From positions 1-64,000 of the forward strand of contig NZ_JAKFUM010000007.1 in assembly GCF_021732705.1 (NCBI RefSeq): a stretch of DNA of 64,000 nucleotides, given 5' to 3'. The first letter of the stretch is position 1. Each line of letters starts with the position of its first letter. The notes beneath the pieces are model-generated. The model saw only the letters and a program-made list of their open reading frames with translations. It searched no databases and was not told the origin of the DNA. Below, piece after piece: positions 1 to 64,000 of this stretch. Origin of the DNA: Nevskia sp. (lineage in GTDB: Bacteria; Pseudomonadota; Gammaproteobacteria; Nevskiales; Nevskiaceae). The translations under genes and the position numbers were made by a program.

Positions 1-1
1 C

Positions 2-145
2 TGTGCACGCGGCAGTCCGCCGAACCCACTCACACTCGTACCGAAGACCCGAGAGCTGCACTTTGGCTTCGTATTGGAAGAGGACTCCAACGCACCCCTC
101 AACGGACATTCCTTCGGGAAGATCTGGAACGAAGGATCGAGCTAG
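2..145 (+). CDS. Possible 3' end of a truncated ORF (…ELHFGFVLEEDSNAPLNGHSFGKIWNEGSS*) entering from the left edge
   Basis: Open reading frame in frame 2 from the window edge to TAG at 143-145; plausible residue composition; no homolog recognised. Confidence 0.3.
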   Translation, partial: CARGSPPNPLTLVPKTRELHFGFVLEEDSNAPLNGHSFGKIWNEGSS

Positions 146-266
146 GAGCAGTGGAGGCTCGTAAGACTCGAGAGGCTCCTTGCTCTTTAATAGCGAGCGA
201 CACCGCAATTGCCCTAGCGGTGTTGGAACGAGGACGGAACGTTCGAGTGTGTACGAGGTCATGAGG

Positions 267-329
267 CGCTAACGCTTAAGTTAAGCGGGGGGGGGGGCGA
301 AGCCCGTCCGCTTGAATGCCTTGTTAGAT
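267..329 (-). other. attC recombination site 1 (integron cassette)
   Basis: On minus strand: ATCTAAC-AAGGC-ATTCAAGCGG … CCGCTTAAC-TTAAG-CGTTAGCG; paired R and L boxes with an extra C in L'' giving minus orientation; abuts stop of ORF 330-770. Confidence 0.85.
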
Positions 330-770
330 TTAGAACTCAATGCCAAGAACCTTGCCGATGACGGAGACCGCAAGCGCAGTAAGCACGCCGCCGACGATGG
401 TGAGCCACGTAGAACCAAGTGGCTTTTGATGCCACTGCTGAATTTCTGGATTGCTTGGGCGTTCGGCTGGTTGGCCTGCGGTATTTGATTTGGGATTTAT
501 TTCAAGTAGTGACACGGCTTGGTTGACCAAGCCAATGGCGCTGTTGATGTTTTCTGTTTCTTGCTGATGCGCTTTGAAAGCGCGACACGTCCCCATGGAA
601 AGAACTAGATTCTTGAATTCATTTTGCAGGCGTGGCTCGAATGCGAGCAGCGGCAATGCTTTGTCTGCCCATGCATCGAAGTCGACGGCAGAAGCAAACG
701 GCGATGACTCGCTACGCGACCTCTGCAATTTGCGAAGCTCAGTGAGTGTTGCTGAGTCCATGCTTTTCAA
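330..770 (-). CDS. Integron cassette-encoded hypothetical protein with C-terminal hydrophobic segment
   Basis: 146-aa ORF lying exactly between two attC sites; C-terminal TM-like stretch TWLTIVGGVLTALAVSVIGKVLGI. Confidence 0.7.
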   Translation of the reverse strand: MKSMDSATLTELRKLQRSRSESSPFASAVDFDAWADKALPLLAFEPRLQNEFKNLVLSMGTCRAFKAHQQETENINSAIGLVNQAVSLLEINPKSNTAGQPAERPSNPEIQQWHQKPLGSTWLTIVGGVLTALAVSVIGKVLGIEF

Positions 771-830
771 ACCTAACGCTCAGGTTAAGCCGCGCGGCGA
801 AGCCGCGTCGGCTTGAACCGTTGGTTGGGC
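771..830 (-). other. attC recombination site 2
   Basis: cctaacgctcaggttaagccg…cggcttgaaccgttggttgggc; complementary L boxes, GTTGGGC/CCTAAC cores. Confidence 0.87.
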
Positions 831-1151
831 ACCAGCGCGCAGACGTGCGTACTCCTGCTTGGCGTCATCATCAACCACGACGGAGGCTGACTCCGCAGGA
901 TGAACATTGGAGCCCCGCTGCTTTACACCAGACACCCAAAACTCCTCATGTGTCTCTGCGTCCATGAAGTTGCCTCGTATCCCTCTGCCACCGATGGCAG
1001 TGAGTGAGCGGCCCTTGTAGTAGATGGTGCGCCCAGACTTTGAGAAGGCGACCCAGCCGATTCTGGCGTGCGTGCCCTCAAGTAACCCGTCTTTGTTTTC
1101 GATGTACATGACGCGACGCACCTGGCCGCGAGTGAGCTGATTCACTTTCAT
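780..1151 (-). CDS. Integron cassette hypothetical protein (MKVNQLTRGQVRRVMYIENKDGLLEG…GGRGIRGNFMDAETHEEFWVSGVKQRGSN)
   Basis: ORF between attC sites; sequence resembles a small protein family often seen in cassettes (recognised by motif memory, not by search). Confidence 0.7.
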   Translation of the reverse strand: MKVNQLTRGQVRRVMYIENKDGLLEGTHARIGWVAFSKSGRTIYYKGRSLTAIGGRGIRGNFMDAETHEEFWVSGVKQRGSNVHPAESASVVVDDDAKQEYARLRAGAQPTVQADAASPRGLT

Positions 1152-1154
1152 GGT

Positions 1155-1222
1155 GCCCAACGCCCACGTTCACGCGCGGCCACGCCGAAGGCGTGGACGT
1201 CGCGTGGAACCGCTAGTTGGAC
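1155..1222 (-). other. attC recombination site 3
   Basis: gcccaacgcccacgttcacgcg…cgcgtggaaccgctagttggac; symmetric R/L boxes with a gccacgccgaaggcgtgg hairpin tip. Confidence 0.85.
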
Positions 1223-1223
1223 C

Positions 1224-1550
1224 TCACACGCCATCTAGTGCACCCCACGAACGCCAAGAAACAACAGCCTCCGATCTGGTGGCGATGATGATGCCACCGC
1301 ACGATGCCATGAACGGCCAGCCCCAATATGGGCCGCATTTTTGAAACGAATACTCCCCTCGGATAGGCGTGCCAACACTTGGCAGGCCATGACCGGCAAG
1401 GCACGGCTTTACGGCCGATATAGGCGCGCCAACCGAGACACATTCAGCTGCAACAGACCCTGCCGATTCTTTGCGCCTTTCTGCAGACACGCATGCGCTT
1501 AGAGCGATTGCGACGCCAAACGCGCCGATGATTCCGTTCATTCCTTTCAT
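1224..1550 (-). CDS. Integron cassette-encoded putative lipoprotein/exported protein (MKGMNGIIGAFGVAIALSACVSAERR…)
   Basis: ORF between attC sites; N-terminal signal with LSAC lipobox-like motif. Confidence 0.6.
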   Translation of the reverse strand: MKGMNGIIGAFGVAIALSACVSAERRKESAGSVAAECVSVGAPISAVKPCLAGHGLPSVGTPIRGEYSFQKCGPYWGWPFMASCGGIIIATRSEAVVSWRSWGALDGV

Positions 1551-1553
1551 GAG

Positions 1554-1655
1554 GTCCAACGCATGAAGTTAACCGTCGTTTTTGCCGTAGCGCCTAGATC
1601 GATCATTGCGCAAACACCTGCCGGCAAAAATGTACGGTTCAACGACTGGTTGGAA
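1554..1655 (-). other. attC recombination site 4 (long, ~102 bp)
   Basis: gtccaacgcatgaagttaaccgtcgtttttgccg…cggcaaaaatgtacggttcaacgactggttggaa; R and L boxes plus extended complementary stem. Confidence 0.8.
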
Positions 1656-1732
1656 ATCAGGCCATCGCCTAACTCAGAATTCGCGACGCCCCCGATTGCC
1701 AAAAAGGGAACCCGTTTCGCGATGGACGCTCC

Positions 1733-1797
1733 TTTCAAAGCCTTTACCGCAGCGATGGATGAACTCGTTATACGTCGCTGCGGTAAAGGCTTTGAAA
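1733..1797. repeat. Perfect 23-bp inverted repeat with 19-nt loop
   Basis: TTTCAAAGCCTTTACCGCAGCGA (1733-1755) and its exact reverse complement TCGCTGCGGTAAAGGCTTTGAAA (1775-1797). Confidence 0.95.
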
Positions 1798-2270
1798 TAG
1801 CATAAACAGCGGCCATGTATAAACCCCTCCTAATTCGTGCATCATCGAAGGCTTTGAGAAGAGTCTATGACTTCGTCTCTGCCTGATTACCAACGCCAAT
1901 TAGCTACAAATTTGTCGGATAAACTCGCCCTTGCTGCGTTAGGCGTCATTTTGTCGGATAACACGTCAGAGTCAACGACATTCGTTATGGTGTCAGGTAA
2001 GTCGTCGCGCACGTGAAATGTTAGGGCAGCTGGTCTTGCGAGCATCGTACGCCGACGATGCTGAAAGCAAGCGGATGGGCAGCCGACGCTTTGTTATGGG
2101 ACTCATGGCTTTCGACATATCGCGTATGTGTGTAACTAATCATTGATCTTAGGTTCGTTGATGCAGATCAAAACACATCGGCAGTCCCCGACGACACACA
2201 ACACGCTGAACATCGCACCGGGCACCCGACCAACTAACATTTGCCTCTGTCTGCGATCGTCGCAGGGAAT

Positions 2271-2338
2271 GACCGGATCGCAGTCGACACACCGCCAGGT
2301 GAATGACGCGAATGAATGTGTCGATCAACGATCCGGTC
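2271..2338. repeat. Imperfect inverted repeat just downstream of ORF 2346-3086
   Basis: gaccggatcgcagtcgacac (2271-2290) versus gtgtcgatcaacgatccggtc (2318-2338). Confidence 0.75.
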
Positions 2339-2345
2339 ATGGGTT

Positions 2346-3086
2346 TCAGCGACTCGAAGCGTCGGTTGCGTTGGTGTCTCGTGAGGCCGCGGTTGTCAGC
2401 CCGGTTGCGGGTGTAGCGCGCCCTGCCCGCTGCGGTGCGCTTTCGATGCGGCTGGCGGCGCGCCAGGTCTTGAGCTTTTCGGGTTCGCGCTGGTAGCGGT
2501 TGATCATCAGGGCGTTCAGTTCCTGAATGTCGTCGCCGGCACGGTCGAACAGCGAGGTGATCATTGCGGTGTTTTCGATGCCCTCCTGCGTTTCGCCCTG
2601 GTTCTGCTGGATGATGATGCGCAGGGCTTCGCGGTCGGCGCGGAGGTTGGTGACGAATTCCGCTTCCATTTCGTAGGCGATGAAACGGTCGCGCAAAGCC
2701 TGCTTGGCGCTCTGGGCGTCTGCGTTGTCAGTGGGCTGAGATTCGAGCTGGGCCAGCAGCGCATCGGTATGCGCTGCGACGGCGGCTTCCGACACCGTGC
2801 GCTTGGGCTTGAACGCGGCAATGAAATCCGGCTCGCTGACGGCAATGGCCTGCGCGGTTCGGGTGATGTTGCGACAGTTCTGGCGAATGCGCGTCAGCAG
2901 CCCGGCCTTGTCGACACGGTTCGGCACCTGCTCGATGCGGGCAGCATCGACATCGACCAGATAGCGGTCGATGCGTGCAAACAAGGCGCCGGCCTTGCTA
3001 GTCGGATTGAAATCACGGATGCGTTCTCGGCCAAAAGTCTGGACACGGGTCAGGCGGTCGTAGCGGCGCAGGTCGCGGTTGTTCAT
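2346..3086 (-). CDS. Hypothetical protein, helical/charged
   Basis: ORF with AAGGAGG RBS upstream of ATG at 3086; no family recognised. Confidence 0.65.
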   Translation of the reverse strand: MNNRDLRRYDRLTRVQTFGRERIRDFNPTSKAGALFARIDRYLVDVDAARIEQVPNRVDKAGLLTRIRQNCRNITRTAQAIAVSEPDFIAAFKPKRTVSEAAVAAHTDALLAQLESQPTDNADAQSAKQALRDRFIAYEMEAEFVTNLRADREALRIIIQQNQGETQEGIENTAMITSLFDRAGDDIQELNALMINRYQREPEKLKTWRAASRIESAPQRAGRATPATGLTTAASRDTNATDASSR

Positions 3087-4139
3087 GCAGGTGCCTCCTT
3101 GCTGGGATGTGGACTGGGACAACCTTGTCTCCAGATTCAAGCGTGAAACTCGTTTTCCGCACTGTCCAGCCGCGACTGTGACGCAGGTCTGGTTTCCAAT
3201 GGCGAATTCGAGACTTGCGGGCTTGCCGAATTGGTGCGTTTTCGATGGCTTCGCCTACTGCAGCGATCGCGGCGGTATGTGTCATTGAATGGCTACCGCG
3301 CATTCAGGTTTTGCGTGATCAATCGGTGGGTCGATGACCATTGCTGCAGATATCGGCTCGCCCCGATCGCTGTTGGCACCGTCGGAGCGGGGACTTGTTC
3401 AATCTTCAGTATCGACGGCGTTGATTCATCGGCAGCGATATCTGCTGTCCGTATCGTGGTGCTCGACGCAACCGCTGGATTTGACGTTTTATCGACGCGT
3501 TATGCAGATTGATGCGGCGTTTTCATCGTCTTCACTGATCGCGCAGTCGATTGAACCGGTGCCGTGATCGGTTGCACGCTGGGTCAGCGGGTTTCGCCAT
3601 TTCGCGTCGCTATCGCACGGCCCGACTGGCATGGCGGAAGCTATTGCGGCTGTGATTGAACGTGCGTCGCAGTCATTGGAAGTGCGTGCGGGCGTGTTGG
3701 AACGGTTGTCTTGACCTGCTGACGCGCGATCAGGCCGCGCGCATGAGTGGTCAGAGGTGTCAGACGCGATGTCGGCAGCTTCTGAAACTGCGCGCAGTCC
3801 GGTGCATCGCGCTGTTCGTTGGTGTTGTTGGTCGGCGCGGGTGCCAACCGTCAACCGATTCCGGTGCAATTCAACTCACGGAAATTCTGCGTGATGCGGA
3901 TCGCGCTGGATTCCCGCCTTCGCGGGAACGACGGGGGTATGCAGGATAATGACGGGGGTGGAAGGGGTCAGTCGTGCGAGTTTTGGTGATGACCATCCCC
4001 CGCCCCGCACCGCCACGTACATGCCGAGCGGCTGGCTTGCCGACATCTGGCCGTGAAGCCGCCGGTGACGTGCACTGATGGTCGTTCGGCCATCTCGCGG
4101 CCAGCCTCCCTGATGGACCGGCGGGGCCCGGCCTGACCG

Positions 4140-5492
4140 TCACGGCGCTGGATCGTCCTGCGCAATGCCGAATCGTTCCATGCGCCGATACAGCGCCTGA
4201 CGGGACAGACCGAGCGCCTGCGCAGCGCGGCTCACCATGCCGCCGGCTTTGGCCAGGGCGGCTTCGATCGCTTCCTTGCTCGGGTCGTCCAGTGACCGGG
4301 CGACCGGGCGCGGCTGCACGACAAGGCCAAGATCGCTCGGCAGGATCACGCCGTTCTGGCACAGCAGGCGGGCGCGTTCGAGCACGTTTTTCAGTTCGCG
4401 GACGTTGCCGGGCCAGTGATGGGCGTGCAGCAGCTCGCGGGCGTCCGGGGACAATTGCACGGCGCTGTCGCGCAGGAAGTGTTCGGCGAGTGGGTCGATG
4501 TCGTCGCTGCGCTCGGTCAGCGGCGGCAGGCTCAGTTCGATCACGTTCAGGCGATAGAACAGATCCTCGCGGAAGCGGCCGTCGCGGATCATCTGTGGCA
4601 AGTCGGAGTTGGTGGCGCTGAGCACCCGCACTCTCGCCTTGCGCACCCGATTGGAGCCCAGTCGCTGGTAGTCGCCGGTTTCGAGCACGCGCAGCAGCTT
4701 CACCTGCACGGACAGCGGCAGGTTGCCGATCTCGTCCAGAAACAGCGTGCCACCTTCGGCGATCTCGAAGCGCCCTTCGCGGCTGCGATTGGAACCGGTG
4801 TAGGCCCCGGCGTCGGCACCGAACAGTTCGGCTTCCGCAAGTTCGGTCGGCAGTGCGCCGCAGTTCACCGCGATGAACGGGGCGGCCTTGACGCTGGAAT
4901 TGGCGTGCACGATCTGGGCGATGCGTTCCTTGCCGGCGCCGTTCGGGCCGGTGATCAGCACCGGCACATCGGACCGGGCGATCTGGCAGGCCATGGTGAC
5001 CACGCGCTCGGTGCTGTCGGCACCGTAGACGATGCCGCAGAGATCGAAGCGTGCAGCCAAGGCATCCCTGCGGCGGCGGCGTTCGGCACGGCGCGCAGTG
5101 GCTTCGCGCGCGGCTTCGGCCAACTCCAGCAGGTTCTCGACCGTGGCCAGCAGCTTGGCGTCGTCCCAAGGCTTGGCGAGGTAATCGGCGGCACCGGCCT
5201 TGACCAGTTCCACCGCCGTGGCGAGGTGGGTCCACGCGGTCAGCAGGATCACCGGCAGGTCCGGGTTGCGATCGCGGATCGCGCGGAACAGCGCCACCCC
5301 TTCTTCGCCGCTGGTGGTATCGGCGGTGAAGTTCATGTCGGCAATGACGAGGCTGATCGGCTCACGCGTCAACAAATCGAGCCCGGCCTGCGGCGACAAG
5401 GCCGTGACCACGCGAATGTCGTGCAGCGAAAACATCAGGCTCAGCGCGTCGAGCACGCCGGGGTTGTCGTCGATGATCAGGATCGTGCGCAT
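4140..5492 (-). CDS. Sigma-54-type response regulator (receiver, AAA+, Fis-type HTH)
   Basis: [17 protein letters not shown] receiver; [50 protein letters not shown]+ core; C-terminal [26 protein letters not shown]. Confidence 0.92.
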
Positions 5493-5722
5493 GGCGGGAT
5501 TATGGCGTGGCGGAGTCGAGCCGTAGCGCGCTTGCGGCTCGGTTGCCGGGGGCTCCGCGGCCGCCTTTGCACGCAATGCAGAGGTTGACGTTGCCGGGCT
5601 GGAATCCGCTGCGTTTCTGGCAACGCCAGATGTCAATTTCATTGAACACGGCTATGACAGTTTTTCTTGACAGTGCCGTGATGCCGTCGCAATCTTCGTT
5701 CAGCTTCGGTCCGACCGGACTG

Positions 5723-5910
5723 TCGGCAGCACAGACAGGATGGGCGGCGAAGAGGGAATCCGGTGCGCCAGCGGTACGGCAATTCCGGGGCTGCCCCCGC
5801 AACTGTAAGCGGCGAGTTGGCGATCGATGCGTCGTGACGGACGCGCCACTGGTGAGGCTACCGGGAAGGCGGATCGCAAACGCGGACCCGCAAGCCAGGA
5901 GACCTGCCGA
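5723..5910 (+). promoter_or_regulatory. Cobalamin (adenosylcobalamin-type) riboswitch
   Basis: GAAGAGGGAATCCGGTG, CCGGGGCTGCCCCCGCAACTGTAAGC, ACCGGGAAGGC, GACCCGCAAGCCAGGAGACCTGCC (B12 box); P1 TCGGCAG (5723-5729) pairs with CTGCCGA (5904-5910). Confidence 0.93.
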
Positions 5911-6035
5911 AGCTCTTGATGAACCTCGGGCGGGGTGCACCGATGGAATGACGGGCGTTGCCGGGCGTCGAGCCTGCAGCAGCCCCGCATTCCCGCGTGG
6001 TGCTTGGCAGAGGCGACCGTGCGGAGGTGCACGCC

Positions 6036-7334
6036 ATGCTGCAAGCCCGTTACGCCGCAAGTTCCGAACCGACCGCCGCGACTGCCACCAGTCTCCGCGT
6101 GCCGCTCTGGACGCTGATCTATCACAGCCGTGCGGTTGCCCCGATGTCCGACGCCGCGCTGCGCGGCTTGCAGGAGCGGGCCCAGTCGCGCAATCGCGTG
6201 GAAGGGGTCACCGGCCTCGTGATCTACGACGCCGGCAGCTTCTATCAGTGCCTGGAAGGCCCGGAAGACAGCCTGGAACGCATCTGGGCCTCGGTCAGCC
6301 GCGACCCGCGCCATACCGACATCGAGCTGATGAGCCATCACCCGGTCGATGCCCGCAGCTTCGAAGGCTGGAACCTGCAGCTGTCGACCCGCGCGACGGT
6401 GGCCAGCGATGGGCTCGGCCGCGCGATGACGGCGCAGCTGGAGCTGATCGAAAAGCTGCAGCGACGGCCGCAGGATGCCGAACTGCTGCTCCATCGTCAC
6501 GGCAAGTGGCTGCAGACGCTGGGCAGCGCCGATTTCCCGCGCTTCGATCATGTGCGGGTCGCGCCGAAGCGCGCGCTCGATCCGCGCCATCTGCAGCAGG
6601 TGGTCGAGACGCTGGTGCTGCCGCGGCTCTCGGCGCTGATCGGCACCGAAGCGCCGCTGCCGATCACGCTTCCGGATACGGATGACATCGATGCACTGGT
6701 CCATCTGCTGGTGGCAGACGACCCTGCCGCCGCGATTCGCCACATGCAGTCGCTCGATACCGGCCGTCTGAGCAGCGCCGCGCGCTGCCTGCGCCTGCTG
6801 GAACCGGCGGCGCGCGCGCTCGGCGACCTGTGGCAGCACGACGACTGCACGGAAGTGGCGATGACCATCGGCCTGTGCCGCCTGCAGTCGATGCTGCATC
6901 GCCTGATGGCACCGGCCGCACGCGCCACGATCCACGGTCTGCCGTCGGTGCTGGTCGTGCCGCAGCCGGGCGAACTGCACCGCTTCGGCGCTGCGCTGGA
7001 TGCCGAGATGCTGTGGCAGGCCGGATGGCAGACGCAGTTCGAAGCACCGGCCGACGACGCCGCACTGGAGTCGCTGGTGTCGGAATCCTGGTTCGATGCC
7101 GTCGACCTGACGCTCAGCAGTTCGTTCCGACGCGAGCACTGGCTGCCGCGGATGGCGGTGACGATTGCCGAGTTGCGCCGCGCCTCGCGCAATCCGAACC
7201 TCGTGGTCCATGTCAGTGGCCGCATCTTCCACGAGCAGGCCGGCGCCGGCATCGTCATCGGCGCCGATGTCAGCAGCCGATCGGCCGCGCTGACCGGCCT
7301 GCGCATCCTCGAAGCGCTGCGTCGCAAGCACTGA
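6036..7334 (+). CDS. BLUF blue-light photoreceptor fused to a B12-binding/SCHIC-like domain (AppA-like architecture)
   Basis: RBS GGAGGT (6023-6028) then ATG 6036; BLUF signature LIYHSR…NRVEGVTGLVIYDAGSFYQCLEG…FEGWNLQLS; C-terminal Rossmann-like region VLVVPQPGELHRFGAALDAEMLWQAGW. Confidence 0.88.
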   Translation: MLQARYAASSEPTAATATSLRVPLWTLIYHSRAVAPMSDAALRGLQERAQSRNRVEGVTGLVIYDAGSFYQCLEGPEDSLERIWASVSRDPRHTDIELMSHHPVDARSFEGWNLQLSTRATVASDGLGRAMTAQLELIEKLQRRPQDAELLLHRHGKWLQTLGSADFPRFDHVRVAPKRALDPRHLQQVVETLVLPRLSALIGTEAPLPITLPDTDDIDALVHLLVADDPAAAIRHMQSLDTGRLSSAARCLRLLEPAARALGDLWQHDDCTEVAMTIGLCRLQSMLHRLMAPAARATIHGLPSVLVVPQPGELHRFGAALDAEMLWQAGWQTQFEAPADDAALESLVSESWFDAVDLTLSSSFRREHWLPRMAVTIAELRRASRNPNLVVHVSGRIFHEQAGAGIVIGADVSSRSAALTGLRILEALRRKH

Positions 7335-7421
7335 ACGGTCGAACGGCGAAGGCGTAAGCCTGTCTGCACGGCCGAGCCGTGATGGGGTCGACACGGCGGA
7401 TCGCCGAGTCGACCCCGATGC

Positions 7422-9206
7422 TCACTTGGCGAGCGTCTCGGCCACCCACGACTTGACCCGGGCATCGAGGATGTCCAGCGGCAGAGCGCCGCCGCTGAGC
7501 ACGGTGTCGTGGAAGGCACGGATGTCGAACTTGTCGCCGAGCTTGTCCTTGGCATCCTCGCGCAGCGCAAGAATCTTCAACTGGCCGAGCTTGTAGGCCA
7601 GCGCCTGGCCCGGCCAGACGATGTAGCGATCGGTTTCCGACTGCAGGTCCGGCTCGTCGTCGGACGAATGCGCGTGGAACCAGTCGACCATCTGCTGCCG
7701 GGTCCAGCGCTTGTAGTGGACGCCGGTATCGAGCACCAGACGGTTGGCGCGCAGCAGTTCATCGGACAGCCGGCCGTAGTCGCTGAGCGGGTCCTGATAG
7801 AAACCGACCTCCTTGCCGAGCCGCTCGGAGTACAGCGCCCAGCCTTCGACATACGCGGTGTAGCCGCCCTGCTGACGGAACGGTGGCAGTTCCGGCAGGG
7901 TCTGGGCGATGGCGATCTGCATGTGGTGGCCCGGCGAGCCTTCGTGGTACGCGGTCGATTCGATCGTCAGCAGCGAGCGGTTCTGGAAGTCGCCGGTGTT
8001 GACGTAGATCTGCCCCGGGCGCTTGCCGTCCGGCGTGCCCTGCGTGTACGACGCGGCCGACGCTTCCTTCTCGCGATATTCCTCGACGGCCTTCACTTCG
8101 ACGTTCGATTTCGGCAGCAGCCCGAACAGCTTCGGCAACTCCGGTTCCATCTGGCGGTTGTACTTCGTGTACAGGTCGACGATCTGCTGCCGCGAGCTGG
8201 CGAACGTGCTGCGGTCCAGCTTCAGGTCGTCGCGGAAGCTTTTCAGATCCGGATAGCCGAAGCGCTTGGCGATCTCGGCCTGCTCGGCTTCGATCCGCGC
8301 CACTTCGGCCAGACCGAGGTCATGGATCGCCTGCGGGTCCATCGTGGTCGTCGTCTGCGAGCGGATTTGGAAGCGGTACAGCGCATCGCCGTTCGGCAGC
8401 GACCACAGGCCGGGCTCGGTTCTGCCCTTCGGCGCGTATTCCTTCTCGACGAACTTCGCGAGCCGGTCGTAGGCCGGCCGCACCTTGGTATCGATGGCCT
8501 TGATCATCGCCGCCTTCAGCCGCGCCTGATCGGCGGCCGAAATCGCGTCGGGAAACTTCTGCAGCGGCGACGCGAACGGGCTGTCGACACCGGCTGGCCG
8601 GGCAATCGCCTGACACTGGGTCACGACCTTGCCGAGCAGGTACTTCGGCGGCATCAGCCCGGCCTTCATGCCTTCGCGGGCAATCGCGATCAGCTGGTCG
8701 ATCTGCTCCGGCAGCGTGTTCAGGCGCGCCAGGTAGTCCTCGTAATGCTTGACCGTGTCGGTCGGCACCAGCGCGCCGAACTGCGGGTACTGCAGATGCA
8801 CGCCGCCGGATTGATCGAGCGGCAGCAGGTGCAGGCCCAGCCGCTGCTGCTCAAGGCCATCCTTCAGCTGATCGACCATCAGCGTCTTGTTCAGGCGCTC
8901 GACCTCCGGAAAGCCGGTGGTGTCGATCGCCTCGAAGCGCTTCAGGAACGCTTCCGACTCTTTCTGGCGACGGGCGATGGCCGCGAGCGAGTTGTCGCCC
9001 CAGCGGTCATTCAGGCTGTAGTCGCCGAGAATGGTCGAGAACTCCGGACTCTGCGCCAGCGTGTACTGCCACTGCTCGGCCAGCAGATCGTTCAGCGCCT
9101 TGCGGCGGGCTTCGAGCGTGCTGCCATCGGCGGCCCATGCCGCGCTGACACAGAACAGCAACGCGGCGATCAGGCCGCGGCCCAGCAAGGTGAACGGTAA
9201 GCGCAT
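7422..9206 (-). CDS. DUF885 family exported protein (putative metallopeptidase-like)
   Basis: Signal peptide MRLPFTLLGRGLIAALLFCVSAAWA; STAYHEGSPGHHMQIA motif typical of the family. Confidence 0.85.
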   Translation of the reverse strand: MRLPFTLLGRGLIAALLFCVSAAWAADGSTLEARRKALNDLLAEQWQYTLAQSPEFSTILGDYSLNDRWGDNSLAAIARRQKESEAFLKRFEAIDTTGFPEVERLNKTLMVDQLKDGLEQQRLGLHLLPLDQSGGVHLQYPQFGALVPTDTVKHYEDYLARLNTLPEQIDQLIAIAREGMKAGLMPPKYLLGKVVTQCQAIARPAGVDSPFASPLQKFPDAISAADQARLKAAMIKAIDTKVRPAYDRLAKFVEKEYAPKGRTEPGLWSLPNGDALYRFQIRSQTTTTMDPQAIHDLGLAEVARIEAEQAEIAKRFGYPDLKSFRDDLKLDRSTFASSRQQIVDLYTKYNRQMEPELPKLFGLLPKSNVEVKAVEEYREKEASAASYTQGTPDGKRPGQIYVNTGDFQNRSLLTIESTAYHEGSPGHHMQIAIAQTLPELPPFRQQGGYTAYVEGWALYSERLGKEVGFYQDPLSDYGRLSDELLRANRLVLDTGVHYKRWTRQQMVDWFHAHSSDDEPDLQSETDRYIVWPGQALAYKLGQLKILALREDAKDKLGDKFDIRAFHDTVLSGGALPLDILDARVKSWVAETLAK

Positions 9207-9361
9207 GAGGTTGATCCTGAGGTCAAGGCGGGAGAACCGGGTCTTCGGCGGCTGCGCACGGGAGTTCGCCGTGCCGCGCCCGTCAACGCGTTGGATGCTG
9301 ACAACGGCCGTTTTGGATTGAATGCGCGGCGATCCATTCGATGCGCAGCCAGGGCAGCCGA

Positions 9362-10201
9362 TCAGCGCGACCGGAACCGCATCTCGTCGATGCCGTGATC
9401 GCGGCGCAGGATCACCTGCACATCGGCCTGCGCCGGCAAAGTTCGCAGCGCGTGCAGGGTCAGACGCTGATAGTGCTGCAGGAAGCGTTCGAGCTGCGGC
9501 TCCGACATCAACCCGGCGCCCGTTGCGCCAGCGGCCCGCGCGGTTTCCTGCTCCTGCTGCCAGCGCCAGCGGCGTACGCAGTCGAAATCCGGCACCTGCA
9601 GCACGATCAGCGCATCGATCCACGCAAACCAGGCCCGATAGTCCGTGGCCAGACGCGCATTGACCCAGGTACGCCAACGCCCGTCGGCATCCTCGGTTTC
9701 CTCGAGCGCGTTCACCGGCGCTGCCAGCTCCGATGCCGTCTGCGCCGGCGTGCCGACGCACCAGCCTTCGAACAGCACCAGATCGATCGGCCCGGTGACC
9801 GGGTCGGTCGCATCGGCCGGCAGACGATCGTCGTCGGCCTTCGAGAACCGCGGCAGTGGCAGCGTCTCGCCGGGCTTGAGCCGCAGCAGCCGGTCGATCG
9901 TGGCCACGCCCAACGACACCTCGTGGGTGCCGGGCACACCACGCGTGACCAGCAGCGGATGAACCTTCGCCGCCAGCGCCTGCCGCGCCGCGCGCGGCAG
10001 ATAGAAATCATCGAGCGCCAGCGTGGCCACGCGCAGGCCGTGGTCCGCCGCAAGTTGCTGCTGCAGCAAGCGAACCGCCGTGCTCTTGCCGGAGCCCTGC
10101 GCGCCGTGCACGCCGAAGACACGCCAAGCCGATGCGGCATGGCGCAGCGCGATCCAGCCAGCGAGATCGCGGTAGTGCCGCTCGGTGACGGGATCAAGCA
10201 T
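9362..10201 (-). CDS. P-loop kinase, D-glycerate 3-kinase/uridine kinase-like
   Basis: GVHGAQGSGKSTAV Walker A; LALDDFYLPRAARQAL; LVLFEGWCVG. Confidence 0.8.
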   Translation of the reverse strand: MLDPVTERHYRDLAGWIALRHAASAWRVFGVHGAQGSGKSTAVRLLQQQLAADHGLRVATLALDDFYLPRAARQALAAKVHPLLVTRGVPGTHEVSLGVATIDRLLRLKPGETLPLPRFSKADDDRLPADATDPVTGPIDLVLFEGWCVGTPAQTASELAAPVNALEETEDADGRWRTWVNARLATDYRAWFAWIDALIVLQVPDFDCVRRWRWQQEQETARAAGATGAGLMSEPQLERFLQHYQRLTLHALRTLPAQADVQVILRRDHGIDEMRFRSR

Positions 10202-10294
10202 CGCCCGGCCCTGCCCGTTTCACGGCCGTCGCAAGCGCTTGCATCAATGCGCGGCGGTGTCGGCGTTCACGATCGATCCAGTGGAAAACCGGCG

Positions 10295-11791
10295 TCATCC
10301 GGCGGCAATCCGAGCAGCCAGTTCGCTGCGGCTCAGGCCCTCGCGCAGTTTCTGCTCGGACAGGGCGTTCGCCGCTTCCTCGGCCTTGCGATCGACCTCG
10401 CCGACCTTGGCCTTGACCTCGGCCACGATCATGTCGCGCATCGCCGACAGGTAGACCGAGTAGGCCTGCTTCAGCTCGGCCGGCATGGCGTCCGGCGCGC
10501 GGGCGTTGCGTTCGAACACGTACTGGATGTCGTAGTCGAGGAACTGGCGACTGGCATCGCGAAAGTACCGAAGATGCGTTTCCAGGCCCTTGCCGCACAG
10601 CGTGTCCTCATGGCTGCGCCAGCTTTCCTTCTGGGCCAGCTGTTCGGTGATCTCCGGCCCGACCGGGCCATAGAACCGGGCGCGGTTGCGTGACACGAAA
10701 TCGTTGTACGTCTCCTCCATCCGCTTCAGGTGGATGCTGACCGCATCGAGACAGGCCTGCGCGAACTCGCCGGCATCGCCTTTCAGGCCATCGCTCGGCA
10801 GACCGGCAACCCAGCGATCGAGCGCTTCGCGCATCTCCTGGTAGATCTTCTTGCCGGCTTCGAAGTCGTTCTGGCGAGCGAATTCCTCGGTGTCCTTCCG
10901 GGTCACCGAGAACAGCACGGCGACACCCTGCGTCTGCTGGCGGATGCCCTGCCGGTACTTCTCGAGCTGCTCGGCCGAGCGCGATCGCAACATCGCCAGT
11001 TCCTGCTCGGCGAACAGCTTGGCGCTCTCCAGCTGCGACTTGGTCACGCCATCGAGCATCACCGGCACCTGCGCGGCGACCAGTGCGGTCAACGTGCTTT
11101 TCGCCTTCTCGACCACGAGATACAGCGCTTCCTTGCCGACTGCCTCGTGGTACCGGTCGTCTCCGGTGTGCAGCTTCCAGAGGTCCGCGATGGCCTGCTC
11201 GCCGGCCTTCTTCACGTCCTTGAAACGGTCCTCGAACTTTGCCGGCAGGCCCTGCAGGGCAACCGTCAGACGCTTGGCCTGCTCGACACCGGCATCGACC
11301 GCACGCCCGATCTCGGCGGTGGCTTCCTGCTCGACCCGCACGAGGCTCTGATTGTTGACCAGGGTTTCGTCCCACTTGCGCTGCAGGCCGTCGGTGAACG
11401 TCTTCAAGGCTGCAACCTTCCCCAGCAGCTCGTCGCGCATCTCGCCGAGCTTCAATGCGGCCAGACTCTCGAAATAGCGGCGCTCTTCGGTATGCGCCTG
11501 CGTCTCGAACACGAGCGCGGTCAGACTCGGATCACGCACGTCGCGATAGATGGCGCCGAGCGAGCCATCGAGCGTGCGCGTGGCCTCGGCGATCCGATCG
11601 GCGAAGCCCTTGGCGCGGCTTTCCTCGCTGCCGCCGAGAATGCCGAGCAGTCCCTTGAGATGCTCGACCTTGGCTGGAAAGTAGGCGGCCATCGCCTGCG
11701 GTGCCCGTGGCACTTCCTCGGCCAGCAGCTTGCCCTGGATCGTCGTGTGCCGATCCTGCAGCTCGCGGATGCGGCGATCTTGCGTGGTCAT
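10295..11791 (-). CDS. Uncharacterised helical/coiled-coil protein (~498 aa)
   Basis: Long ORF from MTTQDRRIRELQDRHTTIQ; charged helical composition; no family recognised. Confidence 0.75.
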   Translation of the reverse strand: MTTQDRRIRELQDRHTTIQGKLLAEEVPRAPQAMAAYFPAKVEHLKGLLGILGGSEESRAKGFADRIAEATRTLDGSLGAIYRDVRDPSLTALVFETQAHTEERRYFESLAALKLGEMRDELLGKVAALKTFTDGLQRKWDETLVNNQSLVRVEQEATAEIGRAVDAGVEQAKRLTVALQGLPAKFEDRFKDVKKAGEQAIADLWKLHTGDDRYHEAVGKEALYLVVEKAKSTLTALVAAQVPVMLDGVTKSQLESAKLFAEQELAMLRSRSAEQLEKYRQGIRQQTQGVAVLFSVTRKDTEEFARQNDFEAGKKIYQEMREALDRWVAGLPSDGLKGDAGEFAQACLDAVSIHLKRMEETYNDFVSRNRARFYGPVGPEITEQLAQKESWRSHEDTLCGKGLETHLRYFRDASRQFLDYDIQYVFERNARAPDAMPAELKQAYSVYLSAMRDMIVAEVKAKVGEVDRKAEEAANALSEQKLREGLSRSELAARIAAG

Positions 11792-11861
11792 GTCAGCGTC
11801 CTGCGACGATGGCGGATGAAAAGCGCGGCGGATGCGAGCCCGCGGATCGAGCGGCGCGGCA

Positions 11862-13496
11862 TCAGATGCTTTGCCCGCGCGCAATGCGCCAGGGCCCGCC
11901 ATCGATCCGCTGCAGCGGCCAGCGGCGATTGAGGCCGGTGTTCATGAAGGCATGGGTCTGGCCATCGAACACGCCCCAGTGCTCGACCTCGACGACGGTC
12001 GCATCGATGACCGGCGCACCGGGAAAGCCGTCTGCGGTCGAGACGCTCGTGACTTCGTCGACCCAGACCACGCGAACATCCGCGACGCGCTGCGACAGCC
12101 AGCGCCGGGTGCGTTCCCAGTCATCATGGGAGACCGGTGCCGGATTCGGAAAGACCATCGTCTGGCCCTTGCGCGTGGAAAGCCGCCACGGTGCGAACAG
12201 GGCATTGAAGCCGGCCTGATCGCCGAGCTTTGCGGCGGCAATCAAGGCTTCGATCACCTCGCGCGGACTGGCATCGTCCGCAGGTACGGCCGCATGCGGC
12301 TGCGTGCTGTCCTCGCCGGCAAAGGCCGGTTCGCCGGTCGGCACGCAGGCAACAAACATCGCATCACCGACCAGCGCCGCGATCGGTTCGACGGCGTAGC
12401 CCTTGAAGATCATGTTGCTCGCGAACAGCATTCGCGGCTCCGGCAGCACGCGGGCCAGCAGCCGATACTCGGCCGGCAGGTCGGGCGACACCCGGCGCTG
12501 GTAGCGCCGCGCCGCCAGTCGCACCTGCAGGGCCTGCGGATGCTCGGTATCGCACAGCCACACGCCGTTTCCTTCACGAGCCGCCCACCAGTTGTGATGG
12601 CCTTCGACCACCCAGTCGCGATTGCGGATCGGCGGCAGCACGAGGCAGCGGCCGACGACACGGTCCGGATCATCGACGAACGGATTCGGCGCAGGGAACG
12701 CCGGAATGATCTCGGCCGCATGGGCATCGAGACAGGCCTTCCACGCGGCCTGCGCCATCCGCTGCACTTCCGCCACCCGCTCGTCCCCCGCCTTGCGCCA
12801 CGCAAGCTCGGCTTCGGTCAGCGCCGGGCGCGGTGCATCGAGCATGGCCAGCGCCGCGTCGTAATCCTCCTGCACGGCGCGCGCACAAGCACCCGGATAG
12901 CGTGCGCTGAGGCACTGCACCTGCGGCCCGAGCTTCTGCAGTTCCTGCCATTCGTAGCGGGTGCTGGCACCGGCCTGCTGCCAGATGCCGTCCAGGGCAT
13001 TGCCAAGCACGCGCGGCAGCACTTCGTCGACCCAGCGTCCCCACGGCTCCGGCTGGCCATCGCGCTCGAAGATCGACGGGCCATCGACACCCAGACACTG
13101 CCGCCCGCTGTCATCGCGCCAGATGCGCTGGAGCCGGACGCGGCCCGTGATGTCGAGGTGCTGCCAGCTCACACCGTCCGGACTGCGACGACGCACGGTC
13201 AGCGACAGCGCAGCGTCATCGGCAAGGCCCTGCTCGGCCCACGTCCGGCTTTCGGACAGCTGACCGACGAAGCCTTGCGTGTATCGCTGCAGTTCGCGGC
13301 CATCGTCAGGTCGAGCGACCGGCACGCCCTGCACCGCGACGATCCGGTCACCCACGCGCAGACCGCTGCCGCGAAAGCCGGAATGCCACGGAATCCACGC
13401 CACGCGGAAGTGCGGCGGGTGATCGTCAAGCCGCGAATCGGTGATCAGGCCGCTGGTGAGCAACTCGCCGCGCGTTTCGGTGACGGGCATCGGCAT
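11862..13496 (-). CDS. Uncharacterised protein with N-terminal PDZ-like segment (544 aa)
   Basis: GSGLRVGDRIVAVQGVPVARPDDGRELQRYTQ PDZ-like motif; adjacent and co-oriented with preceding ORF. Confidence 0.75.
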   Translation of the reverse strand: MPMPVTETRGELLTSGLITDSRLDDHPPHFRVAWIPWHSGFRGSGLRVGDRIVAVQGVPVARPDDGRELQRYTQGFVGQLSESRTWAEQGLADDAALSLTVRRRSPDGVSWQHLDITGRVRLQRIWRDDSGRQCLGVDGPSIFERDGQPEPWGRWVDEVLPRVLGNALDGIWQQAGASTRYEWQELQKLGPQVQCLSARYPGACARAVQEDYDAALAMLDAPRPALTEAELAWRKAGDERVAEVQRMAQAAWKACLDAHAAEIIPAFPAPNPFVDDPDRVVGRCLVLPPIRNRDWVVEGHHNWWAAREGNGVWLCDTEHPQALQVRLAARRYQRRVSPDLPAEYRLLARVLPEPRMLFASNMIFKGYAVEPIAALVGDAMFVACVPTGEPAFAGEDSTQPHAAVPADDASPREVIEALIAAAKLGDQAGFNALFAPWRLSTRKGQTMVFPNPAPVSHDDWERTRRWLSQRVADVRVVWVDEVTSVSTADGFPGAPVIDATVVEVEHWGVFDGQTHAFMNTGLNRRWPLQRIDGGPWRIARGQSI

Positions 13497-13543
13497 CCTC
13501 CCTGATGGTCCTAAGTCTAGGACGGAGCGATGCGACTCGAAAC

Positions 13544-13620
13544 TGGCGCGCCCGGCAGGATTCGAACCTGCGACCCTCGGCTTAGAAGGCCGATGCTCTA
13601 TCCGACTGAGCTACGGGCGC
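13544..13620 (-). tRNA. tRNA-Arg (TCT), CCA encoded
   Basis: GCGCCCGTAGCTCAGTCGGATAGAGCATCGGCCTTCTAAGCCGAGGGTCGCAGGTTCGAATCCTGCCGGGCGCGCCA; cloverleaf by eye. Confidence 0.95.
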
Positions 13621-13663
13621 TCTGAACTCGGTTTGTAAACTTAATTGGGGTCAGGTACAGATT

Positions 13664-14031
13664 GTTCGCTTTTCCAATAGACCGACATTGAGTCGGGACG
13701 GTCTTCGCTCACTGCCTGCCGCTTGGGGTTCGTCCCTTCGGGCCCAGCCGCTACCGCGGCTTCGAATCCCTCTCTTGTCCTTCCTCTCGCTTTTCCAAAA
13801 GAGCGACATTGAGTCGGGACGGTCTTCGCTCACTGCCTGCCGCTTGGGATTCGTCCCTTCGGGCCCAGCCGCTGCCGCGGCTTCGAATCCCTCTCTCGTT
13901 TTCCGTCTCGCTTTTCCAAAAGACCGACATTGAGTCAGGACGGTCTTCGCTCACTGCCTGCCGCTTGGGATTCGTCCCTTCGGGCCCAGCCGCTGCCGCG
14001 GCTTCGAATCCCTCCCTCGTTTTCCGTCTCG

Positions 14032-14049
<18 letters not shown>
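13664..14049. repeat. Tandem repeat array: 3 units of 121 bp plus a partial unit
   Basis: 'gacattgagtc' occurs at 13684, 13805, 13926 and 14047 (exact 121-bp spacing); units nearly identical. Confidence 0.95.
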
Positions 14050-14160
<111 letters not shown>

Positions 14161-14231
14161 GCGATGCTGCTCGCGCCGCGCATTCTAGGCGAATTGCCCG
14201 GCGTGGCCCAGTGTGGCGCCGGGAGCGGCGC

Positions 14232-14978
14232 TCAGCGCCCGCCTTCCTGTGCCAGCCGCGTTTGCGGATAACCCTGCCTCGCAACCTTGTCCTGCGCAGC
14301 CTTCGCCGCTGCTTCCGACGGATACGGCCCGAGCCGAACGCGGTGCAAGGTCTTGCCCTGGGCATTGACGATCTTCGAGCTCTCCGCGCGATAGCCGATC
14401 TTCTGCAGCAGGCTGACGATGGTCGAGGCCTTGCCGGCGTCGGAATAGCTGCCGACCTGCACATACCAGCCGGACGCCGCAGGCTTGTCAGCCGGCTTGG
14501 GCGTCGCCTTGTCGGCCGGTTTCGGCGGCTTCGCGACCGATTCCGCCAGTCTCGGCTTCGGTGCGACGGTGGCTTCCGGCTTCGGCGACGGCTTCGTCAC
14601 CGGCGGCGCCGGGGCCGGTTTCGGTGGAGCCGGCGTGACCTTCGGCGACAGCTTCAGCTCCGCGTTCTTCGGCGCGGGTGGTGCCGGTTCCGGCCTCGCC
14701 GCTGGCTCGACGCGCGCCGACGACGCCGGCGGACGCTCGACATCGGAGATCGCGACCTCGGCAACCGGTTCACGCGCAGCCGGGGCGTCGGTAGCGACCG
14801 GCGGCGTCTCGGACGTCGCCCCAGCCTGTGCCGCCGGCAGCGGCGCCTTCAGGCTGATGGTCTCGGACGGCAGCGATTCTTCCGGCGTCGGCGCGCCGGG
14901 CAGCAGCAACGACAGCACGAACAGCAGCACCAGCAGCACGGCGAGTCCGACCAGGCGGCGGCGAAACACCTCATTCAT
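14232..14978 (-). CDS. dedD: SPOR-domain cell-division protein (DedD-like)
   Basis: N-terminal [30 protein letters not shown], Pro/Lys-rich linker, C-terminal SPOR motif WYVQVGSYSDAGKASTIVSLLQKIGY; adjacent to folC. Confidence 0.85.
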   Translation of the reverse strand: MNEVFRRRLVGLAVLLVLLFVLSLLLPGAPTPEESLPSETISLKAPLPAAQAGATSETPPVATDAPAAREPVAEVAISDVERPPASSARVEPAARPEPAPPAPKNAELKLSPKVTPAPPKPAPAPPVTKPSPKPEATVAPKPRLAESVAKPPKPADKATPKPADKPAASGWYVQVGSYSDAGKASTIVSLLQKIGYRAESSKIVNAQGKTLHRVRLGPYPSEAAAKAAQDKVARQGYPQTRLAQEGGR

Positions 14979-16297
14979 TCCTGTGATCCGCCCTGCAGTT
15001 GCATGCCTTCCGCCACCGTGAGAAATGATCCGCAGACGACAATCCGATCGTCGCCCGCCGCGTCGGCTCGCGCGGCCCGCAAGGCGTCGGCGACCGTACC
15101 GCACGCTCGCGCCACCATCCCGCTGGCGTGGGCGGCCGTCCGCAGGGCATCGTCACCCAGCCCGCGCGGCGGCGGCAAGCGCGCACAGTAGACATCGTCG
15201 ACCACCGGCGCCAGCGCGCGACAGACCTCCGCCACCGGCTTGTCGCTCAGCATGCCGAGCACCAGTCGCGTCCGACCAGACACTGGCACCGCCCGCAGGT
15301 TGTCGGCCAGCACCTGCGCCGATTCGGCGTTGTGCGCGACATCGAAGATCAGTTGCCCGCGGCGCTCGAAGCGGCCCGCCAGGGCCAGGGTGCGCAGGCC
15401 GCAGTCGATCGCGGCGCGCGTGACCGGCAGCCGGTCCGACAGTGCGTCCACCAGCGCGAGCACGCCACCGGCATTGTCGATCTGGATCGCGCCCGGCAAT
15501 GCGGGCGGCGGCAGATCGCGCCATTCGGTGGCGGTGACGGCACTGCGCCAGTGCCAATTCGATGCGCCGCGCGTCACATCGAACGCGACGCCAGCCTGAC
15601 GCCAGTCCGCTCCAATAGCGGCCGCATGCGCGCCAAGGCTCAAGGGCGGCGCTTGCTCGGCACAGATTGCCGGACGGCCCTTGCGGAAAATGCCGGCTTT
15701 CTCGAAGCCGATCGCCTCGCGGTCCGGACCGAGCCAGTCCAGATGATCGAGCCCGATGTTGGTGACGAGCGCGGCATCGGCATCCACGATGTTGACGGCG
15801 TCGAGACGGCCGCCGAGGCCGACTTCGAGCACCTGCACGTCGCAGCGGGCCTCACGGAAGAGCCAGAGTGCGGCCAGCGTGCCGAACTCGAAATAGGTCA
15901 GCGGCAGGCTGCCGCGCGCGACATCGATGGCCGCGAACGCGCGGCAGATCGCATTGTCAGTAGCCTCGTGGCCGTCGATGACGATGCGTTCGTTGTAGCG
16001 CAGCAGGTGCGGCGAGCTGTAACGGCCAACGCGGTAGCCCGCCGCGCGCCAGATGCCATCGGCGAGCGCGACGCTGGAACCCTTGCCGTTGGTGCCGCCG
16101 ACCGTGGCGGTCACGGCGGCGGGGGTCAGCAGGCCGACGCGGCCGGCAACGACCCGGGAGCGTTCGAGGCCCAGTTCGATCGCGCGAGGATTGAGCCGCT
16201 CCTGCCAGGCCAGCCAGTCGGCCAGCGGCCAGTCCGGTTGCGGACGGGTACCGCCGCCTGCGGAACCCGAAACCGCCTCAGTGGGCGGCAACGGCAC
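14975..16297 (-). CDS. folC: Bifunctional dihydrofolate synthase/folylpolyglutamate synthase
   Basis: [30 protein letters not shown] motifs; operon context. Confidence 0.95.
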
Positions 16298-17171
16298 CGG
16301 CCGAAGGCGGCACGCCAGGCGCGAAGTGCGTGAGCATCGCCAGCAGGCGGTGCAGCTTTTCGCGCAGTTCGCGGCGGTCGACGATCATGTCGATCGCGCC
16401 TTTCTCCAGCAGGAATTCGGCGCGCTGGAAGCCTTCCGGCAGCTTCTGGCGGACGGTCTGCTCGATCACGCGCGGACCGGCGAAACCGATGAGGGCCTTC
16501 GGCTCGGCGATGTGGATGTCGCCCAGCATTGCCAGCGACGCCGACACGCCGCCCATCGTCGGATGGGTCAGGACCGAGACGAACGGCAGGCCGCGCTCGG
16601 CGAGCTTGGCCAGCGCGGCGCTGGTCTTGGCCATCTGCATCAGCGAGAACAGCGATTCCTGCATGCGGGCACCGCCGGATGCGGCAAAACAGATCACCGG
16701 ACAGCCGTGCGCCAGCGCCTCGTTGACGCCACGGACGAATTTTTCGCCGACGACGGAGCCCATCGAGCCGCCCATGAAGCCGAATTCGAACACGCAGACG
16801 ACGACCGGCAGGCCGATCAGCTGCCCGCGAACGACGATCAGCGCGTCTTCTTCGTCGGTGTCCTCGCGGGCCTCGGCGAGACGCTCCGTGTACTTGCGCG
16901 AATCCTTGAACTTCAGCGGATCGGTGGCGCGAACGCGGCCGCCGATCTCGACCCGCGGCTCGGCGTCGAGCAGGTGATTGATGCGGGCTCGCGCGGAGAT
17001 CGCGCGGTGCGTGCCGCACTTCGGGCAGACCTCGAGCGTGCGTTCCAGTTCGGCGCGATACAGCACCGACTGGCAGGAGTCGCACTTCATCCAGAGACCT
17101 TCCGGCACGCTCTTCTTGCGCACGCCGCCGGTCAGCAGTTTCGATCCGGAGATTTTTTCGAGCCAGCTCAT
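16278..17171 (-). CDS. accD: Acetyl-CoA carboxylase carboxyltransferase subunit beta
   Basis: MSWLEKI…[27 protein letters not shown] zinc ribbon; carboxyltransferase core. Confidence 0.97.
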
Positions 17172-17239
17172 GGACAGTTTCCGATCTCGTGTTTCAGGGC
17201 TGAGACAATAGCGCGACGGCGGAAAAGCGGCAGCAACGA

Positions 17240-18073
17240 TCAGGCCAGTGCCGGTTCGGGCGACGCCTGCAGCGCATCCAGCGCCACCCGCATCCCGTGC
17301 AGCTGCGCCTTCAGCAGCTCCGGCAGCACTTCCGGGGTGTGCTGATGTTTCTCGATCTGCGAGACCAGCGCGCTGCCGACGACGACGCCATCCGCCACGC
17401 TGCCAACCTTCGCGGCCGATTCGGCATCGCGGATGCCGAAGCCGGCGGCCAGCGGCAAATCGGTGTGCAGCCGGATCTGCGCCAGCTTTTCCGAGACGCT
17501 GTCGATGTCCAGCGCGGCCGAGCCGGTCACGCCCTTTAGCGACACATAGTAGAGATAGCCGCTGGCTTCCCGAGCGATCGCCGCGATGCGGGCGTCGGAG
17601 CTGGTCGGCGCCAGCAGGAAGATCAGGTCGAGTCCGAACGAACGCACCTTCGGCGCGAAATCCGGCGCTTCCTCGACCGCGAGATCGACGATCAGCACGC
17701 CGTCGACGCCGGAATCCTTCGCCAGCTGGCAGAACGCCTCCAGCCCGCGCGTCTCGATCGGGTTCAGGTAGCCCATCAGCACGACCGGCGTCCGGCCATC
17801 CGTCTTGCGGAACTCGGCAACCATCGCGCAGCAGTTCCACAGGCTGGTGTTGTGCACCAGCGCGCGTTCGCAGGCGAGCTGGATCGTCGGGCCATCGGCC
17901 ATCGGATCGGAGAACGGCACGCCGAGTTCGATGATGTCGGCACCGCCGGCGACCAACGCATGCATCAGGCCCACGGTGTGGCTCGGATGCGGATCACCGG
18001 CGGTGATGTACGGGATCAGCGCCTTGCGCTGGCTGGCCTTGATCGCGGCAAGCGTGGCTTCGATACGGCTCAT
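17240..18073 (-). CDS. trpA: Tryptophan synthase alpha chain
   Basis: [30 protein letters not shown]. Confidence 0.97.
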
Positions 18074-18093
18074 GGGTCTGATGTCTTCGTCGA

Positions 18094-19296
<1,203 letters not shown>

Positions 19297-19316
19297 CAGG
19301 CGGTGGCGGCTCGATT

Positions 19317-19967
19317 TCAGGGAATCTGGTCAGCGCGGCGAACCTCGCGCGCGAAGTCCCGCATTTTGCCTGAATCCTTGAGGCCGGGGGCCGCCTCGAT
19401 CCCGCTGGAAACATCGACCGCATACGGCCGCGCCGCCTGGATCGCGGCCGCAACGTTGTCCGGCCGGATGCCGCCGGCCAGCATCACCGGCAGCGGCACC
19501 GATTCGGTCGCTCGCGCCCAGTCGAACGACAAGCCCTGCCCGCCGAGCCCGCCCGGCGCGTGGCCATCGAGCAGCAGCGCCGCGGCACTGGCGTACTCGG
19601 CAGCGATCTCGGACAGCGGCCGCGTCTGGTGCTGCATCGCGATCGCCTTCAGGTACGGGTGGCCGAAACTGGCGCAGAACGCCGCGCTTTCCTCGCCGTG
19701 GAACTGCAGCAGGTTCGGCGACAGCTGCCGGATGACCGCGTGGACGGTGGCCTCGTCTGGATTGCGCAGCAGCGCCACGGTGGTCACGAACGGCGGAATC
19801 GCCCGCCTCAGGATCACGGCGGCATCGAGCGTCAGCGCCCTCGGGCTCGCAGGTACCAGAATCAGGCCGATCGCGTCGACGCCCAGCGCCACGGCCTCGG
19901 CGATGTCGGCAGCGCGGGTCATGCCGCAGAACTTGATGCGGGTGCGGCGGGCGAGCGGATCGCTCAT
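19317..19967 (-). CDS. trpF: Phosphoribosylanthranilate isomerase
   Basis: [32 protein letters not shown]. Confidence 0.96.
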
Positions 19968-20758
19968 GCGGGAAACCACGGGTCTTGCGGCGTCGGCAGA
20001 CCGAACGCGGCGGGGTAATCGGGGCCGACAAAATACAGGCCCTGCGCGGCCGCCGTCATGCCGGATCGCGTCCGGTCACGCTCGGCCAGCAGTTCCGCCA
20101 CCCAGGTCTCCGGCTTTCGCGCCGTACCGACCTCCAGCAGGGTGCCGGTGATGTTGCGGACCATGTGATGCAGGAAGGCGTTGGCGCGAATGTCGAGCAC
20201 GACGAAGCTGCCGCTGCGCCAGACGCGGATCGACTGCAGATTGCGCATCGGCGTCGTCGACTGGCATTCGGCGGCGCGAAACGCGGAAAAGTCATGCTCG
20301 CCGACCAGCACCTGTGCGGCGCGGTGCATCGCGTCGGCATCCAGCGTGTGGGCGAACCAGGTCGCGCGCTCGGCCAGCAGGGCCGAGCGCGCACGATGGT
20401 TGTGGATGACATAGCGATAGCGACGGGACACGGCACTGAAGCGCGCGCTGAACTCTGCCCCATCCGGCGATTCCACCGGCTGCACCCAGCGCAGCGACAC
20501 CTCCGGCGGCAACCGCGAGTTGGTGCCGAGCAGCCACGCGTAAGGAATGCGCGCCGCATCCGAGTCGAAGTGGACGACCTGACCGAACGCGTGCACGCCG
20601 GCGTCGGTCCGCCCGGCGCAGATGGTCTCGACCCGGTGTGCGGCGACCGATGACAGCGCGTCCTCCAGCGCACCCTGCACGCTCGGTCGCCCGGCCTGCA
20701 CCTGCCAGCCCGAAAACCGGGTGCCGTGGTATTCGACCCCCGCGACCCAGCGCGTCAC
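19964..20758 (-). CDS. truA: tRNA pseudouridine(38-40) synthase
   Basis: VEYHGTRFSGWQVQAGRPSVQGALE; AGRTDAGVHAFGQVVHFD. Confidence 0.97.
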   Translation of the reverse strand: MTRWVAGVEYHGTRFSGWQVQAGRPSVQGALEDALSSVAAHRVETICAGRTDAGVHAFGQVVHFDSDAARIPYAWLLGTNSRLPPEVSLRWVQPVESPDGAEFSARFSAVSRRYRYVIHNHRARSALLAERATWFAHTLDADAMHRAAQVLVGEHDFSAFRAAECQSTTPMRNLQSIRVWRSGSFVVLDIRANAFLHHMVRNITGTLLEVGTARKPETWVAELLAERDRTRSGMTAAAQGLYFVGPDYPAAFGLPTPQDPWFPA

Positions 20759-20789
20759 GTGCCGGTATCGTGCCGGAACCGCGACCGGA

Positions 20790-23030
20790 TCAGCCCTGCA
20801 GACGCTGCGACAGCGCCCGGGCTTCCTGCTGCTGCTGCGGGTTGCCGCCGTCGATCACTTCCGCCAGCAGGCCGCGCGCGGCGTCGTTGTCGCCCATGTC
20901 GGCATACGCGCGCGCCAAGTCGAGCTTGGTGTCGATCTCGTCGCCCATCGCCGGCAGGTCGCCGGAGTCCTCGACCTTGTCGAGATCGAGTTCGTCGAGA
21001 TTGAAGTCGATGCGGTTGGCGTCGGCCTTGGCTTCCGCCGAGTCGCTGTCGAGATCGAAGCTGCTGAGATCGATGTCACCGAGCCCGTTCGACGCCGGCA
21101 CCGACGGCTGCAGCACCGGGAATGGCTCCGGCGCCGGTGCGACGGGCGGCGGCGGCGCGATCGGATCGGGCGTGCGGGTGTCGGCGTCGAGGTCGAAGTC
21201 GATGACGCTGAGTTCTTCCAGCGGCGTGGGCGGTGCTTCCGGCGGCATCGGCGCCAGGGTTTCCGGCGTGGCGCCATACAGCGCCAGATTCGGGCTCAGG
21301 CTGCGCCCCATGGTCGCGATCTTCTGCCATTCGTAATCGCTGATCTGCCCGCGCAGTTCCTCCGCCACTTCCTGAAATTCCACCGGCTTGGCTGCGGCGG
21401 CATAGGTTTCCGCCAGCTTGACCTTCAGTTCGGTGCGTTCGGGGTCTTGTGCGATCGCCTGCTTCAGCATCTGCGCCGCTTCGTCGTACAGACCGTAGGC
21501 CAGATGGAAATCGGCCTCGGTCAGCGGATCGCTGGCGTCGACATTCAACGCGATCGAACGGGCAACGCTGGCCGGCGTTTCGGCTTCCTCGTCATCGCGG
21601 ATGCTGTCCGCAGCGGCGGCAGCAGCAGCGGCCGCAGCCACCGGCGCGATCACCGTCGGCGTGTCATCGGTCAACGGCTTCGCTGCCGGCACCGGCTTGA
21701 CCGTTTCCAGCAGCGGATCCGCCGTGCCGGAATCGAGCCACGGCGCTTCGGCGGCGCGGATCAGCTTCGGCTCGCTGCGCGCCGCGGCCTGTTCGGCCTT
21801 GCGCCGACGCAGCACGATGACTGCGACGAGGCCGGCGATCAGGGCAAGCAGGCCGCCGATCAATGGCAGCGGCAAGTCGTCGAAGACCGAAGGTTCGGCC
21901 AAGGTCGGTGCCGGTGCCGGGGTCAGTGCGGGGGCGGGAGCTGCTGGTGGCGCAGCGTCCGCGGGCTTTTCGGTGACCGCCTCGGCCGGTGCCGGTGTCT
22001 CGCCGCCTGCTGCCGGTGCGGCAGGCGACGGCGCTTCGATCACCGCGGCACCGGCTTCCGGCGTCGCTGCCGGCGCCGGCGACGGCGCAGCTGCCGGAAC
22101 CGGCTCCGGTACCGGGGCCGGGGCCGGGGCCGCAGCGGGCGCTGGTGCGGACGGGGCCGGCACCGGGGCCGACGCCGGCGCGACCGGCTTTGCCGCTGGC
22201 GCCGGTGTCACCGCAGCGGGTGCCGGCGTTGGTGCAGGTGACGGAGCCGGGGTCGGCGCCGTTGCGGTCGGCAGGCCGCGCAGTTCGGCGACGCGTGCCT
22301 TGGCGGTGGCAGCGTCGACCGCCTTGGCCTCTTCGGTCGACGGCACTTTCAGCCGACTGCCGGTCAGCAGCCCGTTGATGCCGCCCTCGAAGGCCTGCGG
22401 ATTGCCCTGATACAGCGCCAGCAGCATCTGATCCATCGTCACGCTGGGATCGATGCGCAGGTTTTTCGCGATGCTCCACAGGGTCTGGCTGGCCTGCACC
22501 GGGCCATACGATTTCGTCGCCTGCGCGGGCACTGCGGCTGACGCGGCCGCGGTCGGCTTCGGCGATTCCGCCAGCGGCTGCTTCGGGCCCGCGGTTTTCG
22601 GCGCAGCCGACGGTGCCGGCGTCGCCAAGGTCGGTGCGCCGCCCGGCGGATCGAGCAGCACGGTGTACTCGCGCAGCAGCTTGCCGCCGTTCCAGCGGGC
22701 TTCGACGATGAAGTTCAAGAACGGATCGCGCGACGCCTGGTCGCTGCTGACCTTGATCTGCGTGGCGCTGCCACTGCCGGTCACGGCAAAGCTGATCGAC
22801 GCCAGATAGTCCGAGCGCTCGATGCCGGAGCGCGCGAATTCTTCGGCGCCGGCGATGCGCACCGTCAGACTTTCCAGTTCGGCCGGCGTCGCCGACAGCA
22901 CCGGAATGCTCGCGCTGAAACGCTGGTTCAGGCGCGAGCGAACGTCGATATCGCCAAGGCCCAGCGCCTGCGCCGACGAGAGCCACAGCATCGAAGCCAG
23001 GCCCAGCGCGGATGCCAGAGTACGCAACAT
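20790..23030 (-). CDS. fimV: FimV-like motility hub protein
   Basis: N-term ALGLGDIDVRSRLNQRFSASIPVLSATPAELESL; Pro/Ala-rich linker, TM, acidic C-terminus with EVIDGGNPQQQQEARALSQRL. Confidence 0.92.
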   Translation of the reverse strand: MLRTLASALGLASMLWLSSAQALGLGDIDVRSRLNQRFSASIPVLSATPAELESLTVRIAGAEEFARSGIERSDYLASISFAVTGSGSATQIKVSSDQASRDPFLNFIVEARWNGGKLLREYTVLLDPPGGAPTLATPAPSAAPKTAGPKQPLAESPKPTAAASAAVPAQATKSYGPVQASQTLWSIAKNLRIDPSVTMDQMLLALYQGNPQAFEGGINGLLTGSRLKVPSTEEAKAVDAATAKARVAELRGLPTATAPTPAPSPAPTPAPAAVTPAPAAKPVAPASAPVPAPSAPAPAAAPAPAPVPEPVPAAAPSPAPAATPEAGAAVIEAPSPAAPAAGGETPAPAEAVTEKPADAAPPAAPAPALTPAPAPTLAEPSVFDDLPLPLIGGLLALIAGLVAVIVLRRRKAEQAAARSEPKLIRAAEAPWLDSGTADPLLETVKPVPAAKPLTDDTPTVIAPVAAAAAAAAAADSIRDDEEAETPASVARSIALNVDASDPLTEADFHLAYGLYDEAAQMLKQAIAQDPERTELKVKLAETYAAAAKPVEFQEVAEELRGQISDYEWQKIATMGRSLSPNLALYGATPETLAPMPPEAPPTPLEELSVIDFDLDADTRTPDPIAPPPPVAPAPEPFPVLQPSVPASNGLGDIDLSSFDLDSDSAEAKADANRIDFNLDELDLDKVEDSGDLPAMGDEIDTKLDLARAYADMGDNDAARGLLAEVIDGGNPQQQQEARALSQRLQG

Positions 23031-23149
23031 GATGTTCCCCTTGTCTGATCGGCCGGAAACCGGCTGCGCCACTTCAGGAATCGGCGCCAACTGCCTTTAT
23101 ACCTTACGAAACAAGGCGAACCAACCGGTCGACATGACAGCCGTAGCCG

Positions 23150-24180
<1,031 letters not shown>

Positions 24181-24184
<4 letters not shown>

Positions 24185-25311
24185 GCCGGCACCCCGGCCT
24201 GAACGAGGATGCGCAGCATGCGGCGCAGCGGCTCGGCCGCGCCCCACAGCAGCTGGTCACCGACGGTGAAGGCGCCGAGATACTCCGGCCCCATGTTCAG
24301 CTTGCGCAGGCGACCGACCGCCACATTGAGCGTGCCGGTGACGGCGACCGGCGTCAGATCGCGGATGCTGGCTTCGCGGGTGTTCGGCACCACGCGCACC
24401 CATTCGTTGTCGGCCGCGATCATCGCTTCGATCTCCGCAATCGGCACGTCGCGCTTCAGCTTGATGGTCAGCGCCTGCGAGTGGCAGCGCATCGCGCCGA
24501 TGCGCACGCAGATGCCGTCGACCGGAATCGGGTTCGCTTCGCGGCCGAGGATCTTGTTGGTCTCCGACTGGCCCTTCCACTCTTCCTTCGACTGGCCGTT
24601 GTCGAGCTGCTTGTCGATGTACGGAATCAGCGAGCCCGCGAGCGGCGCGCCGAAGTTCTTGGTCGGGAACTCGGCCGAGCGCTGGGTGGCGGCCACCTTG
24701 CGGTCGATCTCGAGGATCGCCGACGCCGGATCGGCCAGTTCGGCGGCAACGGCCGATTCCAGAGCGCCCATCTGCGACAGCAGTTCGCGCATGTTGGCGG
24801 CACCGGCGCCGGACGCGGCCTGATAGGTCATCGCCGACATCCACTCGACCAGATCGGCCTTGTACAGCGCGCCGAGCGCCATCAGCATCAGCGACACCGT
24901 GCAGTTGCCGCCGACAAAGTTCTTGATGCCCTTCGCCAGCGCGTCATCGATGACGCCGCGGTTGACCGGGTCGAGGATGATCACGGCATCGTCCTTCATC
25001 CGCAGCGCGCTGGCGGCGTCGATCCAGTAGCCATTCCAGCCGGCCGCGCGCAGCTTCGGGTAGACGGCGTTGGTGTAGTCGCCGCCCTGGCAGGTGATGA
25101 TGATGTCCATCGCACTCAGCGCTTCGACGCTGTTGCCATCCTTCAGCGGCGGCGATTCGATGCCGTACAGCCACGGACCCGGCGCGCCGGGGTTGGAGGT
25201 CGAGAAGAAATGCGTCTCGACGGCGGCGAAGTCGTTCTCTTCGACCATGCGCTGCACCAGCACCGAGCCGACCATGCCGCGCCAGCCGACCATTCCAAGC
25301 TTCTTCAACAT
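24181..25311 (-). CDS. asd: Aspartate-semialdehyde dehydrogenase (E. coli Asd type)
   Basis: [36 protein letters not shown]. Confidence 0.96.
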
Positions 25312-25422
25312 CAGTGCTTCTCCACGAAACCGCGTTGCATCAGGACATCGCCGCGCCGTTCACGACAGGCGTGCCGGGTGCGAGAACGGGATTCCCGCCT
25401 GCGCGGGGACTACGACAATGAA

Positions 25423-26526
25423 TCAGTGGCCGAGCGCGGCCACCACGGCATCGCCCATCGCAGCAGTGCCGATGCGCGCTTCGCCCGGCTTGGCGATGTC
25501 GCCGGTGCGCAGACCCGCGGCCAGCACCGTCTTGACCGCAGCCTGGATCCGGTCGGCCAGATCACTGCGACCGAGCGAGTAGCGCAGCATCATCGCCACC
25601 GACAACAGCATCGCCAGCGGATTGGCCACACCTAGGCCGGCGATGTCCGGCGCCGAACCGTGGCTCGGCTCGTACAGGCCCTGCCCGCGCTCGTTCAGCG
25701 AGGCCGACGGCAGCATGCCGATCGAGCCGGTCAGTTCCGCAGCGATGTCGCTCAGGATGTCGCCGAACATGTTGCTGGTGACCAGCACGTCGAACTGCTT
25801 CGGCGCGCGCACCAGCTGCATCGCGGCGTTGTCGACCAAGAGATGGCTCAGGGTGACGTCCGGATACTCCTTCGACACCTCGATCACCACCTCGCGCCAC
25901 AGCTGCGAGGACTCCAGCACGTTGTTCTTGTCGACCGAGCACAGGCGCTTGCCGCGCAGGCGCGCCGCCTCGAACGCCGTGCGGGCGATGCGGGCGATCT
26001 CGAAGTCCGAATAGGCCTCGGTGTCACGCGCGACGCGGGCGCTTGGGATCACATGGCTGCCGACCTTGTAGTCGGTCTCGACACCGGTTTCGCGCTTGCC
26101 GAAGTAAATGCCGCCGGTCAGTTCGCGGACGATCAGGATGTCGAGCCCGGACACCACGTCCGGCTTCAGCGACGAGGCGTCGGCCAGCTCCGGATACAGG
26201 ATCGCCGGCCGCAGGTTCGAATACAGGCCCAGACCCGCGCGAATGCCGAGCAGGCCGCGCTCCGGGCGCAGTTCCTTCGGCAAGCTGTCGTATTTCGGAC
26301 CGCCGACCGCGGCCAGCAGAATCGCATCGGCGGCCTTTGCGGCTTCCAGCGTCGCCGGCGGCAGCGGATGGCCGGCAGCGTCATAGCCGGCGCCGCCGAT
26401 CGGGGCGCTGCTCCAGGTGGCGTCAAACCCGTGCCGGTCGCGCAGCACGGTCAGCAGCTTGACCGCCTCGGCCGTGATTTCCGGGCCGATGCCGTCACCG
26501 GGGAGCAGCAGGATCTTCTGAGTCAT
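25423..26526 (-). CDS. leuB: 3-isopropylmalate dehydrogenase
   Basis: [31 protein letters not shown]. Confidence 0.97.
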
Positions 26527-26578
26527 CGTCGTTGAATGCAGGTGGCTGAATCTGTGAGAAATTGCGGATGCCGGCCGA

Positions 26579-27454
26579 TCAGTTCGCGGCTGCCGGCTTT
26601 TCGAGCCGCTCAACCTTGTACGCGCTGAGCGTGCCTTCCTTCATGTGCGGCACCAGCACCAGCTTGCCCGGGATCAGGCCGAGGTCCGCCGTGCCCGGCG
26701 GCTCCTGCAGCACCCACAGCAGGTGATCGCCGTTGGCATGCACGTGATAGACGTTGCTGTGCTCGAAATCGCTGAGGTAGTAGCCGTCCTGACCATCAGG
26801 CACCAGCCCGTCGAGCGAGCCGACACCGATCGGCCCGAAGCGGTAGTTGATTTCCTTCGTTTCGAGATTGACCGTCAGCAGGAAGCCGGCCTCGCCGTTC
26901 TCGCCCTGCGTGCCGTACGGGGCCACCACCAGCAGGCCGCGTTCGGCCAGCAGGCCGTTCGGATGATTCAGGCGGGCTTCCTGCACCCAGATCACGAAGC
27001 GCTCGCCGGCCAGCCGCCAGATCGCATTGGTGCCGGTATCCGACACATAGACGCGACCGGCCTTGTCGACCGCGACATCATTGAAGAACTTGGCACCCAG
27101 CGCCGGATAACGCTTGATCACGCGGCCGTTGCCGGTGTCGATCACGAGAAGCTGATCGATGTCCGACACGTACAGCAGGCCGTTCTTGTAGGCCATGCCC
27201 TTCGGCGCGTTCAGGCCGCTGATCCACGCCCGCTTGACGATCGTGCCGTCCGGCGCGACGCGGGAAATGAAACCCTTGCCGTCCTTCGCGCCCGGCTCGC
27301 CGTCGATGTTGCTGACGTAGATCAGGTCCTGTTCCGGGACGTACAGCGCCGATTCCGGCTGCGCAAAACCCTTGGCGACCCAGGTCGGATCCGGCCCGGC
27401 AGCGCGGGCCAGCAGCGAGGACGACATCAACAACAACCAGACTAGGGCACGCAT
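26579..27454 (-). CDS. Exported SMP-30/gluconolactonase-like beta-propeller protein
   Basis: Signal peptide; repeated propeller motifs ([38 protein letters not shown]). Confidence 0.75.
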
Positions 27455-27572
27455 CGGTCAGCTCCTTGCAAGGCAACGGAAAAGGCGCGCAGGCTCGCGC
27501 GGAATGCCCGCCTTGGGCAAGTGCGGCGCGCGCCGGTTCCCGCACTCCGGCGGGAATTGCCCACTGACCACC

Positions 27573-28211
27573 TCAGGCCGCGAGCCACGGCGCGCTGACT
27601 TTCTGCCGCGCTTCATAGGCGCGGATCGCGTCGGCGTGCTGCAGGGTCAGGCCGATCTCGTCGAGTCCGCGGATCAGGCAATCCTTGCGGAACGGGTCGA
27701 TCTCGAACGAGAAGCGCAAGCCGCCCGGCGTCGACACCGTCTGCGCCGGCAGGTCGATGGTCAGCCGGAAATCGGCGGCCGAGGCACTTTCGACAAACAG
27801 CGCGTCGACCTCCTCGGCCTTCAGGGTCAGCGGCAGAAAGCCGTTCTTGAAGCTGTTGTTGAAGAAGATGTCGGCGAAACCGGGCGCGATCACGGCGCGG
27901 AAGCCGTAGTCGGTCAGCGCCCACACCGCGTGCTCGCGGGACGAGCCGCAACCGAAGTTCTCGCGCGCGATCAGCACGGTGCTGCCGGCGAAACGGGCGT
28001 CGTTCAGTACGAAATCCGGGTTCTTGCGGCGCGTGGCGGGGTCGATGTCGAGATCGCCCTTGTCGAGGTAGCGCCAGTCATCGAACAGGAACGGGCCAAA
28101 GCCAGTCTTCTTGATCGACTTCAGATACTGCTTCGGAATGATGGCGTCGGTGTCGACATTGGCGCGATCCAGCGGCGCAACCTTGCCGGTGACGATGGTG
28201 AAGGGCTGCAT
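27573..28211 (-). CDS. leuD: 3-isopropylmalate dehydratase small subunit
   Basis: [35 protein letters not shown]. Confidence 0.97.
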
Positions 28212-28213
28212 GG

Positions 28214-29641
28214 TCAGTTCCCCGCGGAAATGTGGCGTACGTCGACGAAACGCCCGGCAACGGCCGCGGCGGCGGCCATCGCCGGTGACACGAGGTGCGT
28301 GCGGCCGCCGGCACCCTGGCGACCTTCGAAGTTGCGATTGCTGGTCGACGCGCAACGCTCGCCCGGCGACAGCTGATCGGCATTCATGCCGAGGCACATC
28401 GAACAGCCCGGCTCGCGCCATTCGAAGCCGGCGTCGATGAAGACCTTGTCCAAGCCTTCGCTTTCCGCCTGCCGCTTGACCAGCCCCGAACCCGGCACCG
28501 CCAGCGCCAGCTTGACGTTGCCGGCGATGCGCTTGCCTCTGAGCACGCTGGCGGCGGCGCGCAGATCCTCGATCCGCGAATTGGTGCAGGAGCCGATGAA
28601 GACCTTGTCGATCGCGATGTCGGTGATCGGCTGGTCGGCGCGGATGCCCATGTAGTGCAGCGCGCGTTCGATCGAGTTGCGCTTCACCGGATCGGCCTCG
28701 TTCGCCGGATTCGGGACGCGGCCGGAGACCGGCAGCACCATCTCCGGGCTCGTGCCCCAGGTCACCTGCGGCTGGATCGACGCGGCATCGATCTCGACTT
28801 CGCGATCGAACACCGCGCCATCATCGGACTGCAGCGTGTTCCACCAGGCGATGGCCTTGGCGAGCGCTTCGCCGGTCGGCGAAAACGGCCGGTTCTGGAC
28901 ATAGGCGATGGTCGTGGCATCGACCGCGATCAGGCCGGCGCGCGCACCCGCTTCGATCGCCATGTTGCAGACCGTCATGCGGCCTTCCATCGAAAGCCGC
29001 TCGATCGCTTCGCCCGCGAATTCGATCGTGTGACCGTTGCCGCCGGCGGTGCCGATCCTGCCGATGATCGCCAGCACGATGTCCTTCGCCGTGATGCCGG
29101 GCGCAACCTGCCCGCGCACCGTCACCCGCATGTTCTTCGACTTCTTCATCACCAGCGTCTGCGTGGCCAGCGCGTGCTCGACTTCCGACGTGCCGATGCC
29201 GAACGCCAGCGCGCCGAACGCGCCATGGGTCGAGGTGTGCGAGTCGCCGCAGACCACGGTCATGCCCGGCAAGGTCGCGCCCTGTTCCGGCCCGATCACA
29301 TGGACGATGCCCTGACGGGCGTCATTCATCTTGAATTCGGTGATGCCGTACTCGGCGCAGTTGGCGTCCAGCGCCTCGACCTGCGCCCGCGAGATCGGGT
29401 CTTCGATGCCGACCGAGCGATCGGTCGTCGGCACGTTGTGATCGGCCACCGCGAGGTTGGCCGACAGTCGCCACGGCTGGCGCTGGGCCAGACGCAGGCC
29501 GTCGAAGGCCTGCGGGCTGGTCACTTCGTGCAGCAACTGGCGATCGATGTAGACGAGTGCCGAGCCGTCGCCGTTGTCGAGCACCACATGGGCATCCCAC
29601 AACTTGTCGTACAGGGTTCTCGGTCGGGTCGAGGTGGTCAT
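28214..29641 (-). CDS. leuC: 3-isopropylmalate dehydratase large subunit
   Basis: [50 protein letters not shown]. Confidence 0.97.
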
Positions 29642-29887
29642 CGTCGGTCTTCCTGGCAGCGGGTTCCGCACGTCGCAGCGCGCGCAACCGGGTCTTGAAT
29701 GGCGCGCAGTGTAGGAGCGCCCCCCTAATAACTCCAATGAATCGTCTTCATTCTTTGAAGTCGCGTTGGTTATCATTGATCGGACTCGGCATCGTCGCGG
29801 CCTCGCTTGCTGGCCACATCGCCGTCCCGCACGCTATGACGCTGCAACTCGCCCATCCCGTTTCCGCTTCCCGTCCGCCCGCCGACC

Positions 29888-31567
29888 GTGTCCGCCCTGC
29901 TCGACGCCCTGCGAATTGCCGAACAACGCCTGCGGCGACTGGCCCTGATTCTCGCGATCGGCAGTCCGGCGACGGCCGCAAGCTCGTACGCCTTGCTGGC
30001 GCTGGAACCGAAAGTGGCCGTGTCCGCGATGCTGGCCCTGCTGCTCGCGGTGCTCGCTCAGCGCGGCGCCCGGCGCTCGCGCGTCGCGTGGATCGTGACC
30101 GGCGCGCTGCACCTGCTGCTCGCCGTGCTGATCGCGCAACGTGGCGTCAGCGTGCCGAACCCGCTGCTGCCGTTCGGCATCGCCGTGCACGCGCTGTTCG
30201 GGCTGGTGGCGGTGCTCGGGCTGCGAGCGCTGAGCCTGCTCGATGCCGCCGAAGTCGATGCCGCGCGCCCGATTCCGATCAGCGCCGTCAACCTGCCGGG
30301 ACCGAGCGTGCCGCTGCCGTTCCCGCCGGCGCCAGTGCCGAAGCGGGTGCTGCCGACGCTGCCCAACCCGCCTGCGATACCGGCTGTGGTGCTGAACGAG
30401 ATGGGGCTCGATGCGCCGATCACGGAAGCGCCTGCTGCCCCGATCGACGTGACAGTCAGGGCCGCCGAGGACTTGGGCGCGATGGCGTCCGGCGACCTGT
30501 CGACCGAACCGTCGACTGACCTCTCGACCGCCGCCGAGCCCGCGCCGGCGTTGGACGCGGGCCAAGCGATCGAGCCCGTCGTGCCGCTTGCGGCGCCCGA
30601 GACGTCGTCCGGAATGCAGCACCCGGTAGCCGACGATGGCGACGCCGCGCCCGCTTTCGAAGCAGAAACGCCGGCGGCGACCGCCGTCACGAGCGCCGAG
30701 TCCGAGGTGGTCGAACCCGCCCGCGACATCGCCTCTCCACCGTTGGCGACGGACATCGAAGGCGTACACCTCGCGCCGCCCACCGATGACCTCGAGCTCG
30801 TCGCCGAATCGCCATTGGCCGCCGTCAGTGTCGATCGCGACGAGGCAGCGCTGCGCGAGCCCGCCGCAGTGCCGCGCGAGCCAGCGACTGCCGTGGCCGA
30901 ATTTGTGGATGCGATCGGCAACGATTCGGTCGCTGCGGCCGAAGCCGATGCGGTGCCTCATTCGGCGATCATCGACATGGATACCGTCGCCGAGCGCGCG
31001 GCTGCAGGCTCTGCCGAGGCCGCGGCGGAAACGCCCGCTTTCGAACCCATCGACTCGCCGGAACCCGACGGGGCGTCGCACGACGAGCAGACGCCACCCG
31101 AAACACGGTCCGAAGCGCTTCCGGAACCCGTCGCGGAGACCGCGCCCGTCGCCGTCGATGTGGTGCCGACGCCGGAGCCCGCGGCGGAGACGGCCACCGA
31201 CGTCTCGACATTGCTCGCGACCGACATCCCGCCGTTGCCGGTCTCGGCCCCGGTGGTGAAGACGGCACCGCCGGTTTCCGCGTTCTCGCCGACCGTGACC
31301 AAGGCCGCACGGCCGGAGCCACCGCCGGTGCCGAAGGCCGAGAGCCGGCCGGACGTGCCGTCGGCGATTCCGCCACCGCAGGCCGTGCTGCACATCGCCA
31401 AGGAAGTCGATGCGCTCGGCCGCATCCAGTGCCCGCGCTGCCGCTATCGCCAGGTCGACACGCCGTTCTGCGTCTATTGCAGCTTCGACCTCGACAAGTA
31501 CTGGGCCGCGTCGCAGCGCGCCCGCGAGCTGGAAGCGCGGCTCGGCCGTTCGCCGCCGGCGAACTGA
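29888..31567 (+). CDS. Membrane protein with long Ala/Pro/acidic linker and C-terminal zinc ribbon
   Basis: GTG start; N-terminal TM helices; C-terminal CPRCRYRQVDTPFCVYCSFDL. Confidence 0.65.
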   Translation: MSALLDALRIAEQRLRRLALILAIGSPATAASSYALLALEPKVAVSAMLALLLAVLAQRGARRSRVAWIVTGALHLLLAVLIAQRGVSVPNPLLPFGIAVHALFGLVAVLGLRALSLLDAAEVDAARPIPISAVNLPGPSVPLPFPPAPVPKRVLPTLPNPPAIPAVVLNEMGLDAPITEAPAAPIDVTVRAAEDLGAMASGDLSTEPSTDLSTAAEPAPALDAGQAIEPVVPLAAPETSSGMQHPVADDGDAAPAFEAETPAATAVTSAESEVVEPARDIASPPLATDIEGVHLAPPTDDLELVAESPLAAVSVDRDEAALREPAAVPREPATAVAEFVDAIGNDSVAAAEADAVPHSAIIDMDTVAERAAAGSAEAAAETPAFEPIDSPEPDGASHDEQTPPETRSEALPEPVAETAPVAVDVVPTPEPAAETATDVSTLLATDIPPLPVSAPVVKTAPPVSAFSPTVTKAARPEPPPVPKAESRPDVPSAIPPPQAVLHIAKEVDALGRIQCPRCRYRQVDTPFCVYCSFDLDKYWAASQRARELEARLGRSPPAN

Positions 31568-31591
31568 CGCGCGACCGGCCGCCGATCCCCG

Positions 31592-32500
31592 ATGGACACC
31601 CACGGCCTCAGCGCCTTTCTCGAAGTGGCCGAATCGGGTTCGTTCTCGAAGGCCGGCGAGCGCATGCACCTGTCGCAACCGGCCATCAGCAAGCGGATCG
31701 CGGCACTCGAGGATTCGATCGGCGCGCCGCTGTTCGACCGCGTCGGTCGTCAGATCGGCCTGACCAATGCCGGTCGCACCCTGCTGCCGTATGCGCGGCA
31801 GGTGCTGCAGCAGATCGAGGACGGGCGGCGGGCGCTGGCGCAGTTGTCCGGCGCGGTCAGCGGCCGGCTGTCGATCGGCACCAGCCATCACATCGGCCTG
31901 CATCGACTGCCGCCGGTGCTGCGGGCGTTCACCAACCAGTACCCCGACGTCGATCTCGACATCCAGTTCATGGATTCCGAAGACGCCTGCGAGGCGGTCG
32001 TGCACAGCAAGCTGGAACTCGGCATCGTCACCCTGCCGACGGTCGAGATCGACAATCTCGTGGTCCAGCCGATCTGGGATGACCCGCTTGCGGTCGTTGC
32101 CGCGCCCGGCCACCCGCTGGCGCTGAAGGCCGCGCCCCGCCTGATCGAGCTGGCCGAACACCCCGCCGTGCTGCCGGACGATCGCACCTACACCCATCGC
32201 ATCGTCACGGCCGCGTTGCGCGAGCATGGCGTGGCGCCGCGCGTGCGGATGGCGACCAACTATCTGGAAACGCTGAAGATGCTGGTCGCGATCGGTCTGG
32301 GCTGGAGCGTGCTGCCGGCGTCGATGATCGACGACACGATCCGCGCGGTCGCGATTCCGGGGCTGCGCATGCAACGGCAGCTCGGCGCGGTCAGCCATCG
32401 TCGGCGCACGCTGTCGCGCGCGGCGGAAGCGTTGCTGCTGGCCTTGCACGAGGCGCGCGCGCTGCAACGGCCGATGCCACCGGAGAACGATCCTGTTTGA
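31592..32500 (+). CDS. LysR family transcriptional regulator
   Basis: N-terminal HTH FLEVAESGSFSKAGERMHLSQPAISKRIAALE; substrate-binding domain. Confidence 0.95.
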   Translation: MDTHGLSAFLEVAESGSFSKAGERMHLSQPAISKRIAALEDSIGAPLFDRVGRQIGLTNAGRTLLPYARQVLQQIEDGRRALAQLSGAVSGRLSIGTSHHIGLHRLPPVLRAFTNQYPDVDLDIQFMDSEDACEAVVHSKLELGIVTLPTVEIDNLVVQPIWDDPLAVVAAPGHPLALKAAPRLIELAEHPAVLPDDRTYTHRIVTAALREHGVAPRVRMATNYLETLKMLVAIGLGWSVLPASMIDDTIRAVAIPGLRMQRQLGAVSHRRRTLSRAAEALLLALHEARALQRPMPPENDPV

Positions 32501-33233
32501 ACTGCGCAAGGTGTCGCGACGCTACGGCGCAGTCGTCGCGCTCGATGACCTGAGCCTGTCGTTCGCGGCCGGCACCGTCACGGCCGTGATCGGCAGCAGC
32601 GGCTCGGGCAAGTCGACCGTGCTGCGCCTGCTGCTCGGGCTCGACTGGCCGGATCAGGGCGAGGTGCGGGTCGGCGGCGAGCCGGTGACCCGGCGCAACC
32701 GGCTCGCGATTCGCCAGCGCATCGGCACGGTGATTCAGGACGGTGGCCTGTTCCCGCACCTGAGCGCGCGCGACAACGTGGCGCTGCTGCCGCGTCACCT
32801 TGGCTGGAGCGATGCCCGCATCGACCGCCGTGCCGATGAGCTTCGCGCGCTGGTGCAGCTGCCGGCGGACACGCTGCGACGCTATCCGTCGGAACTCTCC
32901 GGCGGCCAGCGCCAGCGCGTGGCGATGATGCGGGCGCTGATGACCGATCCGCCGGCGCTGCTGCTCGACGAGCCGCTGGGCGCACTCGATCCGATCGTTC
33001 GCCATGATCTGCAGGACGAGCTGAAGGCGCTGTTCGCGAGCCTCGGCAAGACCGTGTTGCTGGTCACGCACGATCTGCCGGAGGCCGCGTTCCTCGCGCC
33101 GCGACTGGTGCTGATGCAGCACGGCAAGCAGGTGCAGGACGGCACCTTGGCCGACCTGATCGAACGGCCGGCCAGCGACTTCGTCCGCCGTTTCGTCGAA
33201 GCCCAGCGCGGCCTGCCGGAGCGCGCGGCATGA
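32493..33233 (+). CDS. ABC transporter ATPase (osmoprotectant/quaternary amine type)
   Basis: GSSGSGKSTVLRLLLGL, LSGGQRQRVAMMRAL; start uncertain (CTG 32493 gives MFELRKVSRRYGA-like N-terminus; GTG 32511 in ORF track). Confidence 0.92.
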   Translation: MFELRKVSRRYGAVVALDDLSLSFAAGTVTAVIGSSGSGKSTVLRLLLGLDWPDQGEVRVGGEPVTRRNRLAIRQRIGTVIQDGGLFPHLSARDNVALLPRHLGWSDARIDRRADELRALVQLPADTLRRYPSELSGGQRQRVAMMRALMTDPPALLLDEPLGALDPIVRHDLQDELKALFASLGKTVLLVTHDLPEAAFLAPRLVLMQHGKQVQDGTLADLIERPASDFVRRFVEAQRGLPERAA

Positions 33234-34723
33234 GGCACCTGCTGGCCACGCTCGCCATGCTGCTGGCCATCGGCTTCGCGCGGGCGGACGAGCGGCCGTT
33301 GACCATCGGCTCGAAAAACTTCACCGAGTCGATCGTGCTGGCCGAAGTGCTGCGGCTGGAAGCGGCGCGCGCCGGCGCCACGATCGAGCACCGGCGCGCG
33401 ATGGGCGGCAGCGCGATCCTGTGGCAGGCGCTGCAGGCCGGCAGCATCGACGCCTACCCGGAATACAGCGGCACGCTGACGCAGGAACTTCTGAAAGGCG
33501 ACGTGCCGGCGACGGCCCACGTCGATGAACTGGCGGCCGCGCTCAAGCAGCGTGGTCTTGGCATCGGCCCCAGCCTCGGCTTCGATGACAGCTATGCGCT
33601 CGGCGTGTCCGGCGATACCGCCGCCACGCTCGGACTGCGGTCGATCAGCGATCTGGTGCGCCACCCGGAACTGCGGCTGGCGCTGTCGAACGAGTTCATG
33701 AGCCGGGCCGACGGCTGGCCGGGCCTCAAGGCTGCGTACGGCCTGCGCAACAGCACCGTCCAGGGCATGGATCATGGCCTCGCCTATCGCGCGCTGAATT
33801 CGGCGGCCGCCGATGTCATCGACCTGTACACTACCGATGCCGAGATCTCGACCTACGGCGTCACCGTGCTTGACGATGATCGCCACTACTTTCCGCCGTA
33901 CGAGGCGCACTGGCTGTATCGGCTGGACCGTGCCGAGGAACGCCCCGCGCTGAAGCAGGCGATCGAGGCACTGGCCGGCCGCATCACGCGCGAGCAGATG
34001 AGCCGCCTGAACTCGGCGGTGAGCTTCGGCAAGCGCAGCGAAACCGACGTGGCGCAGACCTTTCTCGGCCTCGCCGCCACCGGCACGCCGCCGGCCGACG
34101 ATCGCACCGCACGCCTGCTGGCGCGTACCACCGAGCACCTGCGGCTGGTCGGCATCTCGATGCTGCTGGCGTTGCTGATCGGCCTGCCGCTCGGCGTGCT
34201 CGCGGCAAAGCTGCCGCGCGTCGGTCAGATCACGCTGGCACTGACGGCGCTGCTGCAGACCTTGCCGTCACTGGCCCTGTTCGTGTTCCTGATTCCGCTG
34301 CTCGGCATCGGTGCAAAGCCGGCCATCGCCGCGCTGTTCCTGTACAGCCTGCTGCCGATCGTCCGCAACACGCAGACCGGCCTTGCGACGATCGCGCCGA
34401 ACCTGCGCGAATCGGCCGCTGCACTGGGGCTGCCGTGGTCCGTGCAGTTGCGCCGCATCGAACTGCCGCTGGCGCTGCGGACGATCCTCGCCGGCATCTC
34501 CACCGCCGCCGTGATCAATGTCGGCACGGCGACCCTGGGCGCCCTGATCGGCGCCGGCGGTTATGGCGAGCCGATTCTCACCGGCATCCGCCTCGACAAC
34601 ATTCCGCTGATCCTCGAAGGCGCGATCCCGGCATCGGCGCTCGCGCTGCTGGTGCTTGCCCTGTTCAGCGGACTGGAACGGCTGCTGACGCCACGCGGAC
34701 TGCGCGCATCGTCACGCAGCTGA
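33230..34723 (+). CDS. Fused substrate-binding protein and permease of osmoprotectant-type ABC transporter
   Basis: Signal peptide + LTIGSKNFTESIVLAEVLR (OpuC/ProX-like SBP) followed by permease region LLQTLPSLALFVFLIPLLGIG…RRIELPLALRTILAGI. Confidence 0.9.
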   Translation: MRHLLATLAMLLAIGFARADERPLTIGSKNFTESIVLAEVLRLEAARAGATIEHRRAMGGSAILWQALQAGSIDAYPEYSGTLTQELLKGDVPATAHVDELAAALKQRGLGIGPSLGFDDSYALGVSGDTAATLGLRSISDLVRHPELRLALSNEFMSRADGWPGLKAAYGLRNSTVQGMDHGLAYRALNSAAADVIDLYTTDAEISTYGVTVLDDDRHYFPPYEAHWLYRLDRAEERPALKQAIEALAGRITREQMSRLNSAVSFGKRSETDVAQTFLGLAATGTPPADDRTARLLARTTEHLRLVGISMLLALLIGLPLGVLAAKLPRVGQITLALTALLQTLPSLALFVFLIPLLGIGAKPAIAALFLYSLLPIVRNTQTGLATIAPNLRESAAALGLPWSVQLRRIELPLALRTILAGISTAAVINVGTATLGALIGAGGYGEPILTGIRLDNIPLILEGAIPASALALLVLALFSGLERLLTPRGLRASSRS

Positions 34724-34887
34724 TGCCTTGCGTGCGCTGGCGAACGGATGGGTGCGCGCGGAATTGATCGTGATCGGTCCGGCAATCGGCATGCGGAACC
34801 CGGCCGCTATACTTCGGCGCTGATCGCGGCGATGACCGCAATGGCCGCCGAACGGCGTCCTTCATTCCCAGAATTCGAGGAGATTCG

Positions 34888-35820
34888 ATGTCCGACGTGA
34901 TCCTGCACCACTATCCGATGTCGCCGTTCAGCGAAAAGCTGCGCGCGATTTTTGGATACAAGCAGCTGGCATGGAAATCGGTGATCACGCCGTTCGTGAT
35001 GCCGAAGCCGGACCTGATGCCGCTGACCGGTGGTTACCGCAAGGCACCGGTGATGCAGATCGGCCGCGACATCTACTGCGATACCGCATTGATGGTGCGC
35101 GTGCTCGATCGCCTGTTTCCGACGCCGCCGCTGATGCCGCTCGCGCACAAGGCCAGCTGCGCCGCGTTTGCCGCGCTCGAACAGACGCTGTTCTTCGCGG
35201 CCGTCCCGACGCTGTTCCAGCCGGCTGGGCTGAAGGTGATGATGGAACGCCTCGGGCCGCAGGCGCTCGACACCTTTTCCAAGGACCGTGCTGGCCTGTT
35301 CACCGGCGGCACGACATCCCGTCCGGGACCGGAGTTCGGGAAGACCCATTTCCTGCCGCTGATGAATGCGCTCGACCAGCAGCTCGCGACGTCGCCGTTC
35401 CTGCTCGGAGAAGCGCCGACCTTGGCCGACTTCACGTCGTACCACCCGGTCTGGTTCATTCTCGGCAACTCGGGCGTTGCGCCGCTGCTCGATCCGTTCA
35501 AGAACCTGCTGGCCTGGGCCGAGCGGATCAAGGCGCTGGGTCATGGCCAGCCGACCGATCTGTCCGGCGCCGATGCCATCGAAATCGCCCGCAGCAGCAC
35601 CGGCCTGCAGCCCCCGGACGGCCCGCTGCTGGAGCCGGAAGGCGTGCGCATCGGCTCGAAGGTCGTCGTCGCGGCAACCGACTACGGGGTCGATCCGGTG
35701 CACGGCGTGCTGATGCACGCCTCGGTGTTCGAGATCGCGATCAAGCGCGTCGACGAACGCGCCGGCGATGTCGTCGTCCATTTCCCGCGTGCCGGGTTCA
35801 AGGTCAAGGCGGAGGCCTGA
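34888..35820 (+). CDS. Glutathione S-transferase family protein
   Basis: N-terminal thioredoxin-like [27 protein letters not shown]…[24 protein letters not shown]-domain. Confidence 0.85.
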
Positions 35821-35824
35821 GTCG

Positions 35825-36496
35825 ATGAGCACGGAAGCCAATTTCGTACCGCTGAAAACCTGGCGCGAGTTGCCGCACGACGAGATGCGCTTGCGCGCCG
35901 CTGCGTTTGCCGATGACATGCATCGTCGCCGCACCGTGCGCGAATATTCGCCGCGGCCGGTGCCTCGCGAAGTGATCGTCGATGCCGTGCGGGCTGCGGC
36001 ATCGGCGCCAAGCGGCGCCAACCAGCAGCCGTGGCATTTCGTGATCGTCGAGCGTGCGGACGTTCGCAAGCAGATCCGCGAAGGTGCCGAAGCCGAGGAG
36101 CGCGAGTTCTATGGCCGCCGCGCGCCGGACGAGTGGCTGGCCGCACTCGCCCCGCTCGGCACCGACGAGCACAAGCCGTTCCTCGAAACGGCGCCGTACC
36201 TGATCGCGATCTTCTACGAGCGCCACGGCGTCAAGCCGGACGGCTCGAAGTTCAAGACCTACTACGCGCCGGAATCGGTCGGCATCGCCACCGGCCTGCT
36301 GATCGCGGCCCTGCATCAGGCAGGACTCGCGACCTTGACCCACACGCCGTCCCCGATGGGTTTTCTGCGCGAGATCTTGCAGCGCCCGGTCAACGAGACG
36401 CCGTATCTGCTGCTGGTGACCGGCTACCCGGCCGACGACGTCAAGGTGCCGGACATCCGGCGCAAGGCGATGGCCGACATCCTGACCATCGTCTGA
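35825..36496 (+). CDS. Nitroreductase family protein
   Basis: [42 protein letters not shown]. Confidence 0.92.
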
Positions 36497-36547
36497 GCCG
36501 ACTCGAACGCCTTCGGCTCGCGCGAGCGAAGGCGTCGGGGCGAGTCC

Positions 36548-37111
36548 TTACGGCAGCATCCGCTGGATTTCCGGTTCCTTGTCGCGGAACTGGTGTTTCA
36601 GTGCGGCGCCGACGTGCAGCACGTACAGCCCGTACAGCAGAAAGCCGAAGACCTCGTGCACGAGGCCGAAGCGGTCGTGCAGCACTTCCTTGAAGCCCGG
36701 CTCGACGCTGCTGATCGCCGCGATTCGCGGCCATTCGAACAGGCCGTACAGGAACATCGGATGCTCGGCGGCATCCTTCCATGCCGAGTCGTGCATCCAG
36801 CCCGACAGCGGCAGCGCGATCATCACCACGTACAGCAGCGCATGCGCCATGTGCGCGGCGATCTTCTCCCACGCCGGATACTTGGCCGGCAGCGCCGGCG
36901 GCCGATGCGTGGCGCGCCACAACAGCCGCATCAGCGCCAGACCGAGCACCGTGATGCCGGTCGACTTGTGGGTATCGATCACTGGCCGCACCCAGGCATC
37001 CGGCAGGAAATCGACCGACCAGATCAGCAGCACGTTGACCACGATCAGCGTGGCGATCAGCCAGTGCAGGGCGACGGCGACGCGGGTGTACTTCTCGGGC
37101 AGGGTACTCAT
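36548..37111 (-). CDS. Cytochrome b561 family protein
   Basis: YTRVAVALHWLIATLIVVNVLL; IDTHKSTGITVLGLALMRLLWRATH; four TM helices with His residues. Confidence 0.9.
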   Translation of the reverse strand: MSTLPEKYTRVAVALHWLIATLIVVNVLLIWSVDFLPDAWVRPVIDTHKSTGITVLGLALMRLLWRATHRPPALPAKYPAWEKIAAHMAHALLYVVMIALPLSGWMHDSAWKDAAEHPMFLYGLFEWPRIAAISSVEPGFKEVLHDRFGLVHEVFGFLLYGLYVLHVGAALKHQFRDKEPEIQRMLP

Positions 37112-37138
37112 GTCGATGGCGGCAAGGGTTCGAGCAGT

Positions 37139-38596
37139 TCAGGGATTCGGCGATGATGCGGCTGGCGGCGGCAGGGTCGGCACCCAGTCGTTGCGGCGGC
37201 GCAGGAAGCTGATCCAGCCGAGCGTGGCTCCGGCATGACGCAGCAGCTGGAAGCTGAAAGGTTCGGCGAGTGCCGCACCCAGCGCAAGCCCCCAGGTCTT
37301 CAGGCTCACGCGCTGCCCCAGCCAGCGGTGATACAGATGCACCGACCACGCGTGATAGACCAGATCGATGCCGAGCTTGGTCGCGATCGTCGCGAGAATC
37401 TGCCAGATCACCGGCTGGCCGCTGATGGCGTACCAGCACAGCAGCGCGAACGCGGTGACACCGAACACCGGCTGCATCGTGTCGAGCACCTTCACCGGCA
37501 GCATCAGCACGCCGACCTTGCCATAGCGCGGGCTGCCGACCATGTCGCGGTTCTCGAAGATGGTTTCGAGGAAGCCGCCGAACCAGCGGCTGCGCTGACG
37601 CAGGAACTGGCGCAGGGTTGCCGGCGCATCGGTCTCGGCATGAGCCTCGCTGAACACGCGCACCTGCCAGTCGAGCCCGTGCCGGTACGAGTGCCGATGT
37701 AGACGATGGATCAGTTCGTAATCCTCGACCCGGCTCAGCGGGTCGAAGCCACCGACCGCCAGCAGCGGCTCGCGGCGGTAGCCGGCGAACGCGCCCGACA
37801 CCAGCAGCAGGGCATCGGAACGCACCCAGGCTTCGCGCGAGATGAACGCGCGCAGGTATTCGAAGGTCTGGAACCACTCGAACAGCCGTCCGGACACGCC
37901 CGGCGCGCAGCGCGGCCGCAGCACGCCGCAGCCGGCGACTAGCTTCGGGTTCGCCGCGAAGTCCCGGCGCAGCGCCGCGATGGCGTCCGGTGCCAGCACG
38001 GTGTCGGCATCGATGGTGACGACGACCTCGGTCGTCATCCGCGGCAGCGCCTCGTTCATCGACCGCGCCTTGCCGCTGTGCGGCTTGGCCAGCACGGCGA
38101 GCCGCCCCGCCCGTTCGATGCCATCCGGCCCCATGACCAACGCGAACTCGCGGCGCAGCCGCGCCAGCGAGTCGTCGGTGGAGCCGTCATCGGCGATGAA
38201 GATCAGGTCCGGTGGATCGGTCTGCGCCTGCAGCGCGCGGATGCAACTCGGCAGGATCTCGCGCTCGTTGCGCGCGGCCACGATCACGCCGACGGTCACC
38301 CGTTGCGCGGCTGTGGCGGTCGCCGCCTTGTGCCCGCCGGCAAAGCGCAGCCCGCGCGTCTGCCAGGCGACGTACAGCAGCAGCGAGGTGTCGTAACTGA
38401 CGTACAGCAGGCCGGCCGCCCAGACCACGAGGCCGCTCAGGCTGGCCGCACCGGCGAGCGACGCCAGCCAGGCGCTGACCACCAGCACGAACAGCAGGTT
38501 GCCGCGCAGCAGGCGGCCCGCGAGTTCCCAGCCGGTTTCGGGAGGCAGGATCGATGAGGAGTCAGGCAGCTTCAAACGGATTCTCGGGTCGGGCAA
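37139..38596 (-). CDS. Membrane glycosyltransferase family 2
   Basis: VGVIVAARNEREILPSCIRALQAQ; FIADDGSTDDS; QRSRWFGGFLET. Confidence 0.9.
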   Translation of the reverse strand: MPDPRIRLKLPDSSSILPPETGWELAGRLLRGNLLFVLVVSAWLASLAGAASLSGLVVWAAGLLYVSYDTSLLLYVAWQTRGLRFAGGHKAATATAAQRVTVGVIVAARNEREILPSCIRALQAQTDPPDLIFIADDGSTDDSLARLRREFALVMGPDGIERAGRLAVLAKPHSGKARSMNEALPRMTTEVVVTIDADTVLAPDAIAALRRDFAANPKLVAGCGVLRPRCAPGVSGRLFEWFQTFEYLRAFISREAWVRSDALLLVSGAFAGYRREPLLAVGGFDPLSRVEDYELIHRLHRHSYRHGLDWQVRVFSEAHAETDAPATLRQFLRQRSRWFGGFLETIFENRDMVGSPRYGKVGVLMLPVKVLDTMQPVFGVTAFALLCWYAISGQPVIWQILATIATKLGIDLVYHAWSVHLYHRWLGQRVSLKTWGLALGAALAEPFSFQLLRHAGATLGWISFLRRRNDWVPTLPPPAASSPNP

Positions 38597-38700
38597 CGCA
38601 CCGGGCGCGTCCAGCGTCGGGCATCAGGCAGCGGTAGACCGCCGATCGGCCAGCAAGTGCCCGCGAATCGGCAGCCACGGCGACGATGCCGATGCCTCGC

Positions 38701-39633
38701 TTACGGCGACTTCGCGGCACCGGATGCCGTCGGCACGGGTTGCGCAGGCGCCGGCCGGTTGTACAGGACGATCAGCAGCACGCCGGCCAGCACCAGCACG
38801 ATCGCGGCCAACTCGGTCGCCGTGAACACTTCGCCGCCAAAGGTCACGCCGAGCAGCAGCGCGATCACCGGATTGACGTAGGCATAGCTCGTCGCCAGCG
38901 ATGGCGACACCGTCTGCACCAGATAGATGTACGCGCTGAACGCCAGCACGCTGCCAGCCAGCGTCAGGTAGACCACCGACAGCATCGCCTTCGGCGTGGT
39001 CACGAGCTGCCAGGACTCGCCGGCGGCATGGCTCGCACCGAGGAACACGACGCCGGCCGACAGCATCTGGCAGGCCGTGCTCATCGCGCCTTTCGGCAGA
39101 TCGATCCGCCGGCTCCAGACCGAGCCGAACGCCCAGCTCACCGGCGCGATGATCAACAGGCTGGCCGACAGCGGATTGGCCGCGAAATCGCCATCCAGAT
39201 TCAGCAGCACGATGCCCGAGAAGCCGACCAGCAGCCCGAGCCACTGCAAGGCCTTCGGCCAGGCGCCCCAGATACCGCCGAACAGGCTCGCCCACAGCGG
39301 CATCGTCGCCACCGCCGTCGCCGCCAGCGCCGACCCGACCGACTGCTGCGCGTAGACCACCGCGCCATTGCCGACATTCAGCAACAGGAAGCCGATCACG
39401 ATCGAAAACCCGACTTGCCGACGTGTCGGCAGCGCATGGCCACGCAGCCGCAGGAACGCCATCAGCACGCTGCCGGCAATGACGAAGCGCAGCCCCGGAA
39501 AGAACAGCGGCGGATACTCCGCCAGCGCGAAGTGGATCGCCAGATAGGTCGACCCCCAGACGAAATACACGGCCGCCAGCGACAGCCACACCAACAGCGG
39601 CAGCCGCCCCGAGGCGGCAGGCAAGGCATTCAC
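38701..39633 (-). CDS. EamA/DMT family transporter
   Basis: Multiple TMs; LAAVYFVWGSTYLAIHFALAEYPPLFFPGLRFVIAG. Confidence 0.92.
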   Translation of the reverse strand: MNALPAASGRLPLLVWLSLAAVYFVWGSTYLAIHFALAEYPPLFFPGLRFVIAGSVLMAFLRLRGHALPTRRQVGFSIVIGFLLLNVGNGAVVYAQQSVGSALAATAVATMPLWASLFGGIWGAWPKALQWLGLLVGFSGIVLLNLDGDFAANPLSASLLIIAPVSWAFGSVWSRRIDLPKGAMSTACQMLSAGVVFLGASHAAGESWQLVTTPKAMLSVVYLTLAGSVLAFSAYIYLVQTVSPSLATSYAYVNPVIALLLGVTFGGEVFTATELAAIVLVLAGVLLIVLYNRPAPAQPVPTASGAAKSP

Positions 39634-39743
39634 GGAAAATTCTCGAAAAGGCAGGCGCGCATGGTACGCCCGTCGGCACGGGCTGTTGCCCTGCCCGGGC
39701 GATCCGCGAGACAGGACGCGAACCGCCGCACGGTACGCCGCGA

Positions 39744-41366
39744 TCAGCCGCCGCGCAGCACCTCATGCGCACAGTTGCGTCCCGGAGCACCCGTCACGCC
39801 GCCGCCCGGATGGTTGCCGGAGCCGCACAGGAACAGGCCGCGCAGCGGCGTGCGGTAGTCGGCCCAGCCGGGGATCGGGCGCATCGAGAACAGCTGGTGC
39901 AGCGCCATCGAGCCGTGGAAGATGTTGCCGCCGGTGAGGGCGAAGCGACGTTCGAGGTCCAGCGGCGTCAGTATCTGACGGTACAGCACGCTGGCGGCGA
40001 AGTTCGGCGCATAGTCGTTGACGGCGGCGATGCAGCGGTCGGCGAAGTCTTCGCGGATCGCATCCCAGTGCAGGCCTTCGGCAAGCTGGTACGGCGCGTA
40101 CTGGACGAACATCTGCACGATGTGATGGCCCGGCGGCGCCAAGGTGGTGTCGACCGAGGTCGGAATCGTCAGTTCGAGGATCGGCGCCGTCGACGGCTGG
40201 CCACGGCGGGCATCGTCGTACGCGGCTTCGAGGTATTCCATCGTCGGGCTGATGTGGATCGTGCCGCGATGCTGCGGGCCGACCGTCGCCTTGCCCGGCA
40301 TCGCGGTGAAATCCGGCAGCTCGGACACTGCGAGATTGATCTTCATCGAGGCGCTGGCGTAATCGATGCGGGCCACCGCGTCGGCGAACGGCTTCGGCAG
40401 CGCCGTGGCCGGCAGCAGCTTGCGGAAGGTGACGTCGGGCGTCGCGTTCGAGATCACGGTCTTCGCGCGAATCACGTCGCCGCCACGCATCCGTACGCCG
40501 ACCGCACGGCCGTCTTCGACCACGATTTCGCCGACTTCCGCCCCGAGGCGAATCTCGACACCCGCCGCGCGCGCGGACGCAGCCATTGCCTGCGTCACCG
40601 CGCCCATGCCGCCTTCGACATAGCCCCAGACGCCGCGGGCGCCGCCGGCCGTGCCCATGACGTGGTGCAGCAGGACGTAGCCGGTGCCCGGTGCCGAAAT
40701 CGGTTGCTGCGCGCCGATCACGGCATCGGTGGCGAGGGTGGCCTTCAGCACGTCGGACTCGAACCAGCGATCGAGGATCGGCCGCGCCGCGCCGGTCAGC
40801 AGTTCGATGCTCTGCGGCAGTTCGTCGCCCAGCGCCTGCATCGCGCGATACAGCTTGCGGCTGCGGCGCAGCTCGCGCAGGCGCGACAGCCAGCCCCGCG
40901 CGCGCCATGAGGCCGGCAGCGGCAGCAGATCGGCCGGCGGCTCGGTCAGCAGTGGCTCGATGCATTCGGCGACGCGCGTCAGCCAAGCTTCGTATTTCGG
41001 GTAGGCCTCGGCATCGCGGGCGGAGAACTTCGCGATCTCGCGATGGTTCAGCGCTTCGTCCGGTCCCATCAGCAGTGAGCGGCCGTCCGGCAGCGGCGTG
41101 AATGACGACGGGTTGCGGCCCAGCACCTTGTAGCCGTGCTTCGCGAGTTCCATTTCCTCAACCACTTCCGGCAGCAGCAGGCTGATCAGGTAGGACGCCG
41201 TGGAGGCGCGATAACCGGGCGCGATGTCTTCGGTCACCGCGGCACCGCCGACCACCGTGTGGCGTTCGAGCACCAGCACTTTCTTCCCGGCCTTGGCCAG
41301 GGTCGTGGCGCAGACCAGGCCGTTGTGGCCGCCGCCGATCAGGATTGCGTCGTAGCTGAAGGTCAT
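39744..41366 (-). CDS. NAD(P)/FAD-dependent oxidoreductase (phytoene desaturase/PYROXD2-like)
   Basis: DAILIGGGHNGLVCATTLAKAGKKVLVLERHTVVGGAAVTED; C-terminal GLFLCGSGNHPGGGVTGAPGRN. Confidence 0.92.
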   Translation of the reverse strand: MTFSYDAILIGGGHNGLVCATTLAKAGKKVLVLERHTVVGGAAVTEDIAPGYRASTASYLISLLLPEVVEEMELAKHGYKVLGRNPSSFTPLPDGRSLLMGPDEALNHREIAKFSARDAEAYPKYEAWLTRVAECIEPLLTEPPADLLPLPASWRARGWLSRLRELRRSRKLYRAMQALGDELPQSIELLTGAARPILDRWFESDVLKATLATDAVIGAQQPISAPGTGYVLLHHVMGTAGGARGVWGYVEGGMGAVTQAMAASARAAGVEIRLGAEVGEIVVEDGRAVGVRMRGGDVIRAKTVISNATPDVTFRKLLPATALPKPFADAVARIDYASASMKINLAVSELPDFTAMPGKATVGPQHRGTIHISPTMEYLEAAYDDARRGQPSTAPILELTIPTSVDTTLAPPGHHIVQMFVQYAPYQLAEGLHWDAIREDFADRCIAAVNDYAPNFAASVLYRQILTPLDLERRFALTGGNIFHGSMALHQLFSMRPIPGWADYRTPLRGLFLCGSGNHPGGGVTGAPGRNCAHEVLRGG

Positions 41367-41394
41367 CGTCAGTCTCGGTAGTCAGGGGTGCTGC

Positions 41395-42360
41395 TCAGGC
41401 GGCTTGCGGCGCGGCCGCACGGCTGCGCTCGCTGACCGCGACGATCACGCCGGCAATCAGGATCGCGGTGCCGATCAGCACGGTCAGTGGTGGTGCAGCA
41501 CCGCTCCAGACCGCGCCGTAGGCAATGCCGGCAATGGTTTCGAACACGATCATCTGGCCGAGCAGCGACGACGGCAGGCTGTGGCTCGACATGTTCCACA
41601 GGGTATTCGCCGCCCACGACGTGACCAGTCCGAGGAACAGGCTGATGCCGCCGAACAGCCACCAGCCCTGCGCCACGGGGATGGTGGCCGGCTGGGTGGC
41701 GGCAAACAGCAGCAGCGAGAACGGCAGCGCCGCGGCACCCTGCAATGACGTCCATTGCAGGCCGGTCATGCCGCCGGGTCTGGCGACGGCGAGTTTCAGG
41801 CGCTCGGCATTCATCACGCCGTAGACCGTCCACAGCAGCAGCGATCCGGTGGCGCAGGCCCAGCCGATCAGCTCGTCGCGGGTTGGCCCATCGACGAAGG
41901 CCGTGCTGCCCTTCGCGGCCGTCGGGGCCTGCGCCAGCCACAGACCGCCGAGGATCAGCAGCAGCGCCCACAGATAGCGCGCCGTCAGCGGCTGCCGATC
42001 CCGAATGCGTGCGGCCAGCGAGACGGTGACCGGCAGCAGCCCGATGATCAGGGTCGGCATCACGTAGCCAGCCTTCTGCACCGACACGCTGAGCAGCGCG
42101 TAGTACAGAAGATTGCCGAACAAGGTCAGCACCGCGGCTTCGCGCCACAACGCGGCATCCCGCAGATTCACGCGGCCGCGCCGATGCAGCAGCCACAGGG
42201 TCACGATCGAACCCAGGCCATAAGCCATGTAGCGCCCGGCGGCGACCGCGAGTCCGGGCCAGTCGCTGAGGATCAGCGGGCCGACGAAGGCAAAGCCCCA
42301 GCCGGCGCAGGCCAGGATCGCGTAGAGAATGCCGATGCGCACGCGGGCGGCCGAGTTCAT
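41395..42360 (-). CDS. EamA/DMT family transporter
   Basis: Multiple TMs from MNSAARVRIGILYAILACAGWGFAFVGPLIL. Confidence 0.88.
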   Translation of the reverse strand: MNSAARVRIGILYAILACAGWGFAFVGPLILSDWPGLAVAAGRYMAYGLGSIVTLWLLHRRGRVNLRDAALWREAAVLTLFGNLLYYALLSVSVQKAGYVMPTLIIGLLPVTVSLAARIRDRQPLTARYLWALLLILGGLWLAQAPTAAKGSTAFVDGPTRDELIGWACATGSLLLWTVYGVMNAERLKLAVARPGGMTGLQWTSLQGAAALPFSLLLFAATQPATIPVAQGWWLFGGISLFLGLVTSWAANTLWNMSSHSLPSSLLGQMIVFETIAGIAYGAVWSGAAPPLTVLIGTAILIAGVIVAVSERSRAAAPQAA

Positions 42361-42890
42361 CGCAGGGTCACGAGGTCGACGGCGACGGTGCGTTCGCCAT
42401 CGCCGAGCCAGACCTGACCATCCTGAATCGTGCAGTGCAGCTGCATCGTCCGCTGTGCCAGCTGCGCCAAGGTCACGTCGCCGCTGACATTGACCTTGCG
42501 CACGCCGAGGTTCTTCGCCCGCGCCAGCTTCGGCTCCGCCAGCTGCCACCACGGATCCGCCGCACGATTGAAGCCATAGACGAAGACCTGCCCGGCGCGG
42601 CCGCAGGCGCGAATCACGTTCTTCTCGTCCGGCTGGCCGAGTTCGATCCATTCCTCGACCAGGCCGGTCAGATCCTTGCGCCAGAGGTCGGGCTCGTCCG
42701 GATCGCTCAAGCCCTTGCCGAGTTCCAGCCGCTCGTGCGCGTGCAGCGCGAACACCAGCACGCGCACCATCATGCGTTCGTCGGTCTCCGACGGATGGCG
42801 GGCAATGGTCAACGCATGCTCCGCGTAATAGCCGCGATCCATGTCGGCGATCTGCAGTTGTGCCTTGAAGATGGTGGCCTTGAGCGCCAT
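42357..42890 (-). CDS. yaeQ: YaeQ family protein
   Basis: MALKATIFKAQLQIADMDRGYYAEHALTIARHPSETDERMMVRVLVFALHA. Confidence 0.93.
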   Translation of the reverse strand: MALKATIFKAQLQIADMDRGYYAEHALTIARHPSETDERMMVRVLVFALHAHERLELGKGLSDPDEPDLWRKDLTGLVEEWIELGQPDEKNVIRACGRAGQVFVYGFNRAADPWWQLAEPKLARAKNLGVRKVNVSGDVTLAQLAQRTMQLHCTIQDGQVWLGDGERTVAVDLVTLR

Positions 42891-43202
42891 TCGAGTCGAT
42901 TTTCGGGGTGCCGGCACGCGGCGAACGCGTGTTTTACGGGAAAGCGCTGGCAAAGACCATGATCTGGCGCGGTTGCCGGGCGATCCGCGTCGTTCGGCCG
43001 GAATCGCGCTCACGCGACGCTCTGGCAAACACCTTGCCAGACCCCGGCATGCGGCCCCGCGATTCGACCTGCCAGCACGTTGCAACGCATTGCGAACGGG
43101 TTGGCAGTTCGCGGCATCGGTGCGCTCTATCTACTGGCGATATCGGCCTGAAACCTGCAGCCTGCGCACCGGCCGCATTGCCTCGATCTTTCACGCTCCC
43201 CG

Positions 43203-43958
43203 ATGCCGTTCACGCTTGCTCATCCCGCTGCGGTGGTTCCGCTGCGCCGCCTCGCGCCACTGTCCGCTCTCGTCATCGGCAGCATGGTTGCCGATGCCGG
43301 ACATTTCCTGTCGATCGACCTGCCGCGCGGCTTCACGCATGGCCGGCGCGGCTTGCTGATGTACAGCGTGCCGGCCGGCTGGCTGGTCTGGCTGATCTTC
43401 CAGCGTCTGCTGCGCGAACCGCTGCTGGCACTGGCACCTACCGGATTCGCGGCGCGACTGCCGGCGGAAGCGCCGCTGCCGCGCACGTTCGTCGAGGTCG
43501 GGCGGATCACGCTCGGTCTTGTGCTCGGCTGGTTGACCCACGTCGTCTGGGATCGCATGACGACGATCAATTTCTCGTTGCCGTACACCGCCTCTCTGAT
43601 TGCGCCGCTGACCGTGATCCGCGGCGTGCCGATCTATCCGCAGGACCTGCTGCGTCATGGCAGCGCCATGATCGGGCTGGCATTGCTGGCGCTGTGGCTG
43701 CTGCGCTGGTGGCAACGCACGCCGCCGGCCGTGCGCCCGACGCTGATCCTGCCGATCACCATGCGGATCAGCCTGATCGCCGTATCCTCGCTCGCCATTG
43801 CCGCGTTCGCGCTGGCCGCCGCCAGCGGCCACGACAGTCCATTCGCGGGGCGCACCGTGCTGACCCGCGCCGTGCGCGCGGCGCTGCCGGCGATCGGCGT
43901 GACCGTGCTCGGCTACGCCGTCATCTGGCAGCTGTGGCGGCGCAAGTCAGCGCGCTGA
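43203..43958 (+). CDS. DUF4184-like membrane protein
   Basis: MPFTLAHPAAVVPLRRLAPLSALVIGSMVADAGHFL; TMs; THVVWDRMT. Confidence 0.8.
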   Translation: MPFTLAHPAAVVPLRRLAPLSALVIGSMVADAGHFLSIDLPRGFTHGRRGLLMYSVPAGWLVWLIFQRLLREPLLALAPTGFAARLPAEAPLPRTFVEVGRITLGLVLGWLTHVVWDRMTTINFSLPYTASLIAPLTVIRGVPIYPQDLLRHGSAMIGLALLALWLLRWWQRTPPAVRPTLILPITMRISLIAVSSLAIAAFALAAASGHDSPFAGRTVLTRAVRAALPAIGVTVLGYAVIWQLWRRKSAR

Positions 43959-43959
43959 C

Positions 43960-44014
43960 GGGGTCACCTCTGAATCCGGGTCGAATACACGTCAATAAAT
44001 GTGTATCTGACCCC
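43960..44014. repeat. Nested inverted repeat (GGGGTCA…ATACAC…GTGTAT…TGACCCC), REP-like
   Basis: Outer arms 43960-43966/44008-44014, inner arms 43985-43990/44001-44006. Confidence 0.6.
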
Positions 44015-44037
44015 CATTAAGTGCTGCCTGAGGCGGC

Positions 44038-46924
<2,887 letters not shown>

Positions 46925-46958
46925 CGTTTCGCCTTTGGCCCTGATTCGCTGACCGAAC

Positions 46959-49900
46959 TCACGCTGCCGGCGGTGCCGCTTCGGCCGCCGCTTCCTCGGG
47001 CGAACCGGCGAGCGCAACAGCCTGCTGCACATCGACGCTGACCAGTCGCGACACGCCCGGTTCCTGCATCGTCACGCCGTGGAGATGTTCGGCCAGCTCC
47101 ATCGTGATTTTGTTGTGCGTAATGATAATGAATTGAACGCCCTGCGACATTTCCCGCACGACTTCGCAGAAGCGGCCGACGTTGGCATCGTCGAGCGGTG
47201 CGTCGACCTCGTCCATCAGGCAGAACGGCGCCGGATTGAGCTGGAACAGCGCCAGCAGCAGCGCCACCGCCGTCATCGCCTTTTCACCACCCGACAGCAG
47301 CTGAATCGTCGAATTGCGCTTGCCCGGCGGCCGCGCCATGACCTTCACGCCGCGGTTCAGCACGGTGGCGGTCTCGCCTTCCGGCGCGTCGCCGGTCAGC
47401 TCCAGATAGGCCTCGCCGCCGCCGAACAGCTGCGGGAAGCGGGCCTTGAAGATGTCGTTGACCTGATCGAACGTGGTCTTGAAGCGGTCGGTCGTCTCGC
47501 GATCGAGCTGACCCATCGCTTCTTCGAGCGTGGCCAGCGCCGCGCTGACGTCCGCGTGCTGGGTGTTGACGTAGGCCTCGCGCTCGCGGCCTTCCTCGAG
47601 TTCCTGAATCGCGGCGAGGTTGATCGCGCCGAGTCGGTCGATGCGTCGGCCGATCGCGCCGAGCTTTTCCTCCCACAGTTCCAGCGGCAGGTTGCCGTTG
47701 GCATCCGGGGTGAGGTCTTCGGCCAGTTCCTCGCGGGTGAAGCCGGTTTCGGCGAACAGACCGTCGGCACCCTCGCGCCGGGCGCGCAGGTTCTCGAATT
47801 CGAGACGCGCGCTCTGCAGCCGCTCCTGCGCGGCTTCCTTGCGGCCTTCGGCGGCGCGCAGCGTCCGCGTGGCCTCGGCCTGCGCGGTTTCGGATGCCGT
47901 CAGCGCCTCGCGGGCGACCCGCAAGCGATCCCGCGCTTCCCCCACGGCCGCGCGCGCGGCTTCGACTTCCGCGGTCTTCTGGGCGATCGGCGCATCGAGT
48001 TCCTCGCCGGCCGCGCGGCGCGACTGCAGCGCCTGTTCCAGCGCCTCGCGCTGTTCGGCGAATGAATGCAGCGACTGATTCGCCGCCGCCAGCGCACTGT
48101 TCTGGCTGGCGAGCTGAATCTGCGCCTGATTGCGCAGGCTCGCCGCCTGTTGTGCCGCGCTGCGTGCCTGGGTCAGCGCTTCGCGGCTGCTTGCCAGCAC
48201 GCGGCTGCGCTCGGCGCGCTCCGCACGCAGGCGCTCGGCGGTGTCTTCGAGTTCCAGCAGCCGCGCGCGGGCTTCGTCGAGTTCATCCGCCTGCTGCTGA
48301 CGCTGCGCGGCGAGCAGTTCGACCTCCTGCCCGAGCTGCCGGATGCGGTTCTCGGTCTGCTCCAGCCGCACCGCCTGCGCCTGCCGATGCGCCAGCCGCT
48401 GGCCATGACGGCTGCGGGTCTGGTCCAGCCGGGCTGCGACTCCGCGACGCTCGTTGTCGAGCTGCACGCGGCGGGTGTTCATCTCCATCAGCTGCTGTTC
48501 GCCGGTCTTGACCGCCACGGTCAGCTCCTCGACCGAAGCCTTCAGCTGCTTCAGCAGCAGCCCGCGCGCGATGACGCCACTGTGCTGCGGATCGAGCTTC
48601 GGGTAGCGAATCCACGCGCGCCCCCGCCAGGTGCCATCCGGCGTGATCACCGATTCGCCCGGGCCGAGCGTCACCGCCAGCCGCGCGGCCTCGTCAGCGG
48701 ACGCCGCGGCGCGGATGCCGGACAGCCAATCGATCACCGCGGCCGGCCCGGTCACACGCGCCGCCAGCGTGCCGTCATATCCCGGTGCGCCGGCCTCGGC
48801 ATGCAGCAGCGTGGCGCCGGATTTCGGACCGGTCGCGGTCAGCCTGTCATGCCATTCCGGCAGCAGCGGTGCCTGCAGCAGGCCACTCAGCACGTGCTCG
48901 ACCGCCGCTTCCCAGCCGGTTTCGACCTGCAGCGCCGTGTTCAGACGCGGCAGGTTTGCCCAACCGTTGCTGCGCAGCCAGTGGCCGAGATCGGCGTCGT
49001 CTTCGCGCAAGGCCGCCTGCTGCAAGGTTTCGAGCGAGGCCTGACGGCCGCGAGCGCTCTGCAGCGCCTGACGGGCTTCATGCAGGCCGGTTTCGACCGC
49101 CGTGCGCTGCTCGCGCGCGGCCTGCAGTTCGGCATCGGCCGACTGCAGGCGTGACTGCGCTTCGGCCAGCTCGTCATCGAGCCCGGCCAGTTCCGCTTCG
49201 ACCTCGCTCAGCGAATCGCGGATCGGCGTGGCATCGAGCGCGGCGTGCTCGGCACTCAGCCGGCGCAGCCGTTCCTCGGTCTGAGTCAGCGCCCGCTCCT
49301 GACCCTGCACGCGCACGCGCTCGCCTTCAGCCGCAAGCATCGGCGCCTGCGAGCGCTGCGAAAACGCCTCCCAGCGGCTCTGCTCTTCGGCGACGTTCGA
49401 TTCGGCATCGGCCAGCGCGAACTGCTGCGCCTGCTCGCGCTCCTCGGCCTCGGTGGCGCGCGCTTGCGCGGCGGCAGCGGCCTGGGTCAGCGACTGGTGG
49501 CGCAGCTGTTCCTGATCGCGCCGCCGGGTCAGCTCGAACAACTGCCCTTCCAATTGCTCCAGTTCGCGCACGCGAAGATTCTTCAGCTCGCGGGCATGCG
49601 CCAGATTCTGCTCGTGGCGGGCCAGCGCGCTTTCGGTCTCGTAGACCTGCCCCTGTTCGGCATTGAGCCGGGTGCTCGCCTCGCGCAGCCGGGCATCGGC
49701 GGCATCGCGCGCTTCCTCGGCCGTCACCACCGCGGCGCGGGCGGCTTCGAGCGCTTCGTCGAAGCCTTCGATCGACGCTTCCTGCGCAACCGCCTGGGCT
49801 TCGAGCGCGCGCAGCCGCAGCAGCAGCACCTCGGCTTTCAGACGTCGCTCTTCTTCCTTGAATTGCTTGTACTTTTCGGCATTGGCGGCCTGTTTCGCGA

Positions 49901-50525
49901 GGACGTCGAGCCGCGCCCGAAGTTCGCCCTGCAAGTCGTTGAGACGGCTCAGGTTTTCGCGCGTCTGCTTGATCCGGGACTCGGTTTCGCGGCGGCGCTC
50001 CTTGTACTTGGAGATGCCGGCCGCTTCCTCGAGCAGCTGGCGCAGCTCCTCGGGCTTGGCTTCGACCATCCGCGAGACCATGCCCTGCTCGATGATCGCG
50101 TACTGGTTCTTGCCGCCGAGACCGGTGCCGAGGAACAGGTCGGTGACATCGCGCTTCAGGCACTTGGTGCCGTTCAGGTAGTACTGACTGCCGCCGTCGC
50201 GCGTCAGTTCGCGCTTGACCGCCAGTTCGGCATACGCCGCGAACGGCCCGGTGACCTGGAAATCGCTGTTGTCGAACGTCAGTTCGACGCTGGCGCGGCC
50301 GGCCGGCTTGCGGCTGCGCGAGCCGTTGAAGATGACGTCCTCGGAATCGGCACCGCGCAGGTTCTTGATGCTGGCCTCGCCGAGCACCCAGCGCACGGCG
50401 TCGATCAGGTTCGACTTGCCGCAGCCGTTCGGACCGACGACCGAGGTCAGCCGGGACGGCAGCGGCAGGCTGGTTGGGTCGACAAACGACTTGAACCCGG
50501 CGAGTTTGATTCCGGACAGACGCAT
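46959..50525 (-). CDS. smc: Chromosome segregation protein SMC
   Basis: MRLSGIKLAGFKSFVDPTSLPLPSRLTSVVGPNGCGKSNLIDAVRWVLGE; coiled coil; LLSGGEKAMTAVALLLALFQ. Confidence 0.98.
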   Translation of the reverse strand: MRLSGIKLAGFKSFVDPTSLPLPSRLTSVVGPNGCGKSNLIDAVRWVLGEASIKNLRGADSEDVIFNGSRSRKPAGRASVELTFDNSDFQVTGPFAAYAELAVKRELTRDGGSQYYLNGTKCLKRDVTDLFLGTGLGGKNQYAIIEQGMVSRMVEAKPEELRQLLEEAAGISKYKERRRETESRIKQTRENLSRLNDLQGELRARLDVLAKQAANAEKYKQFKEEERRLKAEVLLLRLRALEAQAVAQEASIEGFDEALEAARAAVVTAEEARDAADARLREASTRLNAEQGQVYETESALARHEQNLAHARELKNLRVRELEQLEGQLFELTRRRDQEQLRHQSLTQAAAAAQARATEAEEREQAQQFALADAESNVAEEQSRWEAFSQRSQAPMLAAEGERVRVQGQERALTQTEERLRRLSAEHAALDATPIRDSLSEVEAELAGLDDELAEAQSRLQSADAELQAAREQRTAVETGLHEARQALQSARGRQASLETLQQAALREDDADLGHWLRSNGWANLPRLNTALQVETGWEAAVEHVLSGLLQAPLLPEWHDRLTATGPKSGATLLHAEAGAPGYDGTLAARVTGPAAVIDWLSGIRAAASADEAARLAVTLGPGESVITPDGTWRGRAWIRYPKLDPQHSGVIARGLLLKQLKASVEELTVAVKTGEQQLMEMNTRRVQLDNERRGVAARLDQTRSRHGQRLAHRQAQAVRLEQTENRIRQLGQEVELLAAQRQQQADELDEARARLLELEDTAERLRAERAERSRVLASSREALTQARSAAQQAASLRNQAQIQLASQNSALAAANQSLHSFAEQREALEQALQSRRAAGEELDAPIAQKTAEVEAARAAVGEARDRLRVAREALTASETAQAEATRTLRAAEGRKEAAQERLQSARLEFENLRARREGADGLFAETGFTREELAEDLTPDANGNLPLELWEEKLGAIGRRIDRLGAINLAAIQELEEGREREAYVNTQHADVSAALATLEEAMGQLDRETTDRFKTTFDQVNDIFKARFPQLFGGGEAYLELTGDAPEGETATVLNRGVKVMARPPGKRNSTIQLLSGGEKAMTAVALLLALFQLNPAPFCLMDEVDAPLDDANVGRFCEVVREMSQGVQFIIITHNKITMELAEHLHGVTMQEPGVSRLVSVDVQQAVALAGSPEEAAAEAAPPAA

Positions 50526-50732
50526 TCAGGGATTCGTAGAGCAGGCGGTGGGATGCGCCGCGGGGCTTTCCGGAAATCGGTGCCAGCCCGTTGCAGCGGC
50601 CGCAAGTTTAATGGATCGCGCCCGTGTTGCAGATTCGCGGCAGCGACGTGCGCCCGGAAACGCGCTCGCAGGTCGGCCGTGCGGTCATTTGGCACAATGC
50701 GCGCCTCGAATCCCAACCCCAAGCCTTGAACC

Positions 50733-51158
50733 ATGTCGACCAAGCCGTCGCGCGAGCTGGAAAACTTCCCGAACCCGAATCCGGGCCGTGATTTCGTCAT
50801 CCGCATGCGGATGCCGGAATTCACCTGCCTGTGCCCGAAAACCGGCCAGCCGGATTTCGCGACGCTGTATCTCGAATACATCCCGAACGAGCTGTGCGTG
50901 GAGCTCAAGTCGCTGAAGCTGTACCTGTGGAGCTACCGCGATGAAGGCGCGTTCCACGAGAAGGTCACCAACAAGCTGCTGGACGATCTGGTGGCCGTCA
51001 CCCAGCCGCGCTTCATGCGTCTGACCGCCGACTGGTATGTCCGTGGCGGCATCTACACGCACGTCACTGTCGAGCATCGCGATCCGTCGTGGAAGCCGGA
51101 CTTTGCCGACGTGGTCTCGCTGCCGCCGGCGATGTGGAACGGCTTCCAGGGTCACTGA
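50733..51158 (+). CDS. queF: NADPH-dependent 7-cyano-7-deazaguanine reductase
   Basis: [47 protein letters not shown]. Confidence 0.97.
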
Positions 51159-51204
51159 ATCCGGCTGCTGCGGCCGCCACGCGCGCTGGCTGCCGCCTGC
51201 GCCC

Positions 51205-51531
51205 TCAGTCGATCGGGTCCAGTCGGTCGTCGTGGGGCGTCAGGAACACTGGCGGCCAGGTGTCTTCGATCGCATCGAGCATGCGTTCGCGGGCGTCCTG
51301 ATTGACCGCATCGAGCGAGCCGACCCGTTCGTAGGCGGCCCGCGTCGGCCACTGGGCATAGGCCATCCAGGTGCCGTGCTCGGAACGGTGCAGCCGCGAG
51401 CCGAGCGCGCCACGCTCCGCGCGCAGCGACTCGCTGAGATCGGCCCAGGCCGAGACGAACTGGCGGACCTTGCCCGGCTTGACCTCCCACTGGTACAGCA
51501 CGGCAAAGCCGACGGCGGATTTCTGCGTCAT
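51205..51531 (-). CDS. Antibiotic biosynthesis monooxygenase (ABM)-like protein
   Basis: VLYQWEVKPGKVRQFVSAWADLSESLRAERGALGSRLHRSEHGTWMAYAQWPT. Confidence 0.8.
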   Translation of the reverse strand: MTQKSAVGFAVLYQWEVKPGKVRQFVSAWADLSESLRAERGALGSRLHRSEHGTWMAYAQWPTRAAYERVGSLDAVNQDARERMLDAIEDTWPPVFLTPHDDRLDPID

Positions 51532-51764
51532 GAGCGTTGATTGGCGTGATCGAGGGTGCGTGAGGTTGGCGTACCGCCGTGACTTGCCATTCTGCGTCAG
51601 TCTGGCGGCGAATCACGCGATTTTGTGGTCGTCGATCCGCGAATCGTCCGGCCCGGTTGCCGCGAAGTGTCGGGTCGGGTCGGACGACCTTGCCGCCGAT
51701 GACAGCAGCATCGACCATGCACAGCGTGCGATCCGCCTTCTGACCCGGCCTGCCCGTTCCCACC

Positions 51765-52712
51765 GTGACTCTCTCCCCGCTTGCCGCCGACGTCCCGTCT
51801 GCTGCCGCTCCCGCGGTCGGCTATCGCGGCCGCTTCGCGCCGACCCCGTCGGGGCCGCTGCATCTCGGCTCGCTTGCCACGGCGCTGGCGAGCTTTCTTG
51901 CCGCGCGGCAGGCCGGCGGGCGCTGGCTGCTGCGGATCGACGACATCGATGGTCCGCGGTGCAAGCCGGAACATGTCACGACGATCCTTCGCCAACTCGA
52001 CGCGCATGGCCTGCACTGGGATGAAGCCGAGCGCTACCAGTCGCAGCATCTGCCGGCGTACGAGGCGGCGTTCCAACACCTGCGGCAAGATGGCCACTGC
52101 TACCGCTGCAGCTGCACCCGTGCCCGACTGGCGGAAACCTCGGCCGCCGGCATCGACGGTCCGGTCTATCCAGGCACTTGCCGAAGCCTGAGCATTGTCG
52201 ACTCCCCGGGCAGCTCGGTGGCCTGGCGGGTACGCGTCGGTGCTGGCGAGATCGCGCTTGAAGATCCGCTGCATGGCGTGATCCGTCGCGACCTCGTTCG
52301 GGATGTCGGAGATTTCGTCATCCGCCGCTCGGACGGCCGCATCGGCTACCAGCTGGCCTGCGTGGTCGACGAGCGCGAACAGGGCATTACCGAGGTCGTG
52401 CGCGGTGCCGACCTGATCGGCTCCAGCCTGCGACAGCAGTTGCTGATGCAGCATTTCGGCCACGCGGTGCCGCATTACCTGCATGTGCCGGTGCTGATCG
52501 ACGCCTTCGGTCAGAAGCTCAGCAAGCAGAACCACGCGGCCCCGATCCATGCCGAGGCAGCCGCCCAGAACCTGATCCGCGGCCTGACGCTGCTCGGCCA
52601 GATCCCGTTTGCTGCGGATTGGCGGGGCCGGGTCGACGAGATTCTTGGCGAAGCGATCCGGCGCTGGAATCCACGCCTGATTCCGCACGTACTGTCGTTG
52701 TCGGCGGCGTAG
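51765..52712 (+). CDS. gluQ: Glutamyl-Q tRNA(Asp) synthetase
   Basis: YRGRFAPTPSGPLHLGSLATALASFLAARQAGGRWLLRIDDIDGPR; KLSKQN. Confidence 0.95.
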   Translation: MTLSPLAADVPSAAAPAVGYRGRFAPTPSGPLHLGSLATALASFLAARQAGGRWLLRIDDIDGPRCKPEHVTTILRQLDAHGLHWDEAERYQSQHLPAYEAAFQHLRQDGHCYRCSCTRARLAETSAAGIDGPVYPGTCRSLSIVDSPGSSVAWRVRVGAGEIALEDPLHGVIRRDLVRDVGDFVIRRSDGRIGYQLACVVDEREQGITEVVRGADLIGSSLRQQLLMQHFGHAVPHYLHVPVLIDAFGQKLSKQNHAAPIHAEAAAQNLIRGLTLLGQIPFAADWRGRVDEILGEAIRRWNPRLIPHVLSLSAA

Positions 52713-52801
52713 CGTCGTCTGAATTCACCGGGATTGATTGTCCGAATGGTGAACGGCGGCTCACTCTGGCATTCTTTGCGCACCGCAACATCGTGAATCG
52801 C

Positions 52802-53281
52802 ATGAACGACATCCGCGTCATCAAGAAGTATCCGAACCGTCGCCTGTACGACACCAACGTCAGCCGCTACATCACGCTGGAAGAGGTGCGCCAGCTCGTG
52901 TTGAGCAACGTGAAGTTCAGGGTCGAGGACAAGCGGACGAAGGAAGACATCACGCGCAGCATCCTGCTGCAGGTGATTTCCGAGCAGGAAGAAGGCGGCA
53001 ATCCGATTTTCAGTTCGGAACTGCTGACCCACATCATCCGCTTCTATGGCGATCCGATGCAGCCGAGCATCAGCCGTTATCTGGAGATGTCGCTGCAGTT
53101 GTTCCTGCAGCAGCAGACCCATTTCAGCGAGCAGCTGAAGGACCTGCTGGGTCAGGCTCAGCAACCCGTCCAGCGTCTGAAGGAACTGGCCGAACGTCAG
53201 GTACCGATCTGGCGCACGGTCCGCAAGGAGTTCCTGAAGAACCTGACGCGCGCCAAGGCCGCGACGGCTGGCCGCGAGTGA
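52802..53281 (+). CDS. phaR: Polyhydroxyalkanoate synthesis repressor PhaR
   Basis: IRVIKKYPNRRLYDTNVSRYITLEEVRQLV. Confidence 0.95.
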   Translation: MNDIRVIKKYPNRRLYDTNVSRYITLEEVRQLVLSNVKFRVEDKRTKEDITRSILLQVISEQEEGGNPIFSSELLTHIIRFYGDPMQPSISRYLEMSLQLFLQQQTHFSEQLKDLLGQAQQPVQRLKELAERQVPIWRTVRKEFLKNLTRAKAATAGRE

Positions 53282-53436
53282 TTGGCACGCGAATTGGTTG
53301 TCTATGAGGCCGAGGCGGGCAAGATTAGACGGTAACGGCGGTCAACCACTCGTCCGGATATTTGACACGGCCGTCAAAACTTCTTACTGGTTCCGCAAGC
53401 TGCTGATTTTTCTTGCTTTGACGTAGTACTGCCAAA

Positions 53437-53465
53437 TTGACAGTCCGAAATCACGCACTTATACT
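53437..53465 (+). promoter_or_regulatory. Sigma70-type promoter, near-consensus
   Basis: TTGACA (53437-53442), 17-bp spacer, TATACT (53460-53465). Confidence 0.85.
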
Positions 53466-53472
53466 GCACCGC

Positions 53473-53592
53473 AACAATTACCCAACAATGAAAAGGCGCA
53501 GCAAATTATTATTATCTGCGCCTTGAATGTCTCCTCCAGAAAGGCCTAGCGCCTTTCTCGCACCTTGCCCCCTGCAACAGGGGGTTTTTTTT
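53473..53592 (+). ncRNA. Candidate intergenic small RNA (~120 nt)
   Basis: Begins ~8 nt after the -10; hairpins AAGGCGCAG/CTGCGCCTT (53493-53524) and GAAAGGC/GCCTTTC (53539-53557); ends in a terminator; contains unpaired TCTCCTCC. Confidence 0.7.
53568..53592 (+). terminator. Rho-independent terminator
   Basis: CCCCCTG-CAA-CAGGGGG followed by T8. Confidence 0.95.
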
Positions 53593-53726
53593 GTCCGTCG
53601 TTTTTTAGATCAATCTTGGTGACGGCGGAGCGATTCTCTACCAACGATTCGTCTGTTTCAAGCCCGACGATTGCACAGGTTTCGAAGACCGACGGACGGT
53701 TTGCCCGCCCGCCGGTCGTGGCCTGA

Positions 53727-55826
53727 TCAGGCGACGTCGACCGCCTTCATCGACAGGCGGATGCGCCCCTGCTTGTCGATTTCGAGGACCTTGACCTTGA
53801 CGGTCTGGCCTTCGCTGAGCTCGTCCGCCACGTTCTCGACGCGCTTCTCGGAGATCTGCGAGATGTGCACGAGGCCGTCCTTGCCCGGCAGGATCGTCAC
53901 GAAGGCGCCGAAATCCATCAGCTTGGCCACCTTGCCTTCGTAGACTTCGCCGACCTGCACTTCGCGGGTCAGCGCTTCGATGCGCGCGATGGCGGCCTTC
54001 GCGGCATCGCCGTCGATGGCGGCAATGCGAATCGTGCCGTCATCGTCGATGTCGATCGAGGTACCGGTCTCTTCGGTGATCGAGCGGATGGTGACGCCGC
54101 CCTTGCCGATGATGTCGCGGATCTTGTCCGGGTGGATCTTGATCGTCGTGATGCGCGGCGCGAACTCCGACATCTCGGCACGCGGCTTGGCAATCGTCGC
54201 GGTCATCGATTCGAGGATGTGCAGACGACCCGCGCGGGCCTGTTCCAGCGCCTGCTTCATGATCTCGCCGGTGATGCCGGTGATCTTGATGTCCATCTGC
54301 AGCGCGGTGACGCCAGAAGTCGTGCCGATGACCTTGAAGTCCATGTCGCCGAGGTGATCCTCGTCGCCAAGGATGTCGGTCAGCACGGCCCAGCGGTCGC
54401 CGTCCTTGATCAGGCCCATCGCGACACCGGCCACCGGCGCCTTGATCGGCACGCCGGCGTCCATCAGCGCCAGGCTGGCGGCGCAGGCCGAGGCCATCGA
54501 CGACGAACCGTTCGATTCGGTGACTTCGGCAACGACGCGGACGACGTACGGGAAATCCTTGACCAGATCCGGCATCACGGCAGCGACGCCGCGCTTGGCC
54601 AGACGGCCGTGGCCGATTTCGCGGCGCTTCGGCGCGTTCAGGCGGCCGGTTTCGCCGACGCAGTACGGCGGGAAGTTGTAATGCAGCATGAACTGATCGC
54701 GGGACTCGCCCTGCAGGTTCTCGATCAGCTGCGCGTCCTTGCCGGTACCGAGCGTGACCACGCCCAGAACCTGCGTCTCGCCGCGGGTGAACACCGACGA
54801 ACCGTGGGTACGCGGCAGGATGCCGACGCCCATGTCGAGGCGGCGCACGGTCTTGTTGTCGCGACCGTCGATGCGCGGCGCGCCCGATAGAATCCGGTCT
54901 CGGACGACCTTGTATTCGAGATCGCCGAACGCAGTCTTGACCTTCGCGGCCTCGAACTTCGGCGTCTCGCCTGCGGCCAGCGCGGCAATCGCGGCGTCGC
55001 GAACCGCACGGACAGCATCCTGACGAGCCTGCTTGTCGGTGATCGCGTACGCGGCGGTGACATCGGCCGTGTAGGCTTCGAGTGCAGCGGTCAGGTCGCC
55101 GTTGGTGGCCGGCGCAGTCCACGCCTGCTTCGGCTTGCCGCACTCGGCGACGAGTTCATTGATCGCCTTGATCGCGGCCTGCATTTGCTCGTGGCCGTAC
55201 AGGACGGCGCCGAGCATAACGTCTTCCGACAGCTGCTGGGCTTCCGATTCGACCATCAGCACCGCATCGGACGTGCCGGCGACGACGAGGTCGAGCTTCG
55301 ATTCCTCGAGCTGCTTGTGGGTCGGGTTCAGCACGTACGCGCCATCGATGTAGCCGACGCGCGCGGCGCCGATCGGGCCCTGGAACGGCACGCCGGCCAG
55401 CGACATGGCGCAGGACGCGCCGAGCAGCGCCGGGATGTCGCCGTCGATCTGCGGATTCGACGACATGACCATCGCAACGACCTGAATCTCGTTGTAATAG
55501 CCTTCCGGGAATAGCGGACGCATCGGCCGGTCGATCAGGCGCGAGGTCAGCGTTTCCTTTTCGGTCGGACGGCCTTCACGCTTGAAGAAACCACCCGGGA
55601 TACGGCCACCCGCGTAGGTGCGCTCCATGTAATCGACGGTCAGCGGGAAGAAATCCTGACCTTCCTTCGCATCCTTCTTGGCGACGACGGTGACCATGAC
55701 CACGGTCTGATCCACCGTGACGATGACCGCGGCGGACGCCTGACGGGCGATCGCGCCGGTTTCGAAGGTGACGGTGTGGGCACCGTACTGGAATGACTTT
55801 TTGATGGGCGCTACGGGATAGACCAT
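53727..55826 (-). CDS. pnp: Polyribonucleotide nucleotidyltransferase
   Basis: Two RNase PH domains, KH ([17 protein letters not shown]) and S1 domains. Confidence 0.98.
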
Positions 55827-55874
55827 GACTGGCTCCGTCGAACTCGGATGGGAAACCGCGGGTGCTGCGTCGGC

Positions 55875-56150
55875 TTAGCGACGCAGACCGAGTTCGGCGA
55901 TCAGCTTGGAGTAACGGCCTTCGTCTTCGCGCTTCAGGTAATCCAGCAGCTTGCGGCGCTGGTTGACCATCATGGTCAGACCGCGGCGCGAGTGATGATC
56001 CTTCTTGTTGGCTTCGAAGTGCGGCTGCAGCGTCTTGAGCCGCTCCGTGATCAGGGCAACCTGCACTTCCGGCGAGCCGGTGTCGCCTTTGGCGCGGGCA
56101 AACTTCGAGACAACAGCGGACTTCTGTTCAACGGAAAGAGACATCATCAA
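55875..56150 (-). CDS. rpsO: 30S ribosomal protein S15 (start may be the second Met)
   Basis: [56 protein letters not shown]. Confidence 0.98.
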
Positions 56151-56238
56151 ACTCCAATAATTGCTTTACGGTTCTGTAAGCCCGCTATTGTAGCGGTCGT
56201 GACCATGGGTCACAACCGCACCGTTCGGGGGCGGAGGT

Positions 56239-57204
56239 TCAGGTGCTTCTGGGCAAAAAAGTGGCGGCCAGCATCTCGGCCGACGGTTCCGGGCCAATCC
56301 AGCGTTTCGACGAAACCCGGCGATTCGGGCCAACCCGCACCATGCAGCAGGCCAGTCCTTCCGGGTTGTAGGCGACCATTTCGCCCGGCTGCGCCGCGGG
56401 ATACGGCCCGCATTCGAGGCCGCGACGCAGGCGGGCCGCATCGAAGGCATCGACATCGAGCCGCGGCCAGTCCTGCAGCGCCGCCGACAGCGGCAGCAGA
56501 TGGCTGCACAGGCGGTCGAGATCGAAATTGCAGTCATTGAGCTCCGCCAGCGTCACCATCCGGACCTTGCGAAACGGCCCGGTTTCGAGGCGCCGCAGGC
56601 CGACCAGGTGCCCGCACTGCCCGATCAGCGCTGCCCAGTCTTCGGCCAGCGTGCGGATGTAGGTGCCCTTCGAGCAGAACACCTCGAACTCGAAGCCACC
56701 AGAATCGACCTTCAGCAGGCGGAGTTCATGAATCGTGACCCGGCGTGGTTCGCGATCGATCTCGATGCCTTCCCGCGCCAGTTCGTACAGATGCCGACCA
56801 TCGCGCTTGATCGCCGAGAACATCGGCGGAATCTGCTCGATTTCGCCGAGCAGCTTCGGCAGCGCGGCTTCGACCTGCTCGCGGGTCACGGTCGTCGGAT
56901 CCGAACGCTCGATGACCTCGCCTTCCGGATCGCCCGATGTGGTCTTCTCGCCGAGCCGCACCACCGCCTGATAGCGCTTGTCCGATTCAAGCAGATAGCC
57001 GCCGAGCTTGGTTGCCTGGCCGAAACAGATCGGCAGCAGGCCGGTCGCGAATGGATCGAGACTGCCGGTGTGCCCGGCCTTCTCGGCATCGAACAGCCGC
57101 CGGACCTGCTGCAGCACGTTGTTGGAGCTGGCGCCAGCCGGCTTGTCGAGCAGCAGGAAGCCGTCGATCAGCCTCCGTTCACGATGCCGCTTGCTCATCG
57201 TCAT
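56239..57204 (-). CDS. truB: tRNA pseudouridine(55) synthase
   Basis: IDGFLLLDKPAGASSNNVLQQVRRLFDAEKAGHTGSLDPFATGLLPICFGQATK. Confidence 0.96.
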   Translation of the reverse strand: MTMSKRHRERRLIDGFLLLDKPAGASSNNVLQQVRRLFDAEKAGHTGSLDPFATGLLPICFGQATKLGGYLLESDKRYQAVVRLGEKTTSGDPEGEVIERSDPTTVTREQVEAALPKLLGEIEQIPPMFSAIKRDGRHLYELAREGIEIDREPRRVTIHELRLLKVDSGGFEFEVFCSKGTYIRTLAEDWAALIGQCGHLVGLRRLETGPFRKVRMVTLAELNDCNFDLDRLCSHLLPLSAALQDWPRLDVDAFDAARLRRGLECGPYPAAQPGEMVAYNPEGLACCMVRVGPNRRVSSKRWIGPEPSAEMLAATFLPRST

Positions 57205-57615
57205 CCGGAGTCTGCGGCGCGACGTTGTCGCCGCTCGGCCGCTCGTGAGCCTGTTCACTGGCCAGATCGCTGGCGATGGCCGCGCGAATGAGCCCGCCAA
57301 CGCGATCGGCATCGCGCAACGCCATGTCCGCGGAGAAATGCAGCGTCGGCACATGCCGAATGCGCAGTCGATCGACCAGCAGATGACGCAGGCGACCGGC
57401 AGCGCCGTTCAGCGCCTTGACCGCCTGCTTCAGCTCGTCGTCGCTGCCAAGCTGGCTGACCGAGATCTTGGCGTTTCGCACATCCTTGGCGACGACCACG
57501 TCGGTGATCGTCAATCGGCCTATGCGCGGGTCGGTCAACTCGTCGCGGATCAATTCGGACAGCTCGCGCTGGAGCTGGGAATTGATCCGCAGGGTTCGCG
57601 AATACTCCCTCGGCA

Positions 57616-57616
<1 letters not shown>
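57179..57616 (-). CDS. rbfA: Ribosome-binding factor A (GTG start)
   Basis: VPREYSRTLRINSQLQRELSELIRDELTDPRIGRLTITDVVVAKD. Confidence 0.94.
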
Positions 57617-60321
<2,705 letters not shown>

Positions 60322-60340
60322 CGGCGGGCTCCGGAGTGGT

Positions 60341-61834
60341 TCAGGACTTCTGTGACTCAAGGCCACGGGCGGTCATGATCAACCGGGCCGCGACTTCGTC
60401 GTCCATCGGCACTTTTTCAGTCAGTTCATCGGTCGCGAGATCGGCCAGGTCGTCACGAGTGACGACGCCGGCTGCGGCCAGGCGATACGCGAGGTCTTCA
60501 TCGACACCCGGCACCGCCAGCAAATCTTCCGCCGGCTGCACCGACGCGGCCTGCTCGGCCTTGGCCAACGCCTTGGTCAGCAGCCAGTCGCGCGCGCGCG
60601 TGCGCAGTTCCTCGACGATCTGATCGTCGAATTCCTCGATGTTCAGCAATTCCTCATCCGGCACGTAGGCGATTTCCTCGATCGAGGCAAAGCCTTCCTG
60701 CACGAGGATGGTGGCCACTTCGGCGTCGACTTCGAGCGCCTCCATGAACATCGCCTGCACCGTCTGGTTTTCCTGTTCCTTCTTCGACTCGGCTTCCGCC
60801 GCCGTCATCACGTTCAGGGTCCAGCCGGTCAGTTCGGATGCCAGACGCACATTCTGGCCGCCGCGGCCAATGGCCTGCGCCAGCTTGTCTTCGGCAACGG
60901 CAATCGACATCGCGTGCGAGTCCTCGTCGACGATGATCGACTCGACTTCCGCCGGCGCCATCGCGTTGATCACGAACTGCGCGATGTTGTCGTCCCACGG
61001 CACGATGTCGATGCGTTCGCCGGCCAGTTCGTTCGACACGCTCTGCACGCGCGAACCCCGCATGCCGACGCAGGCGCCGACCGGGTCGATGCGCTTGTCC
61101 TTCGCCTGCACCGCAATCTTGGCGCGCAATCCGGAATCACGGGCCGCGCCCTTGATCTCGATCAGACCCTGCGCGATTTCCGGCACTTCCAGCTTGAACA
61201 GTTCGATCAGGAACGCCGGCAGCGTGCGGCTCAGGAACAGCTGCGGGCCACGCATCTGCGGGCTGACTTCGTACAGGTAGCCGCGGACGCGGTCACCCGG
61301 GCGCACCGGCTCGCGCGGAATCACGTGCTCGCGCGGAATAATCGCCTCGGTGGTGCCCCCAAGATCGACGATGATCGCGCCGCGCTCGATGCGCTTCACG
61401 AGCCCCGTCATCAGTTCGCCGACCCGGTCCTGGTAGGCGTCGACGATGCGCGCACGTTCAGCGTCGCGCACGCGCTGGAAGATCACCTGCTTGGCCTTCT
61501 GCGCGCCGATGCGACCGAACTCGATCGACGGCAGCGATTCCTCCCGGACATCGCCCGGCACGGCGTCCGGCTGGGTTTCCTGAGCGCGCGCGAGCAGGAT
61601 CTGCCGCAGCGGCGTCTCGAAGTTCTCGTCCTCGTCGTCGACGATGGTCCAGCGGCGAAACGTCGCGTAATCGCCGGTGTCGCGGTCGATCGTGACTCGG
61701 ATATCCCACTCCGAGCCGTAATGTTCCTTGCTGGCGGACACGAGTGCCGCCTCCAGCGCCTGGAAAATGATTTCCTTTTCGACGCCCTTCTCGTTGGAGA
61801 CGACATCCACCATGAGCAATACGTTCTTGTTCAT
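60341..61834 (-). CDS. nusA: Transcription termination/antitermination protein NusA
   Basis: S1, KH domains; [29 protein letters not shown]. Confidence 0.98.
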
Positions 61835-62301
61835 GAACCCGTCTTCTCCTTGTCAAAATTCGGAACCAGCTTCGCCTTGTCGATATCGGCGAACGGCAGG
61901 GTAATAGGACCATCGCCGGCATCGATCATCACCGCATCTTCGGTGGCGCCCAGCAGCACGCCCTGAAAACGACGGCGACCGGATACCGGTGCCAGCATCT
62001 GGATCTTCGCGATTTCGCCCTTGAATCGCTCGAAGTGCGCTGGCTTGACCAGCGGGCGATCGAATCCCGGCGACGAGATTTCGAGGCGATAGGCCTGCTG
62101 GATCACGTCTTCGACATCGAGCGTCGCCGCGACTTCGCGGCTGACCTTTTCGCAATCTTCAAGCGTGATGCCGGCCTCGGCGTCAATGAACAGCCGCAGC
62201 ATGCCGGACCCGTCGCGCGGGCTGTATTCCAGCAATATCAGCTCGTAGCCGATGGCATTGACCACCGGCTCCAGCAATTCGATCAAACGGTCTCGCAGCA
62301 C
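61831..62301 (-). CDS. rimP: Ribosome maturation factor RimP
   Basis: LRLFIDAEAGITLEDCEKVSREVAATLDVEDVIQQAYRLEISSPGFDRPL. Confidence 0.96.
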   Translation of the reverse strand: MLRDRLIELLEPVVNAIGYELILLEYSPRDGSGMLRLFIDAEAGITLEDCEKVSREVAATLDVEDVIQQAYRLEISSPGFDRPLVKPAHFERFKGEIAKIQMLAPVSGRRRFQGVLLGATEDAVMIDAGDGPITLPFADIDKAKLVPNFDKEKTGS

Positions 62302-62377
62302 CCAGCATCCTCGTCGAATGGGTCTCGAATCGAGACCTTTCCTTCAAAATCGTCAGCAAAAGCCACAAAAAGCCAAT

Positions 62378-62399
62378 AAAAAAGGCCCACACGGGGCCC
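62378..62399 (-). terminator. Rho-independent terminator downstream of tRNA-fMet
   Basis: On minus: GGCCC-CGTGT-GGGCC-TTTTTT. Confidence 0.75.
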
Positions 62400-62421
62400 G
62401 AATGCAGCGTACAACCTGAAT

Positions 62422-62498
<77 letters not shown>

Positions 62499-62594
62499 CC
62501 GTTCAGTTAGCTAGTATAACGAGCCTCTACCTCTCAAGCAACAATTTGTTTCACTTCAGAACAAATACCGGTTTCGCCGGGACTTCTTCTACGT

Positions 62595-62679
62595 TGGTGC
62601 CGACGCCGAGACTCGAACTCGGACAGGTTTCCCCGCTACCACCTCAAGGTAGTGCGTCTACCAATTCCGCCACGTCGGC
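62595..62679 (-). tRNA. tRNA-Leu (GAG), CCA encoded
   Basis: GCCGACGTGGCGGAATTGGTAGACGCACTACCTTGAGGTGGTAGCGGGGAAACCTGTCCGAGTTCGAGTCTCGGCGTCGGCACCA. Confidence 0.95.
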
Positions 62680-62778
62680 TTGAAACATGAAACTAACCGC
62701 TTGATTCACTCACCGCGTCGAACATTATAACGCGGGTTCAACGATGTTGCTTTGGAAAATCGAGATTCACGCTCCGAT

Positions 62779-63219
62779 TCACGGAACCTGAGGCTTCGCT
62801 GGTTCCGGAGCAGCTTCGGCAGCCGGTGCCGCGGCAGCCGGCGCTGCCGGAACCTGCGGTTCGGTGCCTGCCGCCGGCGCGTCGCCGGCAGGGGCCGTGG
62901 CTGGCGGCAACTCGATCTGCTTGATCTCCGGTGCGCCCGTGTCGGCAGCCGCCGGGATGCCGTCGACGACACTGCCGCTGGCCGCGTGACGGCCCGTGAC
63001 GAAATACGCCAGCGCCAGGCTCAGCGCGAAGAATGCGGCCGCGAGCCAAGCCGTGAGGCGGGTCAGGAAGTTGGCCGAGCCGCGCGAACCGAAGACGGTG
63101 CCCGAGGCACCGCTGCCGAAGGCAGCGCCCGCGTCTGCTCCCTTCCCGTGCTGAACCAGCACGAGAATGATCAGCGCAAGCGATACCAGCACATGAGCGA
63201 CTACCAGAATTGTGTACAT
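62779..63219 (-). CDS. secG: Preprotein translocase subunit SecG
   Basis: MYTILVVAHVLVSLALIILVLVQHGKGADAGAAFGSGASGTVFGSRGSANFLTR. Confidence 0.96.
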   Translation of the reverse strand: MYTILVVAHVLVSLALIILVLVQHGKGADAGAAFGSGASGTVFGSRGSANFLTRLTAWLAAAFFALSLALAYFVTGRHAASGSVVDGIPAAADTGAPEIKQIELPPATAPAGDAPAAGTEPQVPAAPAAAAPAAEAAPEPAKPQVP

Positions 63220-63241
63220 GAAACCCGATCGTTTTATTTGT

Positions 63242-64000
63242 TCAGGCGTCTTGTGCCGCCGCGAGCACCTGGGCTGCGGCACAAATCGCCAGGAATTCCG
63301 GCGCTTTCAGCGATGCGCCACCGATCAAGCCACCGTCCACATCCTCGCAGGAGAACAGGGACGCCGCGTTGTCGGCCTTGACGCTACCGCCGTACAGCAG
63401 GCGAACTGAATTTGAGATTTTAACATCGTTCTTCGCGATGACGCCACGGATAAATGCGTGCGCGGCCTGCGCCTGCTCGACGCTGGCCGTGCGCCCGGTG
63501 CCGATCGCCCAGACCGGCTCGTAAGCGATCACGGCATTGATGAACGAGCGCACGCCGGCTGCGGCAATCACGGCATCGAGCTGACGCGCCAGCACGGCCT
63601 CGGTCTGTTCGGATTCGCGTTCGGCGAGCGTCTCACCGATGCACAGCACCGGAATCAGGCCGCCCGCCTGCGCCTGCAGATACTTGCGCGCGACGCAGGC
63701 GTCGTCCTCGCCGTACAGCGTGCGGCGTTCGGAATGGCCGACCAGCACGTAGCCGCAGCCGACATCGCGCAGCATCGAAGCATCGATCTCACCCGTGAAC
63801 GCGCCCTGCTGCGGCTGATCGCTGAGGTTCTGTCCACCCAGCGCGATCGGAGACGCACTCAGATGTCGGCGTGCGGAATCCAGATAGACCGACGGCGGAC
63901 AGACCAGCACGTCGATCGCCGGACATTCGGACACACCACGGACCAGTCCTTCCAGCAGCGCCGCATTCGACGCCGCCGAACCATTCATCTTCCAGTTGCC
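63242..64000 (-). CDS. tpiA: Triosephosphate isomerase (5' end cut by window edge)
   Basis: GNWKMNGS at edge; LVGHSERRTLYGEDD; AYEPVWAIGTG; LLYGGSVKADNA. Confidence 0.97.
   Translation of the reverse strand, partial: GNWKMNGSAASNAALLEGLVRGVSECPAIDVLVCPPSVYLDSARRHLSASPIALGGQNLSDQPQQGAFTGEIDASMLRDVGCGYVLVGHSERRTLYGEDDACVARKYLQAQAGGLIPVLCIGETLAERESEQTEAVLARQLDAVIAAAGVRSFINAVIAYEPVWAIGTGRTASVEQAQAAHAFIRGVIAKNDVKISNSVRLLYGGSVKADNAASLFSCEDVDGGLIGGASLKAPEFLAICAAAQVLAAAQDA

Follow-up and report, generated by a model that had tools for sequence, protein, structure and literature searches.

Background

The Betaproteobacteria toxic small RNAs (sRNAs), Rfam family RF02278, correspond to the double-hairpin RNAs NcS03, NcS05, NcS27 and NcS62 of Burkholderia cenocepacia and to bdhR1, and inhibit the growth of E. 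coli when cloned. The functions ascribed to PhaR lie chiefly in the control of phasins and other PHB genes. Its binding by PHB granules is established for other species. The RF02278 relatives NcS27 and S17 act on ribosome-binding sites (RBSs) in mRNAs of transport and carbon genes (PMC5688073, PMC11722255, PMC10987360). A block of RBSs and of carbon use is known for RF02278 relatives (PMC5688073, PMC11722255). No upstream regulator of the "toxic" or double-hairpin sRNAs of Betaproteobacteria was found in the open-access literature.

Sites recognised by PhaR were described in several organisms. The consensus for Ralstonia (R. eutropha) is YTKNTGCRNYGCANMAR (PMC12849132). In Herbaspirillum, the orthologue PhbF is a repressor whose footprint covers TG[N]TGC[N]3GCAA (PMC3206438). 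PhaR of Sinorhizobium meliloti binds CAATTGTGCACCGCAGCATTA and represses the sRNA gene mmgR (PMC12542648), the one known case of an sRNA under PhaR control (PMC12542648, PMC8401924).

A small RNA gene between phaR and pnp

The locus considered here (53437-53592) was located between phaR and the convergent gene pnp in a window of 64,000 nucleotides (the whole stretch of Nevskia sp. DNA that was analysed; Table 1). It was encoded on the strand of phaR, 156 bp 3' of the stop codon of that gene. The PhaR orthologue of the window carried both the DNA-binding and the PHB-accumulation domains (PF07879, PF05233). Further along, a candidate S15 (rpsO) leader was noticed at 56088-56192 on the minus strand (RF00114, 28.5 bits, under the cut-off of 39.5).

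Table 1. Coordinates of the features at the phaR-pnp locus (positions in the window)
Feature	Position	Strand	Basis or remark
CGCACCGCAACA, same motif as the predicted operator, predicted autoregulation	52779..52790	+	start codon of phaR follows after 11 bp
phaR, encoding a 159-aa transcriptional regulator that senses PHB	52802..53281	+	PF07879 E 6e-28, PF05233 E 1e-14; TIGR01848 147.8 bits, above cut-off
Sigma-70-type promoter TTGACA-N17-TATACT	53437..53465	+	11/12 consensus match; TTGACA 53437-53442, TATACT 53460-53465
TGCACCGCAACA, predicted PhaR operator	53465..53476	+	covers the final base of the -10 box together with the start region
Small RNA (predicted), about 119-121 nt	53472..53592	+	fold and conserved copies; 5' end inferred from the promoter
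Hairpin I (5' hairpin), 9 bp, AU-rich loop region	53493..53524	+	fold; sequence variable among copies
Unpaired GUCUCCUCC / GTCTCCTCC, anti-Shine-Dalgarno seed	53529..53537	+	fold
Hairpin II, AGAAAGGC-CUAGC-GCCUUUCU, 8 bp	53538..53558	+	fold and covariation
Conserved linker CGCACCUU, GCA invariant	53559..53566	+	core alignment
Intrinsic terminator, GC hairpin and T8	53567..53592	+	hairpin 53567-53585, T8 53585-53592
pnp, polynucleotide phosphorylase, convergent neighbour	53727..55826	-	ORF list; kept as neighbour in relatives

A preliminary description, made from the sequence of the window, had proposed a small RNA at this place, and most of its anatomy was recovered. The promoter was found exactly as described, and the fold contained the 9-bp 5' hairpin with its AU-rich loop region, the unpaired GUCUCCUCC and the terminator with its T8; the middle hairpin was also present, its stem counting eight base pairs and not the seven first reported. 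The claim that no open reading frame explains the locus held as well, the ORF list containing none of at least 60 aa within 53437-53592. The predicted RNA folded at -40.8 kcal/mol (z -4.4) and none of 200 shuffled sequences was as stable. Its general form was GUCUCCUCCAGAAAGGC...GCCUUUCUCGCACCUU-terminator, and its U-rich 3' end was the sole feature seen that bears on Hfq-type trans-acting sRNAs.

The observation of a small RNA at 53437-53592 is confirmed as real. Three features had escaped the preliminary description: the motif at 53465-53476, its counterpart in the phaR promoter (52779-52790), and two further copies of the RNA in the same genome.

Conservation and genomic copies

The two additional copies were detected with blastn and matched only from the anti-Shine-Dalgarno (anti-SD) segment onward, bringing the total to three. 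Among relatives, the RNA was present in 82 out of 100. Its conserved core was defined as GUCUCCUCC, hairpin II and the linker, and a covariance model of this 44-nt core (R1) displayed matches in 80 of the 85 genomes of the order and in eight of the 274 genomes of the class, the window's own included. A search of a plasmid collection yielded no match to the RNA, and a short pattern scan of genome contigs yielded betaproteobacterial matches which, among the matches listed and upon inspection, were unlike it.

Within the core, CUCCUCC was invariant across 33 distinct sequences. Relatives had been named beforehand as the place to look for compensatory changes, and these were indeed encountered in hairpin II: all eight pairs were paired in 100% of cells and both sides had changed in each of the four varying pairs, against 0.5 in shuffles (the full-length alignment A1 misaligned the terminators and pair counts were not taken from it). 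The sequence of hairpin I was unrelated between genera, yet a stable hairpin was retained (median z -2.4 over 79 copies). Divergent second or third tandem copies (AGTCTCCTTGAGAAAGGC) with a degenerate anti-SD seed were observed at three loci of a single genus.

The preliminary description would have been abandoned had promoter, hairpins and terminator not been conserved in related genomes; all of them were. A chance origin of the locus is ruled out because of this conservation across the order: hairpins arisen by chance and devoid of function, a reading with practically no probability left, are refuted by it, and are also opposed by the fold (z -4.4) and the covariation.

Most loci with enough flanking sequence had phaR and pnp on either side of the RNA, and in G128 and G202, both far relatives, it was still found about 0.8 kb 3' of phaR. 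This position, 156 bp past the stop codon and on the same strand, could be taken to indicate a 3' untranslated region of phaR which ends in a terminator and has a conserved structure, rather than a free sRNA. Such an interpretation is very improbable, for a promoter of its own was conserved between phaR and the RNA, and copies away from phaR, those of C22 and C2 in the window's own genome among them, displayed the same promoter motif. The locus is a real and conserved sRNA gene, the product of which probably acts by blocking ribosome-binding sites.

Relation to RF02278 and other described RNAs

The preliminary description had likened the C-rich anti-SD segment to the logic of post-transcriptional sRNAs of other proteobacteria and had assigned no family. 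This reading is supported as far as it goes; the nearest family is RF02278 (bdhR1, S17), and the Rfam scan it had proposed left the RNA unassigned. RF02278 provided the best match, at 19.4 bits against a gathering cut-off of 50. Nothing in the window's own genome exceeded the RF02278 cut-off, and among 14 scanned loci (copies and relatives) no Rfam family other than a tRNA reached its cut-off.

It is nevertheless worth weighing whether the RNA is a divergent RF02278 member instead of a separate family. The match covered the right span (model positions 1-64 of 64), and the order of parts was alike: the core opened with an unpaired GUCUCCUCC which preceded the first, non-terminator hairpin, the second hairpin was the intrinsic terminator, and several copies occurred per genome (three here). 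The hairpins themselves, however, were of different sequence. RF02278 members display a UCCACC/GGUGGA-like stem with a CU-rich loop, as opposed to AGAAAGGC/GCCUUUCU with loop CUAGC in the window RNA, and they lack the linker CGCACCUU. Members above cut-off were found in genomes of Trinickia, Delftia, Variovorax, Polaromonas and Zoogloea and had the form GUCUCCUCCACCCUCC...GGUGGAUU-terminator. Model R1 scored 12-17 bits on RF02278 loci versus 39-73 bits on its own copies. Together with the low score of the RF02278 model, these differences make membership unlikely. The window RNA is, by its sequence, distinct from RF02278 and, judging from its anatomy, alike in its working. It may thus be viewed as a putative sister family, distinguished by a hairpin II of its own, within a broad group of anti-SD double-hairpin RNAs (RF02278, NcS27, S17).

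S17 of Bordetella pertussis also displays an anti-RBS segment (Site 1) which opens a short conserved core, and represses transporters and metabolic genes; in contrast to the locus described here, its gene has a glycosyltransferase gene and coq7 as neighbours on either side (PMC11722255). Read back, the published S17 primer gives TGGTGGATTTAGCCCGAG, an RF02278-type hairpin unlike that of the window RNA. MmgR of S. meliloti is comparable in another respect, being an sRNA repressed by PhaR (AniA) via the near-identical site GTGCACCGCAGCA (PMC12542648, PMC8401924). It differs in its alphaproteobacterial origin and in the role described for it, the tuning of phasin expression; its likeness to the window RNA is drawn from the published description.

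RF02278 matches of 41-49 bits, below the cut-off, were also noticed in gammaproteobacterial genomes devoid of PhaR and look like genuine relatives; those at seven loci (42-49 bits) shared the promoter TTGAC-N16/17-(A/T)TATTAGA. Since this promoter is different, the wider sRNA group is not always linked to PhaR; the sequences suggest a different regulator of the same sRNA group in these genomes.

A predicted PhaR operator at both promoters

The segment 53461-53477, which includes TGCACCGCAACA, displayed two mismatches in 17 positions to the R. eutropha consensus YTKNTGCRNYGCANMAR, within the three that were allowed for a PhaR-regulon site at a promoter. Both mismatches fell in the left arm, which is weak. 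TGCACCGCAACA also matches TGC[N]3GCAA, the sequence footprinted with PhbF of H. seropedicae. Only nine places in the 64-kb window differed from the Ralstonia PhaR consensus by no more than two mismatches; the promoters of phaR and of the sRNA, separated by about 690 bp, accounted for two of them.

All three genomic copies of the RNA, including those away from phaR, displayed TGCNNNGCAACA in an identical position. TGCN3GCARCA was found upstream of 90 of the 118 RNA copies (107 loci) versus a shuffled mean of 0.4 (maximum 3), and the core motif lay within 100 bp upstream of phaR in 54 of 66 relatives versus a shuffled mean of 2.0; as the copies share ancestry, shuffle comparisons overstate significance. 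In 88 of the 118 copies, the motif kept an exact register relative to the -10 box. Consensus columns outside the motif selection agreed with the Ralstonia consensus throughout (R, Y, M and A, each 87/87); the promoter spacer, like most flanking columns, contained near-zero information. TTGAC was kept at 17-bp spacing in 72 of the 87 relatives having an in-register operator, with no conservation of the spacer sequence. Some of the 28 copies without the motif use another promoter element. Copies without a clear operator at five loci shared an upstream element of about TT(G/T)ACAT(G/A)(T/A)AGGTAAGTTA.

TGCRNYGCA was also encountered upstream of RF02278 members of Trinickia, Zoogloea, Variovorax, Polaromonas, Delftia and Aquitalea. 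Outside the order, it preceded four of eight RF02278- or R1-type matches in PhaR-bearing genomes versus one of 20 in the others (Fisher p 0.015), the one exception without a PhaR match belonging to the same genus as a PhaR bearer.

TGCNNNGCAACA occurred at 84 places in the genome. Seventeen stretches were inspected, in which most occurrences not belonging to the sRNA were inside genes and none was tied to PHB. One further occurrence (locus L190, 2041-2064; G000:C13:33840-33863) displayed TATAGT followed by TGCACTGCAACA; the sequence after it resembled, by eye, a glycine riboswitch with a gcvT-like gene, and the motif, on its sequence, is a possible further PhaR site or due to chance.

The phasin-like proteins of the genome and its relatives (PF09361 and TIGR01841 matches) were lysine/alanine-rich. 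The exact core motif was not found in the promoters of the sole phasin-like gene found in the genome (C3:377064) or of its relatives, so that no second classic target besides phaR anchors the PhaR regulon here. These promoters neither support nor exclude PhaR control.

The RNA could also be a genuine anti-SD sRNA with no tie to PHB, the conserved TGCACYGCAACA being bound by another regulator or reflecting a constraint of promoter opening. The absence of the motif from 28 of 118 copies and from the phasin-like gene of the genus speaks for this, as does the motif copy before an unrelated-looking leader (C13:33852). It is countered by the occurrence of the same site upstream of phaR in most relatives, by its identity with PhaR sites measured in three other organisms, and by the class-wide tendency of such sRNAs to have the motif nearby in genomes with PhaR, which render this alternative rather improbable.

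Proposed mechanism and candidate targets

The preferred reading, which we hold to be quite probable as a whole, is that of an anti-SD trans-acting sRNA repressed by PhaR, freed by PHB granules and damping other carbon routes. It is founded on the sequence and structure of the RNA, on its conservation and copy number, and on the match to the operator in each of the two promoters. The locus would encode an independently transcribed, terminator-ended small RNA. PhaR from the neighbouring gene would bind TGCACCGCAACA across the -10/+1 region and repress transcription; as PHB granules form, PhaR would be titrated away and the sRNA transcribed. The unpaired CUCCUCC would then pair with the Shine-Dalgarno sequence GGAGGAGA of target mRNAs and block ribosome loading, so that mRNAs of carbon metabolism, for other uptake, catabolism or storage routes, would be turned down. 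The sRNA thus probably signals lower use of other carbon during carbon storage. Expression, PhaR binding, the sign of regulation and the targets are what we infer for this locus, and the sign (repression), taken by analogy, is not certain, since PhaR of R. eutropha is able to activate as well.

The pattern GGAGGAGA-N4-11-ATG matched the genome 15 times (one gene being matched twice and one frame being very short) versus none for the reversed pattern; the matches are candidates only, because strong Shine-Dalgarno sequences are expected to match anyway. They included two PQQ-dependent dehydrogenase-like proteins, a wax ester synthase/diacylglycerol acyltransferase, a pyruvate phosphate dikinase-domain protein, a CoA transferase, an alpha/beta hydrolase and a TetR regulator.

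Significance

The RNA family described here is absent from Rfam 15, yet it is found in nearly every sampled genome of an order, and no report of its control by PhaR was found in the open-access literature. In PHB-making Betaproteobacteria, the chances are about even that PhaR has anti-SD double-hairpin sRNAs (those of the window family and some of RF02278) as a conserved output, which granule formation releases and which shuts down the translation of competing carbon-uptake and storage genes. Such an output would explain why these RNAs rise in glucose medium and in starvation and why their overexpression slows growth. If this is true, the PhaR operator addresses what switches the "toxic" or double-hairpin sRNAs on and, lying in sRNA promoters, would tie carbon storage directly to the post-transcriptional control of carbon use.
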